A stretch of 53,743 nucleotides of DNA, taken from the NCBI RefSeq assembly GCF_000745455.1, contig NZ_JQJI01000014.1, forward strand, positions 1-53,743, given 5' to 3'. The stretch comes from Mesoaciditoga lauensis cd-1655R = DSM 25116 (lineage in GTDB: Bacteria; Thermotogota; Thermotogae; Mesoaciditogales; Mesoaciditogaceae). The position numbers and the translations under genes are program-made. Shown piece by piece: positions 1-53,743 of the stretch (positions are counted from its first letter, which is position 1; each line of letters begins with the position of its first letter). The notes below the pieces were generated by a model. It did no database searches and was not told the DNA's origin. It saw nothing but the letters and a program-made list of their open reading frames with translations.

Positions 1-291
1 AATGCGAAGTACAATCATGGAAAGATATTCAAAGCGCACATTGAGAAACTAAAGCGTGAAAAGAATGTTGAAATAGAACTCATATATCTTCCCACGTATT
101 CTCCGAACTTGAATCTCATAGAAAGACTATGGAAATATGCGAAAAAGAAGGTAGTAGGAATTTATTACGATAAATTCCACAAATTCAAAGAAGCGGTGAG
201 GAACTTCTTTGAAAAAGAAGTTAAAAAAGAAAGTTGCAAGGCAGAGTTAGAGAAATTTATAGGCTCCTCTTTTCAAATCATAAAGGGGTAA
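1..291 (+). CDS. IS630-family transposase, C-terminal part (cut by window edge)
   Basis: The open frame is already running at base 1 and ends with TAA at 289-291, giving the last 96 residues. It contains the motif LPTYSPNLNLIERLW, the classic IS630 signature around the third acidic residue (the Glu) of the DDE catalytic triad, preceded by an Asn-Ala-x-x-x-His segment typical of the second acidic region. The first methionine (base 109) is internal and not a real start. The remaining two thirds of the protein should lie outside the window, so completeness of the gene cannot be judged. It reads towards the following oadB-like gene on the same strand. Confidence 0.85.
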   Translation, partial: NAKYNHGKIFKAHIEKLKREKNVEIELIYLPTYSPNLNLIERLWKYAKKKVVGIYYDKFHKFKEAVRNFFEKEVKKESCKAELEKFIGSSFQIIKG

Positions 292-322
292 TTTCTGTAT
301 ATCTAAATTTAGTTGAGTATAT
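1..322 (+). mobile_element. IS630-type insertion sequence, 3' end
   Basis: This is the distal part of an insertion sequence that runs off the left edge. Bases 10-322 recur as an exact reverse complement at 53431-53743, and the two copies diverge right after GAGTATAT. That fixes one end of the element at about position 318-322, next to a TA dinucleotide, which fits the TA target preference of IS630/Tc1-like elements. The transposase stop at 291 leaves about 30 bp of non-coding terminal sequence. The other end lies outside the window. Confidence 0.85.
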
Positions 323-1475
323 GAACATTTTGGCCTCGCTTCAAACAGTTTTTTCGACGAGTGCAGTTTACACATTCACCGTTGGAAATCTCATCATGAT
401 AGGTATCGCCATTTTCATGATATATATGTCGTACAAACATCATGCCGAACCGTTGTTACTTATACCTCTGGCTTTTGGAATGATGATTTCAAACATACCG
501 GCGGTCTCATCTGGACTTTTCGCAGCTCCAAGCATTGTGAATGGCGTCCACATTTCTGGCGGCATCATGTGGTACATTCAACAAGGAATGTACACGGGAA
601 TTTATCCACCTTTGATATTCTTGGGAATAGGAGCCATAACCGACTTTTCTTTTGTTTTAGCGAGCCCTATATTGTTTTTAATTGGTGGAGCAGCTCAAAT
701 AGGCATTATGACCGCATTTATAGTTGCCAAAATGATAGGATTCAACATATTTCAGGCGGCTTCAATAGGAATTATAGGTGGAGCGGATGGTCCTACTTCC
801 ATATTTCTTACCTCGCATTTAGCTCCCGATATCTTAGGGACCGTCGCGGTCGCAGCCTATACTTACATTGCCCTTATTCCTTTCATAGAGCCACCCATTC
901 AAAAGCTGTTTACAACGAAAAAAGAAAGACGGATAAGGATGAAGCAGGCAAGGGTAGTCTCGAAAAAGGAAAGGATCATATTTCCAATAGCGACAACGCT
1001 TATAGCTGGAACTTTGGTACCTAAAGCTTTGCCTCTGATAGGAATGCTGATGCTGGGGAATCTTTTGAATGAGATCCCGCTTACCAAAAGGTTGGCAGAC
1101 ACGGCAGGACACGCTTTGCTTGATATAGTTGAAATATTGTTGATGCTTTCCGTTGGCGGTACGACGAAAGCGGAGACGTTTCTAACACCTGGTACTCTTA
1201 AAGTGTTGTTGTTGGGGATCATAGCTTTCGCGGCTTCGCTTTCTGGTGGAGTTTTATTTGTCAAGTTCTTGAATCTTTTCTTGAAAAACAAGATAAACCC
1301 CCTTATAGGAGCAGCTGGCGTTTCGGCCGTTCCAGATGCTGCCAGAGTAGCGCAACAAGTGGCGCAGAAAGAAGATCCACATAATTTCATCTTGATGCAG
1401 GCAATGGGACCAAACGTTGCAGGAGTTATAGGCTCTGCTCTGGTTGCAGGAGTGTTCCTTTCAATGTTAAAATAG
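321..1475 (+). CDS. Sodium ion-translocating decarboxylase beta subunit (OadB/GcdB/MmdB-like)
   Basis: This polytopic membrane protein of 384 residues belongs to the family that couples decarboxylation of a biotin-bound carboxyl group (oxaloacetate, methylmalonyl-CoA or glutaconyl-CoA) to Na+ export. The family signature GGADGPTSIF is at about residues 153-162, with the essential Asp inside it. A C-terminal SAVPDAARVAQ segment and GPNVAGVIGSA are also characteristic. Start: ATG at 321 is in frame, gives a normal N-terminus, and sits exactly at the IS boundary. An in-frame upstream ATG at 234 lies inside the IS and is rejected. No good ribosome-binding site precedes 321, so the native promoter and RBS seem to have been displaced. 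Alpha and biotin-carrier subunits are not in the window, and the substrate cannot be told. Confidence 0.85.
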   Translation: MNILASLQTVFSTSAVYTFTVGNLIMIGIAIFMIYMSYKHHAEPLLLIPLAFGMMISNIPAVSSGLFAAPSIVNGVHISGGIMWYIQQGMYTGIYPPLIFLGIGAITDFSFVLASPILFLIGGAAQIGIMTAFIVAKMIGFNIFQAASIGIIGGADGPTSIFLTSHLAPDILGTVAVAAYTYIALIPFIEPPIQKLFTTKKERRIRMKQARVVSKKERIIFPIATTLIAGTLVPKALPLIGMLMLGNLLNEIPLTKRLADTAGHALLDIVEILLMLSVGGTTKAETFLTPGTLKVLLLGIIAFAASLSGGVLFVKFLNLFLKNKINPLIGAAGVSAVPDAARVAQQVAQKEDPHNFILMQAMGPNVAGVIGSALVAGVFLSMLK

Positions 1476-1496
1476 CCATGATGAGGAGGTGCGCTT

Positions 1497-1715
1497 ATGG
1501 CAAAGAAGCTTTTCGATGTGAATATAGATTACAGTGTGTGTAAATCTTGTGGAATATGTTATTGGGTATGTCCTACTCACACTATAGTGGAGGGAGATTT
1601 GCAAGCACCAAAGATAACTGATATGGATAAATGTATAGGATGCATGCAATGTGTCAATTTGTGTCCCGATTTTGCCATAGAAGTTACGCCGAGAAAAGTG
1701 GTGGAAAAGAAATGA
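1497..1715 (+). CDS. korD: Ferredoxin-like delta subunit of 2-oxoacid:ferredoxin oxidoreductase
   Basis: This is a 72-residue protein with two CxxCxxCxxxCP motifs (Cys15, 18, 21, 25 and Cys46, 49, 52, 56), so it should bind two [4Fe-4S] clusters and pass electrons from the oxidoreductase to ferredoxin. A strong GAGGAGGTG site lies just upstream of the ATG. The stop overlaps the start of the alpha-subunit gene, which indicates translational coupling. The order delta then alpha is that of four-subunit KorDABC enzymes. The specific substrate (2-oxoglutarate or branched-chain oxoacids) is inferred only from similarity of the next gene. Confidence 0.8.
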   Translation: MAKKLFDVNIDYSVCKSCGICYWVCPTHTIVEGDLQAPKITDMDKCIGCMQCVNLCPDFAIEVTPRKVVEKK

Positions 1716-2875
1716 ATGAGAAAAAATTCGTGATAATGCAAGGCGATGAAGCGTGTGCGATGGGAGCTTTGGTGGCTGGATGTAGGTTCTTTGCAGGATA
1801 TCCCATAACGCCGGCAACCGATATAGCCGAGGTTATGTCAAGAGAGCTTCCAAAAGTTGGAGGAACTTTCATTCAAATGGAAGATGAACTTGGAAGTGCG
1901 GCTGCCATAATAGGTGCTTCTTTGGCAGGTGTTAAATCGATGACGGCAACCAGTGGGCCGGGTTTCAGTCTTATGCAAGAGGCTTTTGGGTATGCTTCCA
2001 TGACTGAAACTCCCACTGTTTTTGTGGATGTCCAACGCGGCAGCCCGAGTACTGGCCTTCCAACTAAGCCGGCTCAAGGGGACATAATGCAAGCAAGATG
2101 GGGAACTCACGGTGACCATGCTGTTATAGTGCTGTATCCTTCCAGCGTTGAAGAGATTTATCGATATATCGTAACGGCTTTCAACTTCGCGGAACTTTAT
2201 AGAACTCCCGTCGTGTTCTTGATGGACGAAACGCTGGGACATATGAGAGAAAGCTTTTATCTCCCGTCACCCGCAGAATTTGACATCGTTGAAAGAATCC
2301 AAACGAAAGAACTGAAAAGCGAAACGGTTTATCAACCTTTCTTGGAAAATTCAGAATTGTACGATGACATTCAGCCTCTTGTTTCCATGGGAAAATCCAG
2401 ATTCCACGTTTCGGGGCTTTTCCACGACGAAAGCGGTTTCCCTGTGGGAGAGTCTGAACTTGCCTCGCAACTTATGAAGCATTTTATAAACAAGATAAAA
2501 CTTCATCTGGATGATATTCTTATTTACGACACGTACATGATGGATGATGCGGAGTACGTCATAGTTGCGTATGGCATAACCGCACGAAGCGCTTACAGGG
2601 CAATGAAACTTGCCAGGGCGAATGGGATAAAGGTTGGAATGTTTAAACCCATAACCATTTGGCCTTTCCCATCAGTGCCGTTGAAACGAATTCTAAATAA
2701 AGTGTCGGGAATAGTTGTGGCCGAGTTGAACATGGGACAGTTCTCTCATGAAGTTAGCAGGATAAACAAACGCCAAGTTCCAATGCAGACGGTGTTAAGA
2801 GAAGACGGACAGTTAATATCCCCGTTTGACATCGTGGATGCCTTAACGAATTTGATTGGGGAAAGCGAGGACTGA
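1712..2875 (+). CDS. korA: 2-oxoacid:ferredoxin oxidoreductase alpha subunit (KorA/VorA-like)
   Basis: This 387-residue subunit belongs to a thiamine-pyrophosphate-dependent oxidoreductase that oxidatively decarboxylates a 2-oxoacid to its acyl-CoA and reduces ferredoxin. The N-terminal pyrimidine-binding domain carries GYPITPATDIAEVM (from residue 29) and TSGPGFSLMQEA, both standard for KorA. The C-terminal part has the conserved transketolase-like region ending with SHEVSR. ATG 1712 overlaps the ferredoxin stop as ATGA and is preferred to an ATG at 1631 inside korD. The beta subunit, which contributes the TPP diphosphate site, and the gamma subunit are expected next but are absent: an EamA transporter follows instead. 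Confidence 0.82.
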   Translation: MNEKKFVIMQGDEACAMGALVAGCRFFAGYPITPATDIAEVMSRELPKVGGTFIQMEDELGSAAAIIGASLAGVKSMTATSGPGFSLMQEAFGYASMTETPTVFVDVQRGSPSTGLPTKPAQGDIMQARWGTHGDHAVIVLYPSSVEEIYRYIVTAFNFAELYRTPVVFLMDETLGHMRESFYLPSPAEFDIVERIQTKELKSETVYQPFLENSELYDDIQPLVSMGKSRFHVSGLFHDESGFPVGESELASQLMKHFINKIKLHLDDILIYDTYMMDDAEYVIVAYGITARSAYRAMKLARANGIKVGMFKPITIWPFPSVPLKRILNKVSGIVVAELNMGQFSHEVSRINKRQVPMQTVLREDGQLISPFDIVDALTNLIGESED

Positions 2876-2876
2876 C

Positions 2877-3767
2877 TTGGCACTTTTTTTGGCGTTGATA
2901 ACGATATTTTTCTGGGGAATCTCCTTCGTGGCAACAAAAGTTGTCGTGAAGGAGATTCCTCCTATAACTTTGGCAACATTTCGATTTCTAATTTCCCTGG
3001 TGGTATTGAAAATAGTCGTTCAAGCTTCATCTAAAAAGCCAAAACTTTCAAAAGAGGAAAGAAAAAACGCCATTCTTGCCGGTTTTTGGGGAATAACCAT
3101 GTATTTCATCTTCGAAAATATGGGGGTTAAGTTCACCACTCCTTCACAAGCTTCTTTGCTCATAAGCTCTGTCCCGATATTCACCATAATAATCCAGGAC
3201 ATTCAACGAAAAAGAACGAGTTCACTTAAGTTATATCTTTTGTCATTCCTTTCTCTTACCGGTGTCGCCCTCATAGTTTTTTCTCGTGGATTGATCTTCA
3301 ATTACAGCATGGTGGGTGATGCTTTTATCCTCATCGCGGCTTTTTCATGGGGAATGTACACACTTTACGTGGACAAGCTTGAAAAAGCTGATAACATCGT
3401 TTCAACCCTTGCCATGACGAAGTGGGGATTCATCTTCCTAATTCCATTTTCCACAATAGAGTACTTAATCGTTAAACCACATTTGTCGTATGTTTTTCGA
3501 CCTGATATTCTTTTGTGGTTTTTGTTTTTGGGAGTGTTATGCTCAGGGTTGGGATACGTTACGTGGAATCACGGTATAAAAACGTTAGGTTCGCGTACGA
3601 CAAACAACCTTTTGTATTTAATACCAGTTGTTTCCGTTGCTGCGGATTCTTTGATGCTTAAAAATTCCCCTCCTTTTATCGTTTACATCGGAGGGGCACT
3701 TATAATGTTTGGGGTTATTCGCGGAGAAAAATTAGCGAGAAGAGAAGATCTTACAGTATCCGATTGA
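2877..3767 (+). CDS. EamA/DMT-family drug/metabolite transporter
   Basis: This is an integral membrane protein of about 296 residues with ten hydrophobic segments in two EamA repeats. The first repeat starts ITIFFWGISFVATK; the second holds AFSWGMYTLYVDK. Such permeases move amino acids or other small metabolites, but the substrate cannot be read from sequence. Start: TTG at 2877 lies 1 bp after the korA stop and behind GCGAGGA. An in-frame TTG at 2856 inside korA would add seven polar residues and is the alternative. Its last 17 bases overlap the end of the convergent panD gene. Confidence 0.8.
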   Translation: MALFLALITIFFWGISFVATKVVVKEIPPITLATFRFLISLVVLKIVVQASSKKPKLSKEERKNAILAGFWGITMYFIFENMGVKFTTPSQASLLISSVPIFTIIIQDIQRKRTSSLKLYLLSFLSLTGVALIVFSRGLIFNYSMVGDAFILIAAFSWGMYTLYVDKLEKADNIVSTLAMTKWGFIFLIPFSTIEYLIVKPHLSYVFRPDILLWFLFLGVLCSGLGYVTWNHGIKTLGSRTTNNLLYLIPVVSVAADSLMLKNSPPFIVYIGGALIMFGVIRGEKLARREDLTVSD

Positions 3768-4101
3768 TCCTGTTTTTCGCATCTACAACCACGGTTTTTG
3801 CTTTGTGTTCTTCATTTTCATCGAAGAGACCGTAAGCCATTATTATGACCCTATCTCCGAGCTCTCCCATTCTTGCAGCTGCGCCGTTTAATTCGATCGC
3901 TCCAGAATCGACCGGGCCTTTTATAACGTAAGTTTCAAATCTTTTCCCATTTTCTATGTTGACAACTTGAACCAATTCTCCTTCTTCTATGCCAACAGCT
4001 TTCATAAGCGTTTCGTCTATGGTTATGGAGCCCTCGTATTCAAGACTTTTATTTGTTATTCTTGCTCTATGAATTTTCGCGTGAAGAAAAAATCTTTTCA
4101 T
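3751..4101 (-). CDS. panD: Aspartate 1-decarboxylase
   Basis: This enzyme converts L-aspartate to beta-alanine for pantothenate and coenzyme A synthesis. It is made as a proenzyme that cuts itself between Gly24 and Ser25 in the motif EYEGSITID, leaving a pyruvoyl cofactor on the new alpha chain. The 116-residue length and the ELNGAAARMGELGDRVIIMAY block match the family. It is a single gene on the minus strand, convergent with the EamA gene and divergent from the yggS fusion. A putative extended -10 promoter lies about 30 bp upstream of its ATG. Confidence 0.93.
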   Translation of the reverse strand: MKRFFLHAKIHRARITNKSLEYEGSITIDETLMKAVGIEEGELVQVVNIENGKRFETYVIKGPVDSGAIELNGAAARMGELGDRVIIMAYGLFDENEEHKAKTVVVDAKNRINRIL

Positions 4102-4131
4102 AATTCACCTCTTTTTTTGCTTTTCACGTCG

Positions 4132-4161
4132 ATTTTAGCACGTTTGGTGGTGTATAATCAA
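4132..4161 (-). promoter_or_regulatory. Putative panD promoter
   Basis: On the minus strand, TTGATT (4156-4161), an 18-bp spacer and TGC-TAAAAT (extended -10, 4132-4140) lie about 30 bp upstream of the panD start. The -35 box shares bases with a plus-strand TATAAT at 4153-4158 facing the yggS fusion gene, so the two divergent promoters would overlap and could exclude each other. Confidence 0.5.
4153..4158 (+). promoter_or_regulatory. Putative -10 box of the yggS-fusion gene
   Basis: A perfect TATAAT lies 20 bp upstream of the ATG at 4179, with only a weak -35 match around 4130-4136. TTGAGGG at 4164-4170 is the likely ribosome-binding site. Three ATGs in three frames (4171, 4175, 4179) follow, and only the last opens the long frame. 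Confidence 0.4.
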
Positions 4162-4178
4162 CGTTGAGGGATGAATGA

Positions 4179-5879
4179 ATGCTGCTAAGCATATGGAAAA
4201 CGAATTTGGGAGAGTTTACGATAGACCTAAACATAGATAGTGTTTCTTACAACAAAGCCAACGAAGAGAAAAAGTCGAAGGCATTCTTCTTTCGTTTGGT
4301 AGAACTTCTTTCTGTTGATTTAACCAGAAAAGAACTCGAAAAGGTGAAGGAAAAGTACCTGAGAGAGCTATCTTTTTCTCTGGCAAAAGCCAACGGTTTT
4401 TTTGAGAGTTATTCCCCAAAAGAGGGAAAACCTTTTTACAATTCCTTTAGAAATGCGTTGAGGGTGAAAAGAGCCACCGAAAGCGAGAGAATGTGGCAAA
4501 ATGCGGTGGAAAAGTGGAAGGAAAATTTCAGTGAGAAATTGGAGCTGGCTGTAAAGGAATACAAAGATCTGATCGATGGGGAAAAGCGTATTGAGATAAT
4601 TCAAAATTCGGCTAAGTTGGGGTGGTTTTTCTCACCGGATGTACTTTCAAAGATGCGCTTGAGGTCTTCTTCTAGTATCAGTTCCAGGAGCATTTACGAA
4701 AAGGTCAGAAAAATGTATTCTTCTCCAGAAAAACTGGTTGAAATGAGCAAAAAGTGGTTTGATGTGAAATATTTTTCCAGGAGAAAAAAGATAATAAGAT
4801 CGATAATAAACGCCTATGAGAGAAAAGAATTGGAACTCGCAATATACGCCCTTCTTCCACAAACCGAAGGAGTTGTGTGGGATTTTTTGTCTCATACCAA
4901 CCCGATGGAAGGCGAGATGGAAGAGATGATAAAGTTTCAAAATAGAAAATTCGTCACGGTTGAAGCCGTTATGAGGATGATCATGAACATGATCAGCGGA
5001 GAAGACAAAGTTCCTTTTTACAGGTGGGTTAAGTTTGCGGAGTACGATGATTTGGATCATGATCTGAATAGGCATGCCATTGAGCACGGAATTTCGTCAA
5101 GGTTCGGAACGAAAGAGAATTTCTTAAAACTTTTCCTGTTTTTGGATTTTCTTCACTTTGTGATTTCAAAAATGAAAGTGAAAAGCGAAAGCGTGAGAGA
5201 GGTGATAAGAATGTCTAATATAACGCATAATGTCAAGGAAATTCTATCGGAAATACCAGAGTATGTTCACTTGGTGGCTGTCGCGAAGACAAGGACGGCC
5301 GAAGAAATAGAAGAAGCTATAAGGGCAGGTGTGAAGATAATAGGAGAAAATTACGTTCAAGAAGCGGAAAAAGTTTTCCCACTTGTCAAAGAAAAAGCAG
5401 AATGGCATTTTATAGGAAGCATGCAAAAGAACAAAATAAACAAGATAATTCGTATTTTTGACATGATAGAGACCATAAATTCCTTTGAAATGGCTGAAGA
5501 GGTTGATAAAAGATGTGCGAAAATAGGTAGGATAATGCCCATTCTTATCGAAGTGAACAGTGGAAGAGAGCCACAAAAATCTGGCGTCATGCCGGAAGAT
5601 GTAAAAGAGGTCGTAACTCGCATTTCGACTTTGAAAAATGTTAGAATCTTGGGGCTTATGACGATGGGACCACGAACAGGGGATCCGGAAGAGGCGCGCC
5701 CATATTTCAAATTGACAAAGGAAATTTTTGATGAGATAAAAGAGGCGCAAATACCAAATGTAAGCATGAAATTTTTGTCAATGGGAATGTCCAATTCATA
5801 CAAAGTTGCGATAGAAGAAGGCGCTAACGTGGTAAGAATAGGCACAAAGATCTTTGGAGAAAGAATATACAAAAAGTGA
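4179..5879 (+). CDS. Fusion of an RHxxxH (HEPN-like?) domain to YggS-type PLP-binding protein
   Basis: This is one uninterrupted frame of 566 residues. Residues 1-344 are helical and charged and not recognised as a named family. They end with LNRHAIEHG, where Arg298-His299-x3-His303 fits the R(N/H)xxxH motif of HEPN ribonucleases. Residues 345-566 are a complete YggS/PROSC protein (alanine-racemase-like TIM barrel without the C-terminal domain): VAVAKTRT with the PLP lysine, GENYVQEA, WHFIGSMQKNK, and SMGMSNSY binding the cofactor phosphate. YggS proteins control pyridoxal phosphate homeostasis. An internal ATG at 5211 with GAGAGGTGA just upstream could start a separate 222-residue YggS, so both a fusion and a stand-alone product are possible. 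The HEPN reading is inference. Confidence 0.75.
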   Translation: MLLSIWKTNLGEFTIDLNIDSVSYNKANEEKKSKAFFFRLVELLSVDLTRKELEKVKEKYLRELSFSLAKANGFFESYSPKEGKPFYNSFRNALRVKRATESERMWQNAVEKWKENFSEKLELAVKEYKDLIDGEKRIEIIQNSAKLGWFFSPDVLSKMRLRSSSSISSRSIYEKVRKMYSSPEKLVEMSKKWFDVKYFSRRKKIIRSIINAYERKELELAIYALLPQTEGVVWDFLSHTNPMEGEMEEMIKFQNRKFVTVEAVMRMIMNMISGEDKVPFYRWVKFAEYDDLDHDLNRHAIEHGISSRFGTKENFLKLFLFLDFLHFVISKMKVKSESVREVIRMSNITHNVKEILSEIPEYVHLVAVAKTRTAEEIEEAIRAGVKIIGENYVQEAEKVFPLVKEKAEWHFIGSMQKNKINKIIRIFDMIETINSFEMAEEVDKRCAKIGRIMPILIEVNSGREPQKSGVMPEDVKEVVTRISTLKNVRILGLMTMGPRTGDPEEARPYFKLTKEIFDEIKEAQIPNVSMKFLSMGMSNSYKVAIEEGANVVRIGTKIFGERIYKK

Positions 5880-5889
5880 GGGATTGAAA

Positions 5890-6366
5890 ATGTGGCTTCT
5901 TATATCCGATTCTCATGATAATCTTGAAAAGGTAGACAAAGCCGTAGAGATAGCAATAAAAAACAACGTGAGTGCGGTTTTCCATATGGGAGACTTCAAC
6001 TCTCCTTTTGTCTTTTCACATTTGTTGAAGGGGAGTTATGAATTTTTTGGCGTTTTTGGGAACAACGATGGAGATCTTTTGTTTCTCCAAGAAAAGGCGG
6101 CCAACAAGATAAGAAGAAGCCCCACCGAAGTGGAGTTCGAAGGTAAGAAGATCTTTATGATGCATCAGCCATTTGCGCTGGAAGCGGCCAAATCTTCCCA
6201 AATCTACGATTATGTTTTCTTTGGACACACTCATGAGCTATCAATCGAGAAAGTTGGAAAAACTCTTGTGATCAACCCTGGCGAGCTCTGTGGATATCTA
6301 AGTGGAAAATCAACATGCGTGCTGCTTGATGCTGAAAGTGGAAAGTACGAAGTGATAGAACTTTGA
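5890..6366 (+). CDS. YfcE/MJ0936-type metallophosphoesterase
   Basis: This small calcineurin-like phosphodiesterase of 158 residues carries the metal-binding motifs in order: SDSHDN near the N-terminus, HMGDFNS, GNNDGD, a lone MHQP and FGHTHE. Two metal ions, usually Mn2+, are expected. Characterised relatives cleave artificial phosphodiesters, and the natural substrate is unknown. ATG 5890 with GAGGGAT upstream gives the normal N-terminus directly before beta-strand 1; an ATG at 5854 lies within the yggS gene and is rejected. It is coupled to the next ABC transporter gene by a TTGA overlap. Confidence 0.85.
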   Translation: MWLLISDSHDNLEKVDKAVEIAIKNNVSAVFHMGDFNSPFVFSHLLKGSYEFFGVFGNNDGDLLFLQEKAANKIRRSPTEVEFEGKKIFMMHQPFALEAAKSSQIYDYVFFGHTHELSIEKVGKTLVINPGELCGYLSGKSTCVLLDAESGKYEVIEL

Positions 6367-8081
6367 TATGGAAATTTCTTAAGAAACATTGGATGAGGTA
6401 TGCCCTTGGCATGCTCTTCCTGGTTTCGATAGATTACTTGCAAATTCTAGTCCCAAAATTCATAGGAAAAACGGTGAATCTTTTGACAGTTTCACCTATC
6501 AACACGCACCTTATTTTCGTGTATGCAATGAGCATACTTGCCATAGCTGGCGGAGTTATGATAGGAAGATTCTCTTGGAGACTTTTGATAATAGGTGGGG
6601 CCAGAAAGTTTGAGATGTTTGCCCATCAAGAACTTTTTGATAAGTTTTTGAGGCTTCCCATCTCTTTTTTTGAGAAAAAAGGGGTGGGAGATCTTATGGC
6701 TTATTTCAGCAACGACATCATGGCCATAAGGGCTTCATTAAGCCAGGGAGTCGTGATGACCACCGATTCGGTAGCCATGACGATCTTCGTCTTTTTAGGA
6801 ATGCTCACAAGCGTCAGTTACAAGTTGGTTTTGATCTCTTTGATTCCGCTTCCGTTTGTGGCGTTGGCCTCATGGTTCTTTGGCGGGAGGATACATTCAA
6901 GGTTCAAAAAAGTTCAAAAATCTTTTTCCAACATAAGCGAACGGGCGCAAGAAAGCTTTACCAACGTAAAAACGATAAAAGCGTACGGAGTGGAAAAGAA
7001 CTTTGAAAAGATCTTTTCAAACGAATGTGGCGGATTTGTGAGAAACAACGTTTCTTTACTTAAGATATCGGCGCTTTTCGATCCTCTCATAGATTTCTTA
7101 GCCGCCGTAACTTCGGCGATAGCCCTTTTTTATGGTGGACGGATGGTTATAAATGGTAGTGTAAGTCTTGGAGATTTTGTGGCGTTTATAGCTTACCTTG
7201 GAATGCTTGTTTGGCCGTTTATAGCTTTGGGATACGTTGTTAACGTTTTGCAGAGAGGACGTGCTTCCCTTGAAAGATTAAACGATCTTATGAAGGAAAA
7301 GGAAAAAGAGAACGGCGAAAAAAGTTTTCCGGATCCTTTCGAAGATGTCAAAGTTAAAGGATTATCTTTTTCTTATGATGGAGGCAGAAAAGTCCTTGAC
7401 GACGTCAATTTTGAGATAAAAAGTGGACAAAAAGTTGCCATCGTTGGAAGAACGGGATGTGGCAAATCCACGTTAGCGAAACTTCTGGTGAAGTTGTACC
7501 CAGTTGAAAGGGGACGTATATTTTACAACGGCGTTGATATAGTCGATTTGAACACAAAATCGTTGAGAGAAAAGATATTGCTTGTTCCTCAGGATGCTTT
7601 TCTTTTCAGCAGCACCATATCAAACAACATAGCTTTTGGATTTGAGGATTTTTCCATGCAAGATGTTGAGAGCGCTTCGAAGGTGGCACATTTTCATGAA
7701 GAGGTTGTTAAATTCGATAAATCGTACGATACGCTGGTAGGAGAGCGAGGCGTAACGCTTTCCGGAGGCCAACGTCAACGACTTACCCTATCGAGGGGAA
7801 TCTTTAAGGGAGCAGAAGTCATAATTCTGGATGACGTGCTATCTGCCGTTGATTCTGAAACGGCTTCGAAAATTCTTGCGGATTTGTCCACCAGTTTGAA
7901 AGGTTCAACGGTGGTGGTTATAACCCACAATTTGGCATCTGTTAAGAACAGCGATGTGATCTTCGTAATGGATGAAGGACACATGGTGGAATCTGGCAGA
8001 CATGACGATCTCATTAGGAAAAAAGGATTGTACTACAAGCTTTTCATGATCCAACAATTGGAACACGAAATTGGTGCTTAA
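6363..8081 (+). CDS. ABC exporter half-transporter, degenerate-Walker-B subunit
   Basis: This 572-residue protein has six N-terminal membrane helices and a C-terminal ATPase domain. It shows Walker A GRTGCGKST (362-370), a canonical LSGGQ signature (466-470) and ILDDVLSAVD, where the catalytic Glu is replaced by Asp491. The pattern of one Asp-bearing site with an intact signature marks it as one half of a heterodimeric exporter of the TM287/288 type. The likely partner is the 650-residue protein at 9508-11460, beyond dnaA. The start is TTG at 6363, overlapping the previous stop; ATG 6393 is an alternative. The exported substrate is unknown. Confidence 0.88.
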   Translation: MIWKFLKKHWMRYALGMLFLVSIDYLQILVPKFIGKTVNLLTVSPINTHLIFVYAMSILAIAGGVMIGRFSWRLLIIGGARKFEMFAHQELFDKFLRLPISFFEKKGVGDLMAYFSNDIMAIRASLSQGVVMTTDSVAMTIFVFLGMLTSVSYKLVLISLIPLPFVALASWFFGGRIHSRFKKVQKSFSNISERAQESFTNVKTIKAYGVEKNFEKIFSNECGGFVRNNVSLLKISALFDPLIDFLAAVTSAIALFYGGRMVINGSVSLGDFVAFIAYLGMLVWPFIALGYVVNVLQRGRASLERLNDLMKEKEKENGEKSFPDPFEDVKVKGLSFSYDGGRKVLDDVNFEIKSGQKVAIVGRTGCGKSTLAKLLVKLYPVERGRIFYNGVDIVDLNTKSLREKILLVPQDAFLFSSTISNNIAFGFEDFSMQDVESASKVAHFHEEVVKFDKSYDTLVGERGVTLSGGQRQRLTLSRGIFKGAEVIILDDVLSAVDSETASKILADLSTSLKGSTVVVITHNLASVKNSDVIFVMDEGHMVESGRHDDLIRKKGLYYKLFMIQQLEHEIGA

Positions 8082-8096
8082 AAATTCACATTAAAT

Positions 8097-8127
8097 TTGC
8101 ATTTTAAAGCCATTTTTTTGGTATTAT
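8097..8127 (+). promoter_or_regulatory. Weak candidate promoter of dnaA
   Basis: TTGCAT (8097-8102), a 19-bp spacer and TATTAT (8122-8127) lie about 40 bp before the dnaA start in an 86-bp AT-rich gap. The spacer is longer than ideal. I find no TTATCCACA-type DnaA box and no Thermotoga-type 12-mer in this gap. Confidence 0.3.
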
Positions 8128-8167
8128 AGTATCACCTCATACATTCTCACTTTGAAAAGGATCAAAA

Positions 8168-9511
8168 ATGGAGAAATCTGAAGAGATCATAAAGGTTTTG
8201 AAATCAAAGCTTTCAAAAAAATCATGGGAGATGTGGTTTGGAACTTTCAGCGTTAAAAATGTTTCTGAGACGCTGATCACTTTTTCTGTCGGAAATATTT
8301 TCATAAAGGATTGGCTAAATCAAAAGTACCATAAGCAATTCAAAGAGACCATAAAAGAGGTTTTTGGAAGGGATGTTCCTTACGTCATAGAAGATGAATT
8401 GGCAAGTGAAGAGGCGACAAAAGAAAAGAAAAAAACGGAAAGGCTTATTCGAAAAAGGCCGGTCGTTTACAGTGAATTCAACAAGGAATACACCTTTGAA
8501 AACTTTGTCGTTGGGCCATTTAACGAAGAAGCGTACGATGGAACTTTGGAAGTTGCAAAAGACCCTGGAAAGATGAATCCTTTTTTTGTCTACGGTGGAG
8601 TAGGTCTTGGGAAAACCCACCTTTTGCATGCCATGGGAAACTACCTCATTCAAAACTCCCCAGACGTAAGGGTCATGTACGTTACCGCTGAAAAATTCAT
8701 GAACGATCTCGTTATGGCCATAAGAAACAACTCCACGCAAGAATTTAGAAAGAACTTTAGAGAAAAGATAGACGTGTTGATAATAGACGATATCCAATTT
8801 CTCATGGGTAAGAATGGAATTCAGTCTGAACTTTTCCACACGTTAAATCATCTTCTGGACCATTCAAAGCAAATAGTGTTGTGTAGCGATAGAACTCCTA
8901 CCCAACTTTCGGAGTTTCAGCCCAGGCTCGTTTCAAGATTCCAAATGGGTTTAGTGGTGAAAGTCTACGATCCAGACATTGAAACCGCCATGCAGATAGC
9001 CAGAACGTTTGCTCAACGGAATGGACTCCTTTTGAGTAACGAAATGGCAAGAGAGATAGCTTTGTCATCCGATAACGTTAGGACGATCAAAGGAATAGTG
9101 ACAAAACTGGCATTCAAGAGCATGAAAAGTGGTGTCAATGCTGACACCGTTGCAAACGCGGTGAGGGATGTTGTCGGTAAAGGAGTTTCACTGAAAGGGC
9201 CCGCTTCCGAAAAGGAAGCCTTCTTTCAGGTGCTTTCGGGCGTTTTCGATGTTTTGCCAGCGGAATTGGACGCCAAAATCCGGACCGCAAATCTTTCTCG
9301 AGCCCGGCAGATTGGGATGTACTTCGCAAGAAAATATCTTCACAAAACGTTCTCAGAAATAGGGACATGGTTTGCAAGGGATCATTCTTCCGTCGTTTAC
9401 TCGTGTAAAAAAGTGGAAGAATCGTTAAGAAAAGGTAATTCCAAGGTGAGGGAAAAAGTTTTTCTCCTTCAAAAGCTTCTTCGCAAACAAAGTGGTGAAT
9501 CGGCAGGGTGA
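8168..9511 (+). CDS. dnaA: Chromosomal replication initiator DnaA
   Basis: This AAA+ protein of 447 residues binds and melts the replication origin. Domain I (1-75) holds the helicase- and partner-binding fold with W20 and W23. Domain II is a short charged linker (78-100). Domain III has Walker A GGVGLGKT (143-150), Walker B VLIIDD (203-208) and LVSRF. Domain IV ends with the DNA-binding signature DHSSVVYSCKKV. It lies between two ABC exporter genes; dnaN and an obvious origin are not adjacent, unlike in many bacteria. The stop overlaps the GTG of the following gene. Confidence 0.97.
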   Translation: MEKSEEIIKVLKSKLSKKSWEMWFGTFSVKNVSETLITFSVGNIFIKDWLNQKYHKQFKETIKEVFGRDVPYVIEDELASEEATKEKKKTERLIRKRPVVYSEFNKEYTFENFVVGPFNEEAYDGTLEVAKDPGKMNPFFVYGGVGLGKTHLLHAMGNYLIQNSPDVRVMYVTAEKFMNDLVMAIRNNSTQEFRKNFREKIDVLIIDDIQFLMGKNGIQSELFHTLNHLLDHSKQIVLCSDRTPTQLSEFQPRLVSRFQMGLVVKVYDPDIETAMQIARTFAQRNGLLLSNEMAREIALSSDNVRTIKGIVTKLAFKSMKSGVNADTVANAVRDVVGKGVSLKGPASEKEAFFQVLSGVFDVLPAELDAKIRTANLSRARQIGMYFARKYLHKTFSEIGTWFARDHSSVVYSCKKVEESLRKGNSKVREKVFLLQKLLRKQSGESAG

Positions 9512-11460
9512 ACGTTCAAAACCAGCGAGAAAAAGAAGAATATAACGTTTCATTTTTTGAAAATATACATCTTTTCACATGGGCTTTTAAATACGTTAAG
9601 CCTTATTGGAAGATGTTGACGCTATCCATAATTCTCATGATCTCTGTAAGCCTTCTTTCACTGTTGCCACCTTATCTGATGAAAGATGCCATAAATTTTT
9701 ACCTTCATCCCACAACCTATACGGCCATTTCACATCCGAGCTCTATTTCCATAAAAGCTGGGAACCTTTATTTTATACCTGAAAAAAACGGCGAATACAA
9801 ACTGGAAGAGACAAAAGATGGGATGTTCATAGTAGGAAAAAATGAAAGGTACAAGATAAATGCGTCAGCGTTAGATAAGATAAGGATTTACGAGATAAGT
9901 GTTATATCCGTTGAAATTTTCATTGTGTACCTTTTGGTTTTCGCCGCTACCTATGCTCAAGAATGGACTTCTCAACTTGTCGCCATAAGGACAGTCAACG
10001 ATGTGAGAAATACGCTCTTTTCTCATGTCCTTAGGCAACCAATGAGTTTTTTTGACTCCAACATAAGTGGAAGACTTGTAACAAGGGTTACCAACGACGT
10101 TCAAAACCTAAACGACATGTTTTCAAAGATAGTGGCCTCCATTTTCAAAGATGCCGTTTTGATAGGAGGCATACTGTACGTCATGTTCATCATGAACTTC
10201 ACCCTTTTTTTGATCTTGCTTCCAGTTTTCATCTTTGTGGCGATCATAATATACGTCTTCAGATTCTTTTCGCGTAAAACCTATCGAATTGTAAGAGCAA
10301 AGCTTGCTTCGTTAAACGCCTTTCTTGCTGAACACTTAAACGGCATGATAGTTACCTTTCTTTTCAACAAGGAAAAGGAAAAATCTGGGGAATTTTATAA
10401 AATCAACGAAGATTATTACCATTCTGCTTTGAAGATGGTTTTCATATACGCCATTTTTCGTCCCACGATAGATTTTACAAGATACTTTGCCATAACCCTT
10501 TTGATATGGTTCGGCGCCAAGTCGATCATCGCTGGCAATCTGGAAATAGGAACACTTTTCGCGTTTGTAAGTTATCTAGGGATGTTGTTTCATCCCATAA
10601 ATGATATGGCTGAAAACTTTTCCAATCTTCAATCATCGATGACTTCCGTTGAAAGGATCAAGGGACTTTTGAACCGGCCACTTCCACAAAATCCACAAAA
10701 CGATCTGAAGATAGCGAATGGAAAAGTTGAGATAAAAGATCTTTGGTTTGCGTACAAAGATGAGGAATGGATCTTGAAAGATATATATTTTGAAGTGGAA
10801 GACGGTGAAAAAATAGCAATAGTTGGTCATACCGGTGCCGGAAAGTCCACCATTTCTTCCATTTTGACGGGGTTGTACGATTATGCCAAAGGAAGTGTGA
10901 AAATAGGCGGAGTTGAAGTGAAAATGTGTCCTTTCAAGGAGCTTAGGAAAAAAGTGAACATCGTACTTCAAGAAGTGATGCTTTTTTCCGGCAGTGTGGA
11001 AGACAACATAACCTTATGGGATAAAAACATAACCCGTACGATGGTTTTAAATGCCATAAGGGATTTGGAGCTGGAGAAGTTCATAAATTCATTGCCTGCT
11101 GGCATCGATACATGGATAAGAGAAGGAGGAACAAACTTATCGACAGGGCAACGCCAGCTGATATCCATAATACGTGCCTTTGTGAGAAATCCAAAAGTTG
11201 TTATAATGGACGAAGCTACAAGCAACATAGATGTTGAAACGGAAGCGATGATCCAGAGGGCCATAAAAAAGCTTACACAATCCCGAACGACTTTGATAAT
11301 TGCCCATAGGCTTTCAACCATAAAGGACGTCAGCAGAATAATAGTTTTACATGACGGTAGAATAGTGGAAGAAGGAACCCATGAAGAACTTATGAAACTG
11401 GGAGGGATATATGCGAAACTCTACCATCTCCAAACTTTTGAGAATTTCGAAAGCATTTGA
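9508..11460 (+). CDS. ABC exporter half-transporter, canonical-Walker-B subunit with extracytoplasmic insert
   Basis: This is a 650-residue ABC exporter subunit. After the first membrane helix it has an insert of about 70 residues (roughly 65-130), predicted to lie outside the membrane, before helix 2. The ATPase domain has Walker A VGHTGAGKST (439-448), a degenerate signature LSTGQ (544-548) and a canonical IMDE with catalytic Glu569. These features complement the 6363-8081 subunit exactly, so the two should form an asymmetric heterodimer with one active and one degenerate ATP site. The start is GTG 9508, overlapping the dnaA stop (GTGA). Its last 50 bp overlap the next gene. Confidence 0.88.
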   Translation: MNVQNQREKEEYNVSFFENIHLFTWAFKYVKPYWKMLTLSIILMISVSLLSLLPPYLMKDAINFYLHPTTYTAISHPSSISIKAGNLYFIPEKNGEYKLEETKDGMFIVGKNERYKINASALDKIRIYEISVISVEIFIVYLLVFAATYAQEWTSQLVAIRTVNDVRNTLFSHVLRQPMSFFDSNISGRLVTRVTNDVQNLNDMFSKIVASIFKDAVLIGGILYVMFIMNFTLFLILLPVFIFVAIIIYVFRFFSRKTYRIVRAKLASLNAFLAEHLNGMIVTFLFNKEKEKSGEFYKINEDYYHSALKMVFIYAIFRPTIDFTRYFAITLLIWFGAKSIIAGNLEIGTLFAFVSYLGMLFHPINDMAENFSNLQSSMTSVERIKGLLNRPLPQNPQNDLKIANGKVEIKDLWFAYKDEEWILKDIYFEVEDGEKIAIVGHTGAGKSTISSILTGLYDYAKGSVKIGGVEVKMCPFKELRKKVNIVLQEVMLFSGSVEDNITLWDKNITRTMVLNAIRDLELEKFINSLPAGIDTWIREGGTNLSTGQRQLISIIRAFVRNPKVVIMDEATSNIDVETEAMIQRAIKKLTQSRTTLIIAHRLSTIKDVSRIIVLHDGRIVEEGTHEELMKLGGIYAKLYHLQTFENFESI

Positions 11461-12367
11461 AAAACACTTTTTAGATCCACGTGACTTACCTCCCCTCTTT
11501 TTCAAAGAAACAAACAACAGAAAACTCATATTAGAAATAGGTTTTGGTAACGGAGAATTGATCACTCGAATGGCAAAATCCAGGAAAAACGATCTTTTTG
11601 TTGGCATAGAAAGTTCAGAGATATCTTGCGAAAAAGCGATAAAAAGGGCTTACGACATGAAACTGCAAAACGTGAAGTTCATGAGAGGCGATGGAAAATT
11701 CCTAGCTCGTGAGCTTTTTGCCGATAGAAGTGTTGATTTAGCGCTTGCCTTTTATCCGATTCCGTGGCCGAGAGAATCTCAAGAAAGCAAAAGGCTTTTC
11801 GATAAAAATTTCTTAAAAACCATTTCTTCGATATTGAAGACCTCTGGGAGATTTGTCATAGTAACTGATGACGCTTTTTATTTTGAGTGGACTGTTAATA
11901 ACTTTAAAGAATTGAAAATCCGTCATTTTACACATGAACTGATCCCTATACGTGCCACGAAATACGGAAGAAAATGGGAAAAGTTGGGAAGAAAAAGTTG
12001 GTCGATAATGTCCTTTCATAAGAATTTCAACGTTAAAAGAGTTTTGGAGGGAAATGAATTGCCCCACGCTCGTATAAAAGAAATTGACGAGAAAAAAATG
12101 AATGAAAAACTAAAAATGTTATCTGGAATGAAGTTTTCTGAAGAAAGTCTTATTGTAGAATTCAAAGGTTTTTTCAAAGGAGAGAATGAATACATCCTGC
12201 GAACCGTTGCGGTGGATGGGAATTTTCCGCAAATGTATTATATAGCCGTTAAGCGCCGAAGCGATGGGTGGTTGGTGAGATTAGACGACGTCGCGAAAGT
12301 TTTCAAAACTCCGGCGGTGAAAAAGAGCATAGAATACGTTGCCAACAATTTAAGAGATATAGGATAG
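11411..12367 (+). CDS. trmB: TrmB-like tRNA (guanine-N7) methyltransferase with C-terminal extension
   Basis: The first ~210 residues are an S-adenosylmethionine-dependent methyltransferase of the TrmB family, which makes m7G46 in tRNA: LEIGFGNGE binds SAM, followed by FVGIE and the substrate-loop region FYPIPWP. The usual PDPWPKKRH box is altered to YPIPWPRESQES, so the basic residues are reduced. Residues ~215-318 form an extra C-terminal domain of unknown role, as in some Thermotogota homologues. ATG 11411 follows an excellent GGGAGGGAT site and starts inside the ABC transporter gene, giving a 50-bp out-of-frame overlap. Confidence 0.8.
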   Translation: MRNSTISKLLRISKAFEKHFLDPRDLPPLFFKETNNRKLILEIGFGNGELITRMAKSRKNDLFVGIESSEISCEKAIKRAYDMKLQNVKFMRGDGKFLARELFADRSVDLALAFYPIPWPRESQESKRLFDKNFLKTISSILKTSGRFVIVTDDAFYFEWTVNNFKELKIRHFTHELIPIRATKYGRKWEKLGRKSWSIMSFHKNFNVKRVLEGNELPHARIKEIDEKKMNEKLKMLSGMKFSEESLIVEFKGFFKGENEYILRTVAVDGNFPQMYYIAVKRRSDGWLVRLDDVAKVFKTPAVKKSIEYVANNLRDIG

Positions 12368-12423
12368 ACGGCAAGAAGACGAAGAAAAGCTAATTCATTC
12401 CATAACTAAGGAGCGAGTGAATC

Positions 12424-13719
12424 ATGTTGATGATGCAACTTGTAACTGTTGGCTTGTTCGTGTTTGCGTATTATTTCATCATAACCGGAAAAATGGATAA
12501 AGCAGGAGTTTCATTTGTTGCAGGCGCTCTTATCATAGGAATAAATTCGGTTATGGGGGCTGTACCCAAACTCGCGATAAACCATGTGGGAGAATTCGTT
12601 GATTTTGATACGATAGCCCTTCTTTTAGGTTTGATGATTATCATTCCTTTCATGGGAGATGCAGGCATCTTCCAGTTTCTGGCGTTACTCGTTTTGAAAA
12701 TAAGTAAAGGAAACCTCAAACTGTTGTACATATTAACCGCTTTTACAGTTGCGCTTTCTTCCGCATTTTTGAACAACGTTTCTACCGTTATGGTATTCGT
12801 TCCCGTCATTTTAGCGATAACGGAGTCCATAGATAAAGATCCATTTCCGTTTTTGATGATGATAGTATTTGCCGCCAATTTTGGTGGGGGAATGACGCTT
12901 ATTGGTGACCCACCAAACATGATCGTCGGTTTTGCCAATCACTTTTCCTTTATTGACTTTGCCGTCAACGCAACACCCGGCGTGGTTCTTGCCATGCTGG
13001 TGGTGCTTTTCCTGTGGCTTAGAAAGGAAAAAAACTATTTCAAAATGCCTGAAAGGGAAGAACGAAAAAATATGGATCCGTTTTCGGCTATTACCGATAA
13101 AAAGCTTGCCATCAAATCAAGCTTGACGTTCTTAGGCGCAATAGCAGGTTTTGTCCTTCCACAGTCGTGGAACATATCTCCTTCTACCGTTGCGATCGTT
13201 GCGGCGGCGGTTTTGCTACTCTTGATAGATGCAGATTCCAAAACGATGGAGAAGGTTTACGCACGAATAGATTGGCCGACTATTTTCTTCTTTATAGGGA
13301 TGTTTGCAATGGTTTACGCCTTGGAACAAACAGGCATTGCGGATATGATATCCACCACTCTGTCCATTTTAATACCAAACAACTTCGTTTTGACTATAGT
13401 CGTTTTCTGGCTTGCAATGCTTATGGCATCGATTTTAAGTGCAGTTCCAACTGTTATGATAATGATTCCCATAATTCATGGTTTTGAGAAGATATTCGGA
13501 ACGAATTCTTTGGTATGGTGGGCTCTTGTGATGGGGCAATGTTTAGGCGGCAATTTGACGGTTGTTGGAGCTGCGGCAAACATGGTTGTTGCCGGTATGA
13601 CACAAAAACTCGAAAGAGGAAAAATAGAATTCAATGCTTATTTCAAATATGCCCTTCCCGCTGTTATCCTTTCCGGAATAACGACAAGTGCTTACCTTGT
13701 TTTGAGATATATAGTTTAA
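12424..13719 (+). CDS. ArsB/NhaD-superfamily ion transporter
   Basis: This is a 431-residue membrane protein with about twelve hydrophobic segments. It belongs to the ArsB/NhaD (ion transporter superfamily) group, as shown by SAFLNNVSTVMVFVPVI, the FAANFGGGMTLIGDPPN block and its second-half counterpart GQCLGGNLTVVGAAANM. Members export arsenite or exchange Na+/H+; a tyrosine/melanocyte P-protein-like branch also exists. No arsenic genes are nearby, so ion specificity is open. ATG 12424 follows AAGGAG with suitable spacing. It is probably the last gene of its operon, but no clear terminator follows. Confidence 0.82.
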   Translation: MLMMQLVTVGLFVFAYYFIITGKMDKAGVSFVAGALIIGINSVMGAVPKLAINHVGEFVDFDTIALLLGLMIIIPFMGDAGIFQFLALLVLKISKGNLKLLYILTAFTVALSSAFLNNVSTVMVFVPVILAITESIDKDPFPFLMMIVFAANFGGGMTLIGDPPNMIVGFANHFSFIDFAVNATPGVVLAMLVVLFLWLRKEKNYFKMPEREERKNMDPFSAITDKKLAIKSSLTFLGAIAGFVLPQSWNISPSTVAIVAAAVLLLLIDADSKTMEKVYARIDWPTIFFFIGMFAMVYALEQTGIADMISTTLSILIPNNFVLTIVVFWLAMLMASILSAVPTVMIMIPIIHGFEKIFGTNSLVWWALVMGQCLGGNLTVVGAAANMVVAGMTQKLERGKIEFNAYFKYALPAVILSGITTSAYLVLRYIV

Positions 13720-13877
13720 TCTCTTAGCGTGCATCAGGGTTAAGAAATTAATTGGAAAATGAGTTGTAGTCGTAGACAGTGAGAAATAAATGGTAAATAG
13801 TGGATATAGTAGATGATGAGCATTAGGAAGTAAGAAAGTGTAATATCGTGACATCAAGTTCCCTCGCAAAACCGGAA

Positions 13878-13925
13878 ACCCCCTACGTCGACTCCGTCGA
13901 CACTTCCCCCGCAAGCGGGGGCAGA
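13878..13925. repeat. REP-like two-hairpin palindrome
   Basis: There are two adjacent hairpins: GTCGAC-TCC-GTCGAC (13887-13901) and CCCCCGC-AA-GCGGGGG (13906-13921). The unit is related to two degenerate copies in reverse orientation near 53341-53440, which share CTGCCC(C/T)CGCTTGCGGG and a GACGGCGGAG/GTCGACGGAG segment. It is much more GC-rich than its surroundings. The preceding 13720-13877 stretch holds no gene or structure that I can support. Confidence 0.75.
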
Positions 13926-13965
13926 CTTATATAAAAACGACTCCATAGACATTTTGCCTTTTATG

Positions 13966-14075
13966 ATGAGAAAGCGAATCTAACAGGATGTTTGTATGCA
14001 GCGTGCTCTGTTATGAGCATCTTGTATGGGTATACGTCTGAATCAGTTTTGACAAAACTTCAAAAATTCTTTTTC
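13966..14075. repeat. Degenerate fragment of the palindromic repeat family
   Basis: Segments AAAGCGAATCTAACAGG (13971-13987) and CTCTGTTATGAGCATCTTGTAT onward to CAAAACTTCAAAAA (about 14006-14065) resemble pieces of the 28722-28822 repeat fragment. One of them is in inverted order. It is interpreted as decayed arms of an older copy next to the full-length copy at 14105. Short reading frames here are not credible genes. Confidence 0.4.
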
Positions 14076-14104
14076 GTGTGTCAGAGCTGATCTGATTAAA
14101 AGTA

Positions 14105-14466
14105 CTCAACCTGTGCGTCAATATTACAAAGTATTTCAAAAAAGGATTAAACCTCACCCTCGAAGTACTTGTCAGAACATATGAGCTCGCCGGCTGAGGA
14201 TTCAAAATATGAGGTTGAAAGGCATAGGAGGTGCCGAGAAAGCGAAGCACTCATGGACGAGTGTCTGAGCGTGCCTCATATTTTGAATTAGGAAGACGGA
14301 AAGAAGAGCGAATCCGTTCTGACAGGACTTCGAAAAAATTGCCTTGACCGCTTGGAAAGCGGGTTTTAAATCAAAAAGTGTTGTCAAATGTTGCCCACAT
14401 GTTCTTATAGAGAATTTTTGTAATGTCTCTTATAATATCTTTCGTAATGTTCACGCACAACATGAG
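14105..14466 (-). repeat. Full-length ~360-bp palindromic repeat with terminal inverted repeats (copy A)
   Basis: The termini are CTCA-n4-GTGCGTCAATATTAC (14105-14127) and the reverse complement of CTCA-n4-GTGCGTGAACATTAC (14444-14466). Inward, the arms keep matching: CGAAGTACTTGTCAGAAC on the left against CGAAGTCCTGTCAGAAC on the right (inverted). A perfect 15-bp stem, ATTCAAAATATGAGG (14200-14214) with its complement (14274-14288), closes an apex that holds two small hairpins (14221-14235 and about 14248-14263). Copy B at 19168-19528 is the same element in the opposite orientation. There is no coding capacity. It resembles a non-autonomous (MITE-like) element or a structured RNA/DNA element. 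Confidence 0.85.
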
Positions 14467-14479
14467 AAAAGTATAAAAG

Positions 14480-14506
14480 TAAAGAAAAACCCATTTGTGC
14501 CGATTA
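14480..14506 (+). promoter_or_regulatory. Sigma-28 (FliA) flagellar promoter
   Basis: TAAAGAAA (14480-14487), exactly 11 bp, then GCCGATTA (14499-14506) is one to a few mismatches from the established FliA consensus TAAAGTTT-N11-GCCGATAA. It starts 13 bp after repeat copy A and would begin a transcript about 25 nt before the flgM start. The late flagellar operon flgM-flgN-flgK-flgL is therefore likely under sigma-28 control, with FlgM itself the expected anti-sigma factor. Confidence 0.85.
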
Positions 14507-14537
14507 TCTTTATGAAAGAAAATGGAGGTGACGAGAA

Positions 14538-14825
14538 GTGAGGATAGATGGAATTCCTGGTGCCCCCCAACCTATTGATGACAACAACAAAGGAAAACGT
14601 TCTTCCAAAGTAGAAAAATACCCTGGAGATGCGTTTAGCCATACAAGGGGCAAAGGAGTGGATTTTGAAACTTTTATCGAGGTTTTAAATACCTCGATGA
14701 AAGGTGAGAATGTAAGAGAAAAACGTGTCATGGAATTGAAAGAATTGGTGCGTTCAGGTAAGTACAGCGTTGATACGGATAAATTGGCAAAAAAAATGAT
14801 AGATTCGATGGGTGGGAAGATATAA
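14538..14825 (+). CDS. flgM: Anti-sigma-28 factor FlgM
   Basis: This 95-residue protein is hydrophilic and probably disordered at its N-terminus. Its C-terminal third, REKRVMELKELVRSGKYSVD followed by TDKLAKKMID, is the sigma-28-binding region typical of FlgM. FlgM holds FliA inactive until the hook is complete and is then exported. The start is GTG 14538, seven bases after GGAGGTGA. It is the first gene after a sigma-28 promoter, which would give negative feedback. Its stop overlaps the flgN start (TAATG). Confidence 0.85.
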   Translation: MRIDGIPGAPQPIDDNNKGKRSSKVEKYPGDAFSHTRGKGVDFETFIEVLNTSMKGENVREKRVMELKELVRSGKYSVDTDKLAKKMIDSMGGKI

Positions 14826-15286
14826 TGGAAAAAGAACTCATGGAGATAATGAAAGAAGAAAAAGATAAAGTTTCCGAGTTGATAGAGACATTGAAGGCGA
14901 AACGCAAACTCATAGAACAAAATAACGTCGTTTCCCTGAACGATATTCTAGATAAAGAAAAAGATTTAGTGGATACATTAAACAAACTAGAGTCCAAAAG
15001 GCTATCCGTTACCATAGATATATCTAAAAGATACGAAACAGAACCTACCATTTCTGATATACTCGTCCATACGAAAGAGCCTATCCGTCATGATCTAACT
15101 TTGTTGGCTGCAAGGTTAACGGAACTTCTGAACGAAGTGAGTTTGCTTAATTTAGGAATTCAGCAGATGATAGCTTACAGGTTAGAAGAATTCGATGTTT
15201 TAATGGAAGCGATAAGGGGGAAAAAGGTAACTTACGATAAGTATGAAAAAAATAAGGCAGGAACCATTTTCAATAGGAGGGCTTGA
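14825..15286 (+). CDS. flgN: FlgN-like flagellar export chaperone
   Basis: This is a 153-residue, almost entirely helical protein with heptad-like patterning (KEEKDKVSELIETLKAKRK; later LLAARLTELLNEVSLLN). That is the make-up of FlgN, the cytosolic chaperone that keeps the hook-filament junction proteins FlgK and FlgL export-competent. FlgN is poorly conserved in sequence. The call rests on length, helical character and its place between flgM and flgK, which is the usual order. It ends one base before flgK. Confidence 0.75.
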   Translation: MEKELMEIMKEEKDKVSELIETLKAKRKLIEQNNVVSLNDILDKEKDLVDTLNKLESKRLSVTIDISKRYETEPTISDILVHTKEPIRHDLTLLAARLTELLNEVSLLNLGIQQMIAYRLEEFDVLMEAIRGKKVTYDKYEKNKAGTIFNRRA

Positions 15287-17170
15287 ATGCCAGAAGCCGG
15301 TTTGTTAACGAGTCTGAATACAGCTGTTTTGGGAATGTACACCCAACAGATGGCTATGTCTGTTGTATCACACAACATAGCCAATGCGAATACACCAGGA
15401 TTTTCGCGCCAGAGACCTGTGATTGTCACAACGCCACCGTTATCGATGCAAACGTTGGCACAAACAAACGTGCCCATTTCCATTGGAACCGGTTCAAAGG
15501 TAAAAGATGTGCAAAGAATAAGGGATGCGTTTTTAGATGTTCAATACAGGCAAGCGAATTCTAACCTCGGATTTTGGGATGAGGTGAACACTCAATTTCA
15601 GTACATACAGCAGCTTATGGGCATGCCGGGCGATGAGGGATTAAGAAGCCAGTATGATAAATTTTGGAAGGCCGCTCAACAGGTTGCGACCACTCCTTCA
15701 AGTGTTGGAGCCAAAGCGGAATTCGTTCAATCGGCGAAGGGTTTGCTGGAAAAAGTCCAAAGTATTTACAAATCTCTTGAAGCGATGAAAGGTGATTACA
15801 CTCATCAGTTGGAAGCGGAAGCAGATAACATAAACTCAATATTGAAAGGTATTTCGGAACTAAATGTTAAGATCAGGCAATCATCGGTTATGGGGAACAG
15901 TCCTAACGATCTTTTGGATAAACGCGATCTTCTTTTGGATAAGTTGTCAAAAGAGACGAACTTTAAGACGGTAACTTATAAAGATGGTGAAATAGCCATA
16001 ACTATAAATGGAATTAACGTGCTTTCAGGACAAAAATATGTACCTGTAAAATTTCAAAGGGTTAACGGAGAGCCTAACAAATCTTTCCTATCTGTCAACA
16101 ATATTCCATTAATTCCAACTAAGGGAAAAATAGGAGCACTTATCCATTTAAGAGACCAAGTTACATCGAAGTACGAAAAATCTTTAAATGGTTTTATGCT
16201 TAACTTGGCGGATAAGGTGAACGTCATACTTAATCAATCTTATGATCAAAACGGAAACCATGGTCAGTCACTTTTCAGATTCAACACCATTCCCGGCCAA
16301 ACGACAGCCCTTTTTAGAATAGAGTCTTCCAATCCTCCAGATGGTTTTGTGTACGATCCGTCAAAAAAGATTTCTGAGATCTTTTCTGGCGTTTCGGGGG
16401 ATATAACGCTGAATATAAATGGCGCCATGATACAAGTAAATTCAGATGACTCGCTCAACACTTTGATTTCAAAGGTGAATGCCGCGAAAATCGGCGTAGA
16501 ACTCTCTTTAGCTCCTCGCGGAAATGTTATCATCAGAGCGACAAAAGATGCAAATTACGACCTTTTAAGGCATGGGGCCAACGGGACAACAAATCCTATG
16601 CAAATAGAAGCAGCATCAGACGGTGCCAAAGCGCTCTTGAAATCTTTTGGCTTTAAAATGGAAAACGATAAGATAGATTTGAATCATTATGGAAGTGTGA
16701 TGGATGAAACGGAAGCGTTGAATATTTCTTTTGACAATCCAGTACTTCATATGAGCGTGAACGACGCTCTTCTTTCCGATCCAACACGCGTTTCAACGGA
16801 TTTTTCTCCGACATTTTTGCCTCAAACCGCTGTTGGAACCGTATCCCCTACTGGTGAACAAGGCTCGGGGGGCATGCAACTGATCGTTGGATTGAAAACG
16901 CAGGAAAGCAACAACGTCGCTTCCATGGACGGATTTTTCGGAAACTTCATAAGCAAAATGGGTGTGGAAGGCCAAAATGCTTCTTCCATGTACGATAACA
17001 CGAACGCTTTGATCACTCAGATAGATCACGATAGACAACAAGTTTCAAGTGTCTCGATAAATGAAGAGATGTCTCAAATGCTGCTGTATCAAAACGCATA
17101 CACGGCATCGGCTAGAGTGATTTCAACGGTGAACTCCATGATTCAAACTTTGGTAAATATGGTAAGGTGA
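15287..17170 (+). CDS. flgK: Flagellar hook-associated protein 1, FlgK
   Basis: This 627-residue protein forms the first hook-filament junction ring outside the cell. The N-terminus has the rod/hook helix with SHNIANANTPGFSRQRP. The C-terminus has the matching helical segment with SINEEMSQMLLYQNAYTASA and the final helix IQTLVNMVR, and both ends form the coiled core of the axial structure. The middle (about 180-530) is the variable surface domain. AGGAGGGC precedes the ATG, which follows the flgN stop directly. It is exported by the flagellar type III system without a cleavable signal. Confidence 0.93.
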   Translation: MPEAGLLTSLNTAVLGMYTQQMAMSVVSHNIANANTPGFSRQRPVIVTTPPLSMQTLAQTNVPISIGTGSKVKDVQRIRDAFLDVQYRQANSNLGFWDEVNTQFQYIQQLMGMPGDEGLRSQYDKFWKAAQQVATTPSSVGAKAEFVQSAKGLLEKVQSIYKSLEAMKGDYTHQLEAEADNINSILKGISELNVKIRQSSVMGNSPNDLLDKRDLLLDKLSKETNFKTVTYKDGEIAITINGINVLSGQKYVPVKFQRVNGEPNKSFLSVNNIPLIPTKGKIGALIHLRDQVTSKYEKSLNGFMLNLADKVNVILNQSYDQNGNHGQSLFRFNTIPGQTTALFRIESSNPPDGFVYDPSKKISEIFSGVSGDITLNINGAMIQVNSDDSLNTLISKVNAAKIGVELSLAPRGNVIIRATKDANYDLLRHGANGTTNPMQIEAASDGAKALLKSFGFKMENDKIDLNHYGSVMDETEALNISFDNPVLHMSVNDALLSDPTRVSTDFSPTFLPQTAVGTVSPTGEQGSGGMQLIVGLKTQESNNVASMDGFFGNFISKMGVEGQNASSMYDNTNALITQIDHDRQQVSSVSINEEMSQMLLYQNAYTASARVISTVNSMIQTLVNMVR

Positions 17171-17176
17171 TGTGAT

Positions 17177-18496
17177 ATGCGAATAAGTCAAAGCATGATG
17201 AAAAATACGCTCATAAATGATGTCGATAACGTCCTAAGAAGGTTGGCAAAGCTTCATCATCAAGCAACAACGGGCAAAAAATTCGATCTTCCTTCGGAAG
17301 ACCCGAACGGGGCTTTTTTGGCTTCAAGTTACGACTCATCTTTAAGACAGCTGGACGCTTACAAAAGCTCGCTGGAACAGGTGAACGGCACCCTGAAGGG
17401 ATACGATTCGATGTTGAGCCAATTGACTTCCTCCATTCAAAGAGTTCATTCACTGGTCGTTCAAGCGTCTAACGACACAAACACGCCTGGAGATAGGAAG
17501 GCCATTGCCGATGAAATAAAAAGAATAAGAGAATTCATAGTCCAACTTGGAAATACGAAGGTCGGAGACGCCTATCTTTACAGTGGTTCTAAGGCTAGCG
17601 TTCCTATAAACGTTTCAGGCTCGGGGTCGAACACGACATATTTTTACGTTAGTAATTCAACGACGTCAAACGCCAATTATCTCAGAGTTGGAACATCTGT
17701 TGTGCAAACTAACATTACATTGTCGGATATCTTTCACTACAACGGAGATGTTTCAGATAGTTTGCTATCATATGGTACAGCCGGCGGGACTACTTTGAAC
17801 ACCGTTATGGTAACAACCAACGGTTCTGAAACGCTCAATGGGGCTTTGAAGATAGACTTAACAGCTGGTGGCAAAATTCAGGAAAGCAACGGGATTATAA
17901 ACGATACGGTAAGTGGGACAACGACGCTGACCTATTCGGGAGCAACTTCCGTTGTCATAAAAGATTCCCTTGGAAATGTGACAATTACATCTGGTAGTGG
18001 TGCGCAGACGTTATCACCAGGTGCCACCTTAACAATAGTGGGTGGAACGGTAGAACTTTCTGGAGAAAATGAGGCAAGTGTGATTTCTTCGGATGTAACA
18101 CTCACAAACGCATCTGGTAGCAGCGTGACATCACTTTCGGAAAACCAAACTACCAACATGCCTTTGAAGGTAGGACTCTTGGACAAGATAATAAACGATC
18201 TGGATAGCAACAACATAGATGAAGTTCGTGGAAGTGATTTAGGTGATTTGGAGAAATACGAAAAATCCCTTGAAAGGGTGACGGCGGATATCGGTTCGAG
18301 AGAACAAAAAGTTACCCAGTTGATAAACGAAAATTCGAATTTCAATTCTTACATAACGCAGTTACTTTCCAAGGCTCAAGATGCCGATATGGTGAAAGTC
18401 ATATCTGATATCTCCATGCAAGAAAACGTGTACAAAGCGGCGTTGGAATCCAGCGCAAAGGCGTTGTTGCCCACGTTGGCTGACTTTTTAAGGTAA
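17177..18496 (+). CDS. flgL: Flagellar hook-associated protein 3, FlgL
   Basis: This 439-residue, flagellin-like protein forms the second junction ring between FlgK and the filament. The N-terminal helix MRISQSMMKNTLINDVDNVL, the TTGKKFDLPSEDPNG motif and the C-terminal helical domain ending with SAKALLPTLADFLR are typical. The middle region (about 155-330) is Ser/Thr/Gly-rich and beta-type, and longer than in the ~300-residue enterobacterial proteins. It lies six bases after flgK. The FliW/CsrA regulators that often follow flgL are absent here. Confidence 0.9.
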   Translation: MRISQSMMKNTLINDVDNVLRRLAKLHHQATTGKKFDLPSEDPNGAFLASSYDSSLRQLDAYKSSLEQVNGTLKGYDSMLSQLTSSIQRVHSLVVQASNDTNTPGDRKAIADEIKRIREFIVQLGNTKVGDAYLYSGSKASVPINVSGSGSNTTYFYVSNSTTSNANYLRVGTSVVQTNITLSDIFHYNGDVSDSLLSYGTAGGTTLNTVMVTTNGSETLNGALKIDLTAGGKIQESNGIINDTVSGTTTLTYSGATSVVIKDSLGNVTITSGSGAQTLSPGATLTIVGGTVELSGENEASVISSDVTLTNASGSSVTSLSENQTTNMPLKVGLLDKIINDLDSNNIDEVRGSDLGDLEKYEKSLERVTADIGSREQKVTQLINENSNFNSYITQLLSKAQDADMVKVISDISMQENVYKAALESSAKALLPTLADFLR

Positions 18497-18500
18497 AAAG

Positions 18501-19166
18501 ATGAAAGCGAAAAGCATTCTTTTTCTCATTTCGATCTTCTTTTTTACGGTTGCTTCCGCTTTTCCGTTGAAATTTTACATTTCAAACGTGCAAGCGGCGA
18601 TAGAAGTAAAAGCCTTTTCCCTAACTCTAAAAGTAGGGTATCCTTATTCATCCTTAACATTGGGAAACGATTCTTATCTCAAGGTGGAAGCGAAAGAGTC
18701 CACTTCCACCTTTTATTTTGAAGGGGGATGGAGATTTTTAAAAGCGAAAAACATCTCACTTTTGCTTGGCGCACAGATGAAGATGGGAGTCTTGGAAAAC
18801 GCTTTATCAAACGATAGAATTCAAGAAATCGGAAGAGGTTATGCCTGGTTGAAAACGAACATTTTCTTCAAGGGAACAGGCGAATTTGATACCGCTCTCT
18901 CTTATTCAAGGTTCCTTACCAGCGCGGAGAAAAACGTGTCAAAGGATATGGTTTTTCTCTCTCCTCCGAACGTAAAAGGTGAAGAAGCAAACAAGTTAAA
19001 TGTCGATATTTCTTACGTTTTGGACATTGATAAAGGATTTAGCCTTGGACTTGTGTGTAACACTTCTTTTCCCTTTTCGGATGCTTTCATATTCTCTTCG
19101 CCAAATTTAGAGATTGGCATCTTTCTTTCTACGACCACAGAAGAACTGCAAAAAGAAATTTATTAA
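18501..19166 (+). CDS. Secreted beta-rich protein of unknown function, flagellar operon
   Basis: I do not recognise this family. The protein has 221 residues. The first ~20 form a clear signal peptide (Lys-rich start, hydrophobic ILFLISIFFFTVASA). The rest alternates polar and hydrophobic residues in short strands, with aromatic residues at strand ends, as in small outer-envelope barrels or periplasmic beta proteins. It starts four bases after flgL and ends one base before repeat copy B, so it is co-transcribed with the flagellar genes. An envelope or toga protein linked to the flagellum is plausible but unproven. Confidence 0.6.
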   Translation: MKAKSILFLISIFFFTVASAFPLKFYISNVQAAIEVKAFSLTLKVGYPYSSLTLGNDSYLKVEAKESTSTFYFEGGWRFLKAKNISLLLGAQMKMGVLENALSNDRIQEIGRGYAWLKTNIFFKGTGEFDTALSYSRFLTSAEKNVSKDMVFLSPPNVKGEEANKLNVDISYVLDIDKGFSLGLVCNTSFPFSDAFIFSSPNLEIGIFLSTTTEELQKEIY

Positions 19167-19167
19167 C

Positions 19168-19528
19168 TCATGTTGTGCGTGAACATTACAAAAGGTATTA
19201 CAAGAGACATTACAAAATTTCTCTGCGAGAACATGTAAGCAACATTTGACAACGCTTTTTGATTTAAAACTTGCTTTCCAAGCGATCAAGGAATTTTTTT
19301 CGAAGTCCTGTCAGAACGAATTCGCTCTTTTTTCCATCTTACAATTCAAAATATGAGGCACGCTCAGACACTCATCCGTGAGTTCTTCGCTTTCTCGGCA
19401 CGTCCTTGTGCCTCTCAACCTCATATTTGTGAATTTCCAGATGGGAGCTCATATGTTCCGACAAGTACTTCGAGGGTGAGATTTAATCCCTTTTTAAAAT
19501 ACTCTGTAACATTGGCGCACAGGTTAAG
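19168..19528 (+). repeat. Full-length ~360-bp palindromic repeat (copy B), inverted relative to copy A
   Basis: It starts CTCA-n4-GTGCGTGAACATTAC one base after the stop of the preceding gene and ends GTAACATTGGCGCAC-n4-TAAG. By eye about four in five bases match the reverse complement of 14105-14466. The closing stem is ATTCAAAATATGAGG (19344-19358) with CCTCATATTTGTGAAT (19419-19434, one extra base). The apical hairpins are CACTCA-TCCG-TGAGTt (around 19370-19385) and GGCAC-GTCCTT-GTGCC (19397-19412). As a transcribed hairpin it could also end the flagellar operon transcript. Confidence 0.85.
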
Positions 19529-19657
19529 TTATTAAGAGTAAATAGTGGGACGCGAATGGTAAATGGCAAGGGGTATGATTTGCCTTCTTCAAAAATCCGT
19601 TTGATCCTTTTACCTTTTATGATCTTTGGTGTATGATTTAGCGCATAAGGCTTGCGA

Positions 19658-19666
19658 TGGTATAAT
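19658..19666 (+). promoter_or_regulatory. Extended -10 promoter giving a probably leaderless mRNA
   Basis: TGG-TATAAT (19658-19666) is an extended -10 element. The expected transcription start, about seven bases downstream, falls on the A of the ATG at 19673. No ribosome-binding site fits between them. Sequence from 19529 to 19657 shows nothing else that I can support. Confidence 0.6.
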
Positions 19667-19672
19667 TAAGCC

Positions 19673-21532
19673 ATGATACTAACGTTGTCAAATTTAGGAA
19701 TGAGTTTTGGTGAAAGCCCCCTTTTTTCAAGGGTAACTTTGTCTTTGGAAAAAGGAGAAAAAGCAGTTTTAACGGGGCCAAATGGATGTGGAAAAACAAC
19801 ACTTTTAAGAATAATAACGGGAGAATTAGAACCAACTGAAGGAGAAGTGATTTTCAGAGGCAAGAATGTGGGGTATATCAAGCAATTCCGTGTTGAAGAG
19901 GACAGAACCGTTTACGCTGAGGGACTTTCCGTTTTTTCAAAAGCGTTGAACGCTTACGAAAAAGCCGTAAAAAGTGCGGAAAACCTGGATTTGAATTCCT
20001 ACGAAAGTTACTTGCAGAAGGCTGAGCTGTTGGATGTATATGTAGCTGAAAAGAAAGTAAAGAAGATGTTGAAGGGTGTGGGATTTTCGGAGGAAGAATT
20101 TGCACGGAAGATCTCAACTTTAAGTGCAGGTGAAATCACAAGGCTTCAATTGGCCAAATTGTTGATAAACGAGCCGGAACTTCTCATTCTGGATGAACCT
20201 GGCAATTATCTTGACGTTTTTGGCATAATATTTTTGAAAAATGCCCTTATGTCTGTTAAAAGTAGTGTGCTTATGGCTACACATGATAGAACGCTTATGG
20301 AAAGTATTCCCGATGAAATATGGGACATGGACTTTGGAACCATTAAATCTTACAAAGGGAAATACCGTGACTTTCTCGTTCAAAAGGATGTTTACATCAA
20401 AGAGAATAAAAACAAAGAGAAATCTTTATCTAAAGAGATAAAACATCTTCATAACGTTGTCGAAAGATACAGAAGATGGGGAAGGGAAAAAGCCGTAAAA
20501 CAGGCAAGATCGAAAGAGAAAATCATACAAAAACTCTCTCAAGAAAAGGAAAAATACGAACTAACTCCCAACAAGAAGTTTGACAAATTAAAGCTAGATG
20601 TGAAAAAGGCAACGGAAGATATCGTGCTAAAGGTTGAAAATCTAAAAATTCACGCCGGCAGCAAGTACATAGGCACTTTTAGATTTGAAGTAAAAAACGG
20701 TGAGAAGGTTGCACTTTTAGGAAAAAATGGCGTTGGTAAAACGACGCTTTTGAAAAGCATTATAAGAAAGCCGGCAAATGTGATATTTGGCCCAAACACC
20801 AAGTTGGCATACATAGACACCGTTGGCGATAAAAGAGATGAACGCACTCTTATTTCGGCAATATGGGAGATGGTTAGAAGTTGGCCGGATTACGAGGTAA
20901 GAAAATACCTTGGGAGATTTGGATTTAAGGGAGAAGATGTTTTCAAAACTTTGAGCTCGTTGAGCGGAGGGGAATTCGTAAGATTTGAGATATCCAAAGC
21001 GTTACTCAAGAATCCGAACTTCATTATAATGGATGAGCCAACCAACCATTTGGATATATACATGATCGAAGCTCTGGAAGATAGTTTGAAAAATTACGAG
21101 GGAACGTTACTTTTCAGCACGCACGACTTGGAGTTTGCCGATCACATAGCTACCCGTTTTCTCGTTATGACAAATGGGAATATTCAATCTTTTCAGAGTT
21201 ACGATGAAGCTGTGGCGTTCATACAAGAAGCTTTTATTTCCAAAACATCAGAAAAAGGTACAAATACCACTGATTATGAAAAAAGAAAAAGCATGAAAAA
21301 CAGGTTGAAATCCCTGGAAAACAAGCTGCAAAAGCTGGAAAGACGCTTTGAAGAGCTTGATAAAGAATCTAGGAAAATGAGTGATGAAATGGCACTCTAC
21401 GCAAGCGATCACGTGAAGCTTGCGGAAATGATGTCGGTAAAGGAAGAGATCGAAATGGAAATGGAAAAAGTAATTAGAGAGATAGACGAGTTAGAAGAAG
21501 AGAAAAAGATTTTGGAGGAGGAAGTAAAATGA
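19673..21532 (+). CDS. ABC-F family ATPase
   Basis: This 619-residue cytosolic protein has two ABC ATPase domains and no membrane helices. The first domain has GPNGCGKTT (about 35-43), LSAGE and LDEPGNYLD; the second has GKNGVGKTT (about 350) and LSGGE with MDEPTNHLD. Between them is a Lys/Arg-rich linker (about 240-320), and at the end a coiled coil (about 540-619). ABC-F proteins act on the ribosome, as translation factors or antibiotic-protection proteins; which applies here cannot be told. The first signature motif (PGNYLD) departs slightly from PTNHLD. Its stop overlaps the hutH start (ATGA). Confidence 0.88.
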   Translation: MILTLSNLGMSFGESPLFSRVTLSLEKGEKAVLTGPNGCGKTTLLRIITGELEPTEGEVIFRGKNVGYIKQFRVEEDRTVYAEGLSVFSKALNAYEKAVKSAENLDLNSYESYLQKAELLDVYVAEKKVKKMLKGVGFSEEEFARKISTLSAGEITRLQLAKLLINEPELLILDEPGNYLDVFGIIFLKNALMSVKSSVLMATHDRTLMESIPDEIWDMDFGTIKSYKGKYRDFLVQKDVYIKENKNKEKSLSKEIKHLHNVVERYRRWGREKAVKQARSKEKIIQKLSQEKEKYELTPNKKFDKLKLDVKKATEDIVLKVENLKIHAGSKYIGTFRFEVKNGEKVALLGKNGVGKTTLLKSIIRKPANVIFGPNTKLAYIDTVGDKRDERTLISAIWEMVRSWPDYEVRKYLGRFGFKGEDVFKTLSSLSGGEFVRFEISKALLKNPNFIIMDEPTNHLDIYMIEALEDSLKNYEGTLLFSTHDLEFADHIATRFLVMTNGNIQSFQSYDEAVAFIQEAFISKTSEKGTNTTDYEKRKSMKNRLKSLENKLQKLERRFEELDKESRKMSDEMALYASDHVKLAEMMSVKEEIEMEMEKVIREIDELEEEKKILEEEVK

Positions 21533-23025
21533 TAATAAAAGATAGCATTGATATTTCCGATGTCGTTAGGGTTGCAAGGGAGTACGAGAAGGTAGAACTT
21601 TCTGAAGAAGCGAAGGAAAGGATAAGGGAATCAAGGAAAAAAGTTGAAAGATTTCTTGAATCGGATAACCCCATGTACGGAATAAACACTGGTTTTGGAG
21701 CTCTTGCAAACGTTAAAATAGACAAAGATGATATAAACCAGCTTCAGATAAACCTGGTCAGAAGCCATTCAGCTGGGGTGGGGCCGGTTTTTCGTGAAGA
21801 CGAAGTTAGGGCTATGATGCTTTTGAGGGTTTTTTCCTTGGCAAGAGGATATTCTGGAGTAAGGGAAGAAGTCGTTGAAGGTTTGATAAACTTACTCAAT
21901 CATAGGATAACCCCATTCGTTCCATCCCAAGGTTCTGTGGGTGCAAGCGGTGACTTAGCACCCTTGGCCCACATAGCGCTGGTGTTGATGGGAGAAGGAT
22001 ATGCTTTTTACAAGGGTGAAAAGGTTAAAGCCTTGCAAGCTTTGAAGGCGGAAGGATTAAAGCCTGTAAAATACGAAGCAAAAGAAGGATTGGCACTTAC
22101 AAACGGTGCGCAAGCCATAACGGCCGTTTTGGCCTTGACCGTTCATGATTCCAGGGTTTTGTTTGAATCTGCGCTTGTAAGCGCTGCAATGGCGATAGAT
22201 GCACTTAAAGGATCCACCACACCTTTTGATGCAAGAATACACGAATTGCGTCCGCATAGCGGACAAATTTACGTTGCACAGAAGCTAAGAGATTATTTAA
22301 AAGGCAGTGAAATAAGAGCTTCTCATTTGCATTGTTCAAAAGTGCAAGATGCTTACAGTTTAAGAGCTGCCCCACAAGTGCTTGGAGCTGTTAAAGATAC
22401 CATAGATTACGTTGAAAAGGTTACCCTTACCGAAATGAATTCGGTAACGGATAATCCGTTGATATTCGATGATGGAGCGTTAAGCGGGGGAAATTTCCAT
22501 GGCGAACCCGTTGCACTGGTGGCAGATTTTCTTGGGATCGCGTTAAGCGAGCTTGCGAATATAACCGAGAGAAGGATAGATCGCCTTGTGAATCCACTTG
22601 TTTCTGGATTGCCATCCTTTCTCGCAACGGGAAAATCCGGACTTAATTCCGGCATGATGATATGGCAGTACACCGCCGCCTCACTTGTAAGTGAAAACAA
22701 GGTGTTGGCACATCCGGCATCTGTAGATTCCATTCCAACTTCTGCGTATCAAGAGGACCATGTTTCGATGGGGACCATCGCTGCCAGAAAGGCGAGGATG
22801 ATTTTTGAGAACACGGCAAAGGTTATCGCAATTGAATCGATGTTAGCCTCGCGAGCGGTGAATTTCCACAAACCTCTCAAAACAAGCGAATTTTTGCAAA
22901 AATATGTTAATATTTTAAATGGGGAAGAGGTAGAAGGCGATGCTTATATGGGAGAAGAATTTGAAAGAATTTTGGATTTTGTGAAAAGAGGAATGAAAGA
23001 AAAGAGGGGGTCTAATGAACACTGA
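21529..23025 (+). CDS. hutH: Histidine ammonia-lyase
   Basis: This enzyme converts L-histidine to trans-urocanate and ammonia, the first step of histidine breakdown. The 498-residue chain has the autocatalytic MIO triad Ala139-Ser140-Gly141 in GSVGASGDLAPLAH, the catalytic Tyr50 in YGINTGFG, and SHSAGVG with His80, which favours histidine over phenylalanine or tyrosine. The C-terminal QEDHVSMG block is also conserved. No other hut gene (hutU, hutI, hutG) is adjacent; the gene sits between an ABC-F protein and RNase R, so the pathway must be completed elsewhere. Confidence 0.92.
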   Translation: MIIKDSIDISDVVRVAREYEKVELSEEAKERIRESRKKVERFLESDNPMYGINTGFGALANVKIDKDDINQLQINLVRSHSAGVGPVFREDEVRAMMLLRVFSLARGYSGVREEVVEGLINLLNHRITPFVPSQGSVGASGDLAPLAHIALVLMGEGYAFYKGEKVKALQALKAEGLKPVKYEAKEGLALTNGAQAITAVLALTVHDSRVLFESALVSAAMAIDALKGSTTPFDARIHELRPHSGQIYVAQKLRDYLKGSEIRASHLHCSKVQDAYSLRAAPQVLGAVKDTIDYVEKVTLTEMNSVTDNPLIFDDGALSGGNFHGEPVALVADFLGIALSELANITERRIDRLVNPLVSGLPSFLATGKSGLNSGMMIWQYTAASLVSENKVLAHPASVDSIPTSAYQEDHVSMGTIAARKARMIFENTAKVIAIESMLASRAVNFHKPLKTSEFLQKYVNILNGEEVEGDAYMGEEFERILDFVKRGMKEKRGSNEH

Positions 23026-25231
23026 AGAATTGTTGGAGTATCTGAAGTCAGAACAATATGTTCCTTCCACAACCACGGCAATTGCCAAGAAGCTTGGAAA
23101 GAACCCAAAAGAAATTAAGAAGATTTTAGAGATCCTGGAAGACGAAGATCTCATATACAGATCGAAAAATTGGAAATGGCACGTTGTTCCAGAAGATGAA
23201 ATGATCGGTGAGATCAAGTTTACGAGATCTGGAAGAAAAGCTTTTGTCACCTCTTTTTCCGGAAAAGAAGCTTTTGTGGAAGTTGCAGATACGCTGTGGG
23301 CGCTTAACGGAGACAAAGTTCTTGTGAAGCTTTTTGAAGTGCGGGGAGACGAAATTCCTCATGGAAAGGTTATTCGAATTCTTCAAAGAGCTTTGAAGAT
23401 GATCGTTGGCGTTTACAGGGCACAAGGGACGAATTTCGGCTACATCGTACCTGATGATTCAAAGATAATATACGAATTCAGGGTTTCAAGAGATGATTCT
23501 ATGAACGCCTCTGATAAGGATAAAGTGGTGGGGGAGATAATCAAATACCCAAGTGAAGAGTCGGAAGGAATGGCAAAAGTAACGGCTATACTTGGCAAAG
23601 CTGACTCTCATGAGGTGGATATCCCAAGCATTCTTGCAAAATACCAGTTACCAAATCCGGGTGAATTTCCCTCGTCCGTTCTAAAAGAGGTGCGAAAACT
23701 CCCGAAAAAGATCTTGGCAAAAGATTTGGAAGGCAGAAAAGATCTCAGAAAAAAGCATATTTTCACGATAGACGGAGAAGATTCCAAAGACTTTGACGAT
23801 GCGGTTTCAATAGACATGCTTCCAAATGGCAATTACCTCTTGGGAGTTCATATTGCCGATGTCTCTCATTACGTGAAAGAGGGAAGCGCGATAGACAAAG
23901 AAGCGTTTAAAAGGGGAACCAGCGTTTATCTGCTGAGTACCGTGATTCCGATGCTTCCTTTTGAGCTGTCAAACGATTTGTGCAGCTTGGTAGAAGGTGA
24001 AGACAGGCTAGCCGTTTCTGTGGAGATGGAGATAGATGAATACGGTCGTGTTGTGAAAAAAGACTTTTTCAAGAGCGTTATAAGATCCGTGAAGCGATTG
24101 ACATATGGAAAAGTCACAAAGCTTTTGGAAGATCCTGACGATAAATTGAGAAAGGAAATAGGCTTTCTTGAAGAAGAACTGAAAACCATGGCAAGGCTTG
24201 CCCATACGCTTAAAACGAGCCGTCTTGGCAGAGGAGCCATGGAATTCGAATCCAATGACGTTAAAGTTATTCTAGATGATAACGGTGAAGTGGAAGATAT
24301 AGTTTTAAGAAAGCAAACCGTTTCCGAAGCAATGATAGAAGAATTCATGATAATGGCGAACGAGGCAGTTGCGGAGATATTCGATATCCGCCAAATTCCA
24401 TTTATATACCGTGTTCACAGCAGACCTGATCCGGAGGCGTTGGAAAAACTTTCCGAGTATTTGAAAGCCCTGGGTTTGAATTTTAAAATTACTGAAGATG
24501 TCCAGCCGATTTTGCTTCAAAGAATTTTGGAGCAAATCAGGGGCCATCCTCTTGAATCGATAATTCAAAGGCTACTTGTAAGATCCATGAAAAAGGCAGT
24601 TTATTCTGAAACCAACGTTGGACATTTTGGGCTTGCATCTTTAAACTACACACATTTTACCAGTCCTATTCGAAGATATCCCGACCTGGTTGTGCATAGG
24701 CTTTTGAAAGCATACATCGACAACGGCAGTTTCAAGAAAAAACAGATAAAAAAGTACATGGAGTTGCTTCCAATAGTGGCACACCAAAGTTCAAAGAGGG
24801 AAATAGTTGCCGATCAAGCGGAAAGAGATCTCATAGCTCTCAAAAAAGTGGAGTACATGCAGCAGCATATCGGAGAGGTCTTTGATGTTGTCATAACGGA
24901 TGTAACAGAATTTGGCATATTTGTAGAGATACCAGACAAGGCGATAAGCGGCTTGATACATATTTCATCGTTGAACGATTACTACACCTATGATCAAAAG
25001 ACCAACGCCTTAATTGGAGAAAGAACTGGAAAGATCTTCAAACTTGGGGACAAACTAAGAGCCAAAGCGGTGTCAGTTGATAAAACGAAAGGCCAAGTGG
25101 ATTTCATATTGGAGGAAGATGGAGATAATGGAAGAAAAGGAAAAAGAAAAACTAATAAGTCGTCTAAAAAAAATAGAAGGTCAAGTAAAAGGCATTCAAA
25201 CAATGGTAAAAGAGGAAAGGGAATGCACTGA
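23015..25231 (+). CDS. rnr: Ribonuclease R
   Basis: This 738-residue 3'-to-5' exoribonuclease degrades structured RNA. The N-terminal winged-helix region (1-70) is followed by cold-shock domains. The RNB catalytic domain has GEDSKDFDDAVS with the metal-binding aspartates (around 250), and HFTSPIRRYPDL. An S1 domain begins near GEVFDVVITDVTEFGIFVEI. The last ~33 residues are a Lys/Arg/Ser-rich tail. GAGGGGG precedes the ATG, which overlaps the end of hutH by 11 bp. The basic tail is encoded by the same DNA as the start of the CsoR-like gene in another frame. Confidence 0.94.
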   Translation: MNTEELLEYLKSEQYVPSTTTAIAKKLGKNPKEIKKILEILEDEDLIYRSKNWKWHVVPEDEMIGEIKFTRSGRKAFVTSFSGKEAFVEVADTLWALNGDKVLVKLFEVRGDEIPHGKVIRILQRALKMIVGVYRAQGTNFGYIVPDDSKIIYEFRVSRDDSMNASDKDKVVGEIIKYPSEESEGMAKVTAILGKADSHEVDIPSILAKYQLPNPGEFPSSVLKEVRKLPKKILAKDLEGRKDLRKKHIFTIDGEDSKDFDDAVSIDMLPNGNYLLGVHIADVSHYVKEGSAIDKEAFKRGTSVYLLSTVIPMLPFELSNDLCSLVEGEDRLAVSVEMEIDEYGRVVKKDFFKSVIRSVKRLTYGKVTKLLEDPDDKLRKEIGFLEEELKTMARLAHTLKTSRLGRGAMEFESNDVKVILDDNGEVEDIVLRKQTVSEAMIEEFMIMANEAVAEIFDIRQIPFIYRVHSRPDPEALEKLSEYLKALGLNFKITEDVQPILLQRILEQIRGHPLESIIQRLLVRSMKKAVYSETNVGHFGLASLNYTHFTSPIRRYPDLVVHRLLKAYIDNGSFKKKQIKKYMELLPIVAHQSSKREIVADQAERDLIALKKVEYMQQHIGEVFDVVITDVTEFGIFVEIPDKAISGLIHISSLNDYYTYDQKTNALIGERTGKIFKLGDKLRAKAVSVDKTKGQVDFILEEDGDNGRKGKRKTNKSSKKNRRSSKRHSNNGKRGKGMH

Positions 25232-25388
25232 AATAATAACGCAGATAGCGGCAGCCAGGGCGGCGTTGGATTCGGCTGCCCAAATTGTGGTTAAAGACTA
25301 TGCCATTTCATGCGTGAATGAATTTTCGTCCGAAAAAGGTACGGAAAAGATGGAAAAACTCATGAGGTTGCTTTTTAAATACCTCTAA
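25128..25388 (+). CDS. CsoR/RcnR (DUF156) family repressor, CstR-like
   Basis: This small all-helical DNA-binding repressor has 86 residues from ATG 25128 (ATG 25119 is also possible, and GGAGGAAG lies just before it). The family core RLKKIEGQVKGIQTMV is clear. Copper-sensing CsoR uses Cys-His-Cys (36, 61, 65 in the mycobacterial protein). Here the matching residues are Cys33, Tyr58 and Cys62, so the histidine is missing while the cysteine pair is kept with the right 29-residue spacing. That pattern suits persulfide-sensing CstR better than a copper sensor. It overlaps rnr by about 104 bp in a different frame. Its target is not evident nearby. Confidence 0.8.
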   Translation: MEEKEKEKLISRLKKIEGQVKGIQTMVKEERECTEIITQIAAARAALDSAAQIVVKDYAISCVNEFSSEKGTEKMEKLMRLLFKYL

Positions 25389-25405
25389 TGAATGGAGGGT
25401 ACAAG

Positions 25406-26674
25406 ATGAGAAAATACCAAAAAACGTTGGTCATGCTTGTGTTGCTCGCAAGCCTTGTTACGGTTTCGTGGGCCACGCAAGGTGCTTTGAACGGTGGAAC
25501 GAACTCAATATCCCAGGTGATGCAGCTAATTCAAAATTATTACTATAACGCTACCTCGGTGAATTACCAAAAGATTGAAGACGAGGCGATAAAAGCGATC
25601 GTTAAAAACTTGGGAAGTAGGTTTACATACTACTTTTCACCTCAAGAGGTCAAGGACTTCGACATACAAACGACGTCTAAATATGGTGGTATAGGTACCG
25701 AAGTTACTTATAACTCTACAAGAAGTGCTATAGAAGTGATAAGCCCTATGTACGGCTCACCTGCACAAAAAGCAGGTATAAAGAGTGGGGATCTTATCGT
25801 TTCCATAAATGGAACGCCCGTAAAAGTCTTGAAATACATTCCTGCGGTTAACGCCCTTCGGGGAAAACCAGGCTCAAAGGTTAAAGTAGAGGTTTACCGT
25901 CCGAGCGAAAATGCGACGTTGGATATCGTTATAACGCGTGCACTTATAAAACTAAAAACGGTGAAATCGACTACCCTTGAAGCTTCTGGAACAAAAATAG
26001 GATATGTAAGGATAACGAATTTCAGCGAGACAACCGGTTCTGAATTCGAAGCGGCCATGAGCAAACTTTACTCTGAAGGAATAGATGGATTGCTGATCGA
26101 TTTGAGAGACGATCCGGGTGGTTTGTTCTCGCAAGCTTTGGAAGTGGCAAGCGACTTCTTGCCAAAAGGAAAACTCATCGTAACTATGAGAAATCGATAT
26201 GGCGTTGAAAGGCCCTACAGGTCTTATGGAAATATCTTCAAAAGGATCCCAATGGTCATTCTCGTAAATCACGGCTCTGCATCTTCTTCCGAAATAGTTT
26301 CTGCCGCTCTTAGAGACAACGAATACGCCGTCCTTGTTGGAGAAAGAACGTATGGAAAAGCGGCGGTCCAAACCGAGTTTAGGCTTTCAAATGGAGGACT
26401 GTTGCTGTTGGTTACAAATCACTATTTCACTCCAAACGGACAAGATATAAATTTGAAAGGCATAACACCGGATTACGTTGTGAAAGAGTCAAACGCAACG
26501 CCTACAAAGAATGAAAGTTACAAAGAACTCATAGCGAGTGTTGTAAGTTCGACCCAAAGCACGGCAACTGTAAATGTGGAGAAGGATTTGCAACTTCAAA
26601 AAGCGCTAGAAATAATCGTTCCTGAGATAAAATCGCATGTGTTATTTCCCAAGGAGTTAATCGGCAAAAAATGA
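25406..26674 (+). CDS. C-terminal processing serine protease (S41, CtpA/Prc type)
   Basis: This 422-residue exported protease has an N-terminal signal or anchor segment (KTLVMLVLLASLVTVSWA), a PDZ domain (about 85-170, with SPAQKAGIKSGDLIVSING) and the S41 catalytic domain. The catalytic dyad is Ser293 (GSASSSEI) and Lys318 (YGKAAVQ), exactly 25 residues apart as in other members. Such enzymes trim C-terminal tails of envelope proteins or regulate cell-wall hydrolases. GGAGGG six bases before ATG 25406 decides the start over the ATG at 25388. It overlaps the amidase gene by ATGA, consistent with a shared cell-wall role. Confidence 0.92.
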   Translation: MRKYQKTLVMLVLLASLVTVSWATQGALNGGTNSISQVMQLIQNYYYNATSVNYQKIEDEAIKAIVKNLGSRFTYYFSPQEVKDFDIQTTSKYGGIGTEVTYNSTRSAIEVISPMYGSPAQKAGIKSGDLIVSINGTPVKVLKYIPAVNALRGKPGSKVKVEVYRPSENATLDIVITRALIKLKTVKSTTLEASGTKIGYVRITNFSETTGSEFEAAMSKLYSEGIDGLLIDLRDDPGGLFSQALEVASDFLPKGKLIVTMRNRYGVERPYRSYGNIFKRIPMVILVNHGSASSSEIVSAALRDNEYAVLVGERTYGKAAVQTEFRLSNGGLLLLVTNHYFTPNGQDINLKGITPDYVVKESNATPTKNESYKELIASVVSSTQSTATVNVEKDLQLQKALEIIVPEIKSHVLFPKELIGKK

Positions 26675-27294
26675 AAAAACTCATCGTCTTTTTCCTGCTA
26701 GCCTTTCTTTACGTTCTCCCATTTGGGATGGTGTTAAGTGGCAAAGTGATAGTTTTAGATCCCGGTCATGGGGGAATAGACAAGGGAGCAGTGGGCCCTT
26801 CTGGGCTTTTGGAAAAGAAGATAAATTTGGAATTGGTGATGGATCTTGCAGGTATCCTAAAGGCGCAGGGAGCGACGGTTTACTTGACAAGAACGAGCGA
26901 CAAGTACGTTTATTTAGAGGATAGAATAGAACTGGCAAATAAAAAACATGCAGATCTTTTCGTATGTGTCCACCACAATTCATTGGAAGGATACCCAAAA
27001 TTTGACGAAACGGAAGTTTTTTACTTAAACGAAGGAGATACTTCAAAATTTGCGGCTGAATGCATAGCGAGCGCTGTTGGAAAAGCGTTAGATTTGAAAT
27101 GGAAGGTAAAAAAAGATGATTTCAAAGTGTTAAGGCTTGCCAAGATTCCAGCGGTGCTCGTTGAAAGTAGTTTCATTTCATGTGTGAAAAGAGAAAAATG
27201 GTTGAGAAATCCTTTTAACATTTGGAAAGAATCTGTGGCGTTGGATTTTGGTATCTTGTCTTATTTTGAAAATGTTGGAGGTGAGGTGAAATGA
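26671..27294 (+). CDS. N-acetylmuramoyl-L-alanine amidase (Amidase_3)
   Basis: This exported zinc hydrolase of 207 residues cuts the bond between N-acetylmuramic acid and the stem peptide of peptidoglycan. After a signal peptide (about 1-23) it shows the zinc ligands His33 (LDPGHGG), Glu48 and His101 (VHHNS), plus the catalytic Glu165 (VESSF). No separate cell-wall-binding domain is present, so it is a minimal enzyme. The start overlaps the protease stop and its own stop overlaps the next start, so it is translationally coupled on both sides. Confidence 0.9.
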   Translation: MKKLIVFFLLAFLYVLPFGMVLSGKVIVLDPGHGGIDKGAVGPSGLLEKKINLELVMDLAGILKAQGATVYLTRTSDKYVYLEDRIELANKKHADLFVCVHHNSLEGYPKFDETEVFYLNEGDTSKFAAECIASAVGKALDLKWKVKKDDFKVLRLAKIPAVLVESSFISCVKREKWLRNPFNIWKESVALDFGILSYFENVGGEVK

Positions 27295-28451
27295 GAGACT
27301 TCGTTTTTAAAAATCCAACGAAGATACTCTTTGGTAAAGGTAAGATCTCTAAATTAGGTGAAGAAGTAAAAGGTTATGCCTCCAAAGTTCTGCTTGTTTA
27401 TGGAAGAGGTAGTATAAAGAAAAACGGTGTTTACGATCAAGTGGTTTCATCTTTAAAAAATTCCAACGTTTCTTTTGTAGAGCTTAGCGGAATTAAGCCA
27501 AATCCAGTTTTAAGCAAGGTAAAAGAGGGAATAGAAATTGCCAGAAAAGAAAAAGTGGAAGCCGTTGTTGCCGTTGGTGGAGGGAGTGTTATAGACACTT
27601 GTAAAACGATAGCCGCTGGCTTCTATTACGATGGGGATATATGGGATGCTTTCGTTGGAAAGTACAAAGTAGAGAAATCTCTTCCCATCTTTGTTGTGCT
27701 TACCATTTCGGCCACCGGTTCAGAAATGAACGGTGGGGCCGTCATCACCAACGAAGAAACGAAACAAAAGTTTTCCTTTTGGACCTCTTCAAGCTATCCA
27801 AAGGTATCCATTTTGGATCCTAGCGTGCAATTTACTTTGCCAAAAATTCAAACGCTCAACGGAGCGGCTGATGCGATTTCCCATGTTTTAGAATTGTACT
27901 TTGATGGCACTAAAAATACGCTAATTCTAGACGAAATATCCGAAGGAATAATCAGAACTGTTATGGCTTCTACCGAAATTTTGTTAAAAGAGCCAACAAA
28001 TTACGATGCGAGGGCCAATTTGGTATGGAGCGCTACTTTGGCGCTAAATGGAATAAACGGAACTGGTAGGAATGGCGGAGATTGGTCAAGCCATGCCATA
28101 GAACACTCACTCAGTGCGCTTTACGACATAGCTCACGGTTCTGGACTTGCAATTGTGTTTCCCGCATGGATGAGATATGTTTACAAGGAAGATGTTCCGA
28201 AGTTTGCAAGATTTGCAAGAAAAGTGTTTAACGTTTCTTCGGAAAACGATGAAGAGGCAGCTCTTGAAGGCATTGAAAAATTGAAAGGATGGTACAAATC
28301 CATCGGCTTGCCGGTAACCCTGGATGATGCAAAAATCCCGAAAGATGAAATAGAAAAAGTTGTGGAAAACGCTTCGATGAGAACACCCTTTGGGAAATTG
28401 AAAAGACTTTACCCGGAAGATGTAAGGGAAATATTGAAACTTTGCATGTGA
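27291..28451 (+). CDS. Iron-containing alcohol dehydrogenase (butanol dehydrogenase-like)
   Basis: This 386-residue group III alcohol dehydrogenase would interconvert an aldehyde and an alcohol with NAD(P)H. The nucleotide-binding motif VAVGGGSVIDTCK (about 93-105), the FVVLTISATGSEMN segment and the metal-binding histidine region SHAIEHSLSALYDIAHGSGLA match the BdhA/YqhD-type branch. Metal ligands are expected at the Asp and His of AADAISHVLE and the two later His residues. Substrate range cannot be told from sequence. It is the last gene of the 19673-28451 operon and is followed by repeat elements. Confidence 0.9.
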   Translation: MRDFVFKNPTKILFGKGKISKLGEEVKGYASKVLLVYGRGSIKKNGVYDQVVSSLKNSNVSFVELSGIKPNPVLSKVKEGIEIARKEKVEAVVAVGGGSVIDTCKTIAAGFYYDGDIWDAFVGKYKVEKSLPIFVVLTISATGSEMNGGAVITNEETKQKFSFWTSSSYPKVSILDPSVQFTLPKIQTLNGAADAISHVLELYFDGTKNTLILDEISEGIIRTVMASTEILLKEPTNYDARANLVWSATLALNGINGTGRNGGDWSSHAIEHSLSALYDIAHGSGLAIVFPAWMRYVYKEDVPKFARFARKVFNVSSENDEEAALEGIEKLKGWYKSIGLPVTLDDAKIPKDEIEKVVENASMRTPFGKLKRLYPEDVREILKLCM

Positions 28452-28473
28452 ATGATTTTACCGCTCGTAAGAT

Positions 28474-28569
28474 GGGGCTTGACTGAGTGAAAGTGATGAT
28501 TTTATTGTATGAAGAGATGAGCTTTCGAAACACATGCCAGCACGGATTCACTCTTTTACCCATCTTACG
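28474..28569. repeat. Inverted 11-bp arms at the edge of repeat copy C1
   Basis: CGTAAGATGGG (about 28467-28477) and its complement CCCATCTTACG (about 28559-28569) form an inverted pair. The right arm lies inside copy C1. Probably debris of another repeat copy or an outer extension of the palindrome. The coordinates are approximate. Confidence 0.4.
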
Positions 28570-28701
28570 ACTCAAAAAACGAGGCACGCTCAGACACTCA
28601 TCCGTGAGTGCTTCGCTTTCTCAACACGTCCATGTGTTTCCCAACCTCGTTTTTAGAGTCTTCAGATGGAGAGTTCATAAGTGCTGGCGAGTGTTTCGAA
28701 G
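28523..28701 (+). repeat. Palindromic repeat, core copy C1
   Basis: The arms run from TTCGAAACACATGCCAGCAC at about 28524 to GTGCTGGCGAGTGTTTCGAA ending at 28700, and are complementary with few mismatches. The closing stem is GACTCAAAAAACGAGG (28569-28584) with CCTCGTTTTTAGAGTC (28645-28660). The apical hairpins are CACTCA-TCCG-TGAGTG (28595-28610) and AACAC-GTCCAT-GTGTT (28623-28638). Compared with copy B, paired bases have changed on both sides (GGCAC/GTGCC to AACAC/GTGTT; ATGAGG/CCTCAT to ACGAGG/CCTCGT), so the fold is kept while the sequence changes. Confidence 0.8.
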
Positions 28702-28721
28702 AGGAGAAAGGGTGGAAAAAA

Positions 28722-28830
28722 CCTGTTAAATTCGCTTTCACGGCACATCCTGTGCCTCCAACTCTGTTATTTCACATCTTGTATGCCGTCTTCATATGTT
28801 TTGACAGAAACTTCAAAAAAGGTGAGAGAA
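28722..28830 (+). repeat. Diverged fragment of the palindromic repeat family
   Basis: It contains an apical hairpin GGCAC-ATCCT-GTGCC (28742-28756), a preceding arm CCTGTTAAATTCGCTTTC, and a distal arm with CATATGTTTTGACAGAAACTTC, which matches the distal arm of copies B and D. The left closing stem is not recognisable. It is a partial or decayed copy. The reading frames spanning 28487-28946 are not genes. Confidence 0.55.
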
Positions 28831-28862
28831 AGGCGAAGAAAAAGCATGATCAATCTGAAACC

Positions 28863-28941
28863 CAGCCAGCACAATTCACTCTTTTATCCATCTTACGGCT
28901 CAAAAAACGAGGCACGTTCAGACACTCATCCGTGAGTGCTC
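28863..28941 (+). repeat. Half copy of the palindromic repeat (C2), truncated at the apex
   Basis: The left arm (CAGCCAGCAC at about 28864, CCATCTTACG, then CTCAAAAAACGAGGCACG) and the first apical hairpin CACTCATCCGTGAGTG follow copy C1 closely. Similarity stops abruptly after GTGAGTGCT at about 28940, and the right arm is missing. Confidence 0.7.
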
Positions 28942-28974
28942 TCTGATGAATTTCTTAACTCGGTGGGAAATTAC

Positions 28975-29004
28975 AAAAAAGAGCGCTTAAGCGCTCTTTT
29001 TTTT
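28975..29004. terminator. Bidirectional intrinsic terminator
   Basis: The perfect palindrome GAGCGCTTAAGCGCTC (28981-28996) has A6 on its left and T8 on its right, so it works on either strand. On the minus strand the stop codon TAA of the ABC ATPase gene lies inside the palindrome (28987-28989). It separates convergent transcription units. Confidence 0.9.
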
Positions 29005-29925
29005 GGTTGTGAGTTTTATGAATATTTCTTCTAACGAAGGAGAGTAAGTATTTACATCTTTTATCAAAAGGCTGTTTTTGCTTATCCGTGATAGAACGTC
29101 ATGCAACAATTTTGGATTTTTCAAAGATAGGAAGACAGATGTATTTTCCATTTTCAGGTGGTCATCTTCAAATTTTTTCAAAATTTCATATCCCTCTTTG
29201 GCGCTTGATTCGTCTTCAAATAAGATTTCAACTTCTTTTTCACCAGGAGCAAACTTTGATTTTAGTTCCCATAAGCTTCCTTGAAAGATGATATTTCCTT
29301 CGTTTATCACGGCTATTTCATCTGCCAGCTCTTCCACGTTTTTCATAAGATGTGTTGTGAAAAATACGGTAATACCCTCTTTTTTAACACGCTTCACGGT
29401 TTCCCGTATGATCATTGAAGTTTGCGGATCCAGAGCAAGAGTTGGTTCATCCAAAAAGAGCAACTTTGGTGCGTGCATCAATCCTCTTACAAGATTTATC
29501 CTTTGGCGCATTCCTGTGGAAAATTCTTTAATTGGTTTGTCTCGCCATTTCCACATATCAACTATCTTCAAAAGTTTTTCCGCTCTATGGCGCGCTATTT
29601 TTTTCGGGATATGGTAGAGCCCTGCAAAGAAGAGAAGATTCTCCATGGCAGAAAGCTGATCGTAGAAGACGGTACTCTCAGAAACCAACCCTATAATTTC
29701 CCTTATAGCCCTTTTCTCACTCAATTTATGCCCGAAGATGATGGCTTCTCCAGATGTTGGCTTTAAAAGCGTTGTGAGAATTTTTATCAGCGTAGACTTA
29801 CCTGCTCCGTTGGGGCCTATTAAAGAAAAGCACATTTTTTCTTTAACGGTGAGTGAAATTGATTTCAAAACAGGCGGTTCTTTTTTGAAACGTTTCGTCA
29901 TTTTTTTAATTTCTATAGCGTTCAA
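28987..29925 (-). CDS. ABC transporter ATP-binding protein
   Basis: This is a stand-alone ATPase subunit of about 312 residues. It has Walker A GPNGAGKST, a Q-loop, the signature FSTGMRQR (Ser-Thr-Gly-Met in place of SGGQ, common in this CcmA/NatA-type branch), Walker B LLFLDEPTLALD and the switch TTHLMKNVEEL. The last ~90 residues are a C-terminal domain typical of drug/Na+ export-type ATPases. A permease partner is not next to it. Start: TTG 29925 sits five bases after GAGGTG; GTG 29934 is the alternative. Transcription ends in the bidirectional terminator that includes its stop. Confidence 0.85.
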   Translation of the reverse strand: MNAIEIKKMTKRFKKEPPVLKSISLTVKEKMCFSLIGPNGAGKSTLIKILTTLLKPTSGEAIIFGHKLSEKRAIREIIGLVSESTVFYDQLSAMENLLFFAGLYHIPKKIARHRAEKLLKIVDMWKWRDKPIKEFSTGMRQRINLVRGLMHAPKLLFLDEPTLALDPQTSMIIRETVKRVKKEGITVFFTTHLMKNVEELADEIAVINEGNIIFQGSLWELKSKFAPGEKEVEILFEDESSAKEGYEILKKFEDDHLKMENTSVFLSLKNPKLLHDVLSRISKNSLLIKDVNTYSPSLEEIFIKLTTKKKSA

Positions 29926-29950
29926 ATACGCCACCTCACCCTTTGAAATA

Positions 29951-29979
29951 ATTCAAGGACACTTTTTGTGTCCTTGAAT
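29951..29979 (-). terminator. Strong hairpin downstream of tRNA-Ser
   Basis: A perfect 12-bp stem, ATTCAAGGACAC and GTGTCCTTGAAT, surrounds a 5-nt loop. It lies just after the tRNA-Ser 3' end on the minus strand and is followed by TTATTTC rather than a long T run. Probably the end of the rpsB-tRNA transcript, or a partial terminator that lets some transcription into the ABC ATPase gene. Confidence 0.6.
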
Positions 29980-29982
29980 GTA

Positions 29983-30070
29983 TGGCGGAGGCGCTGGGAT
30001 TCGAACCCAGAAGGTGCGTGAGCACCACCGATTTTCGAGACCGGCCCCTTAGCCATTCGGGCACGCCTCC
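29983..30070 (-). tRNA. tRNA-Ser (anticodon CGA)
   Basis: This is an 88-nt gene with encoded CCA. The acceptor arms are GGAGGCG and CGCCTCC. The anticodon loop CTCGAAA gives CGA, which reads UCG. The long variable arm (GGTGCTCACGCACC) is the type II arm of serine tRNAs, and the T arm has GGTTCGAATCC. It lies 50 bp after tRNA-Arg on the same strand. Confidence 0.95.
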
Positions 30071-30120
30071 ACACCTGATACGTCACTATAATGCTATGAA
30101 GTGCTATATATTACAAATGT

Positions 30121-30196
30121 TGGTGTGCCTGGCGGGACTTGAACCCGCAGCCTTCGGATCCGGAGTCCAACGCTCTATCCATTGAGCCACAGGCAC
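30121..30196 (-). tRNA. tRNA-Arg (anticodon CCG)
   Basis: This is a 76-nt gene with encoded CCA. The acceptor arms are GTGCCTG and CAGGCAC with discriminator A. The anticodon loop CTCCGGA gives CCG, which reads CGG. The T arm has GGTTCAAGTCC. It begins 19 nt after the rpsB stop on the same strand, so it should be cut out of a shared transcript. Confidence 0.95.
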
Positions 30197-30215
30197 ACGC
30201 TATCATCTTTATTTT

Positions 30216-31040
30216 TTATTGCTCGTTAACAGGTTCCGTTGGTTCAGCTGATTCTGATTCGGCTGAAGCTTCTTCAACAGCCACTTCTTCAGCCTCTTCA
30301 CTTGGAGCTTCAGAAGCCTCGTTGGAAGTTTCTTTGCTGGCTTCTTCGCTGCTCATTCCTTCTTTTCCTTCCAAATAAGCATCTGCTATCTTTGACGTGA
30401 TGAGCTTTATCGCCCTGATAGCATCGTCATTGCCAGGTATGACGTAATCGATTTCATCTGGATCGCAATTGGTATCGACTATTGCAACCGTCGGGATTCC
30501 GAGTTTATGAGCTTCGTGAACGGCGTTGTATTCTCTTTTTGGATCGACTATGAAGAGAGCATCTGGCACTTTCTTCATATCTTTAACACCGTTAAGGTAC
30601 TTTCTTAATCTTTCAAGCTCTTTTCGCAATTTGTTGGCTTCTTTTATTGGCATATCGTTGAATTCACCTTTTTCTTCCATTTCTTCAAGCTCGTGAAGCC
30701 TCTTTATTCTGTTAGAAATGGTGGAGAAATTGGTAAGAAGACCGCCAACCCATCTTTTGTTGATGTAAAAAGCGCCACAACGTTTTGCCTCTTCTTCGAT
30801 GGTTTGGGCACCTTGATGCTTGGTGCAAACAAAGAGGATCGTTTTGTCGTTTCTTCCCAGGTCACTTACAAAATTGTAGGCTTCCTTTAGAAGTTTTACG
30901 GTTTGCTGAAGATCGATTATGTAGATGCCTTTCCTTGCGGCGTAAACGTAGGGTTTCATCTTTGGATCCCAGCGTTTTGTTTGATGCCCAAAATGGACTC
31001 CAGCTTCGAGAAGCTGCTTCATCTTTATTATTTCTTTCAC
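30216..31040 (-). CDS. rpsB: 30S ribosomal protein S2
   Basis: S2 joins the small subunit late and helps bind S1. The 274-residue chain shows [16 protein letters not shown] near the start, WVGGLLTNF and the [19 protein letters not shown] region. The last ~45 residues are a low-complexity acidic Ser/Glu/Ala tail, longer than usual. The start is GTG 31040, with GGAGGTG upstream. tsf (EF-Ts), the usual partner, does not follow; two tRNA genes do. A TTGACG-N17-TATAAT promoter and a folded ~90-nt leader precede it. Confidence 0.96.
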
Positions 31041-31068
31041 AAAAACACCTCCATTGGTTTTTCCACCA

Positions 31069-31120
31069 CGACCCTCCCCTTTTTCGATGACCTTTCGGCA
31101 CCCATCGAAAAATCAGGTCG
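31069..31120 (-). promoter_or_regulatory. Structured rpsB 5' leader, candidate autoregulatory RNA
   Basis: In the transcript, CGACC pairs with GGTCG (31116-31120 with 31069-31073) and encloses a perfect 10-bp helix TTTTTCGATG/CATCGAAAAA (31103-31112 with 31080-31089). The loop holds a small GCC-GAAA-GGT hairpin with a GNRA tetraloop. The element ends about 15 nt before the ribosome-binding site. S2 represses its own mRNA in several bacteria, so an S2-binding role is plausible; that is inference. Confidence 0.6.
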
Positions 31121-31138
31121 TGTGCGTTGTCGAAGGCA

Positions 31139-31167
31139 ATTATAACAGAATAGTCTTCTTTCGTCAA
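31139..31167 (-). promoter_or_regulatory. Sigma-70 type promoter of rpsB
   Basis: Minus-strand TTGACG (31162-31167), 17-bp spacer and a perfect TATAAT (31139-31144). The predicted start, near 31132, gives a leader of about 90 nt. Confidence 0.85.
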
Positions 31168-31243
31168 TACCTCGCTTTTTCCTCTCTAAAAATAATTTTT
31201 CTTTAAAAAAAGGTAACTTTTTGAAGTATGTAATGTTATCATG

Positions 31244-31272
31244 TTGACTATTTTTGGTTCATGTTGTACAAT
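31244..31272 (+). promoter_or_regulatory. Sigma-70 type promoter of the ribosomal superoperon
   Basis: TTGACT (31244-31249), 17-bp spacer, TACAAT (31267-31272). It should begin transcription near 31279, about 40 nt before rpsL. It faces away from the rpsB promoter about 80 bp to the left. No comparably strong promoter is seen further along the cluster. Confidence 0.85.
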
Positions 31273-31320
31273 ACAAGCGCGTTGATTTGTTAAATTGAAA
31301 GGAGGCAGCAGAACCGACAA

Positions 31321-31698
31321 ATGCCTACGATAAATCAGTTGATAAGAAAAGGAAGAAAAAGAAGTAAATCAAAGACGAAATCGCCTGCCTTGGGCGGCAA
31401 CCCACAAAAGCGTGGAGTTTGTGTTCGTGTCACCACTCAGACTCCTAAGAAGCCTAATTCAGCTTTAAGGAAGATAGCAAGGGTAAGGCTGACAAATGGG
31501 ATAGAAGTAACGACTTACATCCCGGGAATAGGCCATAACTTGCAGGAACACTCCGTTGTTTTGGTAAGAGGCGGAAGGGTTAAAGACCTTCCTGGTGTGA
31601 GATACAAGATCATCAGGGGAGCTTTGGACGCTGAAGGTGTCGAAGGAAGAAAAAAGGCAAGAAGTAAGTACGGAATGAAACGTCCAAAGAGCGCGTGA
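31321..31698 (+). CDS. rpsL: 30S ribosomal protein S12
   Basis: S12 lies at the decoding centre and influences accuracy; streptomycin-resistance changes occur in it. The 125-residue sequence has the conserved [19 protein letters not shown] and [20 protein letters not shown] (decoding loops). The ATG is certain from homology, but the GGAGG at 31301-31305 is about 15 bases upstream, farther than the usual 5-9. First gene of the str-S10-spc-alpha cluster. Confidence 0.97.
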
Positions 31699-31717
31699 GT
31701 TTTGGAGGTATTGTGAT

Positions 31718-32185
31718 ATGAGAAGAAGAAGAGCTGAAGTGAGAAGCGTTACTCCCGATCCCGTTTACCATGATGTGTTGGTAACGAAGTTCATAAACAA
31801 GATAATGTGGGATGGGAAGAAATCAAAAGCACAAAAGATTTTTTACGATGCAATGGATATAATTTCCAAGAAAACGGGAAAAGACGCGTTGGAAGTTTTC
31901 AAAAAGGCTTTTGAAAACGTCGCACCTGTCTTGGAAGTTAGACCAAAAAGGGTTGGAGGAGCCACCTATCAGGTTCCAATCGAAGTTAAGGAACCAAGGA
32001 GAACATCTCTTGGCGTAAGATGGATAATAGCAGCAGCTCGTGCAAAAAAGGGAAAGCCAATGAGTCAGAGATTGGCTGAAGAACTTTTAAACGCTTACGA
32101 AAATACAGGAACGGCTGTTAAAAAAAGAGAAGACGTTCAGAAGATGGCGGAGGCTAACAGAGCTTTTGCGCATTACAGATGGTGA
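31718..32185 (+). CDS. rpsG: 30S ribosomal protein S7
   Basis: S7 starts assembly of the 30S head and contacts tRNA at the E site. The 155 residues match the bacterial length, with [17 protein letters not shown] at the start and the [17 protein letters not shown] beta-hairpin. A GGAGG site precedes the ATG. It lies between rpsL and fusA, the standard str-operon order, with 8 bp to fusA. Confidence 0.97.
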
Positions 32186-32193
32186 GGTAACTG

Positions 32194-34260
32194 ATGGCGG
32201 AACGTACGCTCTTATTAGATAAGTTAAGAAATATAGGTATAATGGCCCATATTGACGCCGGAAAAACCACAACAACCGAGCGTATTCTTTTCTATGCGGG
32301 AAAGAAACATGCCATTGGTAACGTCGACGAAGGAAACACGACAACGGACTGGATGGTTCAGGAAAAGGAACGTGGAATAACCATCACGTCTGCCTCCATA
32401 TCATTTGATTGGAAAGATTGCCGTGTGAATTTGATTGATACGCCCGGACACGTGGACTTCACCGTTGAGGTTGAAAGGGCACTAAGAGTGCTTGATGGGG
32501 CGGTGGCAGTTTTCGATGCGGCAGCTGGCGTTGAACCACAGTCCGAAACCGTTTGGAGACAAGCGAACAAGTACAACGTTCCAAGATTGGCTTTCATGAA
32601 CAAGATGGACAAAATGGGAGCGGATTTTGAGATGTCGGTTAAATCAATGGTTGACAAGCTCGCTGCCAAACCGTTAGTTGTTCAATATCCAATAGGTGCC
32701 GAAAGTGAATTCGAAGGCGTTATCGATTTGATAGAGATGAAAGCCATAAAATGGAAAGACGATCTTGGCATAGAAATGGAATATGAAGACATACCAGAAA
32801 ATTTGCGAGAAAAAGTGGAAGAACTCAGAGATGAGATGTTAACACAGCTTGCAGACATAGATGACGAAATACTCCAGCTTTACCTTGATGGAGAAGACGT
32901 ACCGATAAATAAAATAAAAGAAGTTATAAGGAGAGGAACCATTGAGTCAAAATTCGTTCCCGTTTTCTGTGGCTCCGCTTTTAAGAATAAAGGTGTCCAA
33001 CCTTTGATGGATGCCATAGTGGATTATTTGCCTTCTCCTTTGGATATGCCACCTATTAAGGGAAAGACCCCGGATGGTGAAGTGGTGGAAAGACATCCGT
33101 CACCAGACGAACCTTTTTGTGCGTTGGCGTTCAAGATAATGTCCGATCCGTACGTGGGGAAACTGACGTATTTCAGGGTTTATTCTGGGAAGCTGACAAA
33201 AGGCAGCTACGTTTACAACTCTTCTAAAAACATAAAAGAAAGAGTTGCCAGGTTGATGTTCATGTTCGCCGACAAGAGGCAAGACGTTGATTACGTTACA
33301 GCGGGAGATATAGTTGCCGGAATAGGATTAAGGGCGACGACGACTGGAAACACTCTTTCGTCTGAAGACGATCCCATTATTCTCGAATCGATTGAATTTC
33401 CAGAACCCGTTATCTCGATCGCAGTTGAACCTGAATCAAAGAACGAAGAATCCAAGTTGGAAGCAGCCCTTACCAAACTGATGGACGAAGATCCTACTTT
33501 CAGAGTATCAACCGACAAGGAAAGTGGTGACACCATCCTTTCTGGAATGGGAGAACTTCATCTGGAAATAATAATAGATAGGCTTAAAAGAGAATTCAAC
33601 GTTCAAACTCGTGTGGGACGACCACAAGTTGCGTATCGTGAAACCATAAGCGTACCGGTTGATGCGGAAGGAAAATACATAAGGCAAAGCGGTGGACGTG
33701 GACAGTACGGTCATGTTAGAATAAGGTTTGAGCCTCTCGAAAGAGGAAAAGGAATTGTTTTCGAGAACAAGATCATCGGTGGTGTCATTCCTCGTGAGTA
33801 CATTCCCGCCGTTGAAGCGGGAGTACGTGAGGCTTTGATGGTTGGAACGCTTGGCGGTTATCCTGTTGTCGATGTCAAAGCCACTTTATATGATGGTTCT
33901 TACCACGAAGTTGACTCATCAGAAATGGCCTTCAAAATAGCAGCTTCAATGGCTGTTAAAGAAGCGCTAAGTAAGGGTAAGCCAAAATTGATGGAACCAA
34001 TAATGGAACTCGAGATCACCACTCCCGAAGAGTACATGGGAGATATCGTTGCCGATCTCAACTCTAAAAGAGCTCAGATTTTGGGTTTTGATACAAGAGG
34101 AAATGCGCGTATAATAAAAGCCTATGCACCACTTGGAATGCTTTTTGGATTTGCAACGGTTTTAAGATCATTGAGCCAGGGAAGGGCTATTTACATGATG
34201 AAGTTCTCTCATTACGATGAAGTTCCAGAGAACTTCGCAGACAAAGTACTAAATAGGTGA
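32194..34260 (+). CDS. fusA: Elongation factor G
   Basis: This GTPase drives translocation of tRNA and mRNA on the ribosome, and with ribosome recycling factor splits used ribosomes. It has 688 residues, with the G1 loop [18 protein letters not shown], and NKMDK for guanine recognition, then domains II-V ending with the conserved [18 protein letters not shown]. Its length is normal. It is the only EF-G gene seen here. It sits 34 bp before tuf, with no terminator between them. Confidence 0.97.
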
Positions 34261-34294
34261 AAACCTTTAAAACATTTAAGGAGGTTGAATTTCA

Positions 34295-35491
34295 ATGGCA
34301 AAAGAGAAATTCGTAAGAAGTAAACCACATCTCAACATTGGAACGATAGGACATATTGACCACGGTAAGACTACTTTGACAGCGGCTATCACAAAGATAT
34401 TGGCAATCAAAGGTGAAGCCGAATTTATTCCTTTCGAGGAAATCGATAAGGCTCCAGAAGAAAAAGCTAGAGGTATAACCATAAACACAGCTCACGTCGA
34501 ATACGAGACTGATAAGAGACACTACGCTCACATCGACTGCCCTGGACACGCTGACTACATCAAGAACATGATCACCGGTGCTGCTCAGATGGACGGTGCC
34601 ATCCTGGTTGTTGCGGCAACAGATGGTCCTATGCCGCAGACAAGGGAACACATATTGCTCGCAAGACAGGTTAACGTTCCAGCCATGGTTGTTTTCATAA
34701 ACAAAGTTGACATGGTTGACGATCCAGAACTCATCGATTTGGTTGAAATGGAAGTTAGAGAACTTCTTTCCAAATACGAATATCCTGGTGATGACGTGCC
34801 AGTCATTCGTGGAAGCGCTCTTAAAGCTCTTGAAGCTGACAACATCGATGATCCATGGGCCAAAAAGATTTTGGAACTTATGGACGCCGTTGATGACTAC
34901 ATACCAGATCCAGTCAGAGACGTTGATAAACCTTTCTTGATGCCTATTGAAGACATATTCACCATCACGGGTCGTGGAACGGTTGTTACCGGTAGAGTCG
35001 AACGTGGAAAGATCCACGTAAACGACGAAGTAGAAATAGTTGGTTTGAGACCAACCAGAAAAACGGTTGTTACCGGTGTTGAAATGTTCAGAAAGCTTCT
35101 TGACGAAGGAATGGCTGGAGACAACATTGGATGCCTTTTGAGAGGTGTTAAGAAAGAAGAAGTCGAAAGAGGTCAAGTGTTGGCAAAACCAGGTTCTATT
35201 ACGCCACATACCAAATTCGAGGCTAACGTTTACGTTTTGAAGAAAGAAGAAGGTGGAAGACATACCGCTTTCGTTGTTGGATACAGACCACAGTTCTTCA
35301 TCAGAACGGCTGATGTTACCGGAACGATTGCCGGACTTCCGGAAGGCGTTGAAATGGTCATGCCTGGTGATAACACCGTTATGAAAGTGGAACTTATCAA
35401 ACCTGTTGCCCTCGAAGAGGGAATGAGATTCGCTATTCGTGAAGGCGGTAGAACCGTCGGTGCAGGTGTTGTTTCTAAGATAATTGAGTGA
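34295..35491 (+). CDS. tuf: Elongation factor Tu
   Basis: This GTPase carries aminoacyl-tRNA to the ribosomal A site. The 398-residue chain has [29 protein letters not shown] and NKVD, and ends with [22 protein letters not shown] is 8-9 bases before the ATG. Codon choice is cleaner and more biased than in neighbours, as expected for a very highly expressed gene. A long antisense reading frame over this gene (34292-35602) is a by-product of that bias. A hairpin follows the stop. Confidence 0.98.
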
Positions 35492-35494
35492 ACA

Positions 35495-35525
35495 AGCAAG
35501 GGGGATTTTCCCCCTTTGCTCTTTT
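35495..35525 (+). terminator. Terminator or attenuator between tuf and rpsJ
   Basis: AGCAAGGGGG (35495-35504) pairs with CCCCCTTTGCT (35510-35520), with one bulge, and is followed by CTTTT. It looks like an intrinsic terminator of moderate strength between the str and S10 parts. As no strong promoter follows within the 18 bp before the rpsJ start, partial read-through is more likely than a full stop. Confidence 0.7.
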
Positions 35526-35542
35526 GAAGGAGGTTTATTTGA

Positions 35543-35851
35543 ATGGCAAAGTCCAAGATTCGAATAAAATTGAAAGCGTACGATCATGAATTGCTGGATC
35601 AATCCGCAAGGAAGATCGTTGAAACTGTTAAAAAGACAAACGCCAAAGTATCAGGACCTATACCCCTTCCAACGGAGAGAACCGTTTACTGTGTCTTGAG
35701 GTCTCCTCATGTTAATAAAGACTCGAGGGAACACTTTGAGAAGATCGTTCATAAAAGATTGATTGATATTCTTGAAACGCAGCCTCAGACAGTTGAATCG
35801 TTGATGAAAATGGATCTCCCGGCCGGCGTGGAAGTGGAATTAAAACTTTGA
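35543..35851 (+). CDS. rpsJ: 30S ribosomal protein S10
   Basis: S10 is part of the 30S head and also acts as NusE, binding NusB and NusG in transcription antitermination. It has 102 residues, with the typical [17 protein letters not shown] start and [16 protein letters not shown] loop. A GAAGGAGG site precedes the ATG, just after the tuf hairpin. First gene of the S10 section. Confidence 0.97.
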
Positions 35852-35874
35852 CAGAACGGCTGGAGGTGCTTTGA

Positions 35875-36501
35875 ATGAAAGCTTTAATTGGAAAAAAGAT
35901 AGGAATGACCATGATATACAAAGATGGCGTTGCTGTTCCCGTTACCGTCGTAAAAGCAGGACCATGTGTGGTAGTTCAAAAGAAAACGGTGGAAAACGAC
36001 GGATACAACGCGATTCAAATAGGTTTTGAAGATGTCAAAGAAAAACATGTTAACAAGCCAATGGAAGGACACTTTAAAAAGGCTGGAGTAAAACCAACAA
36101 GGTATCTTAAAGAAGTCAGAGTAGACAATGTAGACGAATATGAAATTGGTCAAGAGTTAGATGTAACGCTTTTTGAAGAGGGAGAAATGGTAGACGTATC
36201 GGGTAGAACTAAAGGAAAAGGATATCAAGGTACTGTTAAAAGATGGAACTTTGGCGGACATGACAGAACACATGGTACCAAATATCCAAGACACGGTTCT
36301 ACGGGTATGCACACCTACCCTGGAAAAGTTCTAAAAGGTACAAAGATGGCCGGGCATATGGGAAACGTTAACAGAACGATTCTCAATCTTGAGGTTGTTA
36401 AAGTTGACAAAGATAATTCGTTGTTGGTGGTAAAGGGCGCTTTACCCGGCGCTAAGAATTCGATCGTATACGTAAGAAGCGCCGTGCGAGGAGGAAAGTG
36501 A
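35875..36501 (+). CDS. rplC: 50S ribosomal protein L3
   Basis: L3 is an early 23S rRNA-binding protein whose extended loop reaches the peptidyl transferase centre. The 208 residues start MKALIGKKIGMTMIY and contain KGKGYQGTVKRWNFGG and the HGSTGMHTYPGKV loop with the site that is methylated in some bacteria. The stop overlaps a GTG just before rplD. Standard S10-operon position. Confidence 0.97.
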   Translation: MKALIGKKIGMTMIYKDGVAVPVTVVKAGPCVVVQKKTVENDGYNAIQIGFEDVKEKHVNKPMEGHFKKAGVKPTRYLKEVRVDNVDEYEIGQELDVTLFEEGEMVDVSGRTKGKGYQGTVKRWNFGGHDRTHGTKYPRHGSTGMHTYPGKVLKGTKMAGHMGNVNRTILNLEVVKVDKDNSLLVVKGALPGAKNSIVYVRSAVRGGK

Positions 36502-36506
36502 TAGTT

Positions 36507-37178
36507 ATGGCTGAAGTCGATATGCTTGATATGCAAGGACAAAAAGTTGGAAAAGTTGATTTACCAGATGCCATATTCAACGTTGAACCAAACCGTGATT
36601 TGCTTTTCAGATACATTCACAAGCAATTGGCGGATAAAAGGCAAGGTTCAGCATCTGCCAAAACCAAGGCGGAAGTTTCTGGTGGTGGAAGAAAACCGTG
36701 GGCTCAAAAACATACTGGCCGTGCAAGAGCCGGTTCCAACAGATCGCCGTTATGGAGACACGGTGGAGTTACCTTTCCTCCAAAACCAAGGGATTATTCC
36801 GAAAGGTTAAACAAAAAGATGAAAGTTGGAGCGATAAAATCTGCACTTTCTGTGAAATTCAGAGAAAACAAATTGATAGTTGTCAACGAACTGAAAATGG
36901 ATAAACCAAAAACTAAGGATTTTATTGATCTTTCTAAGAAAATAGTTCCTGAGCTTAACGCTTTATACGTTCTAGATACGATGAAAGAAGAACAGATGAA
37001 CGTAAAAAGATCGTCCGGCAACGTGCCACACGTCAAAGTTATCGTGGCGGATAACCCTGGCAAAGAAAAAACCAACGTTGATGGTTTGAACGTATACGAT
37101 ATCATGAAACATGAGTGGCTCGTTTTGACAAAAGCCACAGTTGATAAGTTAGTGGAGGTGTATGAAAATGGCAAATGA
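36507..37178 (+). CDS. rplD: 50S ribosomal protein L4
   Basis: L4 lines the peptide exit tunnel; in E. coli it also represses its own operon. The conserved GGRKPWAQKHTGRARAGS loop (around residues 60-77) is clear. From ATG 36507 it has 223 residues. GAGGAGG lies about 12 bases before this ATG; a GTG at 36498 that overlaps the rplC stop is the other candidate start. It overlaps rplW by 11 bp. No sign of the gammaproteobacterial L4 leader is seen upstream of rpsJ. Confidence 0.96.
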   Translation: MAEVDMLDMQGQKVGKVDLPDAIFNVEPNRDLLFRYIHKQLADKRQGSASAKTKAEVSGGGRKPWAQKHTGRARAGSNRSPLWRHGGVTFPPKPRDYSERLNKKMKVGAIKSALSVKFRENKLIVVNELKMDKPKTKDFIDLSKKIVPELNALYVLDTMKEEQMNVKRSSGNVPHVKVIVADNPGKEKTNVDGLNVYDIMKHEWLVLTKATVDKLVEVYENGK

Positions 37179-37467
37179 TCTCACACCATTTGATGTCATA
37201 ATAAGGCCACTCATTACCGAAAAAACCACTCTTAACTTTGCCAATTCAACGTACACCTTTGAAGTTGATTCAAGGGTGAACAAATATCAAATTAGAGACG
37301 CCATTGAAAAACTCTACAACGTTGAAGTGGAAAATGTAAGAATAATGAACTACAAGGGCAAACCAAAAAGGTATGGCAGATCGGAAGGATATTCTCGTTC
37401 TTTCAAGAAAGCCATTGTAAAGTTAAAAGAAGGTTTTAAAATCCAAGAATTTGAAGGCTTAATTTGA
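37168..37467 (+). CDS. rplW: 50S ribosomal protein L23
   Basis: L23 sits at the tunnel exit and is the docking site for trigger factor and SRP. It has 99 residues from ATG 37168, which is seven bases after GGAGGTG. The ATG six bases earlier is too close to that site. The conserved IIRPLITEKTT and the KPKRYGR loop are present. Its first bases lie inside rplD. Confidence 0.96.
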   Translation: MANDLTPFDVIIRPLITEKTTLNFANSTYTFEVDSRVNKYQIRDAIEKLYNVEVENVRIMNYKGKPKRYGRSEGYSRSFKKAIVKLKEGFKIQEFEGLI

Positions 37468-37497
37468 CGAACGAATTGTTGAAAGGAGAATCTCCAT

Positions 37498-38331
37498 ATG
37501 GGTCTTAAGAAATATAAACCCACTAGTCCTGGTAGGAGACATATGATCACTTCCGATTTTTCCGATATAACAAGATCAAAACCGGAAAAATCCCTTACGA
37601 AAGCTTTGAAGTCCAAAGCCGGAAGAAATTCATATGGTAGGATCACTGTCAGACATCAGGGCGGTGGAAACAAGAGGAAATACAGGATAATAGATTTCAG
37701 AAGGGATAAATTTGACGTTCCCGCGAAAGTTTTTTCCATAGAGTACGATCCGAACAGAAGTGCACGTATCGCTCTTTTGCACTATGTAGACGGTGAAAAG
37801 CGCTACATCTTGGCTCCAAAGGGTTTGAAAGTTGGCGATGTGGTAACTTCTGGACCAAATTCCGAGATAAAAGTTGGAAATGCTTTACCATTAATTAACA
37901 TTCCTGTTGGTACTTTTGTACATAACGTTGAACTAAAACCTGGTTTAGGTGGTAAAATAGCTAGAAGTGCTGGAAATTCCGTTCAACTTATGGCAAGAGA
38001 GGGCGGATACGCTCTGTTGAAGATGCCTTCTGGCGAGTTAAGGAAGGTAAGAGAAACTTGTATGGCAACCATAGGTGTTGTTGGAAACGAACAGCATTCG
38101 AATGAATCTTATGGTAAAGCTGGAAGGAAAAGATGGCTCGGTATACGACCGACTGTTAGAGGAATGACGATGAATCCTGTGGATCACCCAATGGGCGGAG
38201 GAGAAGGAAAAACCAAAGGTGGTAAAATACCACAGAGTCCGTGGGGAGTGCCAGCAAAGGGTTACAAAACTCGCAGAGGAAAGAGACCATCTGATAGGCT
38301 TATAGTTAGACGCAGAAACGCCGGCAAGTGA
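37498..38331 (+). CDS. rplB: 50S ribosomal protein L2
   Basis: L2 is needed for subunit association and peptidyl transfer. The 277-residue sequence has [21 protein letters not shown] at the N-terminal side (bacterial RNA-binding domain) and the near-invariant [17 protein letters not shown] containing the essential histidine. Length and start agree with the family; AAAGGAG precedes the ATG. Confidence 0.97.
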
Positions 38332-38350
38332 TCGAAAGGAGGAAATGAAT

Positions 38351-38638
38351 GTGAGTCGCTCGACCAAAAAAGGGCCTTATGTTGACTTGAAGCTTTTGAA
38401 AAAGGTACAGGCTCTTAATGAAACAGGACAAAAAAAGGTCATCAAGACATGGTCAAGAGCGTCGATGATCGTCCCTGAAATGATAGGTCATACGATAGCA
38501 GTTCATAATGGTAGAAAACACATTCCCGTTTATATAACGGAGGCAATGGTTGGACATAGGCTTGGTGAATTTTCACCCACCAGACGTTTTGGCGGTCATG
38601 CCGACAAACGAGCCTCTAAGGGAGAAGTGAAGAAATGA
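38351..38638 (+). CDS. rpsS: 30S ribosomal protein S19
   Basis: S19 pairs with S13 in the 30S head near the A site. GTG 38351 gives the family start [12 protein letters not shown] (95 residues) and has an AGGAGG eight bases upstream. The ATG at 38345 is too close to that site. The conserved [18 protein letters not shown] and [12 protein letters not shown] are present. Confidence 0.96.
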
Positions 38639-38652
38639 GGAGGATGATTTGA

Positions 38653-39111
38653 ATGCCAGAAAATGGTAAAAGGCCGAAACGTTCAGTCTTTCACAGAATG
38701 AGGAAAGCCTCCAAGCAGCCTCCCATAGAGGCGAAAGCGGTTGGGAGATATCTTCAGATAAGTCCTTACAAGGTAAGACCTGTATTGAACGCTATCAGAG
38801 GTAAGGATGTCAGCGAGGCTCTCCAGATATTGGAATTTTCAACAAAAAAAGGTGCAAGAATGGTTGAAAAGATTTTGAATTCGGCAATAGCCAACGCTGA
38901 AAATAATTTCGACCTCAACGTGGATTCCTTATACGTTGCAAAGTGCACAGCCGATGATGGACCAAGGCTCAAAAGGATGAACCCCATGGCCCGAGGGCGC
39001 GCTTCGCTTATTCTTAAAAGGCAATCGCATATAACCGTTGTGGTACGCGATAGATCCAAAGAGAATACGTTAAAAGAAGAAAAGACTTCTGATGAGAGCG
39101 AGGTGCAATGA
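38653..39111 (+). CDS. rplV: 50S ribosomal protein L22
   Basis: L22 spans the large subunit with a long hairpin lining the exit tunnel ([17 protein letters not shown] region). At 152 residues it is longer than the usual 110-115. It has about 25 extra residues at the N-terminus (basic, [18 protein letters not shown]) and about 20 charged residues at the end. GGAGGA precedes the ATG. The stop is one base before the rpsC start. Confidence 0.95.
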
Positions 39112-39112
39112 A

Positions 39113-39757
39113 GTGGGTCAAAAGGTACATCCAAGAGGTTTTAGATTGGGAATATCCACGGATTGGCAAGCTACGTGGTTTAACGAAAAGAACTATGCCG
39201 ATTATTTAATAGAAGATGACAAGATTAGAAAAGCGGTTAAGAAAGCTTACTACCATGCTGGTATATCTGAAATAAAGATTTCACGTTCTGGTAAACGTGC
39301 AACCATCATAATTGTAACCGGAAGGCCTGGAATCCTTATAGGAAAGAAAGGTGCCGAAATAAAGAATATAAGGGATTTGATACAGTCCATCGTTCCGGCA
39401 GATAGGGAAATAAGTATCTCTATTGAAGAGGTCAAAACGCCCGAATTAGATGCACAACTTACCGCAGAATTCGTGGCATCAAGGATCGAGAAAAGGGCTT
39501 CTTACAAAAGGACGATGAAACGCAGCATTCAAATGGCTCAGAAAAAAGGCGCTAAGGGAATAAAGATAATGGTAAGCGGAAGGATAAATGGTGCAGAAAT
39601 TGCCAGAACAGAGTGGTACAGAGAAGGTAGGGTGCCGCTTCAAACGCTTAGAGCCAAAGTTGATTACGGTTTTGCAGTTGCAAAAACAAAGTATGGAGTT
39701 TTAGGAGTCAAAGTTTGGATTTTCACGGGTGAGCAGAATAAGGCTAAGTCTGCTTAA
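39113..39757 (+). CDS. rpsC: 30S ribosomal protein S3
   Basis: S3 lies at the mRNA entry channel and helps unwind mRNA structure. GTG 39113 gives the family start [13 protein letters not shown] (214 residues) with GAGGTG upstream; the ATG at 39092 inside rplV is rejected. The KH domain has [14 protein letters not shown], and the C-terminal domain has [20 protein letters not shown]. Confidence 0.96.
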
Positions 39758-39780
39758 TCCGGTGATAAGGAGGTTTGAAG

Positions 39781-40209
39781 ATGCTGATCCCTAAGAGGGT
39801 TAAATATAGAAAACAACAACGTGGAAGAATGCGTGGCCTTGCAAAAGGCGGAACTGAAATGAATTTTGGTGAATGGGGACTTAAAGCTTTGGAACCGGCA
39901 TGGATAAACAACAGGCAAATTGAAGCGTGCCGTGTCGCCATAACCAGAAAACTCAAAAGAAATGGAATGATTTGGATAAGAATTTTCCCAGATAAACCTA
40001 TAACGAAGCATCCTGCTGACAGTAGGATGGGAAAAGGAAAAGGAGCACCCGAAAAGTGGGTGGCGGTTGTCAAACCTGGTAAGATCATGTTTGAAGTTGG
40101 AGGAGTTAACAAGGATTTAGCGTTGGAAGCTTTGAGATTAGCTGCTGCTAAACTTCCCATAAAAACCAGGATAATTTCACGACCGTCATTCGGAGGTGAA
40201 TCGATGTGA
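39781..40209 (+). CDS. rplP: 50S ribosomal protein L16
   Basis: L16 helps place the aminoacyl-tRNA end in the A site. It starts [19 protein letters not shown] (142 residues from ATG 39781, after AAGGAGG). It contains the conserved [24 protein letters not shown], within which the Arg of the SRMGKGKG loop is hydroxylated in some species. The stop overlaps the rpmC GTG. Confidence 0.96.
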
Positions 40210-40436
40210 AAGCTAAAGATCTTCGTGAAATGACGGCGGAAGAATTAAAAGACCTTGTGTTGGAACAAAAAGAAAAACTTTACAAATTGAGATTTCAGTT
40301 GGAGTTATCCCAATTGGATAACACATCTCAGATAAGAGAAGTCAAAAGGGACATAGCAAGGATAAAAACGTTGATAAGAGAGAAAGAGCTCGGCTTACAA
40401 AACAAGAAAAATGGCAGCAGAGCCACCTCTGATTGA
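40206..40436 (+). CDS. rpmC: 50S ribosomal protein L29
   Basis: L29 is a small two-helix protein next to L23 at the tunnel exit. The 76 residues begin [18 protein letters not shown] and have the [20 protein letters not shown] core, with a ~10-residue polar tail longer than in E. coli. The start is GTG in a GTGA overlap with the rplP stop. Confidence 0.95.
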
Positions 40437-40451
40437 AAGGAGAGGTGAAAA

Positions 40452-40742
40452 ATGAAAAAACGACTTGTTGGAAAAGTTGTCAGTAATAAGATGGATAAGA
40501 CGATTGTCGTTGCAGTTGAAAATACCGTTCGCGATCGAAGGTTTGGGAAAACACTTTTGAGAACATCCAAATACAAAGTCCATGATGAAAACAACGAGTG
40601 TCACGAAGGCGACATCGTAAGAATTGAAGAAACAAGACCTATAAGCAAAGAAAAAAGCTGGAAACTCGTTGAAATATTAAAGAGAAACATCCTGACTTCT
40701 GAAGAAGAAGAAGTGAGCAAGGGAGAAGGTGTTCCAGAATGA
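40452..40742 (+). CDS. rpsQ: 30S ribosomal protein S17
   Basis: S17 is a primary 16S rRNA-binding protein of the 30S body. The 96-residue OB-fold protein shows [19 protein letters not shown] and [25 protein letters not shown] ~15-residue acidic tail extends the usual ~85-residue length. GGAGAGG precedes the ATG; the stop overlaps the rplN start (ATGA). Confidence 0.96.
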
Positions 40743-41107
40743 TTCAGCAGGAAAGCGTCTTAACAGTGGCTGATAACTCCGGAGCGAAGAAGATCCTTGT
40801 TATAAGAGTTATGGGTGGTTCTAAAAGAAAATTTGGCAGAGTGGGAGACGTTGTTATCGGTACCGTCAAAGAAGCTATTCCACGTGCCGAAGTTAAAAAG
40901 AGCGAAATAGTTAGAGCCGTCATAGTTAGAACGAAAAAAGAGATAAGAAGAAAAGATGGCTCTTACGTTAGATTCGATGACAACGCAGCTGTTCTTATCA
41001 CAAAGGACAATGAACCACGTGGTACCAGAATCTTCGGGCCGGTTGCGAGAGAACTCAGGGAAAAAGGGTATATGAAGATCATTTCCCTCGCTCCCGAAGT
41101 GTTGTGA
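40739..41107 (+). CDS. rplN: 50S ribosomal protein L14
   Basis: L14 lies at the subunit interface, contacting 16S rRNA. The 122 residues match the family length. [18 protein letters not shown] and the [10 protein letters not shown] segment, then [20 protein letters not shown], are standard. It is translationally coupled to rpsQ by the ATGA overlap. First gene of the spc section in the usual order. Confidence 0.97.
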
Positions 41108-41117
41108 GGTGAGAGTT

Positions 41118-41456
41118 GTGAACAAAAGAAAACATGCATTGAATGTGAGAAAAGACGATACCGTTGTCGTTTTGAGCGGTAAAGATAAAGGAAAACGTGG
41201 AAAGGTGTTAAGAGTCCTTCCAAATGAAAACAAAGTTGTGGTTCAAAACGTTCACATGATGAAAAAACACCAGAGACCGACGGCTACAGTTAGGGAGGGT
41301 GGAATAATAGAAAGAGAAGCTCCCATATACGCATCAAAAGTCCAAGTTATTTGCCCAAATTGTGGAAATCCCACGAGGATTGGTCATAAAGTCGTCGAGG
41401 GCGGCAAAATAGTTAGGTATTGCAAGAAGTGCAACGAGATCATCGACAAGGAATGA
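41118..41456 (+). CDS. rplX: 50S ribosomal protein L24
   Basis: L24 is an early assembly protein near the tunnel exit. The KOW motif is [19 protein letters not shown]. The C-terminal half has CPNC and CKKC, which can hold a zinc ion, as in many thermophiles. GTG 41118 (112 residues) has GAGGTGAG at good spacing; the GTG at 41109 lies within that site. Confidence 0.95.
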
Positions 41457-41482
41457 TCTCTGTGAAAGGAGGAAGGTTTTGA

Positions 41483-42031
41483 ATGTCCGTAGCTCTTAAA
41501 GAAATTTATGACCGCGAAGTCGTCCCAGCACTCATGAAAGAGTTCGGTTACAAGAACAAGTTGGCCGTTCCTAGACTTCTTAAAATCATCATAAACATGG
41601 GAATTGGAGACGAAGCGAGAAACCCAGCGATTGTAGAAAAGCATGCTCAGGAGCTTACAATGATAGCGGGTCAAAAAGCAGTTGTTACGCATGCAAAAAA
41701 GAGTATATCCAACTTTAAAATAAGAAAAGGTATGCCAGTAGGCGCAAAGGTTACGTTAAGAGGAGAGAGAATGTACAATTTCCTCTATAAATTGGTCAAC
41801 ATCTCCCTTCCGAAAGTTCGTGACTTTAGAGGAACAAATCCAAACGCGTTTGATGGCAGAGGAAATTACGCTCTTGGAATTACAGAACAGCTTATATTCT
41901 CCGAAATATCTCCTGAGGAAGTTACAAGAACTCAGGGAATGGATATCATTATAGTAACAAGCGCCAAGACCGATCGGGAAGCGAGGGCACTTTTAGAAAA
42001 ATTGGGTATGCCCTTCCGGAGAAATGCTTAA
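41483..42031 (+). CDS. rplE: 50S ribosomal protein L5
   Basis: L5 binds 5S rRNA and forms bridges to the 30S head. The 182-residue chain has [41 protein letters not shown] and [15 protein letters not shown], all conserved. AAAGGAGG precedes the ATG. Its last bases overlap the region before rpsN, whose start is 14 bases after the stop. Confidence 0.97.
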
Positions 42032-42044
42032 AGGGAGTGATGAG

Positions 42045-42230
42045 ATGGCACGAAAAGCTCTTATAAATAAGAACAAAAAAGAACCTAAATATAAAACGAG
42101 AAAGTACACAAGATGTAAAATATGTGGGAGACCACATTCCGTTTACAATGAATTTGGAATTTGTAGAGTTTGCCTCAGAGAAATGGCACTTGAAGGCAAA
42201 CTGCCTGGCGTCAGAAAAGCCAGTTGGTGA
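42045..42230 (+). CDS. rpsN: 30S ribosomal protein S14, zinc (type Z) form
   Basis: S14 is in the 30S head. This is the short zinc-binding form: 61 residues from ATG 42045 with GGGAGTGAT upstream. It has RCKICGRP and [12 protein letters not shown], so four cysteines can bind zinc. An ATG at 42024 inside rplE would add seven residues unlike the family. Confidence 0.95.
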
Positions 42231-42244
42231 GGTGGTGAAATAAG

Positions 42245-42658
42245 ATGTACAGTGATACCATAGCTGATATGCTTACAAGAATAAGAAATGCCAATTTGGC
42301 ATTCAAAGATGAGGTGGATGTACCTGCTTCAAATTTGAAGAAAGCCATACTTGACATCCTTAAAAAAGAAGGATTCATAAAAGATTACAGATACATCGAA
42401 GATGGTAAGCAAGGAATATTGAAAATCTACATGAAATACCATGGTAAGAAGAGATCAAAATTGAGAACGATAAATTCCATCGTTAGAGTTTCCCATGCAG
42501 GTAGACGTGTTTACGTTTCAAAAGACAAAATTCCAACGGTTAACAGCGGATTAGGGATTGCCATTTTGACAACTTCTAACCCAGAAAAGCCCGTTGTTAC
42601 AGACAAAGAAGCGAGAGCCCTTGGCATTGGCGGAGAGCTCATTGCGTACGTTTGGTAA
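42245..42658 (+). CDS. rpsH: 30S ribosomal protein S8
   Basis: S8 binds the central domain of 16S rRNA; in E. coli it also represses the spc operon. The 137 residues begin [20 protein letters not shown]. The [12 protein letters not shown] segment holds the rRNA contact region, and the end (GELIAYVW) is typical. AGGTGGTGA precedes the ATG. Confidence 0.97.
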
Positions 42659-42673
42659 GTGGAGGTGCAGTGA

Positions 42674-43228
42674 ATGTCTCGTCTTATAAAGAAACCGATT
42701 GTCGTACCAAACGGTGTTGATGTTAAGATAGAACCCAACAAAGTGACCGTTAAAGGACCGTTGGGTGAGTTTTCCATGGATTACACTTACGTGAAATTCA
42801 GAATGGACGGAAATCAGATATGGGTAGAAGAGAACAAGGATGTGAATCTTCCGCCAAGATTGATGAAAAAGGCAAAAGCCTTCCTGGGTACAAGATGGTC
42901 TTTGCTGAGAAACATGATCGTAGGTGTTTCAGAAGGTTTTAAGAAGGAACTCGAAATCCAGGGGGTTGGATACAGAGCGCAGATGCAAGGAAATACGCTT
43001 GTTCTTACGTTGGGATATTCTCACCCCATCAAAATTGAACCTCCTGAAGGCATCACGATAGAAGTTCCACGCCCTTCATTGGTAGTTGTGAAAGGTGCAA
43101 GCAAGGAACTCGTTGGGCAAGTAGCCGCAAACATACGCAAGACACGCGAACCGATGCCATTTGCAAGAGGGAAAGGTGTCAGGTATGTTGGCGAATATGT
43201 TATAACCAAAGAAGTTAAGAAAGCTTAA
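42674..43228 (+). CDS. rplF: 50S ribosomal protein L6
   Basis: L6 lies next to the sarcin-ricin loop and the factor-binding site. The 184-residue chain has the two L6 repeats. The first contains [12 protein letters not shown], and the second contains [14 protein letters not shown] and [24 protein letters not shown] is at normal distance from the ATG. It comes before rplR as in most bacteria. Confidence 0.97.
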
Positions 43229-43242
43229 GGGAGGTAAGAGTC

Positions 43243-43614
43243 GTGCTCAAGCCTTTTGATAGAAAAGCCAAAAGATTGAAAAGACATTTGGCTATCAGAA
43301 GAAGAATATCCGGCACAGCCACGGCGCCAAGATTGGCGGTGTTTGTGAGCGGAAAACATGCTTACGCTCAGATCATAGACGACGAACATTCTAGAACGCT
43401 CGTGAGCGCTTCCACAACCGAAAGAGAAATAAAGGAAGCACTGAAGGGTAAAACGTGGAACAAAGCGGCAGCTCGTCACATCGGCAAGGAAATTGGGAAA
43501 CGTGCTATCGAAATGGGAATAACCAAGGTCGTTTTCGATAGAGGCGGATTTCTTTATCATGGAAGAATAAAAGAAATAGCCGATGGCGCTCGTGAGAGCG
43601 GTCTGAAATTCTAA
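43243..43614 (+). CDS. rplR: 50S ribosomal protein L18
   Basis: L18 binds 5S rRNA with L5. The 123 residues have a basic N-terminus (KAKRLKRHLAIRRRISGTA), APRLAVFVSGKHAYAQIIDD and the end region FDRGGFLYHGRIKEIADGARE. The start codon is GTG 43243 after GGGAGG. It ends 12 bp before rpsE. Confidence 0.96.
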   Translation: MLKPFDRKAKRLKRHLAIRRRISGTATAPRLAVFVSGKHAYAQIIDDEHSRTLVSASTTEREIKEALKGKTWNKAAARHIGKEIGKRAIEMGITKVVFDRGGFLYHGRIKEIADGARESGLKF

Positions 43615-43626
43615 GGAGGTAAGTCG

Positions 43627-44211
43627 ATGCCAGAAAATAGAAATTTTAACAAACCGGATCAAAAAAAGAACTTTAGAAAGCAATCACGCCAGCCTCAAGT
43701 TCAAGATGAATTCGAAGAAAGCGTAGTTGAAATTAGAAGAGTTGTAAAAGTTGTTAAAGGTGGAAAGAATTTGAGTTTCAGAGCCATTGTTGTTGTTGGA
43801 AACAGAAAGGGTAAGGTTGGACTTGGCGTGGCAAGTGCGAGAGAAGTCGTGCCTGCCATCAGAAAAGCTTCCAACCTGGCAAGACGCAACTTGATAGATG
43901 TTTCCGTCTTGAACGACACCATTCCTCATGAAATTCTTGTAAAATACGATGCGGCAAAGATGCTCATCAAACCAGCTGCACCAGGTACTGGTATAATATC
44001 CAGCACGACCGTTAGGCCCGCCTTTGAATTTGCTGGGATAAAGAACGTGTTGTGCAAATCTCTTGGTTCAGCTAACTCTTTGACCATGCTAAGGGCTGTT
44101 TTTAAAGCTTTTGAAGAGATCAAACCACCGGAATATTATGCCAAGCTTAGAGGAATCAGTTTGAAGCAACTCTTTCACGGTGACGTTGTAGAAGGAGCTG
44201 AGAAAGAATGA
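43627..44211 (+). CDS. rpsE: 30S ribosomal protein S5
   Basis: S5 sits at the mRNA entry and affects decoding accuracy. The 194-residue protein has an N-terminal Asn/Gln/Lys-rich extension of about 30 residues. It is followed by [23 protein letters not shown] (quoted in part of the conserved S5 domain) and the C-terminal [20 protein letters not shown]. The stop overlaps the rpmD start. Confidence 0.96.
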
Positions 44212-44387
44212 AACTGAGAATCGAACTTGTCAAGAGCCCCATAGGATTCAAATACGATCAAAGAAGGACAGTTAAAGCGTTGGGACTTCGGAAAATGCAC
44301 AGTGTCGTTGAAGTTGAAGACACGCCGCAGATCCGTGGAATGATATTCAAAATTTCACATTTGCTCAAAGTTGAAGAAAGCAAGTAA
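44208..44387 (+). CDS. rpmD: 50S ribosomal protein L30
   Basis: This is a short gene of 59 codons that is easily missed by length cut-offs. The product starts [20 protein letters not shown] and continues [20 protein letters not shown], the typical L30 ferredoxin-like fold. ATG 44208 overlaps the rpsE stop (ATGA). It ends 12 bp before rplO, in the standard rpsE-rpmD-rplO order. Confidence 0.96.
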
Positions 44388-44399
44388 GGAGGATTCCCT

Positions 44400-44843
44400 A
44401 TGGATCTAAATGAAATAATACCAACCCCAGGTTCAAGAAAAAAGAAAAAGGTTCTTGGAAGAGGCAGAAGTTCTGGTCATGGGAAGACGGCTACCCGCGG
44501 TACAAAGGGTCAAGGATCCAGGAAAAGCGGAAACGTCAGACCAGGATTTGAAGGCGGACAGATGCCGATATACAGGCGTTTGCCAAAACGTGGATTCAAA
44601 AATTTCAATCAGAAAATATACGCATCTGTCAACGTTGGAAGATTGAACGACATGTTTGAAGAAAATGAAGAAGTTTCTCCAGAAGCTTTGATAAAAAAAG
44701 GAATCATCAAAAAAATAGAGGACGGGGTAAAAATTCTTGGGGATGGAACCATAACTAAGCCACTTGTCGTTAAAGCACATGCCTTTAGTGCTGTAGCGAA
44801 AGAGAAGATAGAGGCGGCGGGTGGAAAGACAGAGGTGATATAA
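44400..44843 (+). CDS. rplO: 50S ribosomal protein L15
   Basis: L15 is a late assembly protein of the large subunit. The 147 residues have the Gly/Arg/Lys-rich extension [20 protein letters not shown] and [17 protein letters not shown], both conserved. AAGGAGGA precedes the ATG. It ends two bases before the GTG start of secY, so SecY synthesis is probably coupled to it. Confidence 0.97.
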
Positions 44844-44845
44844 AA

Positions 44846-46147
44846 GTGTGGAATGCACTCAAAAATTCCTTCAAAATCCCGGAATTAAGAAGTAGAATAA
44901 TTTTCACCTTCGCCATGTTAGCAGTTTTTAGATTGGGGATATACATTCCGGTTCCAGGAATAAACCTTCATCAGTGGTCTAACTTCTTTGAAGGGATCAC
45001 CAGAGGGACAGGTGGAGGGCTTTTCACACTTTTCAATGCCTTTGCCGGTGGCGCAGTGAAGAAAATGTCCATTTTCACCATGAGTGTTACACCTTATATA
45101 AACGCTTCCATCATACTTCAACTTCTTATGGCTGTTATGCCTTCGCTGAAAGAATTGGCGAAAGAAGGAGAACATGGAAGGCAGAAGATAGAAAGATACA
45201 CAAGGGAACTCACCCTTGTTTTGGCCGTGTTACAAGGATTGATCATGTCTGTCTTTATAGCAGTTGGAAATCCGGCTTTCATAACTCCTGGAATGAACAG
45301 GATCACCTTTATCATCCTTTCAACCACAAGTATGATAGCGGGGAGTATGTTCCTGCTTTGGCTTGGTGAAAGAATAACGGATAAAGGTATTGGAAACGGT
45401 ATATCCGTTTTGATCTTTGCCGGAGTTGTTGCGACTTATCCTTACTACATAGGCAGAATGGTAATATCCAACATTGGAATCGTTGCCTGGGTGTTATTCG
45501 CTTTGATATTCGTGGCAACGGTAATCGGATTGATTTACATAATGCAAGGTGAAAGAAGAATAATGGTTCAATACGCAAAAAGAGTCGTCGGAAGGAAAAT
45601 GTATGGTGGACAGTCCACTTACATACCGATAAAGGTAAACCAGGGTGGAGTTATTCCTATCATATTCGCGGTTGCAATAGTTATGATACCTGCCATGATC
45701 GCACAATTCGCCAAGAATTACACTCTTGAACAGATATTCGGATTTAACTCCGTCTTGTACATACTCACGTACGCTTTGCTGGTCTTCTTCTTCACCTATT
45801 TTTACAGCGCATTGACCTTTGATGTTCATGAGGTTTCCGATAACATCAAAGAATACGGCGGATTTATTCCTGGCATTAGACCTGGTAGGCCAACGGAAAA
45901 TTACCTTTCGAAGGTTTTAACAAGAGTGACGTTTGTTGGAGCTTTAGCATTGGTTGCCATCGCACTTTTGCCGAACTTGACATCTGTTGTTGTTGGAGTA
46001 TCGAGTGCGCAGTACATAGTCGGTGGCGTTGGAATGATGATTGCCGTTGGAGTTGCGCTTGACGTTGTTCAACAGATGGAAGCTCACCTCATAATGAGGC
46101 ATTACGAAGGATTCATCAAAAAAGGAAGGTTAAAGGGACGAATGTGA
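44846..46147 (+). CDS. secY: Protein translocase subunit SecY
   Basis: SecY is the main channel of the Sec translocon, with ten membrane helices (433 residues). The plug and first helices include FRLGIYIPVPGIN. The cytosolic loop has YAKRVVGRKMYGGQSTYIPIK (RNA/ribosome- and SecA-facing side), and the NIKEYGGFIPGIRPG segment is conserved. The GTG start follows AGAGGTGAT. The stop overlaps the adk region. Confidence 0.97.
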   Translation: MWNALKNSFKIPELRSRIIFTFAMLAVFRLGIYIPVPGINLHQWSNFFEGITRGTGGGLFTLFNAFAGGAVKKMSIFTMSVTPYINASIILQLLMAVMPSLKELAKEGEHGRQKIERYTRELTLVLAVLQGLIMSVFIAVGNPAFITPGMNRITFIILSTTSMIAGSMFLLWLGERITDKGIGNGISVLIFAGVVATYPYYIGRMVISNIGIVAWVLFALIFVATVIGLIYIMQGERRIMVQYAKRVVGRKMYGGQSTYIPIKVNQGGVIPIIFAVAIVMIPAMIAQFAKNYTLEQIFGFNSVLYILTYALLVFFFTYFYSALTFDVHEVSDNIKEYGGFIPGIRPGRPTENYLSKVLTRVTFVGALALVAIALLPNLTSVVVGVSSAQYIVGGVGMMIAVGVALDVVQQMEAHLIMRHYEGFIKKGRLKGRM

Positions 46148-46797
46148 TGAATATAGTAATGATGGGCCCTCCAGGGGCAGGCAAAGGTACACAGGCAAAA
46201 TTTCTATCAAAAGAATTCGGCATTCCCCACATTTCAACTGGAGATATGCTGAGAGAGGAAATATCAGCCGGAACGCCGTTAGGCAAGAAAGTTGAAGAAA
46301 TCCTCAAGAGTGGTAAGCTTGTTGAAGATAAGTTGATGATAGATATAATAAGAGAAAGGCTGTCGAAGAAAGACGTGGAAAAAGGATTTATCCTTGATGG
46401 ATTTCCCAGAACCCTTTCTCAAGCAGAAGCGTTGGATGAGTTGTTGGAATCGCTTCACAAGCGTGTGGAATACTCTATATACGTTGAAGTACCTGAGAAA
46501 GTTATAGTGGAAAGGCTATCTGCAAGACGTGTATGCCCTAAGTGTGGGCGCATATACAACATGATATCCAATCCTCCAAAACACGACGAAATATGTGATG
46601 TATGTGGCGTTAAACTCATCACACGAGATGATGATAAGCCAGAAACTGTAAGAGAGCGATATAAAATATACACGGAAATGACCGAACCTGTAATCAATTA
46701 TTATCGCAAACGAAACGTTCTTTTTACAGTAGATGGTACTCTTGATGTGGAAAAAGTTAAAGAAATGTTGTTGAATATAGTGGGTGGCACTAAATAA
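46147..46797 (+). CDS. adk: Adenylate kinase, zinc-lid form
   Basis: This enzyme interconverts ATP + AMP and 2 ADP. The 216 residues have the P-loop GPPGAGKGT (7-15), the AMP-binding STGDMLR and DGFPRT. The LID domain carries four cysteines (Cys130, 133, 150, 153) that bind zinc, as in many Gram-positive and thermophilic enzymes. ATG 46147 is preferred over the GTG one codon earlier. The stop shares a base with the map start. Confidence 0.97.
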   Translation: MNIVMMGPPGAGKGTQAKFLSKEFGIPHISTGDMLREEISAGTPLGKKVEEILKSGKLVEDKLMIDIIRERLSKKDVEKGFILDGFPRTLSQAEALDELLESLHKRVEYSIYVEVPEKVIVERLSARRVCPKCGRIYNMISNPPKHDEICDVCGVKLITRDDDKPETVRERYKIYTEMTEPVINYYRKRNVLFTVDGTLDVEKVKEMLLNIVGGTK

Positions 46798-47561
46798 TGA
46801 TCAGACTTAAAAGTGAACATGAAATAGATGAGATGAGATACCCGAATGCCATTGTAGGAGAGGTTTTAGCTTATATAAAAGAGTACGTTGTTGACGGTGT
46901 TACCACTTACGATCTTGATAGGCTCATCGAAGAATATTTCAAAAAAAGAAATGTTATTCCAGCTTTCAAGGGATATGCAGGCTTTCCCGCGGCTGCCTGT
47001 ATAAGCTTGAATGAGATGGTGGTACATGGTATTCCCTCCAAAAAAGTGGTGGTAAAGAACGGCGATCTTGTCTCCATCGATGTGGGAACCATTCACAATG
47101 GGTGGTATGGAGATGGCGCGCGAACTTACATAGTTGGCGAAGTTGACGAAAAGCGCAAAGAGCTTGTTGAAGTAACCAAGGCATCTTTTTTTGAGGGAAT
47201 AAAGATGTTAAAAGTTGGAAACAGGTTAGGAGACGTTTCTCATGCCATACAGTCCCTTGTTGAATCACATGGATTTTCGGTGATAAGAGACTATGTGGGT
47301 CATGGAATTGGCAGGAATCTTCACGAAGAACCTCAGGTGCCGAATTTTGGCAAAGCCGGCACAGACATACCGTTGCGGAATGGCCTTGTCATAGCCATAG
47401 AACCTATGGTAAGTATGGGCACCTGGAAGGTAAAAGTTTTGGAAGACGGATGGGGAGTTGTAACATTGGATGGTTCACCCAGTGCTCACTATGAAAATAC
47501 CGTAGTCCTTCACAACGGAAAAGTGGAAATTTTAACCATGCCGGAGGGATTGGATGTCTGA
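46797..47561 (+). CDS. map: Methionine aminopeptidase, type I
   Basis: This enzyme removes the initiator methionine from new proteins. The 254-residue pita-bread fold shows the five metal ligands Asp95 (SIDVG), Asp106 (YGDGART), His169 (GHGIG), Glu202 (IEPM) and Glu233 (HYENTV). There is no N-terminal extension, so it is type Ia. Start and stop overlap both neighbours (TAATG with adk; 8 bp with infA), standard spc-alpha linkage. Confidence 0.97.
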
Positions 47562-47775
47562 AAAAGATGTTATAAGGATAGAAGGTAGGGTACTGGATTC
47601 TCTTCCCAGCACCATGTTTAAGGTTAAACTGGATAATGGTTTGGAAATTTTGGCTCACATTTCTGGAAAAATGAGACAAAATTTCATAAAAATCGTGCCT
47701 GGTGACAAGGTTGTAGTTGAACTATCTCCTTACGATCTTAAAAAGGGACGTATAGTATATAGAAAAAAGAATTAA
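47554..47775 (+). CDS. infA: Translation initiation factor IF-1
   Basis: IF-1 blocks the A site of the 30S subunit during initiation. The 73-residue OB-fold protein has [37 protein letters not shown] and the end [11 protein letters not shown], all conserved. Start ATG 47554 lies inside map with GGAGGGA before it. Followed by rpmJ as in most bacteria. Confidence 0.96.
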
Positions 47776-47790
47776 AGGAGGTTTTTCAAG

Positions 47791-47907
47791 ATGAAAGTCA
47801 GAGCATCTGTAAAAAAACGCTGTGATGCGTGCAAAATTGTAAGAAGAAATGGTGTGGTAAGGGTTATATGTTCCAAAAACCCAAAGCACAACCAAAGACA
47901 AGGTTAA
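47791..47907 (+). CDS. rpmJ: 50S ribosomal protein L36
   Basis: This is a 38-codon gene too short for most ORF lists. It starts [19 protein letters not shown]; Cys11, Cys14, Cys27 and His33 are the zinc ligands, so this is the zinc-binding (C+) form. AAAGGAGG precedes the ATG at ideal distance. It lies between infA and rpsM, its usual place. Confidence 0.96.
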
Positions 47908-47926
47908 AGGAGGGATCTGAGAGAAT

Positions 47927-48289
47927 ATGGCTCGTGTTCTTGGTGTGGATTTACCAAATGAAAAGCATGCCTTCGTTGGATTAACCTACCTGTATGGCAT
48001 AGGAAGGACGAGGGCAAAAGAGATCTTGCAAGCGACAGGGATCCCCTTTAACAAGAAGATAAAAGATTTAGACGATAATGAGATCAGAAGCATAACTCAA
48101 TATATAAACTCTCATTACAAAGTTGAAGGTGAACTTAAGCAAGAAGTCCAAAGAAACGTAAAAAGACTTATAGAAATAGGCTCTTACAGAGGACTTAGAC
48201 ATAGACAAGGATTACCAGTTAGAGGTCAAAGAACGAAAACAAATGCGAGGACGAGAAAAGGTCCATCGCACGGTATCAAAGGGAAATAA
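47927..48289 (+). CDS. rpsM: 30S ribosomal protein S13
   Basis: S13 is in the 30S head and contacts the P-site tRNA and the large subunit. The 120 residues have ARVLGVDLPNEKHAFVGLTY, YGIGRTRAKEIL (helix-hairpin-helix) and the basic tail GLRHRQGLPVRGQRTKTNAR. AAAGGAGG precedes the start. First of the alpha-operon ribosomal genes. Confidence 0.97.
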   Translation: MARVLGVDLPNEKHAFVGLTYLYGIGRTRAKEILQATGIPFNKKIKDLDDNEIRSITQYINSHYKVEGELKQEVQRNVKRLIEIGSYRGLRHRQGLPVRGQRTKTNARTRKGPSHGIKGK

Positions 48290-48306
48290 GATGGGAGAGG
48301 TTTTGA

Positions 48307-48708
48307 ATGGCTAAGAACAGTAAGAGTAAAAAAACCAGAAAAAGTAGTAAAAAGAAGATCCATGTGGATTACGGAGTAGCTCATGTTTACTCCACTTTCA
48401 ACAACACGATAATAACCATTTCCGACAAAGATGGAAACGTTTTAACATGGTCTAGCGGTGGTGACACCGGCTTTTCCGGTTCGAAAAAATCCACACCATA
48501 TGCTGCGCAGTTGGCCGCGGATAAAGTGGCTAAAGAAGCGATGAATATGGGTATGAAGAAGATAGATGTGTTGGTTAAAGGACCAGGGCCGGGTCGTGAA
48601 TCGGCAGTGCGTGGGCTTCAAGCGGCAGGGCTGGAAGTTCAAAACATAAAAGACATAACACCCGTTCCGCACAACGGTTGCCGTCCAAAGAAAAGACGAA
48701 GGATGTAA
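48307..48708 (+). CDS. rpsK: 30S ribosomal protein S11
   Basis: S11 forms part of the 30S platform near the E site. The 133-residue chain has a Lys/Ser-rich start, [37 protein letters not shown] and the end [15 protein letters not shown], all typical. The Asn-Gly pair in PHNGCR is the conserved site that forms isoaspartate in E. coli. Confidence 0.97.
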
Positions 48709-48723
48709 GGAGGTTCTAAAGAT

Positions 48724-49350
48724 ATGGCGAGATACACCGGCTCAGTTTGTAGACTGTGCAGAAGAGAAGGCATGAAGCTTTTCTTAAAAGGCGACAAATG
48801 TTATTCAAGCAAATGTCCCTTTGAAAAGAGACCCTACGCTCCTGGACAGCATGGAAGAGATAGAATGAAAATGACTCATTACGCCAAGCAGTTGAGATCA
48901 AAGCAGGCGATGAAGAGAACGTATGGAATATTTGAAAAACAATTCAGGAAGTACTTTGATAAGGCCATGAGGGCAAAAGGAGTTACCGGAACGGTTCTTG
49001 TCCAACTTGTAGAATCACGTTTGGATAACACCGTTTACAGACTTGGTTTTGCGCTTTCACGTTCCCATGCAAGGCAACTTGTCACACATGGGCATGTTTT
49101 GGTAAATGGAAGAAGAGTTAACATACCTTCATACCTTCTCCGCCCAGGAGATACCATAAAACTTGGTGAAAAAGTGCGTTCTAACACCGACGTTAAGGAG
49201 GCCATTGAAACGGCTTCTTCAAGAAATGCTTTCCCGTGGCTCGACGTGAATTACGACGAGTTCGAAGGAACTTTCGTAAGGTTGCCAGAGAGGGAAGAAG
49301 TAGATCTCACGATAGACGTGCAAGACATCGTCGAGTTGTACTCGAAATGA
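48724..49350 (+). CDS. rpsD: 30S ribosomal protein S4, zinc form
   Basis: S4 starts assembly of the 30S body and represses the alpha operon in E. coli. The 208 residues have an N-terminal zinc-binding set Cys9, Cys12, Cys26 and Cys31, YAPGQHGR, and an S4 RNA-binding domain with RLDNTVYRLGFALSRSHARQ. It lies between rpsK and rpoA, the normal order. Confidence 0.97.
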   Translation: MARYTGSVCRLCRREGMKLFLKGDKCYSSKCPFEKRPYAPGQHGRDRMKMTHYAKQLRSKQAMKRTYGIFEKQFRKYFDKAMRAKGVTGTVLVQLVESRLDNTVYRLGFALSRSHARQLVTHGHVLVNGRRVNIPSYLLRPGDTIKLGEKVRSNTDVKEAIETASSRNAFPWLDVNYDEFEGTFVRLPEREEVDLTIDVQDIVELYSK

Positions 49351-49383
49351 TGATGACGTACGTCTTTCGCGCGAGGTGATTAA

Positions 49384-50421
49384 ATGCTCAATTATGTTAA
49401 ACCTGAGAGGTTCATCATCGAGGAAGAAAAAGAGGAAAGAGGATATCTTTACGCCAGGTATGCCGTTCAGCCTTTGGAACGAGGCTATTCCATAATGCTT
49501 GGAAACTCTTTAAGAAGAGTGCTTTTATCCTCTATTCCCTCCGTTGCCGTTACCAAAGTTAAGATCAAAGACGTTTATCACGAGTACGATACTTTGGTAG
49601 GTGTAAAGGAAGATGTATTGCAGATCCTTTTGAACATCAAACAGCTTCAAATAAAAGCAGTATCCCCTATAAAAGATGAACCAATAACTCTTGTCGCGCA
49701 AAAGAAAGGACCTGGAATACTCAAGGCAAAAGATATAATATGCCCAATGGAAGTAAAGATAGCCAATCCTGAGCTGAAAATAGCGACTTTGAATGAAGAT
49801 GCAGACGTTTACATGGAACTCTTCGCTGAAATAGGGAAGGGATATCTTCCAATCTCCGAAATGGATTTGGGAAACGATATCCAAATACTTCCAATAGATG
49901 GGATATTCAGCCCCGTTGTAAAAGTCAATTTCAGAACGGAAGATTTCAGGGTTGGAAAGAAGACTGACTACGATCGTCTTATCCTGGAAATTTGGACTAA
50001 AAAATCCATAACTCCAAACGAGGCTTTGAAAAAAGCGATTGAAATAATGATAGAACACTTCGATTTCCTTGACAAGAACTTCCCTGGAGAAATTCAAGCT
50101 GTTGAACTTAGCGGAAGTGAAGAAAGTGTCAAGGAAGAAGTAAAAGAAGAAAAAGAAGAAGCAAAAGAAGAATCAGAGCAAAAAGCAGCCAGTGAAGAAA
50201 AAGACAGCGCTTATTCAATCTACGACAAGATGAAAATAGATGAATTGGAATTGTCAGTCAGATCCTTGAATTGTTTGAAACGTGATAAAATAGAGACCGT
50301 TGGGGATCTTCTGCGAAGAACGGAAAAGGATCTCTTGCGGATACGTAACTTTGGAAACAAATCGCTCAAAGAAGTCGATGAGAAATTGAGAGCGTTTGGA
50401 CTAAAACTCAAAGCTGAATGA
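49384..50421 (+). CDS. rpoA: DNA-directed RNA polymerase subunit alpha
   Basis: The alpha dimer is the platform for RNA polymerase assembly; its C-terminal domain contacts promoter UP elements and activators. The N-terminal domain has EPLERGYSIMLGNSLRRVLL-type sequence (residues ~30-50). The C-terminal domain runs from about 278 (IDELELSVRSLNCLKR) to FGNKSLKEVDEKL. The linker (about 242-275) is unusually long and Glu/Lys-rich with repeated KEE units. The length is 345 residues. AGGTGAT precedes the ATG. Confidence 0.97.
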   Translation: MLNYVKPERFIIEEEKEERGYLYARYAVQPLERGYSIMLGNSLRRVLLSSIPSVAVTKVKIKDVYHEYDTLVGVKEDVLQILLNIKQLQIKAVSPIKDEPITLVAQKKGPGILKAKDIICPMEVKIANPELKIATLNEDADVYMELFAEIGKGYLPISEMDLGNDIQILPIDGIFSPVVKVNFRTEDFRVGKKTDYDRLILEIWTKKSITPNEALKKAIEIMIEHFDFLDKNFPGEIQAVELSGSEESVKEEVKEEKEEAKEESEQKAASEEKDSAYSIYDKMKIDELELSVRSLNCLKRDKIETVGDLLRRTEKDLLRIRNFGNKSLKEVDEKLRAFGLKLKAE

Positions 50422-50440
50422 TGGAGAGGAGTTTGATGTT

Positions 50441-50800
50441 ATGAGACATAGAGTAAAACTCAAAAAATTCGGGAGACCGAGTGATCAAAGAAAAGCGCTC
50501 ATGAAAAGCCTTGTAAGAGAACTCTTCATCCACGAAACAATTGTCACCACAACCCAGAAGGCGAAGGCAGCCTCTCAACTGGCAGAAAAAATCATAACAC
50601 ATGCGATGAAGAAAGACCTTTCTGCAAGGAGATATGTTAACACTTTTCTGAACGATCGTAGGTTGACAAACAAAGTTGTGGATGAAATCGCACCTAGATA
50701 CGAAGGAAGAAAAGGTGGTTACACCCGCATCTTGAAATTGCGCAAAAGGCGCGGAGATGGCGCGGAATTAGCCATTTTTCAACTCATAAAAGAAGAGTGA
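50441..50800 (+). CDS. rplQ: 50S ribosomal protein L17
   Basis: L17 is a large-subunit protein near the tunnel exit. The 119 residues start MRHRVKLKKFGRPSDQRKAL and contain RELFIHETIVTTTQKAKAA and the GGYTRILKLRKRRGDGA ending, all conserved. GGAGAGGAG precedes the ATG. It is the last gene of the superoperon and is followed at once by a strong terminator. Confidence 0.97.
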   Translation: MRHRVKLKKFGRPSDQRKALMKSLVRELFIHETIVTTTQKAKAASQLAEKIITHAMKKDLSARRYVNTFLNDRRLTNKVVDEIAPRYEGRKGGYTRILKLRKRRGDGAELAIFQLIKEE

Positions 50801-50810
50801 GGTTTAGATA

Positions 50811-50835
50811 GGCTACCCCTCAGGGGTAGCCTTTT
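50811..50835 (+). terminator. Intrinsic terminator of the ribosomal superoperon
   Basis: GGCTACCCC (50811-50819) and GGGGTAGCC (50823-50831) form a perfect 9-bp stem with a 3-nt loop, followed by TTTT. It lies 10 bp after the rplQ stop and ends a 19.5-kb transcription unit. Confidence 0.92.
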
Positions 50836-50842
50836 ATAGAAA

Positions 50843-51103
50843 ATGTGGCAAACTATACTTTTTTTCGTTGTAATCAATTTTCTTGCGTCAGTCATAGTCT
50901 TTTTCGACTACAAAAAATCGACCATCAAAATAAGTGCTTTTAACAAAATACTCTACGCTTTCTTCGGAGGAGCAACGGGTATCCTTCTTGCTTCTATGGT
51001 TTTCAAAATTAAAATCTTCAAACCTGCGGTAATCATCATAGCTTTGATAGAAAACGTTGGTGTTTACATCTTGCTTTACGAGATGGCTGTATATTTTGGA
51101 TGA
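50843..51103 (+). CDS. Small DUF1294-like membrane protein
   Basis: This 86-residue hydrophobic protein has three to four predicted membrane segments. The pattern FFDYKKSTIK, KILYAFFGGATGILLASM and FKIKIFKP resembles DUF1294 proteins (FxDKxxA, GGxxGxxxGM, HKTxKxxF), but several key positions differ, including the usual His-Lys pair. The start is only 12 bases after the terminator stem and no clear ribosome-binding site is seen, so both start and expression are uncertain. Function unknown. Confidence 0.55.
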   Translation: MWQTILFFVVINFLASVIVFFDYKKSTIKISAFNKILYAFFGGATGILLASMVFKIKIFKPAVIIIALIENVGVYILLYEMAVYFG

Positions 51104-51129
51104 AATCCAAAAGTGTAAAAAATCTTTTT

Positions 51130-51150
51130 TAAATCACTGGAGGTGATTTA
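51130..51150 (+). promoter_or_regulatory. Hairpin enclosing the ribosome-binding site of the aldolase gene
   Basis: TAAATCAC (51130-51137) and GTGATTTA (51143-51150) form a perfect 8-bp stem with loop TGGAG. The ribosome-binding sequence GGAGGTGA lies partly in the loop and partly in the 3' strand, three bases before the ATG. The stem is AT-rich, so it could melt with temperature and tune translation. Confidence 0.5.
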
Positions 51151-51152
51151 GT

Positions 51153-51809
51153 ATGAAGTTCTTTTTGGATACGGCTAACATAGACGAGATAAAAGAAGCT
51201 GCATCTTGGGGCGTTTTGGATGGAGTTACTACAAACCCTACTCTTGTTTCACGTGAAGGCAAGGTGGACTTTAAGCAACGAATAAAAGAGATATGCGACG
51301 TTGTAAAAGGACCTGTAAGTGCTGAAGTGGTTTCCACAGATTACGACGGAATGGTAAAAGAAGCTTTAGAACTTGCGAAAATAGCAGATAACGTTACTGT
51401 CAAGATTCCGATGACCAAAGACGGGATAAAAGCGGTCTCTACCCTTTCAAAGAAAGGCGTTAAAACCAACGTTACCCTTGTTTTCAGTGCAAATCAAGCG
51501 TTGCTGGCCGCGAAAGCGGGCGCAACATTTGTCAGTCCATTTGTTGGACGTTTGGATGACATAGGAAACGATGGAATGACGGTATTAAGCGATATACTGG
51601 AGATCTTTAGAATATACGACATTGAAACAGAAGTTATAGCTGCAAGCATTCGACACCCAGAACATGTAAGGCAGGCAGCTTTGATGGGTGCTCACATAGC
51701 AACAATACCGTTTAAAGTTTTGAACATGTTGTTCAATCATCCGCTTACAGATAAAGGTATTGAAAGATTTTTAAAAGATTGGCAGGAATACGAAAAAAGA
51801 CTGTCTTAA
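51153..51809 (+). CDS. Transaldolase / fructose-6-phosphate aldolase family (TalC-type)
   Basis: This 218-residue TIM-barrel enzyme belongs to the small transaldolase subfamily. It starts [20 protein letters not shown], has GVTTNPTLV, and the Schiff-base Lys84 in [12 protein letters not shown]. The short length and the [15 protein letters not shown] block are shared by class TalC transaldolases and Fsa aldolases. In organisms like this it is usually the transaldolase of the pentose phosphate pathway. It lies alone upstream of rho, with its ribosome-binding site in a small hairpin. Confidence 0.92.
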
Positions 51810-51833
51810 ATTTAAGGAAAGGAGAATTTTTTG

Positions 51834-53171
51834 GTGGATAGCGAGAAAAAGTCGGAACACATTTCTTCGAACTCAAATGAGAAACAAACGCAAGACAAGA
51901 TATATCAAATGGAGCTCGATATAAAAAAACTCCAGGAAATGAAAATCAAAGAACTTTACGCCATGGCAAAAAGCTTTGGCATTCAGCGTTTCAGCCAATA
52001 CAGAAAAGACGACCTCATATTTGAAATATTGAAAGCACAAACAGAATCCAATGGATATAAATTCAAAGAAGGTGTCCTCGAAATTCAAGAAGGAGGATAC
52101 GGCCTCTTAAGAGTTGATGACTATCTGTCAGGGCCCAACGATATTTACGTATCCCCCTCTCAGATAAAGAGATTTGGTCTTCTCAACGGTGATGTTGTCT
52201 CGGGCCAAACGAGGCCTCCAAAAGAAGGGGAAAAATACTTTGCACTTTTGAGAATAGAAGCGATAAATTACAAACCGATTGAAGAGTCGAACGAGAGGGT
52301 TTACTTTGAAAATCTGACTCCACTTTATCCTCAAGAACGCTTTATTCTTGAAACGGAGCCTTCCATTTTGGACACTCGCCTGATAGACATATTCTCTCCA
52401 ATAGGGAAAGGTCAAAGAGGCCTTATAGTGTCCCCACCGAAAGCCGGAAAGACAACTATATTGAAACATGTGGCAAACGGAATAGCGAAAAATCATCCGG
52501 AAACAAAAAGAATGGTGCTCCTCATTGACGAACGCCCTGAAGAAGTTACCGATATGAAAAGGTCAGTTGACGCAGAAGTCATAGCCGCTCCATTCGATAT
52601 GCCGGCTGACAAACAGATAAGGATCGCAGAGCTCACTCTTGAAAAGGCAAAAAGGCTGGTAGAGTACCACTACGATGTTGTCATACTTCTTGACAGTATC
52701 ACCCGTCTTGCACGCGCGTATAATCTTTATCTTCCACCTTCTGGAAAGTTGCTCTCAGGTGGGGTGGACGCTTCTGCACTGTACAAGCCAAAACATTTCT
52801 TTGGTGCCGCAAGAAACACCGAAGAAGGCGGCAGCCTGACTATAATAGCAACTGCGCTCATAGAAACCGGCTCAAAAATGGACGATGTCATATTCGAAGA
52901 ATTCAAAGGAACTGGAAACATGGAATTAGTTCTATCTCGTCAACTGGCGAACAAGAGAATATTCCCAGCCATCGATTTGAATCTTTCCGGTACGAGAAAA
53001 GAAGAGCTCTTGCTAAGTGAAAAAGAACTTAAGGACATGTGGCTCTTAAGGCGATTTATGAATTCCATGACGCCAGAAGAGGCTTTAAGCCTGATGGTCT
53101 CCAAGTTGAAAGAAACCAAATCCAACGACGAGTTCTTTTCGCTATTACAAAACGAAAAAGCTATTAAGTAA
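51834..53171 (+). CDS. rho: Transcription termination factor Rho
   Basis: This hexameric RNA helicase ends transcription at Rho-dependent sites. The ~445-residue chain has a ~35-residue polar start, an N-terminal helix bundle ([15 protein letters not shown]), the cold-shock RNA-binding domain ([15 protein letters not shown]) and the ATPase domain with PPKAGKTT (about 203) and [15 protein letters not shown]. The Q-loop/R-loop region follows the Thermotogota-like sequence [16 protein letters not shown] rather than the proteobacterial one. GTG 51834 is preferred; TTG 51831 is directly before it. AAAGGAG lies at proper distance. Confidence 0.95.
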
Positions 53172-53249
53172 ATTCACTTTCTCTACACCTTCTTGAATGA
53201 AGAATCAGTGTTTTAAAGGGGAAGAAAAACTTTTATCTTGCGTGGAGTA

Positions 53250-53332
53250 TCATATGTTTTGACAAGCACTTCGAGGGTGGGATGATTTAATCCCTTTTTG
53301 AAATGCTTTGTAACATTGACGCATAGGTTGAG
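53250..53332 (+). repeat. Right-end fragment of the palindromic repeat (copy D)
   Basis: The stretch from CATATGTTTTGACAAGCACT through GGGATGATTTAATCCC to GTAACATTGACGCATAGGTTGAG matches the distal ~85 bp of copy B, including its terminal inverted repeat. The rest of the element is absent. 53172-53249, between rho and this fragment, shows neither a gene nor a clear terminator. Confidence 0.7.
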
Positions 53333-53340
53333 GATAAGAA

Positions 53341-53440
53341 GCCTGCTCTCATTTGTAGGGAATGTCGGCGAAGTCGCTTTATACTAAGAAATCTGCCCTC
53401 GCTTGCGGGAAATGACGGCGGAGCCATTTTATATACTCAA
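53341..53440 (-). repeat. Two tandem degenerate REP-like units
   Basis: GCCTGCTCTCATTTGTAGGG...GTCGGCGAAGTCGCTTTATAC and TCTGCCCTCGCTTGCGGG...GACGGCGGAGCCATTTTATATAC follow each other. Both resemble the reverse complement of the 13878-13925 palindrome. The second unit runs into the IS end at 53431. Confidence 0.6.
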
Positions 53441-53743
53441 CTAAATTTAGATATACAGAAATTACCCCTTTATGATTTGAAAAGAGGAGCCTATAAATTT
53501 CTCTAACTCTGCCTTGCAACTTTCTTTTTTAACTTCTTTTTCAAAGAAGTTCCTCACCGCTTCTTTGAATTTGTGGAATTTATCGTAATAAATTCCTACT
53601 ACCTTCTTTTTCGCATATTTCCATAGTCTTTCTATGAGATTCAAGTTCGGAGAATACGTGGGAAGATATATGAGTTCTATTTCAACATTCTTTTCACGCT
53701 TTAGTTTCTCAATGTGCGCTTTGAATATCTTTCCATGATTGTA
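53431..53743 (-). mobile_element. IS630-type insertion sequence, 3' end, inverted second copy
   Basis: This stretch is an exact reverse complement of bases 10-322 and continues off the right edge. The element end is at about 53431-53435, next to a TATA stretch. Identity over the whole shared part points to recent transposition of one element or to an assembly break in a multicopy repeat. Confidence 0.85.
53462..53743 (-). CDS. IS630-family transposase, C-terminal part (cut by window edge)
   Basis: The last ~93 residues of the same transposase as at 1-291, on the opposite strand, with LPTYSPNLNLIERLW and the Glu of the DDE triad. The stop is at 53462. The N-terminal two thirds lie beyond the right edge. 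The gene points inward, towards rho. Confidence 0.85.
   Translation of the reverse strand, partial: YNHGKIFKAHIEKLKREKNVEIELIYLPTYSPNLNLIERLWKYAKKKVVGIYYDKFHKFKEAVRNFFEKEVKKESCKAELEKFIGSSFQIIKG

Follow-up and report, generated by a model that had tools for sequence, protein, structure and literature searches.

What is the palindrome of about 360 bp that lies at positions 14105-14466 of this contig of Mesoaciditoga lauensis, a thermophilic member of the Thermotogota, and to what does its branched apex belong? A preliminary description of the window (the whole stretch of 53,743 nucleotides analyzed here) had read it as an element that joins the features of a MITE to those of a folded RNA, and had not recognized it as a member of any described family. 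As set out below, the combined reading is borne out by terminal inverted repeats (TIRs), 7-bp target duplications, high copy number, insertion sequence (IS) partners, and covariation.

Copies, ends, and target duplications

Both full-length copies named in the preliminary description were recovered, the start of the second now being placed at 19167. Each is flanked by 7-bp target duplications, which that description had not included. The copies, their parts, and their relatives in the window are listed here; the strand given for an element is that of its core and GGA triplets.

13930..14075, plus strand: decayed, doubtful core relative (E 0.014)
14098..14104, no strand: left target-site duplication of copy 1, AAAAGTA
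14105..14466, plus strand: copy 1, full-length type-A element
14105..14127, plus strand: left TIR of copy 1, CTCAACCTGTGCGTCAATATTAC, no mismatch
14203..14285, plus strand: TwoAYGGAY-type core of copy 1, covariance model match of 106.8 bits
14227-14229 and 14255-14257, plus strand: loop GGA triplets of the copy 1 core
14444..14466, minus strand: right TIR of copy 1, CTCATGTTGTGCGTGAACATTAC, no mismatch
14467..14473, no strand: right target-site duplication of copy 1, AAAAGTA
19160..19166, no strand: target-site duplication of copy 2, TTATTAA, overlapping the end of the upstream ORF
19167..19528, minus strand: copy 2, full-length type-A element
19347..19430, minus strand: TwoAYGGAY-type core of copy 2, model match of 103.7 bits
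19529..19535, no strand: second target-site duplication of copy 2, TTATTAA
28523..28941, minus strand: truncated two-core (type D) relative, from sequence homology and core-model matches
53250..53332, minus strand: type-A end fragment of 83 bp, element positions about 1-80

The two copies are 88.5% identical and lie in opposite orientations, copy 2 abutting the stop codon of the ORF at 18501-19166. Their folding energies are −114.5 kcal/mol (z −5.9) and −118.2 kcal/mol (z −7.3) relative to shuffled sequence, and the closing stem of 15 bp and the pair of hairpins at the tip, noted earlier, are both present. The matching terminal repeats were likewise confirmed, the pattern CTYANNNTGTGCGTSAAYRTTAC occurring five times in the window against 0.02 expected. 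Among the partial copies first reported, the one at 53250-53332 is indeed an end fragment. Those within 28523-28941 are homologous to the element but for the most part represent a related subtype in which two cores lie in tandem; the core model matches at 28573-28656 (105 bits) and 28715-28774 (20 bits, partial), and a truncated core at 28901-29004 scores 33 bits. The tentative copy at 13966-14075 is no more than a weak, decayed, and doubtful relative. A weak terminator-like hairpin, CCGCTTGGAAAGCGG, lies 3′ of the core at 14348-14362; its stem recurs in relatives and its GGA loop does not.

The element is 362 bp long and non-coding, and it recurs both in the rest of the genome and in relatives. 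In the host assembly (2.17 Mb, 65 contigs), copy 1 has at least 40 long matches, mostly near full length, and the terminal pattern occurs 247 times compared with none in a reversed control; the TIR consensus of the copies is CTYA-n3-TGTGCGT..TTAC. An exact 7-bp target duplication, with zero shift allowed, flanks 17 of 44 aligned full copies, where 0.5 would be expected by chance and 2,000 shuffles of the pairing yielded at most four among 44. The duplicated targets are 82% A+T, and all 69 sampled copies lie between ORFs. With genes called by a simple ORF rule, the spacers of these 69 copies were divergent in 26 cases, convergent in 12, tandem sense in 13, and tandem antisense in 18; type-A copies thus favored neither strand with respect to genes, an observation that tells against a role within host mRNAs. 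Apart from the hairpin at 14348-14362, promoter and terminator scans of the element gave results no better than about chance level, with no conserved promoter found. In a relative of the same genus (G001), the syntenic spacer, as judged by tblastn, lacks the full element at the insertion point but holds a remnant in the opposite orientation. Judged by its ends, its duplications, and its copy number, the 362-bp element is a true MITE for which transposition is shown.

Partner insertion sequences

IS partners were located by searching relatives for the TIR. The genome G001 contains a 1262-bp element (L140) with a DDE_5 transposase fragment, and a genome of another family (G011) contains a complete IS of 1366 bp (L185:641-2006) with a 415-aa ORF, the TIRs CTCAACATGTGCGTG/CTCATCCTGTGCGTG (of the form CTCA-n3-TGTGCGTG), and the 7-bp duplication TTAACTA. 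Three transposases of this IS class score above the cut-off for PF01609 (DDE_Tnp_1), and the motif Y-x2-R-x3-E-x6-K (YREK) of the IS4 superfamily of DDE transposases was read in those of L185, L176, and L177. The NCBIfam IS4/IS701 equivalog cut-offs were not reached by these transposases, the best score being 132 bits against a cut-off of 250. One end of the IS at L176 in G001, CTCACCCTGTGCGTGAACATTACGAAATATGTTACAAG, is similar to the right arm of the MITE over a stretch that continues past the TIR. In the host, contigs C4, C12, C43, and C44 break off within one IS of this kind, a few hundred bases inward of a TIR of this class, a pattern expected of a collapsed multicopy IS. On host contigs C13 and C2, pairs of TIRs separated by about 1.9 kb were considered as further IS candidates and rejected, being neighboring MITE copies.

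Two side observations concern this IS class. In the IS leader at the host contig ends (L179-L182), an inverted repeat, CCGACAACACCTC..GAGGTGTTGCCGAC, would hide the ribosome-binding site of the transposase. At L176:2055-2361 in G001, a 307-bp TIR-bounded element interrupts a transposase gene of the same class.

The branched core and its relatives

At gathering score, Rfam reported only tRNAs in the whole window, and a permissive Rfam search of the element itself returned only implausible matches. The host copies score 22-27 bits with the TwoAYGGAY model (RF01731), below its gathering score of 43, and loci above that score occur in the Thermotogota family f7 (up to 52 bits) and in gammaproteobacteria (up to 55 bits). 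A covariance model built from ten family-f1 cores only (R1) recovered the f7 gathering-score loci L080, L081, and L036 (E 0.0009 to 0.013) together with gammaproteobacterial cores. Across 50 matched cores, 94.8% of cells are paired and 23 of 24 pairs show changes on both sides, in an alignment fitted to the structure; an unfitted alignment of ten sequences has double changes in seven pairs. The covariation score of the 50 cores is 0.616, as against 0.169 after shuffling and less than 0.09 for slid structures.

Each of the two core hairpins exposes a GGA triplet in its loop, with a spacing of 25 bases between the two. The second loop reads AYGGAY in all 44 type-A copies, while the first is mostly AGGAY, one base short, in type A and ACGGAY or AUGGAY in types B and D. 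With TwoAYGGAY the core shares the adjacent pair of GGA-loop hairpins, the basal stem, the tandem G-A pairs, and the AGCGAAGC..CUGAGCG junction; it differs in that the family-f1 copies fall below the gathering score, in the often shortened first loop of type A, and in that the RNA here forms the body of an IS-type MITE, an arrangement not described in the literature searched. On the strength of homology and covariation, the core is homologous to TwoAYGGAY, so the branched apex is not new. The earlier statement that the element belongs to no described family therefore stands for the element as a whole, which had no match here or in the literature searched, but not for its apex.

A pattern for the second core hairpin has 186 sites in the host genome and none in the control. 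Core-bearing relatives include a Mesoaciditoga sp. and Thermotogae MAGs, the sister species having only six close core sites. Several arrangements occur. Type B has the same TIR, but its left arm is longer and its first loop has six bases; type C places the core between other ends, apparently GTGTGGGTA; and in type D, of about 725 bp, two cores are arranged in tandem at a distance of about 290 bp, as in the 725-bp host copy at C34:9385-10109 (L244:886-1610), which has TTATTAA flanks on both sides. A subtype with an identical internal deletion was found at several places. The f7 repeats with similar cores have unrelated ends, such as GTGTCCAATTAGTAAAG. RF01731 itself recurs as a dispersed multicopy repeat in gammaproteobacterial MAGs, three of which have 23, 11, and nine matches. 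Given the other ends in type C and f7, the module may have been exchanged. The idea that the core is a transposon in its own right was dropped; in G004 the same outer TIR lies further out, so that the core there is simply the best-conserved part.

Several further features of these loci were noted. Of 16 sampled loci whose single or paired cores fell outside the TIR list, 14 have a downstream gene that faces the element. Both in Thermotogota and in a Gynuella MAG, neighboring TwoAYGGAY copies are often inverted relative to each other, with a few hundred bases between them (inverted-pair loci L080, L036, L041, and L095 of family f7; C44, C92, C2, and C11 of G104). The dispersed RF01731 repeat of an Oceanospirillaceae MAG (L195, L202, L206, L219), with 23 matches in one genome, has the ends TTTTCTTTGGTTCCGTTTCTTTT..AAAAGAAATGAAC. 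In Rhodopseudomonas (L203, L204), the core pattern also matches a palindromic repeat, CATTGCGAGCGCAGCGAAGCAATCC.., that is seemingly unrelated.

Like other bacterial IS-derived MITEs, the element is short and non-coding, with TIRs, 7-bp duplications, AT-rich intergenic targets, an IS partner, and a stable fold; QMITE2 of Coxiella, for example, has 7-9 bp repeats and TIRs of 23-29 bp (PMC10969869). It differs from them in carrying a module that is conserved, shows covariation, and is homologous to an Rfam RNA, and in the presence of similar cores in repeats with other ends. BOX and SPRITE of Streptococcus are also MITE-like repeats with possible regulatory RNA modules (PMC10969869), but those modules are T-box-like and terminator-like rather than hairpins of the CsrA type.

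Constraint on the core and a possible link to CsrA

TwoAYGGAY was first listed in PMC2864571 and was proposed to be a CsrA-binding RNA in 2014 (PMC4333381). The host encodes a canonical CsrA (MLVLRRKIGEG...ILREELY), and a search of the host and 60 relatives found CsrA in 51 of these 61 genomes. In the literature searched, a partial collection, no paper was found that links TwoAYGGAY or CsrA to bacterial MITEs. The sponge RNAs CsrB, RsmY, and RsmZ similarly have several GGA hairpins and are expected to bind CsrA bivalently; they are, however, host sRNA genes with known transcripts, whereas the cores described here are dispersed transposon copies without a recognized promoter.

The distribution of variants among the 44 type-A copies bears on what the core is kept for. 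Variants common to at least four copies occur at 63 of 169 outer sites compared with six of 139 core and inner sites (P = 3e-13), about eightfold fewer, and three of these six inner sites are loop pyrimidines (the Y of AYGGAY); counts of sites are the safer figure here because shared variants are not independent events. Private variants, those found in a single copy, do not differ significantly in frequency between the core with its inner stem (0.70%) and the rest of the element (0.94%; P = 0.15). The scarcity of common core variants together with equal private rates implies that the core is constrained in spreading lineages and not copy by copy, and the equal frequency of private mutations in the core that resident copies are not visibly maintained. 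On this reading of the variants, the module is preserved in the lineages that give rise to new copies, while resident copies decay. Such lineage-level constraint points to the element as the beneficiary and makes it less likely that the copies are strictly maintained as a host sponge.

These data allow three other accounts to be weighed. Were the copies to titrate CsrA jointly as a dispersed counterpart of CsrB, retained through selection at the level of the host, the 186 core sites, the resemblance of the two-core type D elements to multi-hairpin sponges, and the near-complete retention of the loop GGA (in 43 and 44 of the 44 type-A copies for the two loops) would all be natural. Yet neutral decay at the observed rate would leave GGA equally intact, and the private mutations in the core, the lack of an own promoter in our scans, and the few core sites in the sister species tell against such selection, so that we consider this account unlikely. 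It is similarly improbable, in our view, that the core functions at the DNA level, or in an RNA involved in transposition, through a fold needed by the transposase or a host factor and unrelated to CsrA. Constraint on the spreading lineage is what a cis-acting transposition sequence would show, but the same-ended IS elements L185 and L140 lack the core, as does the 299-bp TIR-bounded L157, and the same core occurs in repeats with unrelated ends, with an AYGGAY loop pattern conserved between phyla. The element could finally be a plain MITE whose palindrome is an accident of origin and whose TwoAYGGAY-like apex is a convergence. Palindromic MITEs are common and the host copies do score below the RF01731 gathering score; this account is nonetheless already disfavored by the compensatory changes in the 50 cores, the R1 matches to gathering-score loci in another family, and the paucity of common variants in the core, and we regard it as very improbable.

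The best explanation, to which we give a probability of about 0.6, is a non-autonomous MITE that carries an RNA module predicted to be transcribed and to bind CsrA. Its outer ends match, or are derived from, those of IS4-superfamily ISs (DDE transposase, YREK motif), and a transposase of this superfamily most likely moves it in trans and makes the 7-bp duplications, as the ends and duplications suggest. The inner ~175 bp, ending in the branched core, form the TwoAYGGAY-type RNA module, as homology and covariation show. In a transcript along the core strand, the two GGA-loop hairpins would form a predicted bivalent site for a CsrA dimer. Because selection acts on spreading lineages and not on resident copies, we infer a benefit of the module to the element itself, for instance through CsrA bound to transcripts that contain the element or through titration of CsrA during bursts; an effect as a host-level sponge would be a possible by-product.

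If so, a selfish element may be spreading CsrA decoys around the genome. A broader and more doubtful extension is that a CsrA-binding module, spread by a transposon lineage and taken up by mobile repeats across phyla, repeatedly rewires or titrates the Csr system. With TwoAYGGAY as their constrained core, these IS-type MITEs provide a vehicle for an Rfam family whose function has been unproven since 2010. With 186 core sites in one genome, comprising many alleles and insertion sites, the element amounts to a natural experiment, and the Mesoaciditoga cores offer a direct test of the CsrA hypothesis outside gammaproteobacteria. The element also illustrates a way in which a transposon might influence a global post-transcriptional regulator.
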